DNA from: Thraustochytrium sp. TN22
Taxonomy: Eukaryota; Sar; Bigyra; Thraustochytrida; Thraustochytriidae
Length of the DNA: 64,000 nt
Direction of reading: 5' to 3'
Assembly (NCBI GenBank): GCA_013306675.1
Contig: JABLUY010000033.1
Location: 1-64,000, forward strand
Shown: one piece after another, positions 1 to 64,000 of the stretch
Numbering within the stretch: position 1 is the first letter of the stretch
Layout of the letters: each line of letters begins with the position of its first letter
The notes under the pieces: generated by a model
Database searches by the model: none
Told to the model about the DNA's origin: nothing
What the model saw: only the letters and a program-made list of their open reading frames with translations
Program-made: the position numbers and the translations under genes

Positions 1-94
1 GCGGGCGGGCGGCGCGCAGCGGCAGCAGCCGGAGCCGGGCTCGCGCGGCGCGGCGCGGCGGCGCACGTGCCGGCGGCCGCGGACGCGGCGTAGG

Positions 95-126
95 GCGAGC
101 GCGAGCGCGAGCGCGAGCGCGAGGGC
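95..126. repeat. GCGAGC hexamer repeat upstream of the importin gene
   Basis: About five tandem copies of the hexamer gcgagc lie some 90 bases before the importin ATG. The same hexamer recurs at 20122-20160, at a similar distance before the aldehyde dehydrogenase ATG. It may be simple slippage in GC-rich leader DNA or a promoter element; the sequence alone does not decide. Confidence 0.7.
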
Positions 127-213
127 GCAGGCGGGCGAGGCGCAGGCACCGTCGATGCGCGGCGCGCAGGAGCTGTAGAGCTGGGCTTGGTGCGCGACGC
201 GCAGGCCGCGAGC

Positions 214-2478
214 ATGGAGGACGCCTGGCACGCGCTGGGCGAGAGCGACCAGGAGGAGGACGCAGGCGGGCGGCGGCTGGGCATGGAGGCGTACGAGGTG
301 CGCGAGAAGAACGAGGAGGACGAGGACGGCGATATGGACGCGGAGGCCATGCTGCGAGAGGCCGTGATGGCGGCGGCGGCGGCGGCGGCGGCGCGGCGGC
401 GCGAGGCAGAGGGCGGCGGCCGCGCGCGCGAGGGCGAGGGCGACCTGGGCGCGCAGCAGCAGGGCGAGCGGCCGCAGCTGACGGCGGCGCGGTCCGTGCA
501 ACGCAGCAGGCTGGCGACCTTGCGCGCGGCCATGGGCAGCAAGAAGAAGCTGCGGCCGACGTACCAGCAGGGGTCGCGCGAGCGCGCGGGCTTGCTGGAG
601 CCCAAGCGCAGCGTGCGCGGGCTGGGTAGCGCGCGCACAGGGGCGCGCTCCAGCGAGGCGTCCACGACGACGTCGACCTCGCTGGCGTCGTCTTCCTCGT
701 CGTCGTTCCTGGGGTCGCGCCCGGGGCCTGGCGCAATGCAGCTGGCGGGCTCGAAGCGGCCGGCGCGGCGCGTGTCGGCGCGCCCGCGCCAGGAGACGAG
801 CCTGGCGCTGCTGCATCCGAGCGAGCCGCTGCGGCGGCGCGTCAGCGCGCGCTTCTTGGCGCTGCGTATGCGACGGCAGGCGAGCGACGCGCGGCCGGAG
901 CGCGTTTGCGCCGAGCCCGGGTCGCGGCCGTTAGAGGCCGCGGTGGCCGCGGCCGCGCTGCAGCGCGCGCCGCGTGCGCCGGCGATGCGCGCTCTGGCGG
1001 AGCTGATTCGGTCGCCGGACGAGCTGGAGCAGCTGCGCGGGGTGGTAAATCTGCGGCGCCTGCTGTGCGCGGAGGAGAACCCGCCCATCGCGGAGACGCT
1101 GGACGAGGATCTGCTGCCGGACCTGGTGGGGCTCCTGCACGGCGCCGAGACGCGCGATCCGCGGCACTCGCTGGCCTTTGAGGCGTGCTGGGTGCTCACG
1201 AATCTGGCGAGCGGCACGCACGAGGAGACGGCGCGCGTGGCGCACGCGGGCGCCGTGCCGGCGCTGGCGGACCTGCTGCGGTTCCCGGACGAGGCCATTG
1301 CGACGCAGGCGGCCTGGGCGCTGGGCAATATTAGCGGCGACAGCGCGGAGCTGCGCAATCTGTGCTTTACGCACGGCGCCATGCAGGGGTATCTGGCCCT
1401 CCTCTCGCCGCAGCTCTCCACGCCTTCACTGCGCACGCTCGTGTGGGCCACGGCGAACCTGTGCCGGCTGCGGCCGCACGCGCCGCTCGAGTGGACGCTC
1501 CCCGCGCTGGACCCGCTCGGCCGCCTGCTGCTTCACGACGACGAGGAGGTCACGGCGGACGCCTGCTGGGCGCTCGCCTACATGACGGAGGGCGGCGCGG
1601 GCGAGCGCCTGGAGGAGCTCGAGCGCCGACCTTGGCTCGTGGCGCGCCTCGCGGCGCTCGCCAGGCCCGGGCGCGCGCCCGTGCTGCTCGCGCCCAGTCT
1701 GCGTGTGCTGGGCAACCTCGTGCTGGGCACGGACGCACAGACGCAGCAGGTCGTGGATGCCGGGGTGCTCGACCTTCTCGCGCCGCACTTTGCGCTCGAT
1801 GACGCGCGCGCCGTGCAAAAGGAGGCGCTGTGGCTCCTCAGTAACGTCTGTGCCGGCAATCAGGCGCAGGTCCAGGCTGTCCTGGACGCCGGTGTGCTGC
1901 GCGCCGCCGCCGACCTCGCCTTCGAAATGCCTTTTGAGATCGCCAAGGAGGTCGCCTACGCGTACTCGAACGCGGCCCGCGGTGGTGCGCCCGAGCAGGT
2001 CGACTCGCTCGTCGCGGAGGGCGCCGTCGCTGTCCTGGTCGATTTCGTCGTGCGCTTCGACGCCGACGACCTCGGCGACCTCAGCCCGGCGCCCTTCCTC
2101 GCCGGCTTGCTCGCGCTTCTGCGCTCGCCGCTCGCCGACTTGCCAGCCATCGACGCACCTTTCTCGCAGGATGACCCGCCCATTGATGTGCTGCGCCGCC
2201 AGGACCTCCTCGAGCTCCTGCTCGTCTGCGTGCGCCTCGACATTGACGGCCTTTCCGAGACCTGCGAGGACCTCCTCACGCTCGCGGCCCGCATCACCCC
2301 GTTCTGGGAGGAGCTCTCCTTCTCTGAGCACGGCGGCGAGCCTCCGCGTCGGCCCGTTCAACCGGAAGAGCCGGACAAGGAGGCTGACTTTTACGACGAG
2401 GTGGACCCTGACGACGACGACCACGACGCTGACAATGCCGACGACGAAGCTGACCACGCGTCGCTCCCTTCCCTGTAG
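214..2478 (+). CDS. Importin-alpha-like armadillo-repeat protein with long N-terminal extension
   Basis: Probable adaptor that binds nuclear localisation signals of cargo and hands them to importin beta at the nuclear pore. The first ATG of the frame is at 214, giving 754 residues against about 530 usual. From about residue 255 on there are armadillo repeats with the Trp-Asn pairs that hold the NLS: WVLTNLASG, WALGNISGD, VWATANLCR, WALAYMTEG, LWLLSNVCAG. These correspond in order to ARM 2-4 and later repeats of importin alpha. The first 250 residues are low complexity, acidic then Ala/Gly/Arg/Ser-rich, with basic clusters such as SKRPARRVSARPR and RRRVSARFLALRMRRQ just before the repeats, where the importin-beta-binding domain should be. 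The C-terminal tail is acidic (DEVDPDDDDHD). No intron is visible. A later start inside the extension is possible. The family is clear from the repeats; the function is inferred. Confidence 0.88.
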   Translation: MEDAWHALGESDQEEDAGGRRLGMEAYEVREKNEEDEDGDMDAEAMLREAVMAAAAAAAARRREAEGGGRAREGEGDLGAQQQGERPQLTAARSVQRSRLATLRAAMGSKKKLRPTYQQGSRERAGLLEPKRSVRGLGSARTGARSSEASTTTSTSLASSSSSSFLGSRPGPGAMQLAGSKRPARRVSARPRQETSLALLHPSEPLRRRVSARFLALRMRRQASDARPERVCAEPGSRPLEAAVAAAALQRAPRAPAMRALAELIRSPDELEQLRGVVNLRRLLCAEENPPIAETLDEDLLPDLVGLLHGAETRDPRHSLAFEACWVLTNLASGTHEETARVAHAGAVPALADLLRFPDEAIATQAAWALGNISGDSAELRNLCFTHGAMQGYLALLSPQLSTPSLRTLVWATANLCRLRPHAPLEWTLPALDPLGRLLLHDDEEVTADACWALAYMTEGGAGERLEELERRPWLVARLAALARPGRAPVLLAPSLRVLGNLVLGTDAQTQQVVDAGVLDLLAPHFALDDARAVQKEALWLLSNVCAGNQAQVQAVLDAGVLRAAADLAFEMPFEIAKEVAYAYSNAARGGAPEQVDSLVAEGAVAVLVDFVVRFDADDLGDLSPAPFLAGLLALLRSPLADLPAIDAPFSQDDPPIDVLRRQDLLELLLVCVRLDIDGLSETCEDLLTLAARITPFWEELSFSEHGGEPPRRPVQPEEPDKEADFYDEVDPDDDDHDADNADDEADHASLPSL

Positions 2479-3159
2479 TTTCTCTCTCTCGCACTGTGAC
2501 GAATAGGACTTCTTTACCACCCTTTTTTTTTTCTTGCCAGGGGCGCAGCGCCGAGGGCAATGTAGCAGGCCCGGGGCTGGTACCCGGTACCGCAACAGAG
2601 AAAGAGAGAGCAAAGCAAAGAACCTGGCCTGGCAAGGTCGGGCGGAGGGCTCGGATCTTGGAGAGGGGCTACGTCGCACACGTCATTGGTGGTTCATTGG
2701 ATACCAGCCGAATTTTCGCCCGGCTGCAGTGGGTCCGAGTCCTGCCAGTGGTGCCGCGCCGGCGTTCTCCCGGCTTCTCCGCCCGCCGCACCGCGGCTCC
2801 GCCAGTGCAAGCGCCAAAGCGCAATTTTGAGGAGCGCGACAGCGCGACGGCGCACGCCCCGCCGCCCCGTCCGGCTTCAGCCGAAATAGCCAATCGCCCG
2901 AACGATGTTCTCCTGGGTTCTCCGTGCTGGCCTGCCAGTGCCAGTGCCAGACTGGTGGCGCCGCGCAGGAATCGGAGTTCTCCGCCCGCCGCGCCGCGGC
3001 TCCGCCAGTGCGAGCGCCAAAGCGCAATCGATCTTGAGGAGCATCAGCGCGACAGCGACCGGCGCGCGCCCCAGGGCCGGGCCCGCCCCGCCCAGCTTCA
3101 GCTCAGCTCCAGCCTCCAGGGCGTGCGGCAGAGCTGGGGGCGGCGGAGCAGTTGGCGGC
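2479..3159. other. Spacer with a tandem promoter duplication
   Basis: No gene seen. After the importin stop there is a T-run (about 2522-2531) followed by cttgccag, which resembles a splice acceptor but serves no visible exon. Two diverged copies of a segment of about 90-100 bases follow, at roughly 2769-2858 and 2973-3071. Both contain ctccgcccgccgc, the word ggctccgccagtg, and cgccaaagcgcaat. A CTGCCAGTG word stands before each copy (2742-2750 and 2932-2940). They lie directly upstream of the gene at 3160 and may be its duplicated promoter. Confidence 0.6.
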
Positions 3160-3798
3160 ATGTACAGCGATGGCAGCTCCAGCATCAGCTCGTCGACGTG
3201 GGTTACGGTGCTGCTGGCAACCTTGGTGGTCGTGACCAGCATGGCATCGTGGTGGAATGATATGCGCACAAGCGCTGTCAGCGCAGCGGCGCCTTACGAG
3301 GACGACAAATACGTCATGGCGTGGGAGATCCTGGAGAACCCTCATCAGTTGCCCAACGGTGAGCAGCTGCCCGAGGACATGAAACATCTAGCGGAGCGTG
3401 GGTACCTTGTGCGCATGCGTACGTCGCAGATTTCTAAGCTTCTCGAGGCGCACCTCAACTCGACGGAGAAGCCTTACTTGGCCTTTCCTTCGCCGAGTTT
3501 CGACGTTGCCGGCTCTGGCAAGCTATTCGTCCCGGAGCCGGGAAGTGTCATCAAGCCGCTCCTGTGCGGGCTGCGGGTGAACTACTCACTGACGCGCTGG
3601 GATCAGGTCGACGGTGTCCCCAAACTGCAAATGTGGTATGGCATGTGCGAAGACAAGTCCACGGTAGTCAAAATCACCTGCATAGTGGGAACGCAAGACT
3701 CCTTTTCCATGGTTGTTCAGAACATTCAAACCTGGTCTCCCATCTACGTGGATAGCGCCGTGCGCGAGTCGTCGACCTACGTAGTCTACCGAGCCTAA
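3160..3798 (+). CDS. Small membrane-anchored protein; stand-alone copy of the metalloprotease N-terminal domain
   Basis: Family not recognised. Start chosen at the ATG of MYSDGSSS, 212 residues, because it places a hydrophobic segment (WVTVLLATLVVVTSMASWW, residues about 14-32) at the N terminus as a signal anchor or signal peptide. From about residue 50 to the end the protein aligns with residues about 25-165 of the secreted metalloprotease at 7839-10277. Shared landmarks in the same order are an AWE motif, a GEQL segment, a G-[YF]-[LF]-VR-[ML]-R segment, an N-x-T-E sequon (LNSTE here, RNLTE there), FP, a Trp followed by a Cys pair region, and a final YVDSA then SSTY then VY. The domain is therefore extracytoplasmic and probably N-glycosylated. 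Codons are less G/C-ended than in neighbouring housekeeping genes. A role as a free prodomain-like inhibitor or partner of the protease is a guess. Confidence 0.75.
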   Translation: MYSDGSSSISSSTWVTVLLATLVVVTSMASWWNDMRTSAVSAAAPYEDDKYVMAWEILENPHQLPNGEQLPEDMKHLAERGYLVRMRTSQISKLLEAHLNSTEKPYLAFPSPSFDVAGSGKLFVPEPGSVIKPLLCGLRVNYSLTRWDQVDGVPKLQMWYGMCEDKSTVVKITCIVGTQDSFSMVVQNIQTWSPIYVDSAVRESSTYVVYRA

Positions 3799-4309
3799 AC
3801 TTACTACTCTGGCCTCTCGAAGGCCTCCGAACTTCCCAAAGGATCGCAGCCGAAATTTCGGTGCGGAACGTTACCAAATCCTGATGCACCGAAAATATCC
3901 TGGCCGGGGCTTCCGCCGGATTTGTCCGAAAATGGCACCGCCATTTCTTCTGAAAGATCTCTATAAGTTACCTTGAAACTTCGTGCACGTGTGCCCTGAC
4001 AATGCGGCATTCGATCCATACAACTTTGAAAAGCATCAGCCTTTTTGGTATTGCGCAAGCATGATTTGTAGTTTTCGTATTTTATTCGAGCCCTCCGGCA
4101 TAAAAACGGTCTAATTGCCAGAAATAGGTCGGTGCCAAAATGGCACCGAAATTATCTAGCGGAAACGCTAGTCTCTATAGGGCCTCTGGAAAATGCGTTG
4201 CGCTCGGAGAAACTTGCGGGGTGCTAGCTAGCTAGACAGGGCGCACACAATCAAGCGCTGCATAGAGCTGAAGGAGCAAGAAAACAGAATGGGGGGCTAC
4301 GTGTAGTCA
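3799..4309. other. AT-richer spacer with a short hairpin
   Basis: No gene. This is the most A/T-rich stretch of the window. It contains an 8-base inverted repeat with a 3-base centre, cggtgcca-aaa-tggcaccg, at 4130-4148. Related gcaccgaaa words lie near 3882 and 4142, with an opposite-strand copy near 3857. It abuts the 3' side of the transposon relic, so it may be that element's non-coding end, but no paired terminal repeats were found. Confidence 0.4.
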
Positions 4310-5210
4310 AACGTTACGCGTGAGAAAGGGTTTGAGGTCGAGTTCGGTGTGGAAGATGCGCCAGCACTGCATGCAGAGAGCGATTCTGCAGGTATTGCAC
4401 ATCTTGCTTGTCTGCTGCGGCTCGCGTATGCCTGTGCAGGTGCCTTGTCGCACTCTTTGCAGCAGAGCTTGCACCTGACCCGAATGCGCTTCGAGTGACC
4501 CAAGCCTGGCTGGCGGCCTGCTTCAATGCCATGAACGCGCTGCAGGCCATGGGCAGGTCTGGCCCTGGAGCCGGGTTGTCATCAGAGATGGGAGTATAGT
4601 GGTACGGTGGCCCGCTGCTCGGGGCACGTACTCGAAGAAGTCATGAACGTTTGCGCATTGGGCTTCAGTGCTCGTCCCTGGAGCAGTGTCTGCACCGCAC
4701 TTGTTCCATGCAGCGATAATGATGGGGCTCAGCTTCTCGGCAGGTGGCGGTGTTTCGTGCCCGAGAACGTCGTCCTGATGCCACCCCAGAGCCGTAGATA
4801 CGTCTCCAACATGTGATGGTTCTTGACGTAGCCAAGCCAGGAGCAGTAGTCCGGCCCCATGTCCGGGAACCCGTCCGGGCGTCGACCAGACGAATGGAGT
4901 GCTCACGGCACACGTCCCGCGGCTCGATTGAGACAAGGATGATGACGACCTGCATGATGTTCATGGAGGTAGCGTACACGAGCGCCACGCACTGCACATA
5001 TATAAAGCAGCGTGATGCATGATCTCTGCTCGGTGAGACGGCTGCGGTACGCACTGCTTCATCTCCTCGTTCCGCAGTCGCACCCGCAAATCTCGCCCGA
5101 CAGCTGCGTACGCCGCGATATCAGAACTCCTTACCTCGGATGTAGCGGTCTTGATCTCCAAGACTAACGGGAGCAGCGGCGATCCGCCGCTAGCGCCGTC
5201 TTCGACCACC
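4310..5210 (-). pseudogene. Decayed DNA-transposon gene: PD-(D/E)XK nuclease-like segment plus PiggyBac-like transposase C terminus
   Basis: Protein-like segments on the minus strand lie in order but in different frames. First (about 5210-4961) comes an acidic Asp run, then PLVLEIKTATSEV and HRAEIMHHAALY, which look like the E-x-K and Q-x-x-x-H core of a YqaJ-type nuclease, continued in another frame by YATSMNIMQVVIILVS. Next (about 4726-4687) comes IIIAAWNKCGADT, matching the W-N-K-x-K-G-G-x-D block near the end of PiggyBac-family (DDE_Tnp_1_7) transposases. Last (about 4480-4330) comes RCKLCCKEC, then in another frame SKMCNTCRIALCMQCWRIFHT, which is the Cys-rich zinc finger closing PiggyBac transposases. 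At least three frame changes and several stops separate the pieces, so it is dead. Terminal repeats and TTAA target sites were not found. The assignment rests on short motifs. Confidence 0.5.
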
Positions 5211-5229
5211 TTGTCGTCGTCGTCTTCTG

Positions 5230-5296
<67 letters not shown>
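5230..5296. repeat. GTC/GAC trinucleotide microsatellite
   Basis: About 22 uninterrupted tgc-free copies of the triplet tcg/gtc. Read on the minus strand it gives a pure Asp run in a frame that leads into the nuclease-like segment of the transposon relic, so it may once have coded an acidic N-terminal tract of that protein. Confidence 0.9.
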
Positions 5297-5297
<1 letters not shown>

Positions 5298-7189
5298 TGT
5301 CGAAATGGCTGTCAAAACGGAGAAAGGGCGAAACGCAGATATTGTCTACGCTGCGTCGCGAAGCGCATGTACACTTCTCGTTGTGCTCTCTGCCCGTCAC
5401 GTGAAGGAACAAGGCATGCCTTGAGCCCCCCCCAGAGAACCTGGCAGCTCGATCGGCTTGCCGCCCGCGAGTCGCTGCCTGCCAGTGAGTGAGCACAGAG
5501 CAAGTGAGATGCACGTCTCGCAACACAAGCTCGAGGCTGCCTTGTGACTGACAGTGAATGCTTGGCCTCCTTTCATCTGGCTGCCACCGTGACGCTGCGA
5601 CAGCAATCCTCTCTTGCCTTGCAGTAAGTAACGTTAACTCGGTCTTGAAGACGCCAGGTCTCATCAAGCTTCTGGGAAGACGAGAAAGAGTGCGCAAGTT
5701 GGTAAAAGTCAAGGTGCAGCGACGGCAAGGAAGCTACGCGTGCCAGCGCTTCCCGTGCACAGGCTCCTTGGCTGCGCCTTGGCAGCGCCGCGGTCTTGAA
5801 GGTGCCGGTGCCCTGTCCACTGTCCAGTGTCGCGCTCCGCGTGGCGTGGCGTGGCGCGGCGCCGCGCCGCGCCGCGCCGCGCCGAGCTCGCCGTCCCGCC
5901 GTCTACCACCGCACTGCGCCGCGGCCAGCCCACCTTCGCGCCGCCAATCACGGCCGGCGGTGACCCGGTGAACCACTGGCCACATTGAATCATCAGCCTT
6001 GCCCAGTCAAAGGCGCTGAGGTCCAGCCTGTTGGCAAGGCCGCCATCCGCAACGAGCGCAACGACGACGCAACGACAGCTTCCTCGTCACGTTCCTTCGC
6101 TGGCCTGACTCATGTGATCTCAGCTGTGCAGTGAGCCTCGTCACGGTCGGCTCGTAGCTGTCGACCGCAGTTCCTTCGTCCGCTTTGTCCGCGCTGTGGC
6201 GCCGCTGCAGGCGGCTGCAGCCTGCCAGTGCACGAACGATCGCCGCCGGACACGCCTACTTTTTTGCCTCTCGAGAAGACCTCGAGATTGCCGCATCGAC
6301 CACCCCGACTCGATTGCGCAGCCAGGCGGGCGCACGCGACTCCGACGCCGCCGAGGTCACGTTCACGCTGGCGCCAACTCCGCCTCGACTCGCGCGTGGC
6401 GCGCGCGCGCGCGCGGCCCCGCCGACCGGCTGGCCGGCCAGCCAGCCAACCCGGCGCCAGAATCGAGCGCAAGAACTTCTCCAGACTCCAGACCATGACC
6501 ATGTCACGGTCCGAGCCTTGATCAGACAGACAGCGACGAACCCGCACCATGGCGCCTCGGGACAGGCGGCCCGCGTCCCGGAGCCAATTTCTCCTGGCGC
6601 GCTCGTGACGGAGCGAGGCGCTCGAGGCCTCGGGCCACCAGAGTCGCCAGACGCCTGGGCGGGCGCGAGCGAGCGGGCGAGCGGGCGAGCGGGCGAAGGA
6701 CCCGCGCTCGGCTGCCGGTCGGCGGCGGAGCGAGCGCAGCCGCGCAGCGCGGCGCGGCGCGGAGCAGGAGTTCTGCGGCGCCCCCGCGGTGCGCGGGCGA
6801 TCGCGCGAGCGCCTGCTTGCCCGCGCGCTTAACCGTCATCTGGCCGCTTCCGCAGGGTCATCGCGCGCGTCTGCGCGGCCTTGCCTCGGCTGCGGTCTGG
6901 CCGCCCCTTTTCCACCTGGCCATGCTGCCATGGCCGCCGGCGCGCCGCCAGCCAGCGCTGCGCAGCGGCCGCGCGCTCTGCTCGCCGCTTCGCCGCCGCG
7001 CCGCCGGCCCCTCCCCCCGTTAGGTCCCCTGACTCAGGCTCTCGCGCCGCCGCGGATCGTCATCCATCCATCCATCCTCGGCGATCACCAAAAACCGCGA
7101 GGAGAGCCGATCGGGGCGGTCGAGCCCGAGTCGGGCCTCTCATCCTCTGAGACCGAGACTGAGAGCGAGAGGCAGGCGCTCAGCTCCGC

Positions 7190-7838
7190 TCCCAGGCGCT
7201 CGAGCGCGGCGCGGCGCGGCGAGGCGCGGCGCGGCGCGGCGAGGCGCGGCGAGGCGAGCCCGCCGCCGCCGCCAGCCGCGCGCGCGCGCTGCCCGCGCCG
7301 CCCGCCTCGCGCGCGCCGCCCGCGCCGGGCGGCCGCCGCGCGGCTGGCTCGGAGGCGGGCCGCGACCGCACGTGCGCGGCCTCCAGGGCCGGGAGCCTGG
7401 GCGCGGCGCGGCGCGCGTGAGCGGAGCAGGGCAGGGCAGGGCAGGGCAGAGCAGAGCAGAGCAGCGGCGCGGAGCGCGGCAGAGCCCCTTCGCGCTGCGC
7501 GCGCGCGTCGCGGCAGCGCTCGCTGCCCCCGCGCAGGCAGGCAGGCAGCAGGCAGGCAGGCGCCCGGCCCGCAAGGCCCGGCGCGGCGCGGCGCGGCGCG
7601 GCGCGGGTCGCCGAGCACAGCCCGGCGGCGCGGAGCGAGCGAGGCCGGCGAGGCGAGGGAGGGCGGCGCGTGCAGCGCGGCGGCGCAAAGGCGCAAAAGA
7701 GTCGCGCAGCGCGCGGCCGCGGCGGCGGCGGCGAGGCGCGGCGCGCGGCAGCAGAGCAGAGCAGAGCAGAGCAGAGCAGAGTGCTGCGCAGCGCAGCGCG
7801 GAGCAGCAGGAGCAGCAGGAGCAGCAGCGCAGCGCGGC
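7190..7838. repeat. Cluster of GC-rich short tandem repeats before the metalloprotease
   Basis: Successive short repeats: gcggc/gaggc runs (about 7205-7255), gcagg then gcaga pentamers (about 7427-7465), caggcagg (about 7536-7560), gcggc (about 7580-7605), gcagagcaga (about 7750-7780) and agcagg (about 7801-7830). They end a few bases before the ATG at 7839. They read open in several frames on both strands, which makes spurious long upstream frames. Confidence 0.75.
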
Positions 7839-10277
7839 ATGGCGAGGCGGGTCGCAGCGCTGGCGCTGGCGGCGCTGGTGGCCGCCGCGAAGGCGACGCC
7901 CAGCGACGCAGCGGCGGCCGGGCGAGAGCATGTGGCGGCGTGGGAGCTGGCAGGGGAGGCGCGGGAAGAAGGCTGGCCCAGCGGAGAGCAGCTGCGCCAC
8001 AGGGAGATGGAAGAGCTGGCGGACGTGGGCTTCTTCGTGCGCCTGCGCGTGGCCGAGGTCTTTGAGCACCTGAACGCGCAGCGCAACCTGACCGAGCAGG
8101 GCTTCCTCTCCTTTCCGGTGCCCGGCGGCAACGGCAGCGCGGTGCTGTGTCAGCTGGTGGCGTCCGACGCGGTGCTGCCCGCGGCGCTGGCCGCCAAGTT
8201 CCCGCAGCTGCACCACTGGCAGGGCAAGTGCGACGACGGCACGGTGGTCGACCTCACCGGCACGGAGGACGTGGACGACTCCTTGGCCATCACCTTCCAG
8301 AGCACCAGGTCCGTGGACGCCGTCTACGTGGACAGCGCCGCGGCCAACTCGTCCACCTACCTGGTCTATGAGACGCGCCGCGCCAAGGACCTCGCCTCGG
8401 GCGCCGATCAGAACCACACCTGCATGGACGGCGAGGAGGAGGAGGCCGACGCCGCCGAGGACGCAGACCTCGTGGCGGCACGCAACGCCGCGGCGCCCAC
8501 CAGGGCAACAAGCCTGCTCACGCGCGCCTCCAAGAGCTCCTCGCGGACGACCTCCGGGTCCGCCACCGCCACCAAGGCCCGCAAGCTGCGCATGGCGCTC
8601 TCCGCCGAGACGGACTTCGCCCGATACCACGGCAACACCGAGGCGTCGGTGCTCAGCGCCATGGTCGAGGTCATGGCGCGCGTCAACGGCATCTTCATGC
8701 GCGAGCTTGGCGTCTTCTTCCAGCTCATTGACGACAACGACAAGCTCGTCTGCGCCAGCAACAAGGCAGACACCACCGCCTGCCAGACACTCGACGACAA
8801 TCCGTACGGCAACAACGCCTGGTTCATCGCGCAGCAGGGCATCTCCACGAGCCAGTACGATATCGGCCACGCCTTCTCGCGCACCTCGGGCGGCCGCGCC
8901 GCGCTCGGCACCATCTGCGCGCGCATGCGCGCCTACGCCGAGACGGGCCTCACCAAGCCGCGCGGCGACTACTTCGCCGTCGACTACGTCTCCCACGAGA
9001 TCGGCCACCAGCTCGGCATGTCTCACACCTTCCGCGACTGCCCCGGCGTCAGCGCCGAGCCTTCCACCAACCTCGAGACCGTTGAGCCGGGCTCCGGCGC
9101 CACCATCATGAGCTACGCCGGCGTCTGCAACAGCAACAACATCGAGTCCACCGTGCTGCCCTTCTTCTCGCCCAACTCCATCGCCGTCGCGCGCGCGCTC
9201 CTCGACAAGCGCAGCAGCTGCGGCACCTCCATCTCGACCGGCCGCAAGTCGCCCGTCGTCAGCGTCCCGGCCACCTGCACCGTCCCAGTCGGCCAGTCCT
9301 TCGTGCTCGACGGCACCTCCGAGTCGGGCGCCACCACCTCCTCCACCTTCCAGTGGACGCGCGCCGACCCGGGCAACGAGGACTTCAACGACAAGGCCGT
9401 CGGCCGATTCAGACCCTGGGAGCCCTCGCAGAGCACGCTCCGCTACTTCCCCAGCCTCTACTATACGCTCAACGACGTCAACACCTGGGTCGAGCGCCTG
9501 CCCACCGCCCCCACCACCATGACCATGCGCTTCGCGGAGCGCACCCTCTACTCCGACGAAGACTCCTACGACGACTTCGCCAAGGCCAACGTCGGCGACA
9601 TCGCTTACGCCGATACAGAAGTGTCCTTCGTTGACCTCGACCCGCTCGCCATCACTGCGCCCTCCTCCGGCGCCACGCTCACGCAGGGCCAGGCGTTCAC
9701 CTTCACCTGGTCCACCGGCGGCACCGCCTCGCTCTCCTCCACCGTCGGCATCTACGTCGCCCTCGACGTCCTGCCCTCCTCCCAGAAGAGCAGCTTCGAC
9801 TACGCAGAGGACGTCGTCGACCCGGACTGGATCCTCGTCACGACCGCCACCAACGACGGTTCCGTGCAGGCCGTCGTGCCCACCTCCGTGCACGCCAAGT
9901 CCAAGGCCCAGGACGGCCTCCTCATGATCCGCTCCGAAGGCGGCGACGGCTGCGCGTTTTACGAGGCCATCCGCGTCCAGATTGCCGCCGTCTCCTCCGG
10001 TGGCAGCCAGCTCGCGCCCGTCGACTCCGACGACACCGACGCCGCCTGCATCGAGGAGGGCCGCCGCGAGGTCGTCAATAAGTGGCGCAACCTTCTCGAG
10101 TACGTCAAGGACGTGCCCACCCCCGACGACTGCCTCGCCGCCTGCCAGGCCAACAGCCTTTGCACCGTCTACACCTACAACAAAAAAGGCAACAAGTGCT
10201 GGCTCCTTTCGGAGTCGCTCCGCAACAAGAAAGCGACCTCGCGCTGGTACGCCGGCGCGGCCAATTGCTCCGCATGA
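7839..10277 (+). CDS. Secreted reprolysin-like zinc metalloprotease with novel N-terminal domain and C-terminal PAN/Apple domain
   Basis: Start chosen at the ATG giving the signal peptide MARRVAALALAALVAAAKA; the 350 open codons upstream are repeat-derived. The protein has 812 residues. Residues about 25-165 are the domain shared with the gene at 3160. After an acidic, low-complexity linker, a metzincin catalytic domain follows: HEIGHQLGMSH has zinc ligands His386, His390 and His396 with catalytic Glu387, and the Met-turn MSYAG has Met424. The HEIGHQ-GxxHTF form is that of reprolysin-like M12B enzymes known from bacteria and protists. Residues about 490-720 are beta-rich spacer domains. Residues 737-810 have the Cys pattern of a PAN/Apple adhesion domain (CIEEG, CLAAC, SLCTVY, KCWLL, NCS). 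It probably acts outside the cell on proteins, and all catalytic residues are present. Codons are strongly G/C-ended. Confidence 0.88.
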   Translation: MARRVAALALAALVAAAKATPSDAAAAGREHVAAWELAGEAREEGWPSGEQLRHREMEELADVGFFVRLRVAEVFEHLNAQRNLTEQGFLSFPVPGGNGSAVLCQLVASDAVLPAALAAKFPQLHHWQGKCDDGTVVDLTGTEDVDDSLAITFQSTRSVDAVYVDSAAANSSTYLVYETRRAKDLASGADQNHTCMDGEEEEADAAEDADLVAARNAAAPTRATSLLTRASKSSSRTTSGSATATKARKLRMALSAETDFARYHGNTEASVLSAMVEVMARVNGIFMRELGVFFQLIDDNDKLVCASNKADTTACQTLDDNPYGNNAWFIAQQGISTSQYDIGHAFSRTSGGRAALGTICARMRAYAETGLTKPRGDYFAVDYVSHEIGHQLGMSHTFRDCPGVSAEPSTNLETVEPGSGATIMSYAGVCNSNNIESTVLPFFSPNSIAVARALLDKRSSCGTSISTGRKSPVVSVPATCTVPVGQSFVLDGTSESGATTSSTFQWTRADPGNEDFNDKAVGRFRPWEPSQSTLRYFPSLYYTLNDVNTWVERLPTAPTTMTMRFAERTLYSDEDSYDDFAKANVGDIAYADTEVSFVDLDPLAITAPSSGATLTQGQAFTFTWSTGGTASLSSTVGIYVALDVLPSSQKSSFDYAEDVVDPDWILVTTATNDGSVQAVVPTSVHAKSKAQDGLLMIRSEGGDGCAFYEAIRVQIAAVSSGGSQLAPVDSDDTDAACIEEGRREVVNKWRNLLEYVKDVPTPDDCLAACQANSLCTVYTYNKKGNKCWLLSESLRNKKATSRWYAGAANCSA

Positions 10278-10497
10278 TGGCTCTTGGAACGACCACTCCA
10301 CTCCACCTGAACCGCACAAGTCCACACATGCTTGACCCTGTACACTGCCCATGCTGCTCTCTGGCGGGCGCGCTCGGGATGCATGATAGTAAGTATGTTA
10401 GGCTGCTAGTCAACCTCACCACGTCGCGTCGCAGACGCAAGGCAGATTGCTCATACTCATCTTCTTCGCACGTTAGAATCGGCTACCACACAAGCGT

Positions 10498-10737
10498 CTG
10501 CCCTTGATCTTGTTGGCTAGCTCTTTCGCTTCCACCCTCGCCACGGAATGGTGCCGTGGCGACCCGAAGGCCTCCCTCTTGACGTCGAGCGCCTCCCCGT
10601 AGTACCGCAGCGCATGCTCTTACCGCGCAGCGCATACTTGTAGCGGCCCTGGGATTCGTACACGTTCGCCATGTTGTTGAGCGTCCCCGCCAACGCCAGG
10701 ACGCCGCGGCAAAGGGCCTCCCGGCGCCCACACACAT
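10498..10737 (-). pseudogene. Fragment of a kinesin-light-chain-type TPR gene
   Basis: Two minus-strand frames carry consecutive parts of one TPR tandem. TLNNMANVYESQGRYKYAL is followed, after a frame change, by ALRYYGEALDVKREAFG, HHSVARVEAKE and LANKIKG. The TLNNxAxxYxxQGxYxxAL pattern is diagnostic of kinesin-light-chain/NPHP3-type TPRs. At the junction a short direct repeat (two copies of atgcgctgcg separated by a few bases) accounts for the shift. Nothing recognisable continues upstream of 10740, so only about one and a half repeats remain. It is too short to be a functional gene, and I read it as host gene debris. Confidence 0.6.
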
Positions 10738-10776
10738 CCTACGCGCGCGCCGTACCGGGCGCCCACGGCGGACCCA

Positions 10777-11043
10777 ATGCCGCGCGCGACGAGCGGGTCA
10801 ATCCTGGTTGGCGAAGCTGGGTCTAATGAGAGTACCAGCGGCGGCGGCGACGGTGGCGGTGGCGACTCGCTCCTCGCAGGGGTGAGCAGCTGGGTTCTCG
10901 TCCTCGCGGGCTTGGGCATCGCGGTGATCATTGTTGGCTGCGTGGCGATGGGGGGAAGCTTCTGTCTCGGACCGGCCTCGTTGCCGCGGCTGCTGCAGCA
11001 GGGTCGCGGCTGGCAGCGCGGCCAAAGGTATGCAGCCGATTAG
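10777..11043 (+). CDS. Possible small one-TM protein or C-terminal remnant of a membrane protein
   Basis: Not recognised. It has 88 residues: a Gly/Ser/Asp-rich stretch (STSGGGDGGGGD), then one strong hydrophobic segment (SSWVLVLAGLGIAVIIVGCV) and a short tail. The look is that of the juxtamembrane linker and C-terminal TM of a type I surface protein, so it may be the last piece of a decayed gene rather than a gene. It lies among other debris, and no start context distinguishes the two options. Confidence 0.28.
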   Translation: MPRATSGSILVGEAGSNESTSGGGDGGGGDSLLAGVSSWVLVLAGLGIAVIIVGCVAMGGSFCLGPASLPRLLQQGRGWQRGQRYAAD

Positions 11044-11953
11044 GCCCCTGCAGGACCGAAATTCCGACGGAGAGTCTCTATGTATGATAACTTGCTTTGG
11101 CCTAGTCTTTTCCTCTTCTTCTTCCTCCTCCCTCTTCTTGAGTCAGCTGTGGTTGGTAGCGGTGTGGTGGTGGTGGTGGTGACGATGGACATGATCAGCC
11201 CGCGTATGGCACGAGCTAAGCACACCAAGCGGGGGGGGGCGGAGACTAAGCAGGAGTCCAATACCGCAGTGCTCGTCAGCTGGTGGCGGCGCCGCGATAA
11301 CGGTCTCGAGCCCGAACTAGGCTGCGGCGCCTTGAACTCCCCACCATGCGACCAGACTCGCTCCGTCCGCGCCGGTCGTGGCATCAAAGAACTTACATTT
11401 GATGTCGTTGACCACCCGCCATCCGTTCAATACCAGCACTCCGCCCGAAGTCCCCGCGCCTCCAGCGATGGCACATGGTGCCGTGCTGCTTGTGATTCCC
11501 TCGTCCCAGTCACCGGTGATCGATCGGTTGAGACACCACGAATCGCCGCGGCGTGTTCTGCTCTGCGAAGCAACCGGCCTAACTGCTAGGCGTTGCACCT
11601 CGCGATGGAAGCGGGCCCTTCCCTCGACCGATTGATGAGCGGTGACTGGGTGCCAGGTCGCGCGGCCACGGCCATGGCGTGGATGCTAAGCGGCGCGGAG
11701 ACCAAACGGCTCGGAACCCAGGCCAAGTGCCGCCGCGGGGAGGCCAAACGGCGCGGGCGCAGAGCGACGAGGAACAAAGCCGTATCGACCACCGAGGCAT
11801 TGCAGCCGCAGAAGCGAATCTGCAAGCAGCGCGGCAACGCAACGTCGAAGGCGGTGTCATCGCTCGAGGCGCGGAAAGTTCGGGCGGTGTGTGCAGGCGG
11901 CGCGGGAGTGAAGTGTTTGTGGGGGGAGGTGCCTTCTAAAGACATCTGCAAGA
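11044..11953. other. Spacer with an imperfect inverted repeat
   Basis: No gene recognised. It has a pyrimidine-rich stretch (11100-11140), a GTGGTGG run (11160-11180) and a 10-base G run near 11231. Segments at about 11507-11536 (cccagtcaccggtgatcgat) and 11622-11650 are imperfect reverse complements, matching at about 25 of 30 bases; translated in opposite directions they give NRSITGDWDEG and DRLMSGDWVPG. This suggests two inverted copies of one ancient coding fragment. The last 200 bases should contain the promoter of the gene at 11954. Confidence 0.4.
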
Positions 11954-14900
11954 ATGAGTGACCAGGCACGTCAGCGTCCCAAGCCAACGTGCGAGGTCAT
12001 CAACATCCTCGAACTGTGCGGGATTGGGGAGACCGAGAATAGTGACACCCCCACCCCAAACGTTCGACTCCTTTGCATTCCAAAGGAGCAGCGGCCTTAC
12101 GAGTGGAGCGCTACGAGCGCCAAAGCATTCTTCAAGGCGCTTTGGGGTGAGCTTCAGGACAGCTCTTCTGCATCGACCTCGGCCTGGTACCGACTCGGGA
12201 CGTTTGAGTGCTTCCTTGACGACAACTCCAACGTCAACGATGGCTGTGAGACACTCCAGGTCTTTGACGGCCAACAGCGACTTATGACGTTCTTCCTCCT
12301 CTGCCACGCCATCTGCATTTTCTTCGATGGAATCGTGAAGAACTCTGCCTCGTACAACACCGCGAGAGTAAAGGCGGCCTTTCGTAAACTCCGACGGATT
12401 CTCTGCGTGACGGCGAACGCTGCTCCGAAGTGGGAAAGTCATTCTCGCATCAAGTGGGAGTCGATGGACAACAACAACGCGGTCGTCCTGCTGGACAAGC
12501 TGTGCCTAGGGCTCTACAGAGGTGAAGATCACCCCGAGAAAGACGGCCCCGAGGTCGTCGATCTCGAGCAGGATGTGTGGGAGTCCCTGAGGCCCTTAGA
12601 TCTGTGGGAAGCAGCCCAGCAACGACAGGCTGGAAGCATCGTAAAGGCAAATGCTGCCCACGACAGTTGCCGGAGCCTGTTTGAGAACCTAGAGGCGATC
12701 GTTCGCGCGATCTACGAGATGGCGACCAACAACTACGTGGTGGAGCTGTCGGGATCCCGGGAAGCCCTCGACCCCTCGCAGCAGCTTGCTGACTTCGTCT
12801 TGAACGTTCTCTGCTCCAGGGTTCTGGTCAATCTGACCTTGGACAACGACCTGATTTGCGCACTGGATTTTTTTCGGCAAGCCAACGCCTTTCGTTCACT
12901 GGAATTCACTCCCGAGGACCAGCTGCGGACCAACATCATCAACCTCCTGAAGCCGCTCAGGGAAGCAGGGTCAGCTGGAAGTCGCGCCACAAGTCGCGCC
13001 ACAAGACAGGGGAACCCGGGGCCAAACTCCGAAGCCGGGAACAGCGCCAGAGCAAACGATCGCGCGAGGACGAACGCAGCCTTTCACAAGGCTCGCAATG
13101 TTCTGAGAGGGTACTCTCGTGAGGTGCGGACAGAGCTCATGAACAATGCGATTCGTGCCGCTCTCGTCGTGCGAGTAGATCTCCCCGACTTGCGAGTCTA
13201 CCGAGACGACGCCAAGCCCATGAACGTGCTCGAGGACTACATCATGCGTTGCATTCGAGACGATCGAAGAAAGGCCGTCAGAACCCACATCCCCGAGATG
13301 ATCGAGGAGATTTGCGACAGCCTGAAGCGCTTTCTGGTTCTCAAGCTGCCGGACGACAGGCAGCTTGACTGGCCAAACAACGGAGAGGGCGAGACTCCTC
13401 ACGAGCACAGGGCTATTCTTACTCGGATGACCTGCATGCGGGAGTTCTCACAGCACTTTGACGTCGTGCTCGTGGCGCTGTGGAAGATCATCGAAGGCGT
13501 GCCTGACACAATCTTCTCAAACGCAGTCTCGAAGCATGCCTGCTGCGCTGCGCTGACCCGCTTCATCGAGCGCTTCTGCGTTGCGAAGCTCCTCGCGCGC
13601 ACCCCATGGACCGAGCTGGACTTTCACCTTGCCGCGCACAAGTTCTTGGCGGCGCTCAGGGTCATCAGAGACACGAGACAGGTGCCACGAAGGGTGGCGA
13701 GCTTGCTCGTGCTCGTCCGCGACCATTTTGGTATCTCCAACAAGGATCGCGTTGCACTCCTCGCCAGCCTCTCGCGTCCTAACCTGTACGAGAAGCTCAA
13801 GCAAGGCGAGCGCCAAGGCTTGACCTACCTTCTTCGCATTGCGAACGCCGAGTCGACGCCAGGACTGATTCGCGGTTTGAGTTCTAGCGATTGGAAGGAG
13901 CCTGTGCAGCTGGAGCACGCGAACCCGCAATCTAAGCGTGACAGCTTCCCAGAGCCTGCACCAGATGGGCTTGGCAACATCTACCTGCTGTCAACATCTC
14001 TCAACAGGGTCGCCAGGGCCAAGGACTTCAAGGACAAAAACGTCGACATCATCGAGAACCACGGGCTCGTCCTGGAGAAGCACACGGGCATGCATTACTT
14101 TGCCAAGCACAACGTCTACAAGGAGGGTCGGCAAGCTTGGACGAAACAAGAGGGCTGCCGCCTCTTCGTAGACCAGCTGAAAGCCCTCGCAAAGGCTCTG
14201 CGCCTCCATGCGCCGTACGAGTTCGAGATTGCTGAGGACCTGAACCTCAGTAAACTTGTCCAGGTCTCCGCCAAAGACGGCACGGATTGGCTCGCCAGAC
14301 TCGGATCAATCTTCGAGGACGTATTTCGCAAATACCACTGCGGAGACTCTTCCTCCTCTTCATGGACAAGCCTTGTGGAGGCGTTCGGCATGCTCGAGGA
14401 TTACCGCGTCGTGGTTCCTGGCAGCCACAACAACTCTACTGCGTACCAGCGGAAGGATTCCGGGGTGTGGGACGAGGAGCGCTACTGCGCTGGTATGGTC
14501 GACCTCGACGACCGGCACGGCATAGACGGCATCCCAGATGCTATCTACCGGAGCGAATTCGCCGTGATGCTTCGCCAGCTTCCCGTCAAGGACGGTGACG
14601 AAGCGCGCTACACCAGCTTCTGCATCTTGACCCTGGTGGACCAAGCCCGAAATGGTGACATGATCGCATACCGCATGACCCGAAAGTACTTCAACGAGAA
14701 GTACCCAGAGAAGTGCCGCGAGAAGTGCCGCGAGATGGAGCTACCGTTCGGCATCTGCCCCAACTTCGGTGCATGGAGGGTGACTTCGCTCGGCAATCTG
14801 GCCGATGAGATCCCGTCAGATGGACCTGCACTACCGAACGGCTTTTCTGCGGAGTTTCAGATCGCGCCCCAAGTCATGTTCAAGGTCATGGTCGACTCTG

Positions 14901-15715
14901 CTTCTGAGCGCATTAAGCTGCTCGGCGGTGGGGAGGAGCACCGGGCATCATCGGCATATGATGCTATGGCCTGCATCATCACCGGACTGCGGAAAATGAA
15001 GAAAACAGAACTGGTGTCCAGAGTCAACGAACTCGCCAATGAGAGTGACTGCGCAAAGCTTCTCGTCTACGGCCGTCCTGAGGTCCAGCAACGCATCCAG
15101 GCGGAAATAGACAAGCAGGCGAAGCAGAAGAAGCGCAAGCGCCAGCACCGAGACAACGAGGGGCGACAGGCAACCAGAACTCGCCTTCCACAGGCAGCCG
15201 GACCTAAAGAGCCGCAGCCCGACCCACCCGCTCCTCCTGCCATCTCCGACACTGACGTTGCGTCCGCTGAGATACTTGACCCGGTCTGGTCCAGTAGCTG
15301 CGAAAATGTCCAGGTGCTCAACTTCGGAGATTGTGGCCCGGGTGCAGACCCCTTCATTTTGAAACGGCGCAATCCAGTCGGGAACGTTCACAACCGCATT
15401 ATTCCCCTCGGTTTCAAGTGCTGTATCGGCGGTCTCATCTTCAGAGCGGACAGAAAGTCCTTCGTCGTTATCGAAAAGTCGACTGGCCGTGTGTTTTCGG
15501 GAGGCACGCCAATGTCCGCATGGAAGAGTCTTCCAATGAAACCCGCTGGTGTAGCGTTCGAGCAGCTCGGGTTTGGTCATGAGGAAGCTCAGGCGGAACT
15601 GCGCAGACTGCTCCCGGGCGTCGCAGAACAGAGGTACCCGTGGCCCAACGAACGACGAGTGCCGGCTCGAACGTACAAGCTTTCGGAACTCAGGCGGGAC
15701 GAAGACTCCACATAA
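11954..15715 (+). CDS. GmrSD-like protein: DUF262 + DUF1524 (HNH-type) + NLS + FY-rich (FYRN/FYRC)-like C terminus
   Basis: 1253 residues, ATG at 11954. Residues about 36-130 match DUF262, the ParB/sulfiredoxin-like NTP-binding half of GmrSD: IPKEQRPYEW (Gln46, Arg47) and FDGQQRLMTFFLL (Asp105-Arg109). Residues about 640-705 match DUF1524, the His-Me/HNH nuclease half: LEHANPQS (His655) and LGNIYLLSTSLN (Asn675, Asn684) then FKDK. In bacteria these halves form a modification-dependent (type IV) restriction enzyme cutting glucosylated or otherwise modified DNA. Here about 500 helical residues separate them. A basic cluster KQKKRKR near residue 1057 should be an NLS. Residues about 1140-1228 (IPLGFKCC, SGRVFSGGTPMSAWKSL, FEQLGFGHEEAQAELRRLLPG) resemble the FYRN/FYRC module of MLL/trithorax and JmjC proteins. 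Of the first 44 codons only 29 end in G/C, unlike neighbours. A nuclear nuclease reading modified or chromatinised DNA is inference. The DUF262/DUF1524 calls are firm; FYR is probable. Confidence 0.82.
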   Translation: MSDQARQRPKPTCEVINILELCGIGETENSDTPTPNVRLLCIPKEQRPYEWSATSAKAFFKALWGELQDSSSASTSAWYRLGTFECFLDDNSNVNDGCETLQVFDGQQRLMTFFLLCHAICIFFDGIVKNSASYNTARVKAAFRKLRRILCVTANAAPKWESHSRIKWESMDNNNAVVLLDKLCLGLYRGEDHPEKDGPEVVDLEQDVWESLRPLDLWEAAQQRQAGSIVKANAAHDSCRSLFENLEAIVRAIYEMATNNYVVELSGSREALDPSQQLADFVLNVLCSRVLVNLTLDNDLICALDFFRQANAFRSLEFTPEDQLRTNIINLLKPLREAGSAGSRATSRATRQGNPGPNSEAGNSARANDRARTNAAFHKARNVLRGYSREVRTELMNNAIRAALVVRVDLPDLRVYRDDAKPMNVLEDYIMRCIRDDRRKAVRTHIPEMIEEICDSLKRFLVLKLPDDRQLDWPNNGEGETPHEHRAILTRMTCMREFSQHFDVVLVALWKIIEGVPDTIFSNAVSKHACCAALTRFIERFCVAKLLARTPWTELDFHLAAHKFLAALRVIRDTRQVPRRVASLLVLVRDHFGISNKDRVALLASLSRPNLYEKLKQGERQGLTYLLRIANAESTPGLIRGLSSSDWKEPVQLEHANPQSKRDSFPEPAPDGLGNIYLLSTSLNRVARAKDFKDKNVDIIENHGLVLEKHTGMHYFAKHNVYKEGRQAWTKQEGCRLFVDQLKALAKALRLHAPYEFEIAEDLNLSKLVQVSAKDGTDWLARLGSIFEDVFRKYHCGDSSSSSWTSLVEAFGMLEDYRVVVPGSHNNSTAYQRKDSGVWDEERYCAGMVDLDDRHGIDGIPDAIYRSEFAVMLRQLPVKDGDEARYTSFCILTLVDQARNGDMIAYRMTRKYFNEKYPEKCREKCREMELPFGICPNFGAWRVTSLGNLADEIPSDGPALPNGFSAEFQIAPQVMFKVMVDSASERIKLLGGGEEHRASSAYDAMACIITGLRKMKKTELVSRVNELANESDCAKLLVYGRPEVQQRIQAEIDKQAKQKKRKRQHRDNEGRQATRTRLPQAAGPKEPQPDPPAPPAISDTDVASAEILDPVWSSSCENVQVLNFGDCGPGADPFILKRRNPVGNVHNRIIPLGFKCCIGGLIFRADRKSFVVIEKSTGRVFSGGTPMSAWKSLPMKPAGVAFEQLGFGHEEAQAELRRLLPGVAEQRYPWPNERRVPARTYKLSELRRDEDST

Positions 15716-16193
15716 AAAGTCAAACGTAAAACTTCCATGTGCAATTTGCGCGTCTCGGGATGTAGTGGTGCTGGATGAGGTCGGGCGGTGGCTCTACTCT
15801 CAGCGCAAGCGGCAGACCGGGCGTCGCCTTCACCTGCGCGGGAGGATGCAACGAGAAGCTCGTGCCTGGCATTGTTGTAGATACGTTTTGCCGAAGGTAC
15901 AGCAAAGGAACGTGTTTCGATTGATCTTGACCGCTGCGATGCGACTGCGCAAACCACATCATCGCTGCCGTCGAGAGGTGGTCGCCGCGAGGTGGTCGCC
16001 GCTGACGAGTAGAATAGGGCTACCTAAGGTCGAACTTGACAGCTGCAGGCTTCTCTGCCATGGGAAAGTACAAGTCGTCCCCCACCTTCACCTGGCGGCA
16101 TCACATTCCAGCAAGACAAACATCTGCTGCAACATCGCAGGACGAACCCACTTGAGAAGCAATGCCTCAAGACTTTTTCAAAGCCTCCCTCCA
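15716..16193. other. Spacer downstream of the GmrSD-like gene
   Basis: No gene called. Short open segments have coding-like flavour (for example CAGGCNEKLVPGIVV near 15836-15880 on the plus strand), but they are interrupted by stops in every frame and match nothing I recognise. It may be debris of a gene that accompanied the GmrSD-like gene. Confidence 0.3.
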
Positions 16194-16489
16194 TCACATG
16201 TTTAGAGTCCGAGTTAAAGCATCTGACCGCGGCGGCAGCGCTGGACTTGCATCGGATTTGCGCTCGAGCAGCCGCCGTCCATAGGAACGTCGTGTCGGCG
16301 AACCGCTGCTCATCTCATTCATCTTGCATCATGTCCCTCAATCACACGTGGAGAGTCCGAGTCAACGCACCTGATCGCGGCGGCAGCGCTGGACTTGACA
16401 GTGGGTCGGATTCGAGTTCGAGCAGCCGCCGTCCATAAGAATCTCGTATCGGTGAACCGCTGCTCATCTCGTTCGTGCTGCATCATGTC
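16194..16489. repeat. Two tandem copies of a ~145-150 bp unit before the second importin gene
   Basis: Copy 1 (about 16194-16338) and copy 2 (about 16339-16489) share gagtccgagt, then gcggcggcagcgctggactt, gagcagccgccgtccata, gaaccgctgctcatctc and gcatcatgtccc in the same order, with scattered substitutions. They are a diverged direct tandem duplication lying 290-580 bases upstream of the importin-like ATG, so they are probably promoter or leader DNA. Confidence 0.85.
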
Positions 16490-16602
16490 CCAAGAAAGCC
16501 GAGGCGAGGCGACCGCGGCCGGCCGTCCCCACCTCCCGCAATCAAGCGGAACTCCAAAATTCAAATCGCCGCCCGGAGCCAGCAGCGCGGCGCTAACGCG
16601 GC

Positions 16603-16642
<40 letters not shown>

Positions 16643-16775
16643 GGGGCTTGCCCGCTCGCTGGCCCGCCTGCGCCGCTCGTTGGCCGGCCACCCACCTTCC
16701 TACCTGCCCGCCCGCCCGCTCGCCCGCTCGCTCTCCGCCGGGCATCCTGAGGAAAAGAGGGCGCGGGCCAGCGGC

Positions 16776-18551
16776 ATGGACGCGCGCAAGGTTTTCCGCG
16801 CGGCCGGGCTCACGTACCCGGCCGACACGCGCGAGCGGTGGCGGCGCGACTGCCACGAGAGCGTGCTGCGCGAGCTGCACGACCGCGCGGACGGCCTGCC
16901 GGGGGACGCCACGGGCCAGACGGCCTTGGTGACCGGCGCGGACCGCGGCGACGACGAGGCGCAGCCCGACGGCGGTACAGCCGGGAAGCCGCTCGCGGCT
17001 CCCGCGGCCCCCGAGGAGCGGCAGAGCCTGATTCGAGCGCGCTCGAACCTGGGCAAGCGCGTCTCGCAGAGGCTGGCCAAGCTCAAGGAGGCCGCGCGCA
17101 GGCCGCGCAGCCGAAAGCGCCTGCCCGGCATCGAGTCACACGTGGCGCCCGTGGGCGAGCGTCGGCGGTCCTACGCGCTCTCGGGCGAGAGCCTGGGCGA
17201 GCTGGGCGCCTCGCCGGCCGAGGCGTCCGAGGATGAGACCCGGCTGTGGGACTACGTTTCCATGCTGCAGGACGAGGCCCCTGCCGGCCACGTCCAAGGC
17301 GCGCGGGGCCTGCGCGAGCTGCTCAGCCGGCCCGAGTCGCCACCCATCGAGCTCGTCGTGCAGTCCGGCGCGCTGCCGCGCCTTGTCGAGCTGCTAGAGC
17401 GCGACAATGCGCCAGACGAGCTGCTGTACGAGATCCTCTGGGCGCTCAGCAACATTGCTTCCAGCACCAGCGCCATGACCGAAGCCGTCGTCGAGGCGCT
17501 CACCGTGCCGGCCGTCGTGCACGTGCTTCTCAGCGGGCCCTCCGACCGTGTCTTCGAGCAGGCCATCTGGTGCATCTCCAACATTTGCGGCGACAGCCTC
17601 GCGCACCGCGACCTCGTTTATCATAGCTTCCCCATGCAGGCCTTCCTCGCCACGCTCGCCGGCACCGCCTCGCACTCGGGTCTGCGCGTCGGTGTCTGGT
17701 TTCTCGCCAACTTCTTGCGCTTCAAGCCGTATCCCTTCGAGCCGGCGGACTTCCTCCCGGTCCTCGACGCGCTTGCAAGCCTCGTGCGCAGCACAGACAC
17801 CGACGTCTTTACCGACGCCTGCTGGGCCGCCAACTACATCATGGCCGGTGACGATCTCGCATGGACCGACGCCGTCCTCTCCTCCAGCGATATCGTGCAA
17901 AACGTCGCGCCGCGCTTCGGCACGCTCGACCTCGCGCACGAGCTCGAGGCCGCGCTCAGCCTCTTCGCCAAGGCCTCGCGCAGCGACCGCATGTCGCCGC
18001 AGCTGCGCGCCTCCATCTTGCAGGACCTCCCGCCCGCGCTGCGCAACCTGCGCGACTCCTTCCGCCGTTGCGCCTGCCTCATCCTCCTCAACATCGCCGA
18101 GCACGACGCTGACCTCGTGCGCAACTCCGACGCGCTAGGCGCCTGCTTCGAGCTGCTCGAGGACGATCACAAGGCCATCGACAAGGTCGCCATGGGCGTC
18201 CTGCACACCGTCGTCCTCGACGCCTCCAGCGACGACCTCGTCGACCTCGCCGAGCGCGGCGCTCTCGAGGGCCTCGCCGCCTATCTACGCAAGCTCGTTC
18301 TCGACGCCAACCTCGATGACGCCGTCCTCCCGCTTGAGGTAGTCGATTTGCTCTTGCAGCGTGGCGGCGCGCGCAGGCTCGTGCTCGGCAGCCGCGGCTT
18401 TCCCGAGGCATGCCGCGCGCTTGGCATCAACGAGAGCGTGCGCTCCATTGCCGCCGAGAAGGCCGTGTCACGCCAAGACCAGCCGCCCGCCGTCGAGCTT
18501 GCCGCCCGCCTCGTTCGCGCCTTCCAAGACCGGTCCTCGCGCCGTCGATAG
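16776..18551 (+). CDS. Second, divergent importin-alpha-like armadillo protein
   Basis: Start chosen at MDARKVFRAAG (591 residues). The frame is open further upstream, but only through the tandem duplication and a GGC run (16603-16640), which give low-complexity protein. The N terminus has a basic stretch, RERWRRDCHES and later KAARRPRSRKR-like clusters, compatible with an importin-beta-binding region. Armadillo repeats follow from about residue 180: LWALSNIASS, IWCISNICGD, VWFLANFLRF and CWAANYIMAGDD, which is the same order of Trp-Asn repeats as importin alpha (SNIAS, SNICGD, ANFLR) but with the third and fourth positions altered. So it is an importin-alpha paralogue or derivative, more diverged than the gene at 214, and cargo binding may be changed. 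The minor NLS site looks weaker. It is intronless and strongly G/C-ended. Confidence 0.82.
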   Translation: MDARKVFRAAGLTYPADTRERWRRDCHESVLRELHDRADGLPGDATGQTALVTGADRGDDEAQPDGGTAGKPLAAPAAPEERQSLIRARSNLGKRVSQRLAKLKEAARRPRSRKRLPGIESHVAPVGERRRSYALSGESLGELGASPAEASEDETRLWDYVSMLQDEAPAGHVQGARGLRELLSRPESPPIELVVQSGALPRLVELLERDNAPDELLYEILWALSNIASSTSAMTEAVVEALTVPAVVHVLLSGPSDRVFEQAIWCISNICGDSLAHRDLVYHSFPMQAFLATLAGTASHSGLRVGVWFLANFLRFKPYPFEPADFLPVLDALASLVRSTDTDVFTDACWAANYIMAGDDLAWTDAVLSSSDIVQNVAPRFGTLDLAHELEAALSLFAKASRSDRMSPQLRASILQDLPPALRNLRDSFRRCACLILLNIAEHDADLVRNSDALGACFELLEDDHKAIDKVAMGVLHTVVLDASSDDLVDLAERGALEGLAAYLRKLVLDANLDDAVLPLEVVDLLLQRGGARRLVLGSRGFPEACRALGINESVRSIAAEKAVSRQDQPPAVELAARLVRAFQDRSSRRR

Positions 18552-18586
18552 CAGCGCGCCTTGTATGCACGCACGCAACGCAGACT

Positions 18587-18727
18587 CGTGCCGCTCGCAA
18601 GCCGCGGCCTTCCCAATGCATCATGGCATATGTCCCGCGTTCCGCGTCGACGAGAGCGCGCGTTCCATCGCCGCCGAAAAAGCCGTATCGCGGGCCAACT
18701 TCTGCCGTATCGCGGGCCAAGATCTGC
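18587..18727 (+). pseudogene. Degenerate partial copy of the 3' end of the preceding importin-like gene
   Basis: The last coding segment of the gene (about 18378-18475, reading LVLGSRGFPEAC then NESVRSIAAEKAVSR) recurs about 210 bases downstream as ctcgtgccgctcgcaagccgcgg, then DESARSIAAEKAVSRA. The copy is roughly 75-80 percent alike by eye and lies beyond the stop codon. The word gccgtatcgcgggccaa at its end is itself doubled (about 18684 and 18704). It is a local tandem duplication now decaying. Confidence 0.75.
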
Positions 18728-18827
18728 AGCCCGCGTCATATTGCGCTTTCCACATGCGCACGCACTCACAAAGCGGCATCCGTGGACCTTGTACGTACGA
18801 CGACCGTGACCCACCACACGGAACAAG

Positions 18828-19883
18828 CTATCCTACATGTTGTTTTTGAAGTTCATCTCTCTCTCTCTCTCCCTCTTCCTCTCTTTGCAGGCAGCTCGTG
18901 CGCAAGGCGGTTGCAAAGGCCTCCGCCAGCTCTGGCTCGTCTGGCGTCAGCGCCGCATCCACAAAGCCGTACGATAGCCACGAGCGCTCTGCGTTCAGTC
19001 CGTTGTACGGCACCGTCAGAAACTCACCCTCCGCCACGGCCCGCGTCGCAAAGCACTCAAAGATCGCGCCGTCCGGGGCAGTCGCGCAGTCCGCGTTCAC
19101 TTCGGCGCCAGTGTTCAGGAGGTCCGCAAATGGCACCAAGCAGGTCGCCTCGTGCCACTCGCCGTCGCGCGGGCTGCGCACGGACACGGAGAACGACCGG
19201 CTCTGCACGAGGGCCACGGCCGTCAGAAAGCCTGCCAGCTCTGGCGCCTCGCTCCGCAGCAGCGCGCTGGCCCGCCATCGAGCCCCCAGCGTCTCGCGCA
19301 CCTCGCGCACCTCCTGCACCAGTGCCGGCGCCGCCTCAGCGATGGCCTCGAGCTGCGCCTCGCACAAAAAGATGGCCGACGTCGAGACGTTTGCCGGGAA
19401 GCTCCTCCACAGGGCGTCCCAGGCGCCGGGCCGCCGCATCGTCAAGGCGGCGACCAGATCCAAGTCGCTCAGACTGTCCAGCTCCTCCTCGCCCCAGCGG
19501 TCCAGAAAGGCCACCAACGCGTGCTCCACATTCACCATGGCGCGCATAGGCACTCGCGCCACGCGCTCGCCCGCCGCCAGCGTCCGCCTGGCCCTCAAGC
19601 CGCGCCCGCAGCACGCCTGTGGCTCCAGCGCCACCTTGTCGACCGCCACCTCGCCCCGGACCGGGTCTAGCGCACGGAACCAGGCGTCTAGAGCCTCCAG
19701 CGAGTCATGCTGGTGGTCGTCCTCGCATGTGCCGACCTGCGCCTGCGCCTGCGTCACTGCGACGAGCAGCACCAGCGCCAGCGCCAGCGCCAGCACCAAC
19801 GTCGTCGTCAGCGTCTGCCTGGCGTTGTACAGGTTCTTGTCCCTGGTCGTCGGGACCTGACGACGCAGAAGAAGTCGCCGCAT
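18828..19883 (-). CDS. Membrane-anchored SET-domain methyltransferase (RuBisCO LSMT/SETD3-like)
   Basis: Probable protein lysine or histidine N-methyltransferase. Start chosen at MRRLLLRRQ (351 residues); the open frame continues 106 codons upstream as Arg-rich low complexity that overlaps the divergent promoter. Residues about 24-46 form a hydrophobic segment (TLVLALALALVLLVAV), a signal anchor or signal peptide, unusual for this mostly cytosolic or plastid family. The SET domain begins with CCGRGLRARRTLAAGERVARVP. It closes with VPFADLLNTGAEVN (family form D-x-L-N-H; here Thr replaces His), FATRAVAEGEFLTVPYN and SWLSYGFVD, the hallmark end of LSMT/SETD3-type SETs with the catalytic Tyr. The C-terminal RuBisCO-substrate-binding domain is absent or very short. 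The last codons run through a CT/GA microsatellite (EEEGERERDE). It shares a promoter region with the aldehyde dehydrogenase. Confidence 0.8.
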   Translation of the reverse strand: MRRLLLRRQVPTTRDKNLYNARQTLTTTLVLALALALVLLVAVTQAQAQVGTCEDDHQHDSLEALDAWFRALDPVRGEVAVDKVALEPQACCGRGLRARRTLAAGERVARVPMRAMVNVEHALVAFLDRWGEEELDSLSDLDLVAALTMRRPGAWDALWRSFPANVSTSAIFLCEAQLEAIAEAAPALVQEVREVRETLGARWRASALLRSEAPELAGFLTAVALVQSRSFSVSVRSPRDGEWHEATCLVPFADLLNTGAEVNADCATAPDGAIFECFATRAVAEGEFLTVPYNGLNAERSWLSYGFVDAALTPDEPELAEAFATALRTSCLQREEEGERERDELQKQHVG

Positions 19884-19938
19884 CCGCCTCCTCTTCCTCG
19901 CTTGCCGCGTCCGCCGCCACGGCCGCCGCCGCTGCCGC

Positions 19939-19969
<31 letters not shown>

Positions 19970-20224
19970 GCCGCCGCTGCCACGCCACGTGCCACTTTCG
20001 TGCTTCGGTTCTGTGGAGGCCTTGGTGACGGGACGGACGAGACGAGCGAAGCTGCCAATCATGTGCAGCCGCCCGGCCAAAGCCAAGACGCAACGCGCGC
20101 GAGCCGGGACCCCCCAAGGCTGCGCGAGCGCGAGCGCGAGCGCGAGCGCGAGTGCGAGCCGAGCGAGGAGCAGCGCAGACCATCGCCGCCGCTCTCTCCA
20201 AGCGCTTCCGCGCACTCGACCGAG
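19884..20224. promoter_or_regulatory. Bidirectional promoter region between SET and aldehyde dehydrogenase genes
   Basis: 340 bases between divergent start codons. It holds a GCC triplet run (about 19910-19980), a short less GC-rich stretch (20000-20070) and the GCGAGC hexamer repeat (20122-20160) 65 bases before the dehydrogenase ATG. No TATA box is seen. The promoter role is inferred from gene arrangement. Confidence 0.55.
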
Positions 20225-21754
20225 ATGTCGTCGCCGACGCAGGAGGAGGTGGACGCCAAGGTGCGCGAGCTGGAGCTGGACGGGGCGCGCGCGTCGTCCA
20301 AGGTCCGCACGGAAGCCGTCATTGACGGCGAGGCCACGGACTGCGCGTCTGGCGAGCGCATCGCGAGCGAGAACCCTGCGACGGGCCAGGTGGTGGCCGA
20401 GATCGCTGCGTGCGGCGAGCCCGAGGTGGACGCCGCCGTGCGCGCCGCGCGCGCCGCTTTTGAGGACGGGCGGTGGTCCAAGCTCGCGCCCCGCGCGCGC
20501 ATGAAGATCCTGCTTCGGCTCGCGGACCTGCTCGATGCCCATCTGCTCGAGTTCGCCGTTCTGGACTCGGTCGAGGCCGGCAAGCCCATCGCGGACTGCC
20601 TCGGGGCCGACGTGCCAGAGACCGCCAACTGCATCCGCTTCCACGCCGAGAGCGTAGACAAGGTGCAGGACCAGATCTCCCCTACGGATGGCGACCACGT
20701 GGCCATGATTGTTCGCGAGCCCGTGGGCGTTGTCGGGCTCATCACACCCTGGAACTTTCCGCTCGCCATGGTGGGCTGGAAGATTGCGCCGGCGCTCGCC
20801 ACCGGCAACTGCGTCGTGCTCAAGCCCGCCGAGCTCACCTCGCTCAGCGCCATCCGCCTCGCGCACCTCGCGCTGGAGGCCGGCGTGCCGCCGGGCGTCT
20901 TCAACGTGGTGCCGGGCCTCGGCGCCACAGCTGGCGCCGCGCTCGCCGCGCACATGGACGTCGACATGATCGGCTTCACCGGCTCCACCGTCGTGGGTCG
21001 CCTTGTGCTTGAGGCGGCAGCAAAGTCCAACCTCAAGCGCGTCTCGCTCGAGCTCGGCGGCAAGAGTCCGCAGGTCGTCTTCGACGACGTGGCCGACCTC
21101 GACGCGGCCGCCGACAACATCATGGCCGCCGCCTTCTGGAACCAGGCGGAGAACTGCAGCTGTGGCAGCCGCCTCATCGTGCATGAGTCCGTCAAAGACG
21201 TCGTGCTTGACAAGCTCCGCGCGCGCCTCGACGAGTGGGCCGTGGGCGACCCGCAGCAGCTCTCCACCAAGATTGGCTGCATGATCTCGCTCCCGCACGC
21301 CGCCAAGGTGCGCGGCTTCATCGACGATGCCAAGCAGAGCGGCGCACAGGTCGTCGCCGAGGGCGCGCAGCACGGGCCCGAGGACCGCTTCGTCCCGGTC
21401 ACCATCTTCGACAGCGTCGACCCCAAGTCCAAGCTCGCGCAAGAAGAGGTCTTCGGCCCGGTCCTCGCCGTGCTCACCTTCAAGACCGAGGCGGAGGCCG
21501 TCGCCATCGCCAACGACACAAAGTACGGTCTCGCTGCGTCCGTGTACACAGACAACATCAACCGCGCACACCGAGTCGCGCGCAAGCTGCGCGCCGGCAC
21601 TGTCTCGGTCAACTGCTTCTCCGAAGGCAACGAGACGACGCCCTTTGGCGGCTACAAGCAATCCGGCTTTGTGGGCCGCGACAAGTCGCTCGAGGCCAAC
21701 CTGCAATACCAGGAGACCAAGACGATCTGGATCGAGCTCAGCTCAGACGAGTGA
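20225..21754 (+). CDS. NAD(P)-dependent aldehyde dehydrogenase, PuuC/KauB type
   Basis: Oxidises an amino-aldehyde or other aldehyde to the acid. 509 residues from MSSPTQEEVDAK, the usual family length. Landmarks in order: TPWNFPLAMVGWKIAPALATG with cofactor-binding LKPAE, the nucleotide motif GFTGSTVVG, the general base in LELGGKSP (Glu276), the catalytic Cys311 in WNQAENCSCGSR (35 residues after the Glu, as expected), and EEVFGPVL. The ending PFGGYKQSGF then GRDKSLEANLQYQETKTIW is the signature of gamma-glutamyl-gamma-aminobutyraldehyde dehydrogenases (putrescine and GABA routes) rather than of betaine-aldehyde or mitochondrial class 2 enzymes. The exact substrate is not certain. No targeting peptide is evident, so it is probably cytosolic. 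It is convergent with the ABCA gene, 132 bases apart. Confidence 0.9.
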   Translation: MSSPTQEEVDAKVRELELDGARASSKVRTEAVIDGEATDCASGERIASENPATGQVVAEIAACGEPEVDAAVRAARAAFEDGRWSKLAPRARMKILLRLADLLDAHLLEFAVLDSVEAGKPIADCLGADVPETANCIRFHAESVDKVQDQISPTDGDHVAMIVREPVGVVGLITPWNFPLAMVGWKIAPALATGNCVVLKPAELTSLSAIRLAHLALEAGVPPGVFNVVPGLGATAGAALAAHMDVDMIGFTGSTVVGRLVLEAAAKSNLKRVSLELGGKSPQVVFDDVADLDAAADNIMAAAFWNQAENCSCGSRLIVHESVKDVVLDKLRARLDEWAVGDPQQLSTKIGCMISLPHAAKVRGFIDDAKQSGAQVVAEGAQHGPEDRFVPVTIFDSVDPKSKLAQEEVFGPVLAVLTFKTEAEAVAIANDTKYGLAASVYTDNINRAHRVARKLRAGTVSVNCFSEGNETTPFGGYKQSGFVGRDKSLEANLQYQETKTIWIELSSDE

Positions 21755-21886
21755 CGGAGCACGAGACGAGCACACCCTGTGTGACCCATAACCGTAAGGT
21801 ATTCAGTCAGTTACAAGGGTGGCACGGGTCCCACTTCTTCTAATTTTAAAAAACTTCTGTTCTCTCCTCGCGGTGCGGAATCTTCA

Positions 21887-24800
21887 TCACGGGCTCTGGC
21901 CGCTGGCCTGCTTGGCGGCAAACGAGAGAAAGATGGACTCGAGTGACGCCATAGAGACGGCGTACTCGACGACACCGCGGTCCTCCTTGGCGGCTTCCAG
22001 ACTCGCAAAAACGCGGCCCAAATGCACTTCGGTCTCCGAGGCCTGAATGCGCCAGCGCGAGTAATGACCGCGCCGCTCGAGGCACTCGGCATCGGGAAAG
22101 TCCTCGCGCAACGCCGACGCCAGATGGTCGTGAAGACGCTCCGAGTAGAACCAGTCCAGCAGCGCCGCCGCGTCGACGTGGCCGGATCTGTCCAGCGCCG
22201 ACCACACGGCTCCGCCGGTCGGGTCGTTGGGCGCTATGCGCTGCACGAGCGTCGGTGCACCGAGCTTGCTCAAGCCGGACTCCAGCTCGTCGCCTGGGAG
22301 GTAACCATCCTCGGACAGCAGAGGGCGGATGAGCCCGCGGCCCCGAGAGAGTTCCTCCTCTGTCGGGCCGCGCAGCTTCACGTTCACCAGCAGTCCGCTG
22401 CCGAAGCGCGACTTGAGGTGCTGCAGGGAGCCGAAGCAGGTGAACTGGCCGTTCGCCATGATGCCCACGCGCGAGCAGAGTGACTCGACCTCCTCCATGG
22501 AGTGAGACGTGAGCACCACCGTGCCCTTGCGGCTGCCGTAGCGCCCTAGCGGGATGCCGGCGATCACATCCAGCAGGAAGCGCCGATTGTACGCGTCAAT
22601 GCCGGTGGACGCCTCGTCGATGAAGACCAGCGGGGGCGAGCCCACCATAGCAATCGCCACGCTCAGTTTGCGCCGGTTTCCGCCCGAGAGCTTGCTCGCC
22701 ATGCGGTTCGCAAACTCGTCCAGGTTGAGCTGACGCATCTTGGTGGACGCCACGCGCGCCACATTCGCCTCTGGGATGCACTTGATGCGCGCGTACAGTT
22801 CCAGGTGCTCGCGCACCGTGAGGTTCTCCAATAGCGCGTCAAACTGCGGGCAGTACCCAATGAGCCGCCGCAGTTCGCCCTGCTGCTGGATAATGTCCTT
22901 GCCTACAAGCTGCGCAGATCCGCCACTGGGCAAAATGTCGCCCGTGAGCATCTTCATCGTCGTCGTCTTGCCAGCGCCATTCAGCCCGAGGAAGCCGAAG
23001 ATCTCACCGGCCGGAATGCCGAAGCTGAGCCCGCGCACAGCGACGTTGCCGTCGGCATACTGCTTGCGCAGGTGTCGCAGCACGATGACGTCGCCGTCGT
23101 CCTTGTGAGCCGCCGCGCTGCTGCGGTCGACGCGCTCGCGTTCGCGCCGCACGTCCTCGTCGTCGATGCCCTCTTCGTCGTCCGTCTCCACCGAGCCTAG
23201 TTCCGCGTCATGCGAGGCTTGCCGGTTAAGCAGCGGCTCGCGGCCCTGCACGGACCCGCCACGCGAGCCGCGGCAGCAGGAGGTCGCCAGCGAGGAGAGG
23301 CGGCCCGCGAGCTGCCACGCGGACTCGCGCGCCGCATTCACCTGCGCCCGAACGCGCGGGTAGCTCAGCGCGTAGTCGATGCAGAGCGTGAGGGCAAAGT
23401 AGATGATGGCGGACCCGCTCAGAAAGGCGACCTCGGCGCCCAGGACGTCCCACGCAAAGGGGGAGGAGGCCACGCCCGCGGGCAGGAACTCCTTCTCCGA
23501 GTGGTTGATGGTGAGGCCGAGCAGACCGTTCCCCAGACAAAAGCCGGGAAAGATGCGGAAGACATACCGAAGCACCTTGTTGACCTGCATCGTGGACTCG
23601 ATGAAGGACATGACGAAGGAGGCGATGAGCAGCACAAGCCCGGTGATAAAATTGAGCAGGAGCACAACGTTTTGCGCCGTCGAGTGCGAGTCGAAGAAGA
23701 AGGAGACCACGTAGGTGAAAGGGATGACGGCAAGACCATAGAGGAAGAAGAGCACGGTGACCGCCACGAAGTTCTCCCCCTCGAACGCAGACACCTTGAA
23801 GAGGTGCACGGCCAGCACCGAGAGCCCCCACGGCACCAGGTACATGCACATGTCCCAGGCATACGAGGCGCTCCAGTACGCCACGGTGGAGGCGCCGCTA
23901 ATGAGCTGCTGGTGCTTGGCGCTGACCTCACGCTCCTTCACGATGAAGATGGCCACAGACGCCGGCACGAAGGAGAATGCGATGATGATGCTGATAGCTG
24001 CGCTCACCGCCGAGAACGAGTCCAAGAGGTCGACGAAGCGCGCCGTAAAGGGGAACGGCTCGTTCGTCACCCGGATGCGCGCTTGCGGAGACGCGCCGCC
24101 CTCGCGACTCGCCATCCACCGCAGCGCGGCCTGATCGGCCATGTTCATAAAGATGCCCGGCCCGTGCTTGGCGGTAGAGTTCACCAGGAGCGTCACCGCC
24201 AAGGGCTCCTCCTCATCCTCGAGATTTGCCGCATCGAACTGCACGGCGCCGTAGGTGGAGTACGCGTCGTCGCGCCGATGGTCCAGGAGCCACTGCGAGA
24301 GCCCAGCCAGGGCGTCCGCATCCGGAATGCGCCCGTGCTCGTCCGGGCAGGTGGCGTTGAGGCCGCGCGCCGTGGCGGCCGGCTGGGCCCGGAGGTCGGC
24401 GCCGAAGTCGAGCGGCAGCTGCGCGGCGTGGTGGCTCGCGTTGAACGGAACGGCGTTGTGCGAGCCCTGACGGAACTGGTGCGCGTCAAGTAGCAACGCC
24501 GGCGGTGTCTCCATCGGGTACGCCTTGAGGAGCGCCAGGCCTAGAACGAGCAGCGCCACGGGCAGAACCGTGTTGCAGAAGAGCGACTTGCGGTCGCGCT
24601 TGGCGTACTGAAAGCGCTTGACGTAAAGCGCGCGGAAGTGGCGCTGGTACTTGTCCAGCGCGCTGACGTTCTCCTGAACCAGGTCCTCGCCGTCCGCGGG
24701 CCTGTCGTCGTCCTCCTCGGAAACGCGCCTGAACATGTTCTCCCGGACGCCGCGCGGCGCAGCGGCATCGCTGCCGTCGTTGGCGCCGTTGGCGCCGTTG

Positions 24801-27800
24801 GCGCCGTTGGCGCCGTTGGCGCTGTTTGCGCCGCCGGGATCCTCGCGGGATGCAAAGCTCTGCGAGGCGACCTTGAGGAAGACCTCCTCGAGCGTGGTGA
24901 CCGAGACGCCGTAGGACGCGAGGCGCAGCTCCTCGCGGCGCGCGTCAAGGGCATCGAAGAGGGCAGGAAACTTCTTGGACGCCGAGAACGGCACGCGCAC
25001 CGCGACTTCGGACCCGACGCTGGAGTAGACCTCAGCGTCCGGCACCTGCTCGCGGATTGCGTCGCCAAGACGGCGGCGGTCCCGGTCCTGCTGACCGCTG
25101 CGCTCGTGCACGCTTTCGGCATCGGCCGGCGCCGTCGCGAAGGTGAGCGTGTAGCCGATGCCATACTTTGACTTGAGAAAGAGCGAGGTGCCGCAGCACT
25201 GGAGGCGGCCGTCGGCCATGATGGCGATGCGATCGCCCAGCACGTCGGCCTCGTCCATGAAGTGCGTCGTGAGCAGGATGACGCGGCCCTGGCGCGACTC
25301 CTGCAGCGCGCGCCAAATGGCGCGGCGCGACCACGGGTCGACGCCGGAGGTCGGCTCGTCCACCACGATAAATTTGCTGTCGCCCATGAGCGCAATGGCC
25401 ACGGAGAGCTTGCGCTTCTGGCCGCCGCTCAGGTTGGCCGCAGGGACGTGGCGCTTGGCCTCGAGGCCGACCAGGCTGATCTGCTTGTCCACGGCGGCCT
25501 CGGTATCCCGCACCCGCTTGAGCGAGGCGAAGAACTGCAGGTGCTCCTCGACCGTGAGCTCGGGGAAGAGGACGTCATGCTGCGGGCAGACGCCGAGCGT
25601 CTGGCGGATATCGTCCATGCTCTCGCCGATGTCGAGGCCAAAGACGGAGGCCCGCCCTGCCGAGTGCGGCAAGAGCCCGGTCAGCAGGTTGGTGGTGGTG
25701 GTCTTGCCGGCGCCGTTGTGGCCGAGCAGCACGAAGATCTCGCCCTCCAGCATGGTCAGGTCGAGGCGATCCACTGCGAGCTTGCGGTCGCCGTTGGCGT
25801 CAAAGACCTTGGAGACCTGGTCGAGACGCACACAGCGGTCCGCGGCAGCGAGGCGGTCCTGAGCGCCCGCGAGCTCCTCCACAAAGCCCAACGCGCTGGC
25901 AGAAGCTGCGTCTTCATCGGCGGGCGCCACGCGCTGCGCATGCGCGCCCGCCTCCGCGGCGCCCTCGCGCCGGCGACGCCTGCACCAGAACGAGCGCGTG
26001 CAGATGAAGTTCCATCGCCGCGCGACGCCAAACTCCTGCGGCACGACGTGGTCCAGATAAAAGGTGAGCACCAGGTAGAGGACGAGGTCCACCACGAGCG
26101 TGGCGAGGACTTGCGCAAACGGGATCTCCTGCTCGTTAGGCGCGTCGAAGGCGTTGGCCCACTGCACGCCCATGCCGCCCGACTCGTAGGTGGCGAGTGT
26201 CGACGCGCCGATACCAAAGGCGGTCGGGGCCAGCAACGCGCCAAAGGACTTGGCCCTGGCCGTCGCGTTGCGCGAGTTGACCGCGAAAAAGGGAAAGAAG
26301 CCGACAAAGAAGAGCACCACGCCGGCGGTGGACGCCGTCTTGGCGCGGCTGAAGAGCACCGAGACCAGGAAGCAGTAGGCGATGATGCTCAGGCAAAAGA
26401 GATAAAAGTACAGAAACACCAGCACCGGAGCGCTCGCTGCAAAGAGCTGCGCGTGCGTGATGGCGGTGATGGCGAGCGAGATGACCAGGAAGAGCAGGCC
26501 GTACGTGAGGAACCAGGACCAGTAGAGCGCCGAATACTGGAGGCCCATCATGCGCATGCCCTCGCGCGCGCGTGTCTCCTTCTCATGCACAATGCCCCTG
26601 ATGAGGCGTGAGATGGGCCACAAGAAGGTGAGCACAAGGTCGAGCCCGAAGACGTTCTTGATCTTGCGGTAGAAAGGCTTGTCGATGAGCGCGGGCGTGG
26701 GGAACTCCGCCATGCGCACGTCGTTTGGTGCAAAGCGCACGGGGTCCACAAAGGGCGCGAGGTCCAGACCGAGCATCTCGACGACCTTGCCCAGCTGCGC
26801 CGTGCAGTTGAGGTGGTCCAGAACCGGCCCTGCGTCGGGCAGCCACTTCTCAGCGAGCGGCAAGAGCGGCTCCAGCGTGTCGCAGACCTGGCGCAGCGCC
26901 AGGGCGCGCACGCGCGTCTCGGATCCAAGCGGCTGGCCGATGATGAAGCGATCCGCAGCCTGCTGCAGTGTGAGGAAGCCGGACATCATGTACTGGTCGA
27001 TGTAGAGCTCCTTGACGCCCACGTTGATGCGGCTCGTGTAGCCGAGTTTCGGATAGGTGAGCGGGATGACGGAGAAGTTGGTTTGGATCGTGTAGGCCCA
27101 CTCCGGCGCGCCGTCTGCGTCCGTGCCGGCGCGGTCCAGCACGAGCGCCATGTGCAGGCGGGGCCGGTCCATGAAGGCCTCGTCCGGGCAGGTCGCGCCG
27201 TGCGGCCAGCTCACGTTGCCGTAGGACTCGCTCGTCACGTAGGCGTGGAGGTCGTCGCGGGATGCGAAGCGTTTGATGAGACGGCCGAAGCGGCAGAAGC
27301 CAAAGCCGAGGCGAGGCCGCAGCATGGCGGAGGCGCGGCGCCAGCCCTCCCCGTCGAAGGCGGCCGTCCAATTGTCCAGCTGCGCCTCGAAGGCGTCAAG
27401 CCAGGCGACTTGCGCCTCGTCCGTCGGGTCGCTGGGGGCCAGCGCGAAGACGTGCTCCATCTTGGTGGCGATCATGCTCAGGTACGCGAGCGGCGGGACG
27501 GTGCGGAGCCCCGGGCCGAAGCCCTGCGTGCTAAACTCCCTCACGAAGCCGGTCTCATCGTCCGGATCCTCCGGGAAGAGCACCGTCGGGCTCAGCGGCG
27601 AGCGGCGCGGGCACGTGAAGGCGCGCTCCGGCTGTGCCTGGTCCGGGTCTTTGGTCTGCAGCCACACCACGAGCAGCACGAAGGCCACGGGCAGCAGGAT
27701 CTCGCTCAGCGTCGACAGCGCGTGCCGCCTCTTGAGCACGTAGTTCTTCCACAGCAGCAGCCGCACCTGGCGCGCCAGCCGCCACTCCCCGCTGCCAGAC

Positions 27801-27889
27801 CCCGCGCGCCGCGCCTGCTGTGCCTCCAGCGTCTGCGCGTCATGGTCGCGCGCGCCCAGGTCGCCGCTGCTCTCCGCCTCGCGCGCCAT
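21887..27889 (-). CDS. Full-length ABCA-subfamily ABC transporter
   Basis: Probable ATP-driven lipid transporter or floppase of a cellular membrane. 2000 residues from MAREAESSGDLG. Each half has one TM near its N terminus (first half: LLLWKNYVLKRR then LLPVAFVLLVVW), a large lumenal loop, a block of five to six TMs, and a nucleotide-binding domain. NBD1 has GHNGAGKT (Walker A, residues 723-730), LSGGQKRKLSVAIAL and FIVVDEPTSGVDPWSRR. NBD2 has GLNGAGKT (1635-1642), LSGGNRRKLSVAIAM and VFIDEASTGIDAYNRR, where the usual DEPT-G-x-DP is DEAS-G-x-DA. The WKN motif at the first TM and the two large loops are ABCA hallmarks. The linker after NBD1 carries a nonapeptide-unit run of Gly-Ala-Asn. The frame is open 132 codons upstream as low complexity. 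The transported lipid is unknown. Confidence 0.93.
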   Translation of the reverse strand: MAREAESSGDLGARDHDAQTLEAQQARRAGSGSGEWRLARQVRLLLWKNYVLKRRHALSTLSEILLPVAFVLLVVWLQTKDPDQAQPERAFTCPRRSPLSPTVLFPEDPDDETGFVREFSTQGFGPGLRTVPPLAYLSMIATKMEHVFALAPSDPTDEAQVAWLDAFEAQLDNWTAAFDGEGWRRASAMLRPRLGFGFCRFGRLIKRFASRDDLHAYVTSESYGNVSWPHGATCPDEAFMDRPRLHMALVLDRAGTDADGAPEWAYTIQTNFSVIPLTYPKLGYTSRINVGVKELYIDQYMMSGFLTLQQAADRFIIGQPLGSETRVRALALRQVCDTLEPLLPLAEKWLPDAGPVLDHLNCTAQLGKVVEMLGLDLAPFVDPVRFAPNDVRMAEFPTPALIDKPFYRKIKNVFGLDLVLTFLWPISRLIRGIVHEKETRAREGMRMMGLQYSALYWSWFLTYGLLFLVISLAITAITHAQLFAASAPVLVFLYFYLFCLSIIAYCFLVSVLFSRAKTASTAGVVLFFVGFFPFFAVNSRNATARAKSFGALLAPTAFGIGASTLATYESGGMGVQWANAFDAPNEQEIPFAQVLATLVVDLVLYLVLTFYLDHVVPQEFGVARRWNFICTRSFWCRRRRREGAAEAGAHAQRVAPADEDAASASALGFVEELAGAQDRLAAADRCVRLDQVSKVFDANGDRKLAVDRLDLTMLEGEIFVLLGHNGAGKTTTTNLLTGLLPHSAGRASVFGLDIGESMDDIRQTLGVCPQHDVLFPELTVEEHLQFFASLKRVRDTEAAVDKQISLVGLEAKRHVPAANLSGGQKRKLSVAIALMGDSKFIVVDEPTSGVDPWSRRAIWRALQESRQGRVILLTTHFMDEADVLGDRIAIMADGRLQCCGTSLFLKSKYGIGYTLTFATAPADAESVHERSGQQDRDRRRLGDAIREQVPDAEVYSSVGSEVAVRVPFSASKKFPALFDALDARREELRLASYGVSVTTLEEVFLKVASQSFASREDPGGANSANGANGANGANGANDGSDAAAPRGVRENMFRRVSEEDDDRPADGEDLVQENVSALDKYQRHFRALYVKRFQYAKRDRKSLFCNTVLPVALLVLGLALLKAYPMETPPALLLDAHQFRQGSHNAVPFNASHHAAQLPLDFGADLRAQPAATARGLNATCPDEHGRIPDADALAGLSQWLLDHRRDDAYSTYGAVQFDAANLEDEEEPLAVTLLVNSTAKHGPGIFMNMADQAALRWMASREGGASPQARIRVTNEPFPFTARFVDLLDSFSAVSAAISIIIAFSFVPASVAIFIVKEREVSAKHQQLISGASTVAYWSASYAWDMCMYLVPWGLSVLAVHLFKVSAFEGENFVAVTVLFFLYGLAVIPFTYVVSFFFDSHSTAQNVVLLLNFITGLVLLIASFVMSFIESTMQVNKVLRYVFRIFPGFCLGNGLLGLTINHSEKEFLPAGVASSPFAWDVLGAEVAFLSGSAIIYFALTLCIDYALSYPRVRAQVNAARESAWQLAGRLSSLATSCCRGSRGGSVQGREPLLNRQASHDAELGSVETDDEEGIDDEDVRRERERVDRSSAAAHKDDGDVIVLRHLRKQYADGNVAVRGLSFGIPAGEIFGFLGLNGAGKTTTMKMLTGDILPSGGSAQLVGKDIIQQQGELRRLIGYCPQFDALLENLTVREHLELYARIKCIPEANVARVASTKMRQLNLDEFANRMASKLSGGNRRKLSVAIAMVGSPPLVFIDEASTGIDAYNRRFLLDVIAGIPLGRYGSRKGTVVLTSHSMEEVESLCSRVGIMANGQFTCFGSLQHLKSRFGSGLLVNVKLRGPTEEELSRGRGLIRPLLSEDGYLPGDELESGLSKLGAPTLVQRIAPNDPTGGAVWSALDRSGHVDAAALLDWFYSERLHDHLASALREDFPDAECLERRGHYSRWRIQASETEVHLGRVFASLEAAKEDRGVVEYAVSMASLESIFLSFAAKQASGQSP
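24779..24833. repeat. In-frame 9-base tandem repeat in the ABCA linker
   Basis: About five copies of gttggcgcc in a row, the last ones altered. On the coding strand they give Gly-Ala-Asn units in the linker between NBD1 and the second half. The repeat length is a multiple of three, so copy-number change would keep the frame. Confidence 0.85.
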
Positions 27890-28736
27890 GGCCGCCGCCG
27901 CCCGCGAGCCTGCGAGCCTGCCGGCCTGCTTGGGAGCCGCCGAGGGAGCGGCTGCGAGCGTCGACGGCGCCGCCCGGGCGGCGGTCTCGACACGGTTCTG
28001 CGCGGCCGGAGGACGACATCGATGCAAGGGATGAAGATGAGGGGCTCGACGAGCGAAGCATGAACTCACAGTCAACTCACAGAGGCAGCGGGCAACGAGC
28101 GCGAGAACCGAGGCACGTGCGCGGCGGTGGCTGCGGCGGAGGCCGGCCGTCCGCCACGCGAGGCAGAAGGGCCCAGCACGCACGAAAAGCCGGGCCAAGC
28201 TGACCAGCAAGCCAAGGCATGCTATGCTGCAAGGAGAGGTGGGTGATTCATGTTCTTCGCTCGCGTGCGTGCTTTCAGGGTGCATGCTCTGTTAGCTAGT
28301 GGACGAGTTGATGAGGGAGAGCAGCGCGCTGGGCGATGTGTCATTCATTCGGCGCAGACAGGTGTGCCTCGCGAAGACAGGCTGATTGGACAGACAGGCG
28401 AAAGGCCTTGCGGGGGAGAAAGGGAGGGAGGGAACGAAAGTGGGGAGCGAGTCGAGCGAGCAGAGCGACAAGCTGAGCCGAGCTGGGAGCTGACGCGCGA
28501 GCAGGACCAGGTCCAGGAGCAAGAGTACCGCGCTTCGGCACGCCCCACTCCTTCATCCGTCTCGCACGGCAGCCTCTCTCGCTCATGCAATGGCTCACTC
28601 GCTCGCTCGCTCGCTCGCGCCGCGTCTCCAGCTCCGCCCAGGCTCTAAACTAGATTGAGGCGGTCTCTCGCGCGCGCACGCCCGTGGGTCATTCGCTCCC
28701 GCACGCGCGTACAGTTGGCCGCGCGGTGCTCGCGCC
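27890..28736. other. Spacer upstream of the ABCA gene
   Basis: No gene recognised. Composition is mixed, with Arg/Ser-type strand-symmetric frames. A (ctcg)n stretch lies near 28590-28620. It contains the ABCA promoter and leader on the left and the 3' flank of the ferredoxin-like gene on the right. Confidence 0.45.
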
Positions 28737-29333
28737 TTACCGGGTGTCGCAGGGGAAGGGGTCGCGAACGTAGACCTCCATGCCGTCCATCTCCTTGGTG
28801 AGGACGATGGCAGTCGCAATGCGGCTGTCCGGCGTGCGCGGGCCGCGCTCGAGCGCGTCCATCTTGTCGAGCAGCACGTCCTCCTCTACGGACACCGGCG
28901 GCATCTTGTCCTGGTACTGCGGCGGGATGAGCACGTGGGTCTGGTAGCTCATGATGCCGTCGCCAAAGATGTCCTCGGTGTAGACCTCGGAGACCTTGCG
29001 CTTCTGCGGCACGAAGGTCGACTGGGTGTCCTCCGCCAGGTCCTCGAAGTTGTTGCGCTCCGCGGCGGCGGTGAGCGTCTCGCCCACGAGGCCGCCAATC
29101 TTGGTCCGCGTGCCGTCCTCGCTGACCAGCGTGATGGCCACCACCGCGTCGAACACCGAGGGCGGCGCGTCGCCCGGCTTGAAGGCATGCGCCGCGGGCT
29201 CGGGCGCCGAGCTCCACGTGGGCATGGGCTTGCTGCTCGCGCCCAGCGCGCGCACGCCGCCCAGCGCGCGCGCCGCCGCCGGCGCGCGCGCCGCCAGCCG
29301 CGCGCGCGCCGCGCACGCCGCCAGTGCCGACAT
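28737..29333 (-). CDS. Mitochondrial ferredoxin-fold protein lacking cluster cysteines, C1-FDX-like (complex I bridge)
   Basis: 198 residues from MSALAACAARARLAARAP, an Arg/Ala-rich N terminus without acidic residues that fits a mitochondrial presequence. The body follows the adrenodoxin-type [2Fe-2S] ferredoxin pattern: VVAITLVSEDGTRTKIGGLVG, ETLTAAAERNNFEDL, then after the cluster-loop position LIPPQYQDKMPPVS and the closing DSRIATAIVLTKEMDGMEVYV. The four Cys ligands expected in the loop and in the SR-x-x-CQ segment are absent (here SRIATAI); the only Cys of the body is at the very end. Among known relatives, plant and algal C1-FDX, part of the bridge between the matrix and membrane arms of complex I, has the same short form, a PP loop and the same ending. 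I therefore infer a structural complex I subunit, not an electron carrier. The stop lies in ccggtaagg, which also resembles a splice donor, so a further exon cannot be excluded. Confidence 0.75.
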   Translation of the reverse strand: MSALAACAARARLAARAPAAARALGGVRALGASSKPMPTWSSAPEPAAHAFKPGDAPPSVFDAVVAITLVSEDGTRTKIGGLVGETLTAAAERNNFEDLAEDTQSTFVPQKRKVSEVYTEDIFGDGIMSYQTHVLIPPQYQDKMPPVSVEEDVLLDKMDALERGPRTPDSRIATAIVLTKEMDGMEVYVRDPFPCDTR

Positions 29334-30588
29334 CCTGCCTTCGCCTTCGCCTTCGCCGCCGCTCCGCGCTGCTCGCCTTCGCCGCCGCCGCCGCCGCCGC
29401 TCTCTCTCTGCGCCGCCGCTCCAGGCGCGCCGGCTCGGTCTGCCGCGCTCGCGGCCTGCCCGCCTGCCTGCCTGCCTGCCTGCCTGCCTGCGCGGGCGCC
29501 GCGCCGCGGCAGCCGGCAGCGCCAGTGGCGCAGTGCAGCGCCGGCAGCGCCAGTCGGCGGCCGCGCGCCCCACTGCGCCCGCGCGGATACCCCACTTGCG
29601 CGCCGCCAGCGCCCACTTGCGCGCCGCCCCACTGCCGGCCGCGGCTGCTGGGTCGGGCCGCGCCTGGGCGAGGATTCACTGATGAGACTCGGAGATCGCA
29701 AGGGCGACTCGGCCCTGGCAAGTGAGGTAGTCTGGCCTGACACTGACTCTGACTCTGACTGACATGTGAGCCTGAGAGGCGGAGGAGCTGAGGCCTGTGG
29801 CGCCGACGCTGTCCGGTCGCGCGGGCGGGAGCGTCGCGCGGGCGGGAGCGTCGCGCGGCCGCGGCGGGAGGAAATTGGGCGACCAGCCTGACTCGTGAGC
29901 GCTGCAGGGCTGCGGGTAACTAGCTTGTGCTCGACCTCGCCTGCGCGTGGACGCTGGTGAAAAAGTGGGACGCCCAGGCCTGCTAACCTGCAAGTGCCAC
30001 TGCTTGCCGGCCACGTGCTTGCAGAAGCCCGTAGCCAGCGTGCAGGGGGCGAGGCGCCAGCTGTCGAAGACGTCCTTGGAAGTTGCATAGCTCTAGCTAG
30101 CTAGCCCGAGGCACGGTTCTTGGAGGCATGTCTGTGGCAACTTCTTGTAGATCTTGTAGGTGATGAGGCTGCCGGCGCCGACAGCCTCGGTCCCGTCCGG
30201 GATGGTCGATGCCGTGTGGCGGCCACCGGCCACGGCCGTGTTGCCCGACTCGGAGCGACTGGGCGCACTTGTTCTGATTCGCGTTGCCGCCCACGCACAG
30301 GAACGGGCTCTCTGAGAATGTGCGCCAACACAAGATGTGTTATCACGCGCCTATAGTCGTACCGTGGCATGAGACTTGCATTGAGCTCGGAGAATTTCAT
30401 TCATGAACAAAATCGCTTTGTTGTCTTTTGGACGTTCTCTGACGTCCTTTGGACGTTGTTTTGGGTTGCCAGTGGCCAACGGTGGGGCGTCGGCTTGGAC
30501 TGCCGCTCATTCCGAATTGTTGCTCGAGGTCCACGAGCTGCGGCTCTAGAGCAACGAAGAGCTAGCTAGTAGCTACTAGCTGGCTGGA

Positions 30589-30629
<41 letters not shown>

Positions 30630-30658
30630 AGCCAGCAAGCTAGCTGGGACGCGCCGCG
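29334..30658. other. Spacer with possible gene debris
   Basis: No intact gene. Near 30110-30320 on the minus strand, FLCVGGNANQNKCAQ continues in a second frame as ESGNTAVAGGRHTASTIPDG and GSLITYKIYKK. A little further on (29995-30075) comes VFDSWRLAPCTLATGFCKH. These have coding-like composition and Cys spacing of a secreted protein but are in different frames and unrecognised. The part near 29334-29660 is the GC-rich leader of the ferredoxin-like gene, with a gcctgcctgcctg run. CTAG tetramer repeats lie at 30091-30104 and 30550-30580. Confidence 0.4.
30577..30630. repeat. GGCT tetranucleotide microsatellite
   Basis: About a dozen copies of tggc/ggct with one interruption (ggatgg), next to CTAG-type tetramers, 30 bases from the 3' end of the giant E3 gene. 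Confidence 0.9.
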
Positions 30659-30713
30659 TCACGGTGGCGCACGGCGGTCTCGCGCCGCGTCACGGTGGCG
30701 CACGGCGGTCTCC
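30652..30713. repeat. 31-base direct repeat at the 3' end of the giant E3 gene
   Basis: The unit gcgccgcgtcacggtggcgc plus acggcggtctc occurs twice in tandem without a mismatch. It covers the stop codon of the giant E3 gene. The unit length is not a multiple of three, so the second copy is read in a different frame and the present C-terminal residues (about the last 10) derive from it. The duplication is recent. Confidence 0.9.
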
Positions 30714-33087
30714 CAGAGGACGACGTCGGCGTCACGAAACTCTGCGGCGAGGAGTAGCGCCGCCGGGGTTGCGGCACTTAGCCAAGAGCGCTCGAAGGCG
30801 TCGCAAGTCTCGGCCATGAGCGCGATGGCGGCCTGTTCGTCGCGCATGATGGTGGCTCCGGTGTACTGGCTGCGGCTTGAGCGACGCCCGAAGAGGGCAA
30901 GGCCATCGTCGTAGCTGCTGCTGCCGGTGGCCTCCGCGCCGGTGCTGTCCGACTTATCGGCATCAGCGGCGCGCAGACGACGGAGATGGTGAACAATGGC
31001 CAGCACGCGGAGAGCAGGTAGGACTGCGTCGGGCTGGCCCTGGTCGACGCCGTCCAGGCCGCTGGACGAGACGGACGAGAGCGAGCCGCGGCGCTGCGGG
31101 GCGAGAGCGCCCGACCCCGCGGCGACACGGCCCGTGGCCACCTCGCCGGCGTACGTTGCGGCGCCCTGCAAAAAGCCGCGGCGCGCCGCATTCCACTCGG
31201 CGTCCGAGAGCGCGAGGACAGAGGCGACCGCGGCGAAGCAATAGTCCGCGTAGCGCGAGCGGCCCCGGCTCGTGCTGGCCGCGGCCTCGGCGCTGGGCGG
31301 CGGCCCAGCGGCGTCCGCCAGGCTAGTGGCAAGGAAGCGGTCCACAATGGCCCGCAGGGCCTCGCGCTCCTTGTCAGAACCCGAGGCGAGAAGGTGCGAG
31401 ACCATGGCCAGAAGGGGCACGAGCAGCTTGAAGTTGCTGTCGTGGCCGCCGCCGTTTGTGTCGGCGCTCAGCGGCTCGTCCCACGCCAAGCGCAGGACGA
31501 GGATGCGCACGTCGAGGAGAACCACGTTCGACGCGCACGGCCCCCAGCGCGAGACCAGCGACGGCACCACGCGCCGCTGCAGCTTGTCAAAGTACTGCTC
31601 CACAAGCGAGTCGTAGCGCTCCGTAGGAATCGTGGCCGGCCCGCGCAGCGGGAGGAGGCCGTTCGTCCGCACGTTCGTGTTGCGCAGTTCGGCGCCCTCC
31701 CACTCGGAGCGCTTCGCCTTGTCGTGCGACATGTCCACACGGACGGCCTCCACGTGGCACGAGTAGTGCACGGCGTTAAACGAGGACACCGTGCTGGAGA
31801 TCACCACGCGCCGCCGGGTTGGCCCAAGGCTGGGCGACGATTCCGGCCGGCCCGGCCGGCTCGGGCTCAGTCCGGGACTCAGGCTCGGGCTCAGTGTGGC
31901 GCTTGGCGTTGGGCTCGGTTGCGGCGCCGCGGCGTCCGGAGATGGCGACAAGGAAGAGGATGAGGGCGCTGCGACCACATCCTTATCCGCCCCCGCCGCC
32001 GCCGCTGCGACAGCCGCCGCGGCAGTGTTCGCGGCGGCCTCTTTGAGAAGGCGCGCCACGCCGGGCAGCCGAAGCTCCAACTCGGCCATGTCTAGGTGCT
32101 CCAGGGTACTCGCCGTCACCTGGCCATCCAGAGACGGGCCTGTGAACCCCGTCGGCGTGCCCTCCACGCCAACGTAGCTTAGGTTCGCATCGGGCTCCAC
32201 AGCCTTGCTGAAGATGTACACGCCCATCGGCTCTGAGGGCTGGTTTGCGAAACCTTCCTTGCAGATGACGCACGGTACGTCCTCGTGCAAGAGCATTTCC
32301 ATCTCTTTCATCCAGGCCGGCGTCTTGTCGCCCGCCAGCAGGTTGGCGGCTGTGCCCGCCTTGGCCTTCTTGTCCTTTTTGGCCTTCTTGTTCGTCTTCT
32401 TCTGCTTCTTCTTCTTGCGCTGCTTGCCATCCTCCGCGTCGGCATCTTCTTCGCCATTCGCGTCCACGTCCACGTCGGCGTCGGCGTCGGCGTCGTCATC
32501 GCGCTTGCGCTTCTTCTGCTTCTTGACGTCCATGTTGTTCGTCTGGCCCTCCTCTCCACTCTTTGAGTTCTCCTCGTCAACGCCAACGCCTCCGTCTTCC
32601 GTCTTGCGCCGCTTCGCGCTGCTGGTTGCCTCCTCGACACGCACGGCATCCTCGCCGCCATTGTCGTCGTTCTTCTCGCCGGCGTGGTCGTCGCCATCGT
32701 CGTTAACGTATCCCTCGCTGCTACTCGCGCCCTTGCCTGGTGCGACGGGCACAACCTTGGGAGGCGTAAGGCCCATCTTCTTGAGCATGTTCTTGCGCTT
32801 GGCGGTGGCACGGCTCAGCTTGGCGCGCCGACGCGCCGCCTTGAGCTCATCCAGGTAGAGCCCCAGCTCCTCGTTGCCGGCCGTGGCGGCGACGAGGAAT
32901 GCGTCGGCGAACTCGCCCACCAGCGGTACCTCCTTGGCCGGAATGGTTTCCATCTCAAAGGCGAGATCAACCAGCCCATGCTCGCGTACAAGCTTCTGTG
33001 TCGCCTCGTGACTCAGCGTCAGGCCCGTCAGGAGCCGAATCGCCAGCAGGATGGACGGCATCTTCGCTAGGGCCGCCTGTGCCACGC

Positions 33088-33120
<33 letters not shown>

Positions 33121-36100
33121 TCTTCTTCTTCTGCTGCTTCCCAGGGGCCTTGCGCTTGGGGCCCTGCGGGTCGCCTCCAGACGACGTTGAAGTGGACGCG
33201 GCCGTTGGCGTGCCCGCTTTGTCGCCACCGCCGCTGCTCAGCGCCTGAGCCTCCGCCCACTTGCGTGCCACGTGCTCCACGAGGTACGGCGTCAGACCTG
33301 ACTGCAGGGCGAGATCGCGCAGCAGCGTAGCGTTGCGGTCGTGTCCCAGGGCCAAGACCGACCAGAAGACTGTCTTGAGCGACTGCTGCATGGCGACCGC
33401 GTCCTCCATGGACCGGTCCACACGCTCCAGGTCCACGATGCGTCTGAAACGGTCTACCAGCAGCTGCATCTCCTCGCGGTGGCCGAACGTGAGGAAGGGC
33501 AGCAGGCGGCACAGCGCGCGCCGATTGCGCTCTGACGTGCGCCGCTCCGGGTCGTCCAGGTGTGCGAGCGACTTCTCCAGCTGGCTCGGCTCCGCCGACG
33601 AAGTCGCCGACTCCGCCACTGGCGGGTGCACAGCGACGGCATCGACAGCCGCGGCACCGACGGCGCGCACAGGCGCGGCCTCGGCACGGCTCGCAATCTG
33701 CTCCGCCACGAGACGCTCGAGAACCAGGACCACCTGCTCTGCCAGGTCCCCGGCGCCGGGCTCCCGCAGCGAAGCGCGCAGCACACCCAGCAGAATTGCC
33801 ACCGCGTTCGTGTCAGGCGCCGCCAGCTCCGTGCGATTCGAGGTGCAGTTGCACGCAAGACTAATGAAGTGCGTCACCGCAGCCACACAGTCGCGCGCGA
33901 TCTTGGACCCCAGCGCGAAACGCGCGCAGGCAGTCTGCAAGATGGAGAGCAGCGCGCGCAGGCCCGCCGTGCCCAGCAGCTTCGTCTGCGCGTACCGCAC
34001 CTCCAGGTCAGTCACCTCCTGCGAGTCGTCCTCCAGCGTCTCCACGAAGTCCTCAGTCGCCTCGCCGTCGATGCCCATGAGCCGGTACGTCACCTCCATG
34101 GGACGCACGAGCTCTTCCTCCTCGTCCTCCTCCTCCTCTTCCTCCTCCTCCACCACCACCATGCCATCATCCTCGTCCTCGTCCTCCGACGGCGGCCAAT
34201 CGCCCTCGTGCATGATCACCTCTTCACGGTTATCTTGAGCCTTGACGTGCGGAAGCCACACCTTCTCGTACACGAGGCGGATCGGCAAATCCACGTTAAT
34301 GATCTTGCCGGCCACCAGGAACTCCATGATGTCCTCTGCGTTCGCAAAATTCAGGTCCTTGGCGATCTTCGTGCGAAGGTCGCGCATCGTCGGCTCGCCG
34401 CCTGCCTTGGCACCACCTTCGCCGCCCGCGCCCGCGCCACCAGACGCACCCGCGGTCGGACCCGCCGACGCCGCGGCACCCGCCGAAGCGCCGGCCGCGG
34501 CGCTCGCCGACCCGCCCAGCTTCATCGAGTCAAGACCCGTCACCTCCGCAACAAACGTCTCCGCGTCCACCTCGGCGGCGGCGACCGCTGCCGCGGCAGC
34601 CGCAGCCGCGACGTCGCCGTCCGCGCCCCCGTCACGGTTGCCAGCATCCGGCTCGGCACCCGCAACCGCGATGTCCTCGATGCTGATCGGATTGCTGTCC
34701 AGATTGGCCGTGAAGTAGTCTTCCTGCGAGCGCAGCCGGTTCATGACCAGATACACGTTGGGAAGACGCTTCACAGGCTCCACGATGCCCGCCAGCTCCG
34801 ATACAAGGCGAATCACCCCCTGCACGGAGGCGTGCGCCTCGTCGGCGCTGCACTCCGTGGCCTGTAAGTCCCCAGCGGCGCTGTCCAGAAGACGCGCGGC
34901 AGCACCAAAGATGCTCCGGTCGTTGCTACGCTCGTCCGTCACCAACGTCATGACGAGCTGCAGGTTGTCGCGCGCGTTCTGTACGTCGCCCACGTTCGCG
35001 ATGCAGCGGAGTGAGCTGAGCGCCACCTCCGCGGACATGACCTGCGTGAGATGGCAACGCGCCACCACGCGCCGCAGCGGCACGCTCCGCGCCATGTGAA
35101 GCAGGGCGTCCACCGACAAGTTCAGCCAAAGGCCCGCCTGCTCCAGCGCCGGGGGGCGCGCAGGCCCGGAGTGAGCCCGCGCCAGGAGCCGCGTCTCATG
35201 CGCGGCCACCAGGCGCGCCTCGGCATGAATCATCTCGCATAGTTTCGACACAAGCCCGCGCCCGCCCAGGTTCACGAGCACAGTCATGGACCGCTCCCGA
35301 AAGATCACCTGGAGCACCCCAAAGAGGCTCGCCACGTGCCGCGGCATGAGCGTCTTGCGATCCCCCTGCCAGAACCGGTACATGCGGCCCAGAAAGCCCA
35401 CCAAAAGGTCCGCGGCGGCCTCCGCGCTGGCCTGCGCGGTCACATCGCCAACGAGCGCGTGCACCTGGCGCTGGACCACCTCGTGCGGGCACCAGGCGGT
35501 CACCTCCCACAGCCACTCCCATGCCTTCGGAGACGAGATGAAGCGCACGGCGGACTCGGCCAGCGGAGCTGCAGGCCCGGCGCCAGCCGGTGCCGCACTG
35601 GCGGGCCGTACGAAGCGGGACAGCGCATCGCGATGGCGGCGAACAAAGGCTGTCACCCGCCGGGCTGCGAGGGTCTCGCGGCTCGCCGCGGACCGCGCTG
35701 GCTGCAACGACCGCACGACCCCGCGGCGTACGCTCGCGCCCGTGTTTTCCGCCCGTGTCACCCTGACCAGCGCGCGAACGAGGGGCCCAGTCACGGCATG
35801 GGCGACTGTGGTTTGCTTCCATGTCGACGACGGCAGTTCCACGACGGACTCCAGCACGCCCAGCATGAAGGCAGTCCCCGTGCCATCGCGCGCGGTCATG
35901 CAGAGTCGCTCGAGGAGCTGGACGAGGCCATGCACCCAGTTGCTACTGCCGAGCGACTCCGGAAAGCGCGAGGCGGTGAGGATGCGCTCGCGAACAGCCT
36001 GGAGCACCTCTGGCGTCGCGTCCGGCTTCGCGCAGAGGATGCCCACGACAGCGGCCATCACGTTGTTGCTGCTGTCGCCAGTTGGCGCTTGCAGCTTCGC

Positions 36101-39100
36101 TTCCTCAATCCTGCCGTCTTCACCGTCATCTTCGCCTTCGCCTTCGCCTTCGCCCTTGTCCTTGTCCTTTTCCTGGCCCTCTGCAACGTCGACCTTTTGG
36201 TTGTCCGCTCCCGCACCCGTCGCGGCCAGGTCGGACTCGGTCGTCTCAACGGCGGTGCCCTCCGCAATGGCATCTTCTGTAGCGGCGCCCGTCGCAGCTG
36301 CCGTGGTGGCTTCGCCCAGGCCCTGTGCCTCCACATCCGGCGTGACGCCCTGCACACCATACTCCAGGCAAAGTCTGGTGAGCGAGACGCAGTCGCTGCG
36401 CGGCAGCGCGCCCAACAGCCAGGGAGACTGCTTGAGGCTCGCCAGGAGGCGCAAGACCGCACCGACGAGCTCCGCGCCGCAGGAATGACACGTTCCCACA
36501 CATATAGTCGTGTGCGCCGGCCTGGCGGTCTTCAGCAGCACCTCGGAGCGCTCGCGGAGCTCCTCCAGTGAAGACGAGGGTCGCCCGCCGCCACGAGTGC
36601 TGGCCACGGCATCCGGCAGAAGCGCCAGCGCATTGCGATGGCTGTAGAGGGCCAGCTGTCGGCGAATGCTTCGGAGCGCGAGCCGCGTCGTGAGCAGCTT
36701 CTGGTACAGCGCGTGCGGCGATTGAGCATATGCCCGTGAGCTCTTGCTCATGAAGTCCGCTACCTCGGCACTCACCTCGGTCGGGTCCGAGCTGAGGCGA
36801 CCGTAGACGGACTGCGGTGCGCGCCCATAGAGCCGGCGCAAGCCGTCCGCGCCTCCGCGCGGGTCCCTGCGCGATCCACGCGTGGGCGCAGCCTCGCTCT
36901 GACCCCGCCCAGCCACGCTCAAGAGACCGTCTAGCGCTGCAGGCGCGAAGAGCGCCGTCTCCACGAGCTCGAGCGCGTCGTCCGACTGAAGCGCGGCGTG
37001 CAGGGTCTCGCCCAAGGCCGCACGGTCCGCTGCCAGGGCCTTGGCAGCCTCGTCCTCAGCAGCACGGTCCGCTGCGAGCTTGCCCTTGGTGCGTTCTCTC
37101 GCGTCGTCCAAGGCTCGGGGCCGGCGGCGCGTGATCGTGACCTCGCGATGCTTGCTGCCACTGCCACCACTGCCGCCGCCGCCAGGCCCACCAGGCCGCA
37201 CCTCGCGCAAAAGACCCAGCGAGCGCAGAATCTCCAGCGATGCTGGCCTGCCCTCCAGCTCCTCCAGCTCCTCCAGGCCGGACACCACCCAGCGCGAGCC
37301 GTGGCGAAGACGCGACCGCCCGTGCCCGGCACGGCCGCGCACGCCCCTGCTTTGGGGGTGGTTGCCGCTAGTTACGCCGCCACCACCGCCGGCACGGCCG
37401 CCACCACCGCTGCCGCTGCTGCTGCTGCTGCTGCCACCGCCCGCAGCGGCGGCACCGGGCCCTGCATGGGACCCGGAGGCCTCGCCGGCGCCCTTGGCGG
37501 AGCTGACTAGCACCGAGGCGCCGCGCTGATGGCGGCCCATCGTCTCCCAGACGCGGACACCGTCCGCTTCCGAAACACTCGTTTGCGCAACGATGCTGCT
37601 GCGCAGCTTCACAGCGGCGTCCTCGAAGGAGGTGATGCTGCGGTTCGCCTCCTCGCGATCCGCCTCCGACTGGATCGGGGGGTAGTCTGTGGAGACGCGT
37701 GCCTCCAGCGAGTAGGTGAACTTGGCATAGCGACAGTACCCGCAGTCCACGCAGAGAAAGGCGTTTCGGTCCTCCTGGTTGATGCGGCGGCACTGCCGGC
37801 ACTGGAAGACCACCTCGCCGCACGAGCACACACCGTTCTTGTTGGTGACCACGCGGTTGCAGCGGGGGCATGTGTGCCGCTCGCTGTTCTGGCTAAACTC
37901 CAGCTCGCTCGTCGTGTGGTAGCGAAAGAGCAGGTTGCTCGTGGACACGGGCACCGTGAGTCTGGCGGTGAGCCGAAAGGATGACTCCTTGCCCATGGCG
38001 AAGGTCGCGATCTCGTGCCACTGGTCTTCCTGCGCCTGAAGGCCGGCCAGGTCCGCGGCCGGGTCGCTGTTGCAAAAGACCGTCACCTTGTCCACGCCGC
38101 AGCCGAAGATCGATGACTGGGTCTGCACCGACACGTGAATCGCATTCACCGCGTACATGCAGTCCATGCGAACGAGCATCGAGTTCGACGTGAAGATTAC
38201 CTCGCGTCGGGACGACTGCAGCGTCAAGCTCTTGAACTCGCGCCGCGGCGCGCGACATGTCGAGCACACATGCATCCCAGTGGCGCTCGACGTCACCGGC
38301 GGCAGGGCCACCTTGCGAGTCAGGGACTCGGTTTCGATCACCGTCGCGGCCGCGCCTTGGCGAGCGGCCCCACCAGGAGCCACCTTGCCCTCCTCTTCTT
38401 CGGCCCCTTCCCGCGCATTCCGCGCGTCTTCCTCCTCCGCTTCCCTCCTGCCGACGACGCCCTCCTCCTTGCGAGAAACAGACCAGGCCGTGCGCTGCCC
38501 CGAGGAGGGCGAAGCATGCCTGGGCTCCGTCTTGAGCCGCCTCAGCGTGACCAGATTGCCGACCTGCTGGTTCCTGATGTCCGCCAGGTCCTCCACCACA
38601 ACTGGCGCCAGGCTCGCGAAGAGGCTAGAGATCTTCTCGCCAAGCGTGAGGCGAACGGCGGGCGAAAAGTCCGCGGCTCGCCATTCGCTGTTCGCAGACA
38701 TAATGCGCACCATATGCACGAGCTCCAAACCGTACTGCGTGCCGTGGTTGAGCAGAGTCTGGAACCGCGAGACCAGGTGCACAACCATGGTCGTCCGTAC
38801 CTCAGCGGCCTCGGCGGCCACCACGTTGCCCTCCTCTGCGCAGCCAAGGGTAACATAGAGCCGTCGCCACAGGATCGCTGCGAGCAAGCGCACGTTCTCC
38901 TCGGCGTCCTCGAGAAGGAGCGCGTCCACGAGTTCCTCGAGGAGGCTGGCATTGCCGGAGAGCGCTTTCACGACCATGCCTTGGGCCTCCGCAACGCCTT
39001 GCGCGTCGCGCTTCAGCCGGCCCACGGCCGGCAGCGCCCGCGCAAGGATCTCCAGGACAAGGACCCTGGATCGTGTCGTGAGCACCTCGAGCGCCGCAAA

Positions 39101-42100
39101 GAGCGTTACAAAGGCCTCCGAGTCAGCACAAAAGCGCTCCCAGTGCGAGACGGCCCCTGCCACGCTCTCGTGGAGCTTCTCCACGGCCAGCGTGCTGCAC
39201 GCAATGTCCTCGTACGAAGCGCCGCCCGGCAGGTAGCCCGGCATGAGGCCGCCCTGCAGCCTGCGCTGGGCGCGATCGGCGCCCGTGCGTCCAGGCGCCG
39301 TTGGTGCCAGGGCTCGCTGCACGCGCTGTAGGCCGGTCGCAAAGACCGCGCGGTCGCGCTCCCAACCCAGAGTGGCGTTGGCCGCACCGAGCCTCGCGAG
39401 GATGGAGTTGCACTGCGCATGCAAGAAGCTAAAGCGCTCGCTGCTCGCGAGCGGGATTAGGCCCTTCATCACGTGAGACTCGTCGACCGGCGCGCCGGCT
39501 TGCGTGCTCAGCGCGGCCAGCGCGGCGACGGCCTTGAGTAGCGTCTGCACAAGCTGAGGACTCGCGAGCAGCCACGCGCCGCCGCCGCTGGGCACCTCCA
39601 TCTTCATGGCGTGCAGCACCGGCTTCCAAAAGGCATCGTCGGCACTGGGCTCCTCCGCTCCAGCTCCAGCGTTGGCGCGCTCCATGGCGCTGTCCTCGGC
39701 GCCCGCTGCATCATGGGACTGCTGCTTGCGGGTCGCCGCGCTCCCAGACTTGCCTTCGCTTGCAGCGTGCTCTGCGGCATACACCACGATGCGCGCCTTC
39801 TCCGGGCGCGGGCCCAGAAGCTCATCCAAAGTATCCTCCGGAACTTCTGGACACAGAGCCAGAACACGCAGGGCGGAGGCCGCAAGCTGCGCGAGGAGCG
39901 CGGCGCTTTCGCTGCCAATCTTGTTTCTGGCCTTGGCCTTGCCCCTTTTGCCCGCAGAAGAGGGTAGAGAGGAGGAGCACAGGACCACGCACGAAAGGCA
40001 GACCCCGAGCAAGTGTGCCGCGCCATCGCTGCGCAGCGCTGACACGAGGTCCTCGCTCCGATCGATGGACTCGAAAAGGGCAAGCGCCTCGCTCGCCACG
40101 CGGGTCAGGAATGGATCGCTCTCCCCGACAGCCTCTGGTTTGCGCGCCGCAGCCTCCACCTCCACACCTTCCATGTCCTCGGCAACGCCCTTGGCGTCAT
40201 CCTTGGCGTCCACCTTGCGCTCCTGCTCCGCGCCATCAACGACAGCGGCGGTGGCGGTGGCGGCACCGTCCTCCTCGATCTCCATAGAGGAGGACGATTC
40301 CGGCGCACCCTCTTTAGACTTGTTTTTGTACTGGCCGGGCATGTCAGCCAGCACCTTGCCCATGACCACAAGCGGCACGACACTCTGGCCGAGGGTCGCC
40401 TCACTGGAGGGCGGCAGCCTCGTCTTGGCGGAGGTCGCCGCAAAGGCAGCCTCCATCAGCTCCGTGGCGAAGTCACGGGCGAACTCGCCCATCTTGGCGT
40501 ACTTGAAGCTATTCGCGGGCGTGAACGACTTGGCCAGGGCCTCCACGGCGCCATCCATCGCCTCTACAGGAGGCACGGCGCGCTTTGCCGCATCCTCGTT
40601 GGCCTCGACGGCCTCTGGAGCCGGACGCGGCTGGCGCGAACGCGACGGGCGTTCGATTGCGCGCATCACCATGCGGTGCGAGCTTTCGTGGCCATTCCCG
40701 GACGCGCCGGCCTGGTAGCACGTCCTGCAGAGGTCAAAGTCCTCGCAGTCCTGGCACTCGAATCGCACGTCCACAAGCGGCACGGTACCACAGCTGTCGC
40801 AGCGATAGGCGACGAATCTCGCGCCGCCCGGAAACCGGCCGTTCGCCTGGTCGTCGGCATCCCCCAGGCCGTCCGCCTCGCTCGCACGAGCGCCCGATAC
40901 GGGCGCGGCGGGGACATCCCGTGGCGCAGTAGCCTGCGAGGCCGAAGCCTCGGAGGGCGGCGCCTTGGCGTTGCGCTCGCTCACCTGCAGAAAAAAGTTT
41001 TGGACGGACTTGAGCGCGAGCGTGACAAAGTGCGCCAGCTCGGCCTGCGCTCCGCTCGTGACGGACAGCAAAACCTCCGCGGCCATGCGCATCACCGTCT
41101 CCTTGTCATCCGTCTGGCTGTCCATCTCCCACACGATAGTTGCGGTGGAGTAATAGACGCAGTGCACGAAGGTGCTCACAGTGCGATGGATGTCCAGCAT
41201 CGTATCTTGGTCCGGGCGAGGCACCAAATCGAGCAGGACCGACGCGCGCAGCTGGAGAGCGCTCGCCAAACCGCCAAAGACAGCCTCAAAACGGCCCGTC
41301 TCGAGCAGCCAGGAGCGCCGGGCGGTGCCCATGCGCCGGAGCGCGAGGTCCAGCACGTGGCAAGCGCGGCTGACGCGCTCGAAACTTCCCAGCGCTGTGA
41401 GGCCGTCAGGGTTCCCAAGCTGCTCCAGGCAGCTTGAGATCAGCGTCTCGGCAGCGCGCTTCGCATCGGGCGGTCGCGAGGCCCCAGACGCGCGTAGACC
41501 CTCCAATACGATGACCTCGGCGAGGTACACCGGCGACAGGCCGTCCACGCCGCGGAGAAGGTCGGCGGCAGCCTTGGACTGCAAGTTGTGCGCCGCCAGG
41601 TCTACGATCCGCTTCGGGGCAATCGCGGCGCTGACGCTGCTGGTGCTGCCTGTAGACCCAGCGGCAGCCGCCTTGGAGTCCTGCTTGGACACGCCGATGG
41701 GCTCCTCCTGCCTGTGCGCGGCGGACACCTGCGGCAAGGTGAGGGCGGCGTCCAAGGCCTGCGCCCAGGCGGCGCGCACGGCGCCTTGCACGCCAAAGTA
41801 GACGGGCGGCCGCGCACGGAGACCCTCCACATCGCCCGCCAAGATAGCCTTGGCCAGGCGCCATGCCGGGCGGACATAGTCGAACCATAGCGCGCTTCGC
41901 GTGGAGACTGCATAGGCCTCCGCTGACACAACCTGGACGGAGGGCGGGTCGCCCGGCGCCTCCAGCGCGACGTCCACTGTGCCGCTGGCCTGCACGAGGA
42001 GAGCCTCGAGAGGCGTCAGTGGGATATCGTACCACGTGCTGCCCTTGCTCTTGCTGAGCTTGCGCAGGTGCACACGGCGGCGCAGCGGTCCGACGACGAA

Positions 42101-45100
42101 GCGCGCCGTGCCGCTCTTCTCGCGGCCCTTGCGCGCACCCGCGTCCTCGGACTCCTTCGCGCCAGCCTCGGTGGCCTTGGTGTCGGCCGCTCTGCCTGAC
42201 TGCGCAGAGGCACGCCGCTGGCTCTGCTCCTGGCGCCGCAGGCGGGATACAACATTGGCGGCGCTGGCCGCGCCCGCGATACGCGACGCGAGGCCCTCAA
42301 AGTAGTCGTCGTGTGCCTTGTCCTCGTCGCCTTCGTCGTTCATGGCCATGTCGCCGTCGTCCAGCCCGTCAATGTCTGCACCCGAGTTGCGGCGACCGGT
42401 GTGCTCTTGCATGAGAAGCCGTTCGTAGTAGGACATGGTCGAGGAGGCCTGCGCCCCCGTGCGCTGGAGCCGCTGTCGCTGGCGTTGCTGGGCGTTGAGC
42501 AGGTGACGTTGCTGCAGCCGCTGGAGCGCGGACGACCCGCGCTGGGCCCCGGACGCCCTGTCATTGGGGCCTACGCACACGCGCACCGCCATGAGCGCGT
42601 ATCCCGGACAAGAGAACTGCGCCGTGAGGTAGCTGCGCTCGCTGGCCTGGGCGCGACTCAGTGCCGCCTCTGGCCGCCGTTGGGAGAGCACGCTGGGCCG
42701 CTGCGGGTGTCCAGCCGCCGACACCAGGGACCCGCCCCAGGAAAAGCTCGCGCCGAGGGGATGCTCAGGTGTGAGCGGCAGGAGGCGCTCAAACAAAAAG
42801 GGGCCCGGCACCTCGAGCGCCTCTGCCAGGTGCGCTAGGTGCGGCGGCGGCGCGGAGTTTGAGCGCTCCGCAGACAGGGCAATGAGGCGCCGCGCAGCTC
42901 TGCTCCTGCTGCTGCTGCTGCTGCCGTTGCCGCCGCCGCCGCCGCCCGAGGCATCCGCTCTCTTGCCGCTTCCGCCGCTGGTGCCGGTCGAGCCCCCCGC
43001 CTTAGCTACGGCTCGCTGAAGTTTCTTGGCACCCGACAGCACCGCCTGAAGCTGCGCTTCCAGATTCCGCTGCGGGTGCCGAGCCACGAACTTGGCCAGC
43101 GTGCCATCGTCGTACAGCACGAGGAGGACCGAGTTCTCCGCACCGACAAAGGAGAAAGAGCTGTCACCAGAGAGACGGTCCTCCGGATGTCGGCCACCGA
43201 AAGCTCGGCGGAGCTGCCAAGCGTTGGGTACGTTGCCAAAGAACGAGGTTGGCTGCTCCAGCGCAAAGTTCCCGTAGCTCGAGTCGACGGCCCACATCGG
43301 CGGCCACACGCAGACGCTTGCGATGCTGCGCGGCCTGTCCGGGCCCGAGACATTGCTGCCGCCGGCCATGAGCATGCGCGCGCGCACGCGGCGGCTCCGA
43401 ACGTCGTCATCGCCCGCGATCTCCGGCGACACACCCACACTTGTCGCGGCGGACTCCTTGCTGTCCGCAAAGAGTTCCTTCACCTGGCGAAAGGCGAGCG
43501 AGCCAGCCGCAGGCGAACGAGTCCGCGAAGACTCGACCACGAGCACTTGGCCCGACGGACTCGTCGAGAAGCGAGGCATGCCCATGGAGAGCCAGGACCC
43601 GCGCCCGAGCGACGGCTCGTAGTTGACCCCGGTATCGCGCCAGTCCAGCCAGAGCATCTGCGTCAACGCGACAGCCTCCGTCGGGGAGTCCAAAGGCGAC
43701 GAAGCCCCGACGCCAACATCAGTCACTGGAAAGGAATTTCCGACAACCGCACCGGTGGCATCGAAGGTAAGATGGCCCACGGAGCCGTCGAGGTGCGCCA
43801 CGAGGAGGGCATGGGCGCCATCGACACAGAAGGACGCCGGCGGCACGTGCATGGAAGTGATCTGACGCGGCGTCCACGGAAGCTCGACGTCCCGTGGGTC
43901 CGGGGTTTCGATGGGCGCCTTCTGGCCGGGCTCGGGGAGCCTGACGTCCTGCCGCTTCAGACCGTGCGCCTGCGTCGCGATGTACACACAGAACTGGCCA
44001 TCCTTGCGCATGCTGGCGGCGGCAACGCCCCCACACACGAAGCCCGCGGCTGCGGGGAGGACGGTGAAGGTCTCGATCTGCTCGCCGAACTCGAAGAAGA
44101 GGACCGGGTACGTGCAGTCGGCCGCGTAGTCGAAGACCTTCATCCAGAGCGTGGACACCACGATTATGTACTCAGGGTGGTTCGGGACCCAGGCGGCGCC
44201 AATGATCTTTCCGACAATGCCAGCGTGCATCTCGAGCTGCGTCAAGCCGAGCGCGAGCTCCAGGCGCACCTTGCTCTCGACACTGCCGTTTGACGCGAGG
44301 CGGACAACCACACAGTTGGCCTCGCCGCACGCGAGGAGCGCGCTGTCATTCCATGGGTTGAACTCCAGCTGTCGCACCACGAAGTTGAGCGGGACCCGCT
44401 GCGGCACAAGCGCAGACTCCGGCACGCGCACCTCCACCTTGGCTTTGGTCGCGCCGGACGTCCCCGCGGATAATGCTCCTGCCATCCTGCCCACCGCGGG
44501 ATCCGTGCCGCCACTGGCGTCATCACTGGCCTTGCTGTTGAGGTCGTTGTTGACGTTATTGTTGCTGGTGCTGCTGGGGCCACTGCCATTGCCGCTGCCG
44601 CCGATGGCGCCGCCGCCACTGCCCGAAGCGGTCTTGCTCGGGCTCTTGGGGGCAAGAACCGGCTGCGTGCCGTAGTGGCGGCCCATCTCGTCGCGAGCAC
44701 CGGGGCAGAGAAGCGCACCTGCGTTGACGCAGCGCAGGCCGACGCCCTCGGCGACAAACACCTGGCCCTGGGCATTGGCGGCGATAAGCTGCTCAATCGG
44801 CGAGCCGCGGTTCGTGGCAGCCACCCCGGAGCGGCCGGCAAGGGCCAGAATGCCGGTCCCAGCGCTGCGCGCCATGGAGACACGCTGCGCAGAAGAAAAG
44901 GCAGCCAGCCCTGTGGGCAGGTCTGTCATGCGGCGGCGCGACTTGAAGGCGTCCGGGACCGTGGTCACGCGGCGCTCAAAAAAGCCCTCGAACGAGGCTG
45001 AGGTGTCCTCCATGAGCACCTGGACACGGAGGAGCCAGTCAAGCGCCAGCACGACCGTCTCGCCAAAGCCCGTGGCCTCGAGCAGCGCCTTGACCTCCGG

Positions 45101-48100
45101 CTGAAGCGTCGCAGCACAGTCCTTGGCGAGCGCGTCCATGCATGCCTGCAGCATGGCCTGCAACGTTGGCGCCGCCCGAGCTGACGCAGCCTCCACCGAG
45201 GATGATCCGGAAGAGGGTGCCTCTTCGCGGCGAAAGCCGGGTTCGTTGGACACGAGCCGCGGTTTCTGCGCGCTGCACCCCTTGCCGGCACCGCAGTCGC
45301 AAAAGAAGCGGGAGCGCCGTGCATAGGTAATTGCGTGGCCACGGTGGCAGGTGCGGGCGCAGATGCTGCAGCAGCCCTTGTCCTCCACCAGGTCGCAGGT
45401 CAGACAATGGTACCAGTGCTGCTGCAGATAGTTTTCGCCGCTTGTGGAGAAGGTGCAGGTCTGTCGCGACGCGGTCCGCTTGCTGCCGCGCCGACGACTA
45501 CTGCTGGGCGAATTGGTGGTGGTGGCCTCCGCGCCAGACTTCTTCTTACCGTCCTGGGGTTGGGCCCGCAAGGTGGTCAGCGCCGCCGCGATGCGTGCGG
45601 AGGGCACGGTACGCGTGGAACTCTGCTTGCCGGAGCGACCCGCGGGCGGCGAAGACGCAGCACTGTCGGCGGGGAAGCGCGTTGCAGCAGCAGCAGCGGC
45701 AGCAGCAGCGGCAAGCTTACGCAACGCGAGCTCCTGACGGAGGTCCACCACAGCGGGGCTCCCCGCGCCAGCCAAGGGCGGAAGGCCAAGAGGCGGTGCA
45801 CCTGCAACGTCTCGCTTTTCCTCACCGCCTCGCTCGGCGCTGACGCCCGAGGTCACGGCGTGCTGCTGCGGGTCTAGCAGCGGCGACACCGAGAGGGGCG
45901 AGGGCTGGTCAAACGGTTCAAAATGCTGCGCGTAACCATCGCGCCCCGTCCGCGCCTTCCTGCCCTGCTCAACGAGGAGGTTGTCATCACTGCCGGGGTC
46001 GGCGCTCGACTCCGCACGATCACGCGTCTGCAGACCGTTTTCCTCGTCTTCATCCTCGTCCTCATCGTGATCTCCCATCTCAACCATGTCTTTGTCGTGG
46101 TTTGCATCCGCCTCGTCCTCGTCCTCGTCGCCGTCCTCATCGCCTTCGTCGTGCTCGCCTTCGTGTCCGTCGTGCTTGTCATCGTCTGCGATGAAATCAA
46201 GGCCCTCCTCGTCGTCGACTTCGACTATGTGAAAGCCCTCGGCACCCCTCATCATCACCACGCCGCCAGGCGGATGATCCAGACCCTCGTCGTCGTCGCC
46301 CACGTGTCGCATAAAGCTTCCGTCCCCTTCGTCATCTTCGTCGTCGTCGTCATCGTCGTCGTCGTCTTCTTCTTCTTCTTCTTCTTCCTCTTCGACGCCC
46401 AAATCCCGGTTCGCCCGGCCCTCAGCGTCCGTCCTCCCGTGGCCCTCATCCGATTCGCGAACTTGACCATCATTGTCGCCATTGTCGCCGTCATCGTCAT
46501 CATCATCATCATCATCGTCGTCGTCGTCGTCATCGTCGTTGTCCTCCTCCTCCTCCTCCTGGTCTTCCTCCTCGTCTTCTCCCCCTTCCCTCGCATCTTC
46601 ATTCTCCTCGTCGTCGTTGCCATCGTTGTCGTCCTCCTTCTCCCTGCCGCCGCCTTCGGAGGTGCGCGCGCGATTCAAAAAAGGCTGCGCAGAGCTGTCT
46701 CGGACAGCGCTGTCAGCCTCGCGCAGAACAGTCCCTGTCCTGTCTTCGTCACTCGTTTGCTCAAAGAACTTGAGCATCTCGGAGTCCAGCATTTCAGTGT
46801 CCGAGCTTGCGCCGGGACGCACAGCTCCGCCCGCTCGGCCTTGCAAGTGCGCGTCTGCCAAGCGTGCGGCGCGCAGCTCCTCAAGATGAACGAGGACCGA
46901 CGCCGGGTGGCCGCCCCAGCCGGCCCGGGTGGCGTCCTCCATGGTGGACTCGCTCTTGCCGCCCGCGCCGCTTGTTGAGCCAACGCCAACCTGGTGCGTC
47001 CCCCCCCTGGGGCGACCCGCGAGCGCGAGCGCGTCGAGGGAGGCCCGGAGCGCAGCCTCCACGAGGCGCGCGTTGAGCTCTACGCGCGCGCCGTCGCCTG
47101 GAGTTGTCCCATCCTTGCTCGCATGAACGACGACTTCGTGACACATTTGAAGCAGGCTCTTGCACGAGGTGACCGGGACGAGGAGCGTCAGGAGCTCTTG
47201 GAAGACCTCAACAGACATCTTATGTTGAAGCTTCGCAGCGGCGCGAGTGACAGCCGACGCGAAGGGTGGCGCGGGCATGGTCGATTCGAGCTGCAGCAGT
47301 GGCCCGAGGCTCGCCAGGGCGACAGCGCCACTGAGGACGTCGTGGAGCAGAAGGCGGTGCGCGAGACCTTCCGGTGCCGCGCCACAGCGGTGCGTGATGG
47401 CGTGGCCGCGCGCGAGCAGGACCTTGGCGATGGCCTCGACGATGGACCAGAGCTTGCGGCGGAGGGCGTCTTGCGTGAGCGCCAGCAATGGGTACAGCGC
47501 AAGCAGCTGGTACAGGACCTGTTCGCCGCGCGGCGACTGCCAGGCCTGGTCCGGCTGCGACAGGTTGGCAGCCATGACGTCGAGCAGGCTTCTGAGCAGG
47601 TCGCAAAAGGGGTGCTCCAGCTTGTCGCGCATGGAGAGGTCGTCTGAGGCGAGCAGCACGCGGCCCTGCGCCAAGAAGAGGGCAATATCGTCCCAGCGCG
47701 CGTTGGCGCGCGCGTCTGCGCCAGCGCCGAGCTCGTCAAGCGCGTGAAAGGCGGCATCCAGCATTCGGTTCGTAGAGCCGCGCGTGAACACCTTGGCCAA
47801 TGCCTCGCGCAGCAGCTGCTTGACCGGTTTCGGAACGAGCGTGGCGTCAAGCTTGCGCGCCGCAGTGATGAGCATGGCCAGCGAGACATGTGCGAAGCAC
47901 AGGGAGGCATTGAAGGTGGGCTCCATGATGGGTAGCACGCGCAGCACGGCATCCGCGGCGAAGGCCGCCGCGAGCGAGCCGAGATCCGCCGGCCCGCGCA
48001 GGGTCGCGTCGGCGGCGAAAGGGGGGTCCATGTTGATGTCGCGCAGGATCTTGAGGCGCATTACGAAGACCTCGGCGTTGGCTTCGCCGTCGCAAGCAGC

Positions 48101-51100
48101 GGCCAGCAGGGCGCAGCGCTGCGTGTCCTGCAGAATATTGAGGCGGAGACCGACCTCGAAGAGGTCCCGGCGGAGGCCGGAAGGCTCCAGCAAAGTGTCC
48201 GCACGCACCGAGGCGGAAAAGGCATCCTCGAGCTGTGACTGCCAAAAAAGCAGCAGTCGTGACACGGTGGCCATCGTGCGGATCGTGAGGGGGGCGCCTA
48301 AATGGGGCGCCAGCGCCACGACGAGGCGAGCGTACACGTGTGTCAGCAGCGCGAGGTCGCGCAGCGGGGCGACTGGACCGGACGGGATGGCGGACGCCAG
48401 ACCGGCGATGCCTTCCATCGCGGCGATCGAGTCGGCACTGAGCTGGCCGTCCGGACCGCCAACCTCTTCCGCGGCTTGCGCGCCCAGGGCTAGGACCATG
48501 AGCACGAGGCAAGCTGGGTCCCAGGCGCTCGCGTCGGCCGCAGTATGCGCATCGAGGAGACCGCCCAGGTCTGCGATGCGAGTGACGCCGATCGCGCAAA
48601 CCACGCGTAGGCAGAGGTGCAGCAGCTGGACCGGAGCCGGATCTTGTCGCGCGTGGTCTGGGTCCAAGTCCCGGAGCGCCATGCAACGCGCCAAGGCGAG
48701 GTGAGCGAGGCCCTTGAGGGGCTCCGCAGCGCCAGGCGGGAGAGGCCGCCGGGGAGGCCCATCGGGCAGGGGCGCGGCCAGCGTCGAAAGAAGCTCCGAG
48801 GTCTTAAAGGCGGTCACGAGCCAGGAGAGCGAGGAAGCTTTGGTCCGGTCCCGTGTCGCCGTCACCGATGCCGGCGCTCCCGTTGGATGCAGGTGCTGAG
48901 GCGGCCCCGCCTGCGTCGGCCCCGCGATGGAGGACGCGGTGTCTGTGACGAGGCCCTCAGCAAGCGTGAAGAGCCAGATGAGCTTGTTCGTGTCGCCCTC
49001 ACTCGTGCGACGCACCGTCTCCTCGAGCTCGCGCAGCACCGGTGGCAGCTCCCTAGGCACAAAGGTAACGAGCCGGCGGACCATCCTGCTCAGGGTCGTG
49101 ACGAGCTGCAGGCCGCTCTCACTCTGTCCGCCAGCGCCCAGGTCTGCGCGGATCGCGTCCGAGGCGACGCGCGCAAAAAGGGCCTCCGCAAGGCTGGTGC
49201 CATCTGCCCCGGCGCGCTGCATAGCCGCGGTGAGCGCGGCGTCGAGCATCTCAGCCTGCAGCTCGCTTGGCGGCGCGCAAAAGGCGCCGCCTTGCGCATC
49301 TGGGTTGACGGTTGCTTGGACGAGCAGCGCGATCTCGTCGTTGGAGAGAGTATTGCATACAAGCGCCGCGTAGAGCGGATTGGCGCGAAGACCGTAGTCA
49401 GCCTGCGCCTGGGGCGCCTCGTGCGCGAATGGCATGAGCACGTCGAGGTTTACGCCGAGCGCCTTCATCTTGTAGGCATCCGCGCAGACTTCGGCGAGGA
49501 AGAAGCAGGCGCGCTCCGCGAGCACGTGGGCCCAGAGCGCGTCGCGGTGCGCCCCGTCCAGGCCCGGCGCCACGGCGCCATCCGCATCCGCATCCGCATC
49601 CGCATCCGCATCCGCATCCGCAGCCGCAGCCTGCGCACGCGCCGTGGCCGCGTTCTCACGCACCGCGACGCCGGCGAGCGCCCAGCGCACAAGGGCGTGC
49701 GCCCACTCTTCCTTGCGAAAACCGGAGGGCAGCTCGACCTGCTCAGTCGCCATGCCAACGCCGAGCAAAAACAGTAGCGTGCAGCGCAGCGAAGCGTGCG
49801 CCTCGCTGGCCTCGGCGAGCCACGCGCGTGGCACACTGGTGTGCAGTAGGTGCAGGGCGGTCGAAGAGAGCTGAGCCGGATCCGACTGGGCCATACCTAA
49901 GCAGCTGGCGACGATGCGCGGCGTGAGGATGGTGCGCTGGTCGGATGCGGCAGCGGGCGAGCTGGCGGAACCTTGCGCGTTGAGCACGTGCTGCAGGCGG
50001 AAGAGCTGGTCGAGCAGCGCAAGGCTGTGTTTCTGCATGGCTTGGCGCGGCACAAGGTCGGGCGCGCCAGCGGCGTCCAACGCCGAAGGCGCGACCGGTC
50101 CCGTTGACGCCGCAGATGCCGCTGTGGCCCCCAATGACAGCGCCGGCTTTGCGTCCCCAGACGCTGCCGCGGCGGCGGCTGTCGCGTCGCCGAGCACGGC
50201 CGCCGATACGGCGGGGCCGCTGAAGACGGCGCTGCAGGCTTGGATACCAACAATGCGAAGGACACAGCCCAGCGCGCTCGTGGGCCGAGCCACGCGCTGC
50301 TGGGCCGCGTGCTGCTGGTCCATCAACGCGAGGTCGGCGGCTGTGCGGCTCTCGTCGGAAAGCAGGTAGAGCTCAGCGAGCGAGACATTCGGGAAGCGCT
50401 CGGGCGGGGCGAGGCCTCCGCCGCCCTTGTTGGCGCGGTGGCTGAGCAGGATGGCATCGATGGCCCGCGTGCACCACATGAGCAGGGCTACTTGCTGCGC
50501 CGGCGCGAGCGCGGCCGGCGCGCGAGCCGAGCCCGTGGCCGAGGCTTCCCGGTCCGTCGGGCGCGTGCTGTCTGGCGCATGGCGCCCGCCAAAGCCGGCG
50601 GCAGGCGCCAAGTTCTCCGTCCCGCCGAACTGATCAAGGCCAAGCGCGGAGATACCGGCCATGAGCGATTCCTCCGGAATGCAGAGACTGTCCCAGTCGA
50701 GCGTCTGCCAGGCCCACGGCGCGCGCCTTGGCAGCCGCGCGAGCTCTGGACCCGGCACAGGGATGAGCAGGATTCCAAGCAGCCTCGAAAGCAGGTCCAG
50801 GCGGGTCTCCAGCTCAGGCACGAGCGCAGTGGACACAAAGAGGTCTTTGAGCGCGAGCGCGAGGAGTGCCCTGAGCCACGGGTCGCGGCGTTCGTCGTCG
50901 CCGAGGCCGGCAGTGCGGTCTGCGAGGAAGCCGAAGACGTTCCAGAGCGCCACCGGCACGTAGAACGCGTCAGAGAGGTCGGCCGTTAGGCGCGTGGTAA
51001 GCGCCGTGAGGAAGCGCGAGTTGCGGGCGATGGCCGAGGCCGGCCCGCACACCAGGAGACGGAGCGCCTCGCTCACCTTTTCCGAGGAGACCGGGGTTTC

Positions 51101-51388
51101 CGCGCCACCATAGCGCGGCCGCGCGCGCGTGCGCGAGCCGCCGGACCTCGTGGCTGCGGGCGCCCTTCCGCCGCCGGCCGCGGCGGGGTCTGGGCTCGCC
51201 GCGGCCGCGCTGGTGGCCGTGGCGGCGTTGGCAACATTCTCGTCGTGCGGTTCCGCGGTCGCCTCCTCCTCAAAGGCGCTCACGAGGGCCCGCGCCACGC
51301 CGTCGAAGTCCTCGTCATCCAGGCTGCCTGCCGCGGCCTCCACGGCCTCGTCGGCAGCCTTGCGCTTGGCGTCGCGCTGCGAGAGCAT
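30659..51388 (-). CDS. UBR4: Giant UBR4/BIG/PUSHOVER-type E3 ubiquitin ligase
   Basis: N-degron pathway and protein quality-control E3; relatives (human UBR4, Arabidopsis BIG) are about 5100-5200 residues. Start chosen at MLSQRDAKRK, giving 6909 residues in one exon; the upstream 489 open codons are low complexity. Order: helical repeats; a UBR box from Cys1978 (CTFSTSGEN, WYHCLTCDLVEDKGCC, CARTCHRGH, FFCDCGAGKGC); a beta-propeller-like stretch; a ZZ zinc finger from Cys3530 (YRCDSCGTVP, FECQDCEDFDLCRTCY, HRM), as in plant BIG; the BIG/UBR4 zinc segment from Cys4507 (CPRCNRVVTNKNGVCSCGE, FQCRQCRRIN, CVDCGYC); and the C-terminal catalytic hemi-RING from Cys6373/Cys6376 (VPCVICKEGF, GVYIF) followed by HYSCHVEAVR and RTNGLLPL, as in UBR4. 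Extra length comes from acidic runs (46080-46640), Asp-Ala (49579-49620) and Gln runs (33085-33140). Ligand and catalytic Cys residues are present. Confidence 0.93.
46080..46640. repeat. Acidic GAC/GAA/GAG triplet tracts within the giant E3 gene
   Basis: Runs of gtc/ctc/ttc triplets (coding strand GAC, GAG, GAA) give an almost uninterrupted Asp/Glu region of the E3, downstream of (N-terminal to) its UBR box. The opposite strand reads as a long hydrophobic Val/Leu/Ile frame, which is an artefact of this composition. Confidence 0.85.
49579..49620. repeat. CATCCG hexamer repeat within the giant E3 gene
   Basis: Seven exact copies of catccg, coding an alternating Asp-Ala tract in the N-terminal part of the E3. 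In frame and probably length-variable. Confidence 0.9.
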
Positions 51389-51899
51389 CCTTGCGATCGC
51401 GACGCGCGGCGCGGTCTGTCGCAGCCGCCTGCGCCGCCTTGACCGCCTCGGCCGCGTGCCGCGCGGGCTGCTGCCTCGCTCGCTCGCCGCGTGCGCCTTG
51501 CCACTCTGCGGCCCGGCGGCTTCGCCGCCCCGTCCGCTCGCTCGCTCTCGCGCGGCTCCCTCTCCCCCTCCTCCTCCTCCTCCTCCTCCTGCTCCTCGAG
51601 GTCGCCGCGCTCGCTCGCGCTCCTGGCTCCGGGATGCGGCCCTTGCCGCCCCTCGCTCTCCCGCTCGCTCGGCGCGCCGCCACGGGGCGCCGGGCCGGGC
51701 CGGGCCGAGCCGACCGCGCGGGCAGGCCGAGCCGCCCGCCGCCGCGCCGAGCCGCGCGCGCCAGGTCTGCGCGCGCCGCCGCCGGGCTCCGCGCGGGGAG
51801 GGAGGCCGCCAAGAATTTTGAAAGATAGGCCGCTTCGGCCGCCCCGCTCGCTTGGGGCGCTTTCCCGCCTCGACCTCGACGCCGAGCTGCACTACGGCA

Positions 51900-51940
<41 letters not shown>

Positions 51941-51985
51941 GCCGCGCGGGCAGGCAGGCAGGCAGCAGCTGGCAGGCGCGCGGCG
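51389..51985. promoter_or_regulatory. Divergent promoter region between the giant E3 and a small TM protein gene
   Basis: 597 bases between the two ATGs. It holds CTCC/CTCG-rich stretches (51480-51600), gccgggccgg runs (51690-51720), and a CGT microsatellite (51901-51931) 55 bases before the small gene. No TATA box is visible. Promoter function is inferred from arrangement. Confidence 0.5.
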
Positions 51986-52540
51986 ATGGCGCCGCGGCTG
52001 CGAGACCCGGCGATCGTGCGCGAGCTGCGCCAGGGCAAGCTCAGCCCGCAGGGCACGCCGCAGGCGCTGGACGATGGCGGCGCGGGCGCGGGCGCGCACC
52101 AGGGCTCGCGGCTGACGCCCGTGAGCCGCGCCGGCGGCCGCATGGGCGCCTTTGTGTCGCAGGAGCCCAACGCCGCGCGCGGCGGCTTCGTGCAGCAAAT
52201 TAGCCCCGGCGGCCGCCTTGCGCGCGCCTTCAACGTGGCTATTTGGGTGGCTGCCGCCGCCGCAGGCGCCTCCGTGGCGCTCCTCAGCCAGCCGGAGCAC
52301 AAGGACATTGGCACCGACAACTGCTTCTCGCAGCTGCACCGCTGGGCCATCATCAAGCGCGACAGCTTCTTTGGCGTCGAGACGCCCAAGGAGGTCCTTG
52401 CGACACCTTCGGCGCGCCAGGATGTGCTCGGCGTCGCCACCTCCACCTCGGACCGCTCCTACTCGCAGCTGGACCGTGAGCACGAGATCGCGCGTCTCCG
52501 CCACCTCCTTGGCCGCGACAGTGAGGAGCGCAGCGCCTGA
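51986..52540 (+). CDS. Small single-TM protein of unknown function
   Basis: Not recognised. 184 residues from MAPRLRDPAIVRELRQG. The N-terminal half is Gly/Arg/Ala-rich and basic, then one hydrophobic segment (AFNVAIWVAAAAAGASVALL, residues about 80-99) is followed by HKDIGTDNCFSQLHRWAIIKRDSFFGVETP and a charged helical tail (LDREHEIARLRHLL). The conserved-looking core just after the TM suggests a membrane protein with a short soluble domain; mitochondrial inner membrane is possible but unsupported by a clear presequence. Codons are strongly G/C-ended and the frame is clean, which supports a real gene. It is divergent from the giant E3. Confidence 0.72.
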   Translation: MAPRLRDPAIVRELRQGKLSPQGTPQALDDGGAGAGAHQGSRLTPVSRAGGRMGAFVSQEPNAARGGFVQQISPGGRLARAFNVAIWVAAAAAGASVALLSQPEHKDIGTDNCFSQLHRWAIIKRDSFFGVETPKEVLATPSARQDVLGVATSTSDRSYSQLDREHEIARLRHLLGRDSEERSA

Positions 52541-53390
52541 GGGAGAAGCGCGAAGTCTGGGGCACGAGGAACGCCGGACAATAGCGTGGCACGCGTTCGC
52601 CGACGCGCGCCACGCGTTGGTCGATGCGCGCCACGGAATCAAGAGACGGACTCGTGGCGCGCGACGTGAACAAGACGAATGCGCGGCGAAAGGGTGGCTC
52701 ACGCGTGCGTAGAGGCGCGAAACACGCTCGAAAGCGCGGCGAATGTGTGGCACGGGAGCCGAGGTGCGGCACACGACCACGAGCGAGCGGGCGAGCGAGC
52801 GAGCGAACGCCTGGCACGTTGGCGACGCAAGCTGCCAAAGCGCGGCGCAGAGCATGCATGTGCGAACTCCCAGTCAAGTCTTCCCTCTTGCACCGTGACG
52901 TAGCGTCGCGGCTAGGCTGCGCATGTACGGCTGGGCAGCTTCGGAAAGCCACCACGGAAGTAGCAGTAGCAATAGTAAGCTGGCGGAGGTGCCCGTTTCG
53001 AGTCGAACGAAGCAAGAGAGGTCATGCTGTTCTTTTCATGCTGGTAGCCCGAACCATGAGACAGACTGCCGCCTGACACCTCTTGAACGTGCCTCTCGAC
53101 GCCTCCGGCATCCCTCCGCTGCCTACCGCTCCACGCGGGCGCATTCTGCGTCCATGCGCCCCGCCGGCTTGTGAGTAGCACAGTGGTTGCTTTTTCGAGG
53201 CTGCCACAGCAGAGACGCGGCGCTACGTGCAAGAGGGACGAATCTGACTGACTGCCACTTCGTACGTGGATGCGCCAACTACGCCGCGTTTTGGCCTGTG
53301 CGCGTCGCTCGCGTGCCGGGCCTGTGCTCAGCCTGTGACTGCTGGATCGATCCAACTTGAAGGAGAGAAAGATAGAGTCATGTTGTTGAT
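52541..53390. other. Spacer with recurring GTGGCAC/GCGCCACG words
   Basis: No gene recognised. Between about 52580 and 52830, short words of the type gtggcac, gcgccacg and ggtggctcacgcg recur at least eight times in both orientations, upstream of nothing on the plus strand and just beyond the small TM gene. A gagcgagcgggcgagcgagc run lies near 52788-52808. The right end is the 3' flank of the calpain gene. Confidence 0.4.
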
Positions 53391-55700
53391 TTATTTACGC
53401 TGCGCACGACGAGCAGCCCGCTTTGCCCGCCATTGGCGCACCGTCGCGCGCACCGACTGGCATGCTTGGGAGGCAGCATAGCGTGCAGCGTCTCCCAGGC
53501 TGACATAGTAATACTCACTGTCAGCGTCCGTCGTGAACCCACCCGAACACGTCTCTCTGCCAGGCTCCACGGCATGGATAGGAAGGAAATCGGACCAGGA
53601 GCTGACAGACACAGGGAACGTGAATGCAATAGACTGTGCGGCGAACGGCTGGAAGGGCTCCAGCAGGATGTATGCGTCGCAACCTGGACTGAGAACGATC
53701 TCCGCCGTGTATGTGCTATCCTTCGACACACCTTTGATGGTCTCTGCTGTTCGAACGACCCGAAGATTTTGCAGGCTGAGGGTCACCGTCTTGCGGAGTG
53801 CGCAAGAGCCCGCGTTGTGGACGAAAACCCATTCCAAGCAACCCTGAGAGTAGCTGTACACATGGATACTGCCGGCTTGCTCCGCTCCTTGCTTAAAAGC
53901 AGCAGACTTGCAGGCTTCCACGAGGAGGCTGCTCGCGCTGCGCCACTGATCAGGGGGCGGCTCGCTTTGAAAAGCCCTGGAGTGCACCTCTTCTAGCAAT
54001 ACTTTGCCAGGCCCGTTGGCACTCAGCGTAATGGTCGGGGCGTCGGCGCCTTGGCGAAGCTCCGGCGCGTTGATGAAAACGAGATACTCGCCCTCTCGAA
54101 GCTGGATGTCGCGAATGTAGACGTCAAGCCCACGCATGAGCGAGCTATCCACTAGAACGGGCCTTTCACACACGCGCAGAAGCTGCACTGCGAGTGCGAG
54201 GTCGTCCTTCTGACGGGCACCGCTTCCCTGCAGAAACTCTGGGTTGAACTTGTGCGCGCCAATCGTGTACAGTCCATCTGTTTTGACACGCAGACGAAAG
54301 GTCGTTTGCTGCCAGGACAGTTCGGTGGTGCCACTGCCCTTCTCGCCGCCCTGTGGGGGGAGGGTAGACGTGCAGAGTGACACAGGCACCGAGTGCACAC
54401 GAAAGTGGCCTGCACGGACGTAGCAGACGAGGATCGAGTCGAACACCCTGGTGAAGTCTTGAATGTCCATGAAGAATACGCCATCGTCCTCCGCGGTCCA
54501 GCCGACCTCGGCTCGCGCCTCGTCCGTCCAGAACTCCGATGCGTCGCTCCAGTCGCCTCGCCAATCGACCCTGCCCCATGGGTTGCGAATACGAACCAGA
54601 TGCACAGTCTTGCCGGTCGCGCTAGTGACTGGGTGCACGCCGAGAACAGCGTAGCCATGGTTGTCCGCAAGCCCGAGGTCGCCCGTCACCCCACCACTCG
54701 GATCCTCGCTGATGGAAGCTTGCACGGCGAAGTTGTCGCGGTCTGCGTCCAAGACAGTGTCCATGTCCTCTGCCCGGGCCTTCATTGGGTGATGCACTGT
54801 GACGCATCCAGTAAGCACCTCCAGAAGGGTGTAACTGCAGCTTTCGCTGGCCCAAATCTCAGCGTAGCTACCTCGCGCCTTCGCCCAGGCCTTCTCGACG
54901 AGGCACGCCCAAACGCCGCCTCGCCCGGGCCTTGCGAATGCGAACCTAGAGCGAGCCCCATCGTAAGGCGCGTAGTCATCAATCCAGATAGTCTGCCATG
55001 CACCATGCAGACAGAAGCGAACACCGACACGGCCTTCGGAGAGGCCGCTGGTCACGAAGAGCTGGCGAACCCACTCGGGATACCTGGCGAGGCAGCTCAG
55101 GGAACTGATCAGGTAGCAGTCGCCTAAGGCGCCCTGCATCGCATCATGCGGGCTGATCGCGTTGTCTGGGCCAAAGAGCTCCTGCTCAGCCAGCAGGCGG
55201 CACCAGGTAAAGGTCTCCCAGCCTCTTCCGGCGAGCGTGGGCGAAGAGAAGTCCTTGCATAGGCTCGCCCGCCCAGGCGGGAAGTCCTGGTCCACGAATA
55301 ACTCTTTCTGCCGCAGCTTGGATTGCAGTGGCTGCTGTGGCCCACGGCCCGAGCAAGTCTTGAGCTTAGCGGCCGCGACCTTTTCGAACTGGCGCGTGAC
55401 ACTGGCAGGGTATGCACCCGGCACGACCGTGGGCGTCTGCTCATTATAATCGGACGCGTGCCTTCGTTCAGGCGCGGGCTGCTGGACAGGCTTGTGCAGC
55501 GTGGTCGGCCGGGCAGGCACGGGTGGCGGCGTGACCTGGCCAGGTACGGGTGACCGCCGCGGTGCACGAACCTGCACCCCACGCCCCTTGCCTAGCGAGG
55601 GATCACATCTGAGCGCGACACGCTCTGCCGTATTGCCACGGGTCTCCGCCTTGGTGCGCTCTTCGATGTTTTGCGCCAGTTGGCGTACCCTTCCCTCCAT
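53391..55700 (-). CDS. Calpain-type cysteine protease with proline-rich N terminus
   Basis: Intracellular, usually Ca2+-regulated protease. 769 residues from MEGRVRQLAQN; an upstream in-frame ATG at 55841 exists, but the chosen one aligns with the start of the companion at 56670. Residues 1-30 carry the IEERTKAETRGNTAERV motif and residues about 50-95 TPPPVPARP-type SH3-ligand runs. The CysPc core follows with GALGDCYLISSLS (Cys195), DNHGYAVLGVH (His348) and RIRNPWG (Asn373); the spacings of 153 and 25 fit calpains. LFVDQDFPP and WIDDYAPYD are also typical. Then one or two beta-sandwich (C2-like/domain III) modules reach about residue 640, with no EF-hands. The C terminus AASQACQSVRATVRQWRAKR is basic and also shared with the companion. 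Many codons end in A/T. It is catalytically complete as far as can be seen; substrates are unknown. Confidence 0.88.
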   Translation of the reverse strand: MEGRVRQLAQNIEERTKAETRGNTAERVALRCDPSLGKGRGVQVRAPRRSPVPGQVTPPPVPARPTTLHKPVQQPAPERRHASDYNEQTPTVVPGAYPASVTRQFEKVAAAKLKTCSGRGPQQPLQSKLRQKELFVDQDFPPGRASLCKDFSSPTLAGRGWETFTWCRLLAEQELFGPDNAISPHDAMQGALGDCYLISSLSCLARYPEWVRQLFVTSGLSEGRVGVRFCLHGAWQTIWIDDYAPYDGARSRFAFARPGRGGVWACLVEKAWAKARGSYAEIWASESCSYTLLEVLTGCVTVHHPMKARAEDMDTVLDADRDNFAVQASISEDPSGGVTGDLGLADNHGYAVLGVHPVTSATGKTVHLVRIRNPWGRVDWRGDWSDASEFWTDEARAEVGWTAEDDGVFFMDIQDFTRVFDSILVCYVRAGHFRVHSVPVSLCTSTLPPQGGEKGSGTTELSWQQTTFRLRVKTDGLYTIGAHKFNPEFLQGSGARQKDDLALAVQLLRVCERPVLVDSSLMRGLDVYIRDIQLREGEYLVFINAPELRQGADAPTITLSANGPGKVLLEEVHSRAFQSEPPPDQWRSASSLLVEACKSAAFKQGAEQAGSIHVYSYSQGCLEWVFVHNAGSCALRKTVTLSLQNLRVVRTAETIKGVSKDSTYTAEIVLSPGCDAYILLEPFQPFAAQSIAFTFPVSVSSWSDFLPIHAVEPGRETCSGGFTTDADSEYYYVSLGDAARYAASQACQSVRATVRQWRAKRAARRAQRK

Positions 55701-56669
55701 TGTGCTCCGAGTCCGAGTCTTGCGTGCCGCAGAAAACTCCAAGCCCCTCCCAGGTTGCCGACGCGCGCTGCTCGCTGCTTCGCTCTGCTGCTGGAGAGAT
55801 ACGAGTTTGCAGCCCTCGCCAGCGCGGCTCAAGGATGGCATCGGGACTGCATGCCGCCGGACTCGTCTGCGGTTCTTCTGTGGTTCGGATCTTGGATCTC
55901 GTCCAGCGAGACGGCGGGTTCAGTTGGGGTTGGGCCACCTGGGCGAGAGCCGGCTACTCGCGAAAGCCAGCCCCAGCCGCGCAGCGAAGCTTGCCTTCAC
56001 GGTGGCACCGCGTACGCCGCGCAAATATGCGCTCGACAGGACAGACAGGTGGTTCGCCGAGATGCCAAAGGAACTAAGAGAAGCCACAGCTTTCACAAGT
56101 CACGTGGCTCAGTGCCAATCGCTGCCAGCGGTAGCATGTGACCACGACACTGACGACAGTGCCGCCTACTTTTACCTCGTAAGTTACTTGGACGTGCCTC
56201 TTGCCCCTCTTGCCGCCTTCAGCGTCCTACCGACCGTTCTGCATACGTGCGCCGCCGGATACTGGTATGCGGTATCTGTGGTACGTATCCCGCACGATTC
56301 GGACGCGGCGCGTGCGATGCCTGCCGTGCGGTTCGAGGGGCGCGGCGCCTGCTCAGGCTGACGGGTAGCCTTGCGTCTCGTGAGACCATCTTCGCGGCGT
56401 GGCGCCGCGCGCTTCGGCCGGACGGCACCGCGTGCTCCATCTGCTGGCTCTTTAGCGGGCGGTCTCGCCAGACTCTTGAAGATCGGAGATCTGACCCGCG
56501 GGAGAACCGCACTCGCTGGCCGGCCGAGCCGTGGCCGCGCTGGCGGGCGAGGGCTGCAAATCTGCATCGTTGAACGGGGAGGAGCGAGCAGCAGCAGAGC
56601 AGCAGGCGAAGCCTGCAGCGTCGCGACGCAGCGAGCAGCGCATGCCGTTATCTTGAGAGAAAGAGCACC
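55701..56669. promoter_or_regulatory. Divergent promoter region of the calpain pair
   Basis: 969 bases between the two ATGs with no gene recognised inside. Composition is mixed, with no long repeats. Because the two flanking proteins share terminal modules and are divergently transcribed, the interval probably arose with an inverted duplication and may co-regulate both. No specific site could be identified. Confidence 0.45.
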
Positions 56670-57353
56670 ATGAAGCAGGGCTTGGTGCACCAAAGGAGGC
56701 AGGCCATCGAAGAGCGCACAAAGGCGCAGAACCGCGGCGATGCGGCAGCGCGTGTCACGCGCAAGTATGCCCCTTCGCAAGGCGTGGGACGTGAGGAACA
56801 GGAGGAAGACTCGAAGGAGGAAGATCGCGCGATGTGGCGGCCCTCCGTACCTAGCCAGACCTACGTTCCACCACCCGTGCCTGCTCGTTCGACCAAGCCG
56901 CGCAAGCATACCCCGCCGCCCGTGCCAATGCGGACGGTCACGCCACCCGAGGCTGGGCGGAGAGCCAGGACACCCGAACCCGCGCACACAGCCACACTTC
57001 CCGAGCCTGGAGCGCCACCAGTGGAGGACCCTGAATTCCTCTATCATTGCAAGCTGGACCTGAGAGATGATTCGCACGTACATGTGCAACTGCAGCAAAC
57101 CATAGTCAAGGTGCACCAAGTGGCGCTGGAGAACGTTGAGCAGCATTCCGCACCAGAATCGACTCGGTCCGTGCTGGAAGATGCCGCGCTCCAAATCGCC
57201 ACTCAGATTATTCAGTCAACAGTGGGAGACATTGCGGTGCAAGTCGCGTTGCAGCTTGCGCTCCAAGCCGCATCGCAAGTGTATAAATGGTATCGCACGG
57301 CGAAGCGCCGACGCGTGGAAAGGCGAGCTGCACGCCGCGACGAAGTGCGCTAG
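56670..57353 (+). CDS. Calpain companion: both calpain termini without the protease core
   Basis: 227 residues from MKQGLVHQRRQ. Residues 13-30 (IEERTKAQNRGDAAARV) match residues 12-29 of the adjacent calpain (IEERTKAETRGNTAERV). PPPVPARS and TPPPVPMR runs follow, as in the calpain. Residues 125-190 form a separate helical segment (VHVQLQQTIVKVHQVALENV, EDAALQIATQIIQS). The C terminus AASQVYKWYRTAKRRRVERRAARR matches the calpain ending AASQ...VRQWRAKRAARRAQR. The Cys, His and Asn catalytic segments are wholly absent. It may be an adaptor, inhibitor or decoy that docks the same partner (SH3 or membrane) as the calpain; this is inference. No known family recognised. Codon use is like the calpain's. 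Confidence 0.78.
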   Translation: MKQGLVHQRRQAIEERTKAQNRGDAAARVTRKYAPSQGVGREEQEEDSKEEDRAMWRPSVPSQTYVPPPVPARSTKPRKHTPPPVPMRTVTPPEAGRRARTPEPAHTATLPEPGAPPVEDPEFLYHCKLDLRDDSHVHVQLQQTIVKVHQVALENVEQHSAPESTRSVLEDAALQIATQIIQSTVGDIAVQVALQLALQAASQVYKWYRTAKRRRVERRAARRDEVR

Positions 57354-57399
57354 GCCTCCTCCACATGTTATTCAGTCAAGTTCGATCATGAAGCAAAAC

Positions 57400-58980
57400 T
57401 CAGAGCTCGTCCATGGTGATGTCGAAGGAGTCGTCGGACTCGAAGCCTTCGTCGTCCTCGTCGTCGGCGGCCTTGTTCTTGGGGGCGCGGGGCGGGGTGG
57501 CCGCAGAGGCGGCGGCGTCGTCGTCCTCGTCGTCGTCCTCGTCGTCGTCGCCGCCGCCGCGCTGCTTCTTCTTGGACTTCTTGCCCTTGCCGCCCTTGGA
57601 GGCCTGCTTCTGGAGGTACTTCCAGAGCTCCTTGCGGGCATCGCCAGCGGCGCACATGCGCTTGACGCGCGGGTCCTTGATGGGGTTGCCGTCGAGCTTG
57701 AGGACCTTGATCTTCTTGAGCTGGGAGAGATCGGGCGGGATCTCGGTGAAGTTGTTGTTCTCGGCCATGAGCTCGGTGAGACCGGTGAGCTGCGCGACCT
57801 CCTCGGGCAGCTCCTCGATCTGGTTATGGGATACGATGAGGTCGTGCAGGCGCGAGAGGGCGTCGAAGTCCAGGTCGAGCTTGGTGAGCTTGTTCTGCGA
57901 GAGGTTGAGGATGGTGAGCGCCTGCATGCCGCGCAGCGGGGCGAGGTCAGAGATTTGGTTTCCGGAGGCGTCGAGAACCTCGAGCGAGGCACACTTGCTG
58001 AGCGTGGAAGGAAGGACCTGAAGCTGGTTGCGCGCAACCTCAAGCACCTTGAGCTGGCGAAGCTTGCCGATCTCGTCGGGCAGCACGGTGAGCGCGTTAT
58101 CACTGAGGATGAGCGTCTGAAGCTTGCGCATGCGCGCGAGCATGGAGCCGTCCAGAGACGTCAGGACACCGGGCGCAAGGCGCATGGCGAGGCGGTTGAT
58201 GGTGCGCAGGTACCAGAGCGCTGGGTCGACTCCGCCGGCGAGGCCCGGAGTGCCCTCGGGCTCATCGCGCACGACGCTGATCTCGTGCACGGCCTGGAGC
58301 TTCTCGACGGACTCGACGACCTTGGCGACCTCGGGCCAGACAGGCGCGGGACCCGGCGCGCCGTCATCCTCCGTCTCGTCCGCCTCGTCCTCGTCCTTGC
58401 CATCGTCGGCCTTACGCTGGCCGCGGCGCTCCTGCTCCTGGAGGAGCTTCTTCTTGAGCTTGCTGCGCTCACGCGAGGTGAGGCCGTCGCTGATGACGTT
58501 GCCGTCCTCGTCCTCGATGACCTCGTCCTCGGACTCGTGGAGCCACTCGTCAAAGAGCTTGGTGACCTCGGTCTTGCCGCGCTCCTTGGCATGGTCCTGC
58601 GCCGTCTTGCCATCGTCGTCCTTCATGGTGAGCTTGGCGTCCTTGAGCAGCAGGCTGTACACGCACTCGGCGCGGCCAGCGGCGGCCGCCATCATGAGCG
58701 CCGTGCGGCCGTTGTCGTCGCGGATGTCGATCCAGCCCTTGCGGCGCAGCTCGCGGCGCCGCTCATAGTAGTCGAGCAGCGTGTCGAGCGACTTGACCTT
58801 GCCGTTCAGCGCCGCCAGCATGATGCTCGTCAGGCCGGCCTCGTTGCGCGTCTGCGCCTGCATGCCCGTGTTCACCAGGCCTGACCGCACCTCGCTCTGC
58901 TTCTCCGTCATGATGGCCTCCCAGAAGGCCGCCTTCTTCTGCTCGTACGTCATCTTGTCCTTCTTGTGAGCCTTGCCCAT
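57400..58980 (-). CDS. Ankyrin-repeat and leucine-rich-repeat protein
   Basis: Probable intracellular scaffold; no specific function recognised. 526 residues from MGKAHKKDKMTYEQK. Residues about 20-150 hold ankyrin repeats (NEAGLTSIMLAALNGKVKSL, DNGRTALMMAAAAGRAECVY, DDGKTAQDHAKERG). A charged coiled segment with Lys/Glu runs follows (about 165-215). Residues about 270-455 hold seven or so LRRs of the L-x-x-L-x-L-x-x-N-x-[IL] type (LQTLILSDNALTVLP, LKVLEVARNQLQVLP, LTILNLSQNKLTKLD, LHDLIVSHNQIEELP, IKVLKLDGNPI). The tail is Lys-rich and then Asp/Glu-rich, ending ESDDSFDITMDEL. Codons are strongly G/C-ended. It is convergent with the calpain companion, with under 50 bases between stops. Confidence 0.87.
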   Translation of the reverse strand: MGKAHKKDKMTYEQKKAAFWEAIMTEKQSEVRSGLVNTGMQAQTRNEAGLTSIMLAALNGKVKSLDTLLDYYERRRELRRKGWIDIRDDNGRTALMMAAAAGRAECVYSLLLKDAKLTMKDDDGKTAQDHAKERGKTEVTKLFDEWLHESEDEVIEDEDGNVISDGLTSRERSKLKKKLLQEQERRGQRKADDGKDEDEADETEDDGAPGPAPVWPEVAKVVESVEKLQAVHEISVVRDEPEGTPGLAGGVDPALWYLRTINRLAMRLAPGVLTSLDGSMLARMRKLQTLILSDNALTVLPDEIGKLRQLKVLEVARNQLQVLPSTLSKCASLEVLDASGNQISDLAPLRGMQALTILNLSQNKLTKLDLDFDALSRLHDLIVSHNQIEELPEEVAQLTGLTELMAENNNFTEIPPDLSQLKKIKVLKLDGNPIKDPRVKRMCAAGDARKELWKYLQKQASKGGKGKKSKKKQRGGGDDDEDDDEDDDAAASAATPPRAPKNKAADDEDDEGFESDDSFDITMDEL

Positions 58981-59746
58981 CTTGCCTGGGGGGTCGCGGG
59001 ACTACAGCGCCCGGCCCGCCGCCTCCTCCGCGCGCCGCCGCGCCGCGCCGCGCCACGCCGCGCCGCGCCGCGCCGCGCTCCGCCGCGCTGCGCTGCCGGC
59101 GACCCGAACAATCCTTTCTGCCAGTGCCTGCCTCCGGCCAATGCTGCCGCGGTGGCGGGCGCCAGCCGGGCCGCTCCATGTATCTGTGCACGACATCAAC
59201 GCCAGGGTCGGCGAGAGCCGAGGGCGGCGAGGCGGCGCCAAACCCGAGGCGAGGCGACGCGACGTGACGCGAGGCGAGGCGAGGCGATGCGAGGCGATGC
59301 GACGCGAGGCAAGGCGACGCAAGGCCGCACGACGCTACGTTCACTGCCAGATAGCATAAGGTCGCGAGTAAGCAGGATCCGAAAGGAGCTTTGGCGATCA
59401 ATCTATCATTTCATGGGAGGGGGGGAACAGGGGTGGGCGGTGCTCGCCGCGTCCTTCGAGCGAGGGTGCAGGATGGACGCGGGCCGTACCACGCTAGCTA
59501 GCTAGGGTTCAATGGGTTCATTAAGCATGCATACTGCATGCACGTATGCACGTAAGCATGCTTGCAAGCAAGCAAGCATGCGCTGTGTGCAGTGTAAAAG
59601 CGGCAGCGGCAGGGAAGCGAAAGCGACACGGACGCTCGACTCGTCGCGGTCATCATTCTTCTCGCTTGTAAGGGTATTCTCCTTGGCGCGCTGGCCATTT
59701 GATGTGTCCCTCTCCGAACCGCGCGGCGAGGCATTGTGAACATCCA
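58981..59746. other. Spacer with CGCCGC runs, GAGGC repeats and a GCATGC-rich hairpin
   Basis: No gene. The leader of the ankyrin-LRR gene has cgccgcgccg runs (59030-59095) and a CTGCCAGTG word at 59118-59126. gaggcgaggc/gatgcgaggc repeats fill 59240-59330. A CTAG repeat lies at 59492-59504, then at 59524-59583 a cluster of GCATGC words including aagcatgcttgcaagcaagcaagcatg, able to fold on itself. Confidence 0.55.
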
Positions 59747-61000
59747 TCAATGCCGTCCGGTGAGGAACGGGTGGGCCTCGACCTGGTCGAGCGTGATGCG
59801 GTCCGCAGGGTCTTTGGCGAGCATGCGAGCGATCAGGTCCTTGGCGTCCGCAGAGACGCCGGCCCAAGCGGCGCCCTCGAAGCGGACCGGGTCGACGCGC
59901 GCGGCGCGCGCAACCTCGGCGTCCGAGCGGCGTCCGTCCGGGTCAAAAGGATGCGCCCCGCTGAGGGCGACATAGAGGACGCAGCCGAGCGACCAGACGT
60001 CGAGTGCCGGCGTGAGCGGGTCCGAGCGGCGCGACGCGAGCACCTCGGGCGCGCAGTAGGCCGCCGTGCCGGGCAGCACCTCGCTGTCGTCCAGGTCCGA
60101 GACGTGGCCTCGCTCCAGGCTCATGGCCGAGCCAAAGTCGCAGAGTTTGAGCTGGCCCGCGGGCGTCACGAGCAGGTTCTCTGGCTTCACATCCGCATGC
60201 ACGATGCCAACCTCGTCATGCAAAAACCGCAGCGCGCTGGCTGACTGGCGCAGGACCCTCGCGGCCTCCTGCTCGGGCAGCGGGCCGTCGTCCACGACAC
60301 GATCGAAGAGCTCGCGGCCCTTGACGTACTCGAAAAGGAGCAGCGTGACGCTGGGGGGCGGCTCGCTCGCCGCCGTGGCCGAGGCCGCGGCCGAGGCCGC
60401 CGCGGTCGCGGCCTCGGCCACGCTGTCGCGCGCCCAGGCGGCCGCGCGCGCCAGCAGCGACGCGGCTGCCGAGGGCGGCGGCCGGGGCGCGCTTGCGGCA
60501 GCCTCAGGCACCTTGCGCATCGCGCGCACGAAGTGGACGACGTTGTCATGGCCGCCAACCGCCTCGACGCGCTCGAGGAAATTCACCTCGCGCTCCGCGA
60601 CCGCGCCGTAGCGGCCGGGCAGCACCTTGACCGCGAGCGTGCGCTGCGCGCGCAGGTCGCGCGCGGCCCTGACCACGCCAAAGGTGCCGTGGCCGACGTC
60701 CTCCAGGAACCGCAGGCCGAGCGTGGCCTCGGCCTCCTTGTTCACGCCCACCTCGAGCGCCGCCGGCGCGCGCAGCGCCAGCGGGTCCTCCGCCTTGCAC
60801 CTCGCTGCGGCGCCAAACACGCAGAGCGCCACGGCCACGGCGCCCAGCGCGGGCGCGCCCCGCGCCCACTCGCCCCCGCGTCCTCTCGCGCCGCGCCCCA
60901 TCGCCGGCCTGGCCGCCAGGGCCACCTGCGCCGCGGCCGTCGTCGTCGCGCGCGGCGTGTGCGCGCGCCGGGACCCGCGCAGCGCCCTCGCCAGCATCAT
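59747..61000 (-). CDS. Protein kinase (CAMK-like) with presequence and N-terminal TM
   Basis: Ser/Thr kinase, 417 residues from MMLARALRGSRRAHTPRATT. Residues 1-47 are Arg/Ala/Thr-rich without acidic residues until the end, like a mitochondrial presequence. Residues about 48-66 (GAPALGAVAVALCVFGAAA) are hydrophobic. The kinase domain runs about 97-415: GHGTFGVV (103-110), VAIK-type Lys125, helix-C Glu137, an Ala/Pro-rich insert (165-216) between small-lobe strands, hinge FEYVKG, VHADVKPENLL (Asp270; Ala replaces the Arg of HRD), DFG (Asp288), APEV and DVWSLGC. All catalytic residues are present; the missing HRD Arg makes it a non-RD kinase, less likely to need activation-loop phosphorylation. 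The closest look is CAMK/DAPK-like. Membrane or mitochondrial anchoring is inferred. Confidence 0.87.
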   Translation of the reverse strand: MMLARALRGSRRAHTPRATTTAAAQVALAARPAMGRGARGRGGEWARGAPALGAVAVALCVFGAAARCKAEDPLALRAPAALEVGVNKEAEATLGLRFLEDVGHGTFGVVRAARDLRAQRTLAVKVLPGRYGAVAEREVNFLERVEAVGGHDNVVHFVRAMRKVPEAAASAPRPPPSAAASLLARAAAWARDSVAEAATAAASAAASATAASEPPPSVTLLLFEYVKGRELFDRVVDDGPLPEQEAARVLRQSASALRFLHDEVGIVHADVKPENLLVTPAGQLKLCDFGSAMSLERGHVSDLDDSEVLPGTAAYCAPEVLASRRSDPLTPALDVWSLGCVLYVALSGAHPFDPDGRRSDAEVARAARVDPVRFEGAAWAGVSADAKDLIARMLAKDPADRITLDQVEAHPFLTGRH

Positions 61001-61881
61001 CGCGCCGCCGCCGCCGCCGAGGCCGACTGCCTGCCTGCCCGCCGCAGCGCAGCGCAGCGCAGCGCAGCGCAGCGCAGCGCCGTGCCGTGCGCCGCCGCCG
61101 CCGCCGCCGCCGCCGCCCGGCGCGCCGCCGCGTTCCTGTTCTGCCGCTGCGCAGCGTGGCCAGTCACCCGGGCCGCCGGCGAGCTCAGCCGCGCTCAGCC
61201 GAGGGGCCCGAGCGCTGACTCGGCAGAGTTCACCTTGATCAGAACTTCAGGTCCGAGTCGAAGTTTGTTGTGTGGCCAGGCCGGGCGCCGTCGACGCCAT
61301 GGTCGGCGCCGGCGCATCACCGCGCGCGCGGCCGCCGACCGCCCCCCGGCGGCGCGCGCGCGCCGGGACACGACCGGCGCTCGGGACTACGGCCGGGAGC
61401 ACTGCGCGAGTCCGCGCCGCCGCGCCGCCGCGCACACCGCCGCTTGGAAGCCCGTTCGCCGCCGTGACGCGGAACTGCCACTGGCCAGTGGTCATGGCAC
61501 GCGTGGGCACGAGCCTCTCTGCGCCTCTCCATCTCTGACGGTGACGCGGCGCGCCTGCGGCCTGGCGCACGCGGGGCCCGGCAGGCAGGGCGCAGGCAGC
61601 GCGGCCGAGGCTTGCTTGGAGACGGAGGGCCTTGAGGTCCGTGCGACCAGGCGGCGGCCTTGGAGGAGCCGCCACTGCACTGCCACGGGCGGAGAGCCAG
61701 GGGGGGCCGGACCTGAGAGCCTGCCAGTGAGAGAGAGTCAGAGAGACGACTTGGAAGCTGTCACTGCAGGAAAATGCCAGTGGCCGCCACTGGCAGGAGC
61801 AAGCAAGGCAACAAGAGTGGCACAAACAAACAAACAAACAAATCTGTGGGCCGCGGGGCCGCATCATGGCCTCGCTATGGA
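61001..61881. other. Spacer with GC repeats and CCACTGGCAG-type palindromes
   Basis: No gene. The kinase leader has gccgcc runs (61085-61120) and the gcagc repeat (61044-61080). Further out are a perfect palindrome ccactggccagtgg (61478-61491), a CTGCCAGTG word (61721-61729) and a perfect hairpin tgccagtgg-ccg-ccactggca (61775-61795). An acaaa run lies at 61823-61843 near the 3' end of the next gene. Confidence 0.55.
61044..61080. repeat. GCAGC pentanucleotide repeat
   Basis: About seven copies of gcagc, 44 bases before the kinase start (minus strand). It resembles the pentamer repeats in front of the metalloprotease gene. Confidence 0.85.
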
Positions 61882-64000
61882 TCAGGCGGCCGCGAGGGGC
61901 TCGTAGATGGGCTGGTCGCAGCCGGGGCAACGCGTGGCCATAAAGTGGATCTCCTGGGGCTTGTTGCAGTGGCGGCAAAAGACGGTGGAGTAGCCCTCCT
62001 GCTCGGAGGCGTCCTCGTCCTCGTCGTAGCCCTCGTCGTAGCGGAGGTCGCTGAGCACGCGGCCGTGCAGGTCCTTGACGACGAGCACCTGGCCCTCGAT
62101 GAGGCGCTCGCGCTCCTCCTCGGAGAAGCCGCGGCGCTCGAGGACGGAGTCGGTGGCCATGAAGTCGCGCACCTCGCGCTGCATTTCCTCCATGGCCTGC
62201 TCATCGGCGTTCAGGCGGGCGTTGGCCTCCTCGGCGAGGCGCTTGCCGCCATTGACCGGCTTGAAGCGGCCGGAGGAGATGCGGTTGAGCTCGGCACTGA
62301 CAGCCCGGCTGACCACTGGGACGCTCTTATGCTCGATGAGAAAGTCGGAGAGCGCATCTTTCCACTGCTGGAAGGAGGTCTCTGACTCGAAGGCGATGAC
62401 GAGCGTGCGGTTGCGCTTGGTCAGGTCGGCCGAGTCGTGGTCCACCTGCAGGTAGCCGCCGTCGATCTGCAGGACGTTCGTCTTGTCGCGGTAGGCCTTG
62501 GGATTGGCGTAAACGCGGGTCGGGCTGCGGTGCGACTTGCCGTTGAGCATGAACTTGTCCTTGGCCTTGGCCTTCTTGGTGGGCACCATGTAGGTGATGG
62601 AGCCCTCCTTGGGGTCATAGCGGAACTGGCGCTTCTTCCAGCGGCGGCGGCCGAACGTCGACGTAGCCCGCACCGGCAGCTTGAAGCCGGTGGCACTGTA
62701 GGTGACATGCTCCACGAGGTCGCGGTCCGTCGCCGCGGGCTGGCCGTACACAAAGTCCTCCGAGTCATCGTCCGAGTCGTCCACCTCGGTCGGGGGCATG
62801 CTCTCGTCCACGGTGTCCTCTGCGTCCAGCTCCGGGAAGTCCGACTCGCGCAGGATGCGGTTCACGGCGCCGTGCGGGTGCAAGTACGACTTGCGCGCCG
62901 GCCCGCGGCGTTCCTTGTTGCGGCGCGCCATGCGCGCACGGAGCACCATCTGCGTCGCAATGGCGTGCTTGTGCGTGGACCGCTGGCGCACCTTGTGCAC
63001 CACGCGGTCAGTCTGCAGAAAGTCGACGGCCGAATCCTCCAGCTCGGCACGGCGCTTGGCGAGGTGGTCCTCGCGGCGGCGGCGCTTCTCCTGGAGCATC
63101 TTGGCTACCTGCTGCGCCTCGGCCTCCATCTCGCGGATCTCCTCGTCGCGCTGGTTCGCCTCGGCCTGCGCCTGCGCCTCGGCCTCGCGCAGACGCGCCA
63201 GGTCCATCTGCAGCGTGGTCTCGGCGTCGCGCAGCTCCTGGTCGTACCGCTCCAGGCGCCGGCGCAGGGCATCCACGCGCGAGTTCACGTCCTGGGGCGC
63301 GCGGCTCTTGGCGCCGCGCGTGGCGCGCGAGGCGCGCGAGGTGGCGCGCGACCGCATCGTGCCGCGCGAGCTGCGCGACGACGAGGCGCCGCGCGAGATG
63401 GCGCGCGAGGCGCGCCGCGAGAGGCGGCCCAGGGCCGAGGCCGCGGGCGCCGCGTCGGCCTCCGCCTGATCGGCCTGCGCCTGCGCCTGCGCCTGCTCCT
63501 CCTCCTCCTCGTCGTCCTCGTGTTCCTCGACATCCTCCTCGTACTCGCTCTCGGACTCATCGCCGCCCATGAGCGGGTTAAAGGCGTCCATGGCCTCGAG
63601 CTCCTCGATGCGGCGCGCGAGGCGCGCCTCGTAGGCCGGCCGGTTCTCCTTCATCTTGGCGGCCATCTGCTCGACCTTTTCCATGTCCTTGCGGCGCTTC
63701 TCTGCGTCGGCCACCGCCTTCTTGCGCTTGGCCTCCTCGCGCTCGAGGCGCTCGCGCTCGAGGCGCGCCTCCTCGGCGCGGCGACGCGCCTCCTCGCGCT
63801 CGCGGCGCTCCTGCTCGAGGCGCTTGCGCAGCTCCGCCTCGCGGCGCACGGCCTCCTCCTCGGCCTGCTTGACCCTGGCGCGGTACATGCGGCGCGCGGC
63901 GCGCGAGCGGTACATGCACTGCAGCGTGACGGCGCTCCAGTACTTGCGCCGGGCGTACACCTTGTGCCACCAGCGCTGGATGTCCGAGGCCGACTGGTCG
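61882..64000 (-). CDS. IQ-motif, coiled-coil, PH-like and zinc-ribbon protein (partial, 5' end outside window)
   Basis: The frame is open to the window edge, so the N terminus is missing; at least 705 residues remain. The visible start reads SDIQRWWHKVYARRKYW then VTLQCMYRSRAARRMYRARV, two IQ-like calmodulin/light-chain-binding motifs. A long charged coiled coil follows (EAELRKRLEQERRER and further), then an acidic patch, a Ser/Arg-rich stretch and a second coiled coil (about residues 245-330). A PH-like domain comes next (RRWKKRQFRYDP, GSITYMVP, RTLVIAFES, FQQWKDALSDF). The C terminus is a zinc ribbon, FCRHCNKPQE then TRCPGCDQPIYEP. The order of IQ, coiled coil and PH suggests the tail of an unconventional myosin, whose motor would lie beyond 64000; this cannot be checked here. 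Confidence 0.8.
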   Translation of the reverse strand, partial: DQSASDIQRWWHKVYARRKYWSAVTLQCMYRSRAARRMYRARVKQAEEEAVRREAELRKRLEQERREREEARRRAEEARLERERLEREEAKRKKAVADAEKRRKDMEKVEQMAAKMKENRPAYEARLARRIEELEAMDAFNPLMGGDESESEYEEDVEEHEDDEEEEEQAQAQAQADQAEADAAPAASALGRLSRRASRAISRGASSSRSSRGTMRSRATSRASRATRGAKSRAPQDVNSRVDALRRRLERYDQELRDAETTLQMDLARLREAEAQAQAEANQRDEEIREMEAEAQQVAKMLQEKRRRREDHLAKRRAELEDSAVDFLQTDRVVHKVRQRSTHKHAIATQMVLRARMARRNKERRGPARKSYLHPHGAVNRILRESDFPELDAEDTVDESMPPTEVDDSDDDSEDFVYGQPAATDRDLVEHVTYSATGFKLPVRATSTFGRRRWKKRQFRYDPKEGSITYMVPTKKAKAKDKFMLNGKSHRSPTRVYANPKAYRDKTNVLQIDGGYLQVDHDSADLTKRNRTLVIAFESETSFQQWKDALSDFLIEHKSVPVVSRAVSAELNRISSGRFKPVNGGKRLAEEANARLNADEQAMEEMQREVRDFMATDSVLERRGFSEEERERLIEGQVLVVKDLHGRVLSDLRYDEGYDEDEDASEQEGYSTVFCRHCNKPQEIHFMATRCPGCDQPIYEPLAAA

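Follow-up and report, generated by a model that had tools for sequence, protein, structure and literature searches.

A family of GmrSD-type proteins with FYR-like C-terminal modules in Thraustochytrium sp. TN22

Within the 64,000-nucleotide stretch of Thraustochytrium sp. TN22 DNA analyzed here (the window), a single-exon open frame of 1253 codons plus a stop encodes a protein in which a GmrSD core, comprising DUF262 and DUF1524 domains, is fused to FYR-like modules. The fusion proposed in the first-pass annotation was confirmed, and an additional module, previously unnoted, was located at residues 933–1050. The earlier view of a single fusion protein had to be corrected, as the gene belongs to a family of at least six members with two or three modules each. 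We consider it about an even bet that the gene is a eukaryotic GmrSD-type enzyme rebuilt for chromatin, whose FYR modules would dock an NTP-switched nuclease on chromatin against foreign or misplaced DNA. The features of the gene are as follows.

11954..15715, forward strand: coding frame of the GmrSD-FYR fusion, single exon; dN/dS against the C439 tandem pair 0.19–0.53 (residues 37–760) and 0.44–0.46 (residues 761–930)
12071..12397, forward strand: GmrSD_N/DUF262 domain (ParB/Srx-like NTPase), best stretch residues 40–148, from PF03235 and PADLOC models
12266..12280, forward strand: DGQQR, residues 105–109, predicted NTP binding and hydrolysis, from the sequence motif
13811..14068, forward strand: GmrSD_C/DUF1524 domain (HNH, His-Me finger nuclease), best stretch residues 620–705, from a PF07510 match under the cut-off and the GmrSD motif alignment
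13910..14038, forward strand: predicted catalytic motif LEHANPQ ... LGNIYLLSTSLN ... KDFKDK (E654, H655, N675, N684), from the alignment, with motifs as in excerpts of PMC4619093
14750..15103, forward strand: first FYR-like module, residues 933–1050, from the held-out M1 profile and the match between the M1 and Mx profiles
15128..15142, forward strand: basic NLS-like run KKRKR, residues 1059–1063, in the inter-module linker
15275..15712, forward strand: second FYR-like module, residues 1108–1253 (C terminus), from hhalign against the paralog modules and the FYR set

Judged by its sequence features, namely the DUF262 score, the DGQQR and QR motifs and the E/D-H ... N ... N motif, the window protein belongs with the GmrSD family. 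The two domains had been reported together in one eukaryotic protein, and both were recovered here, DUF262 by profile and DUF1524 by motif alignment. Of the two Pfam matches anticipated, PF03235 (GmrSD_N) was obtained with 38.9 bits, above the cut-off of 33.2, whereas PF07510 (GmrSD_C) reached 14.8 bits, under the cut-off of 23. The PADLOC models Orf5, HEC-06 and SspE also match the DUF262 part (best E 6.9e-12). The signature residues named earlier are all in place: DGQQR, together with the upstream QR motif QRPYEW at residues 46–51, aligns with nine GmrSD proteins, and H655, N675 and N684, located C-terminal of DUF262, correspond together with E654 in the GmrSD alignment to the nuclease motif as defined in excerpts of Machnicka et al. 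2015 (PMC4619093). NTPase and nuclease activities of the window protein are predicted.

The searched genome (37.9 Mb in 453 contigs, copy counts being lower bounds) contains, besides the window copy, a tandem pair of family members, C439a and C439b, and one member each on C314, C188 and C277. The paralog frames are long and open and share the order DUF262, middle part, DUF1524, linking region and repeated C-terminal modules.

L019:2527-7374: C439b, member of the tandem pair
L020:2292-6800: C439a, member of the tandem pair
L021:3649-8163: C188, catalytic His lost, DGQQR kept, three FYR-like modules, GC3 0.82
L023:1-7179: C277, catalytic His lost, DGRQR, three FYR-like modules, GC3 0.82; frame read to the edge of the analyzed stretch, last codons absent
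L022:2327-6406: C314, first module split by a long Ser/Gly run

GmrSD_N scores over the cut-off in five of the six genomic matches, and GmrSD_C does so in C314 (27.4) and C439a (23.1), with no GmrSD_C match at E ≤ 1 for the remaining four copies in the family-wide Pfam scan. The complete E-H-N-N set is present in three copies (window copy, C439a and C314); in C439b a Lys replaces the last Asn, and C188 and C277 lack the catalytic His. DGQQR is retained in five of six copies, C277 having DGRQR. GC3 is higher in C188 and C277 than in the other four copies (0.70–0.72). The last module of C314 stops after its FYRN-like half, and no continuation ending in FG..VQ was seen in three downstream frames checked by eye.

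In a tree of the six copies and nine of the 18 proteins retrieved with the core profile (see below), all six copies fall into one group (100/100), which makes a single origin likely, although unproven because there are just nine outgroup rows and several long branches. For the window copy against the two C439 copies, dN/dS was 0.19–0.20 in DUF262, 0.35–0.37 in the middle part and 0.44–0.53 in DUF1524, with synonymous change partly saturated, whereas within the pair it was 0.66 for the core and, from few changes, 1.47 for the second module. Constraint is therefore clear in the former comparison and weak between the two young C439 copies. The pair also has a mosaic structure: DNA identity in 90-base bins is 0.76–0.98 over the core, 0.58–0.76 over the first module and linker, and 0.93–0.99 over the second module and 3' flank, and dS is 0.15 in the core, 0.95 in the first module and 0.03 in the second. 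The likeness does not extend upstream of the core, where identity is 0.44–0.49. The mosaic suggests that the first module was exchanged or diverged fast. C439b carries an upstream in-frame extension of 296 residues (L019:6487-7374, reverse strand), in which PF12799 detects a leucine-rich repeat weakly (22.3 bits, under the cut-off of 27). C439b is possibly an LRR-GmrSD-FYR protein, or else the extension is an unspliced neighbor.

For analysis of the C-terminal modules, 13 were aligned, leaving out the interrupted module 1 of C314, and window sequences were excluded from the profiles in held-out tests of the window modules. Residues 936–1049 scored 59.9 bits against the other M1 modules, the best of 2000 shuffles reaching 3.3, and the M1 and Mx module profiles matched at probability 96. 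For residues 1108–1253, hhalign against the Mx modules of the other paralogs gave 38.7 (probability 86, 93 columns), compared with up to 20.2 for 100 shuffles and 13.6 for 39 other segments of the protein. Against the FYR set, the same residues scored 25.9, aligned over the FYRC half, above all 100 shuffles (≤17.0) and all 39 other segments (≤21.2). By hmmsearch with the module profile they gave 3.5 bits, not above shuffles (up to 8.2), and 2 of 100 shuffles equaled the score of the second module against the other M1 modules. The first module alone (residues 933–1056) was equaled by 66 of 100 shuffles when compared with the FYR set. These profile tests argue for membership of both window modules in the module family, with better support for 933–1050 than for 1108–1253, and mark the C terminus as FYR-like.

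Neither Pfam FYRN (PF05964) nor FYRC (PF05965) matched the whole window protein or its modules, and the best FYRN score among the 13 modules was that of C188 module 3 (14.9 bits against a cut-off of 24, E 0.02); as no Pfam match exceeds the cut-off, the window modules are classed as FYR-like and not as curated FYRN/FYRC members. Among four module consensus sequences, Pfam found FYRN in none and CfrBI once (E 0.19). Single Pfam matches of modules to LPD3, Stork_head, MOEP19 and DUF1786 (E 0.14–0.26) were taken as chance. An HMM from five FYR sequences gave nothing above 3 bits in the six proteins, and 2WZO was not retrieved when the 13-module profile was run against PDB sequences. When the modules were first compared by profile with three FYR regions from this genome, the result was P 0.006 at hhalign probability 6; when shuffles were run for four groupings, equally high scores came from 1 and 2 of 100 in two of them (freak scores above 130) and from 0 of 100 in the other two. 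The structure predicted for C188 module 3, which was picked as the most FYRN-like and modeled with 11 of the 13 aligned modules, has a 2WZO-like FYR fold. The model of residues 1108–1253 was poor (pLDDT 64) and had no meaningful fold match, FYR being absent among the matches listed. Of the FYRN/FYRC-like C terminus described earlier, what holds is thus the FYR-like character seen by hhalign, with neither a Pfam match nor a good model, and the best-supported module is the one at 933–1050. For residues 1135–1230, where the first-pass annotation had placed the decisive test, no direct Pfam or fold match was obtained, and the case stands on the homologous modules.

Elsewhere in the genome, C110 encodes a protein with FYRN and FYRC, and C237 and C46 (L026, L027) have FYRN over the cut-off with no FYRC match. 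A match on C40 (E 0.2) was dropped, its frame resembling a protein kinase by eye.

The basic run, earlier placed near residue 1057, is KKRKR at 1059–1063. Across the six proteins, the pattern K[KR]x[KR] has 13 matches. Four copies carry it between modules 1 and 2, C277 carries it behind module 2, and in C188 it falls where module 2 begins. It is found between or after modules in five of the six proteins, with eight such matches if the C188 module-2 start is included; the other five lie elsewhere in C439a and C439b. The motif is common and a weak sign of nuclear import.

With the six-core profile, 18 proteins were found (best E 3.6e-11), 17 of which have both GmrSD domains; all four with organism names are bacterial, and 17 of the 18 are 25–36% identical over 9–17% of the core. 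Among the 8000 candidates sharing most words, neither the window protein (E ≤ 0.001) nor the C-terminal part of C188 (E ≤ 0.1) had a homolog. Viral contigs gave no match with the window protein and seven, around DUF262, with the family alignment; Foldseek against viral models gave none at E ≤ 0.001. A genome-contig search returned at least 39 loci, bacterial as labeled. In the PDB, a mixed profile matched the DUF262 proteins 9JFL and 20YV, SspE (6JIV), a phosphorothioate-sensing DUF262-DUF1524 nickase, and BrxU (7P9K); since nine other sequences went into this profile beside our six, the match does not test the window copy independently.

Fused GmrSD type IV enzymes such as BrxU (7P9K; excerpts of PMC8565348) likewise have DUF262 followed by DUF1524 in one chain, DGQQR and E/D-H...N...N. 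Unlike BrxU, the window protein is about twice as long (1253 versus 587 residues), is far diverged, has FYR-like modules and a basic NLS-like run, and occurs in a eukaryote. SspE has the two domains in common, and its PADLOC models align with the DUF262 part at a best E of 1e-7, but the C terminus differs. According to the same excerpts, BrxU controls its DUF1524 nuclease by binding and hydrolyzing NTP in the DUF262 pocket, and modified DNA is cleaved or nicked; excerpts of a review (PMC10952713) describe likewise for SspE an NTP-controlled DUF1524 nuclease acting on modified DNA. Fusion of GmrSD homologs to other domains is frequent in bacteria (PMC12707154, in part).

FYR proteins are part of chromatin complexes, and FYR domains are present in chromatin regulators such as TBRG1 and KMT2D; to our knowledge, the molecular role of the domain is poorly known. 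TBRG1 follows INO80 on nucleosomes (PMC10954555, in part). Compared with the FYR domain of TBRG1 (2WZO) and the FYRN/FYRC region of KMT2D, the window copy is too diverged for Pfam FYRN/FYRC, and the family differs in carrying two or three modules per protein on a nuclease core, not, for example, on a methyltransferase.

The neighborhood of the gene is eukaryotic in character. Pfam assigned eukaryote-type or general families to seven of eight neighboring window frames and no family to one; the neighbors include an Arm-repeat protein, an ABC transporter (weak ABCA1-type match) and a calpain. Directly downstream of the gene lie imperfect direct repeats (16186-16491; 86 and 64 nt, 86–88% identity, spacing about 150). 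Elsewhere in the window, on the reverse strand, are a 526-residue protein with ankyrin and leucine-rich repeats (57403-58980) and an open frame of 7398 codons (30659-52855).

The simplest joint reading, by analogy with the bacterial enzymes, is a chromatin-directed, NTP-gated nuclease. DUF262 would bind and hydrolyze NTP and act as the switch, and the DUF1524 HNH domain would cut or nick DNA, as in BrxU and SspE. The FYR modules may replace or supplement target recognition. By tethering the enzyme to chromatin or to a chromatin complex, they would direct it within the nucleus against DNA that is foreign or misplaced, such as that of a virus or transposon; the His-less paralogs C188 and C277 may serve as non-cutting partners or decoys. 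What the analysis shows is the architecture, the paralog family, the FYR fold predicted for one paralog module, the retained motifs and dN/dS below 1; NTPase and nuclease activity, a location in the nucleus, what the FYR modules do and the DNA target are putative. FYR-based target recognition is a guess, because we know of no direct DNA-recognition role of FYR domains, and, given the two paralogs without catalytic His, some members probably function without cutting. At least one gene resembling a DNA cytosine methylase is present in the genome; self DNA may therefore be methylated, and a modification-dependent cutter would need to spare it; a Tet/JBP search of the genome gave no match, the controls likewise giving none. 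A more far-reaching and distinctly tentative version would be chromatin-based restriction by a nuclear multigene family. Its FYR modules would provide recognition and diversify through recombination as well as fast divergence; viral or transposon DNA would be cut by the active members, which the inactive ones would regulate.

With His absent from two of the six paralogs and the last Asn from one more (C439b), a domesticated regulator is a live alternative, possible though appreciably less probable than the nuclease: the GmrSD part would keep NTP switching and DNA binding with no restriction, catalysis being dispensable or lost, and the FYR modules would place the protein in a histone-modifying or remodeling complex. 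Retention of DGQQR, or DGRQR, in every copy and the occurrence of FYR domains in chromatin regulators are consistent with this. However, E-H-N-N is complete in three paralogs despite core identities to the window copy of 64% (C439a) and 32% (C314); were cutting of no use in any copy, such retention would not be expected.

We regard as unlikely a nuclease that stays outside the nucleus and either attacks virus factories in the cytoplasm or acts there as a suicide nuclease, with FYR modules serving protein-protein contact or oligomerization. The varying number and spacing of the modules over the six copies and the weak N-terminal leucine-rich repeat match of C439b, as in interaction or sensor proteins, point in that direction, whereas a basic NLS-like motif, albeit a common one, lies near the modules in all six copies. 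Least probable by far, and already disfavored, is a bacterial gene remnant or prediction artefact, that is, a frame open by chance in GC-rich DNA whose C terminus belongs to another gene. The GC3 of the window gene (0.71) is indeed below the 0.80–0.93 of four of the five other measured window frames, the fifth, calpain, having 0.69; six long paralogous frames with identical domain order and terminal modules, core dN/dS below 1 and the eukaryotic neighbors all argue against it.

Type IV restriction is regarded as a prokaryotic defense. GmrSD homologs in eukaryotes are in themselves no novelty: excerpts of Machnicka et al. 2015 (PMC4619093) place such proteins in eukaryotic genomes, in 3 of 613 sequenced organisms, with Thalassiosira oceanica in a figure legend; FYR modules are unmentioned in those excerpts. 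The earlier remark that no described fusion of this kind was known agrees with the open-access literature, in which we found no paper combining 'FYRN' and 'GmrSD' (subscription papers lying mostly outside coverage). Among the papers listed for GmrSD in eukaryotes, or for DUF262/DUF1524 with eukaryotes and transfer, none pointed to such a fusion in its title or opening abstract lines. The GmrSD-FYR fusion adds an enzyme class to the partners of FYR domains, and its architecture hints at a nuclear defense against foreign DNA or a retooled gene regulator. A family with at least six copies, predicted catalytic residues in some members and a chromatin-type domain would make nuclear restriction of foreign DNA by a bacterial-type nuclease testable in a eukaryote.
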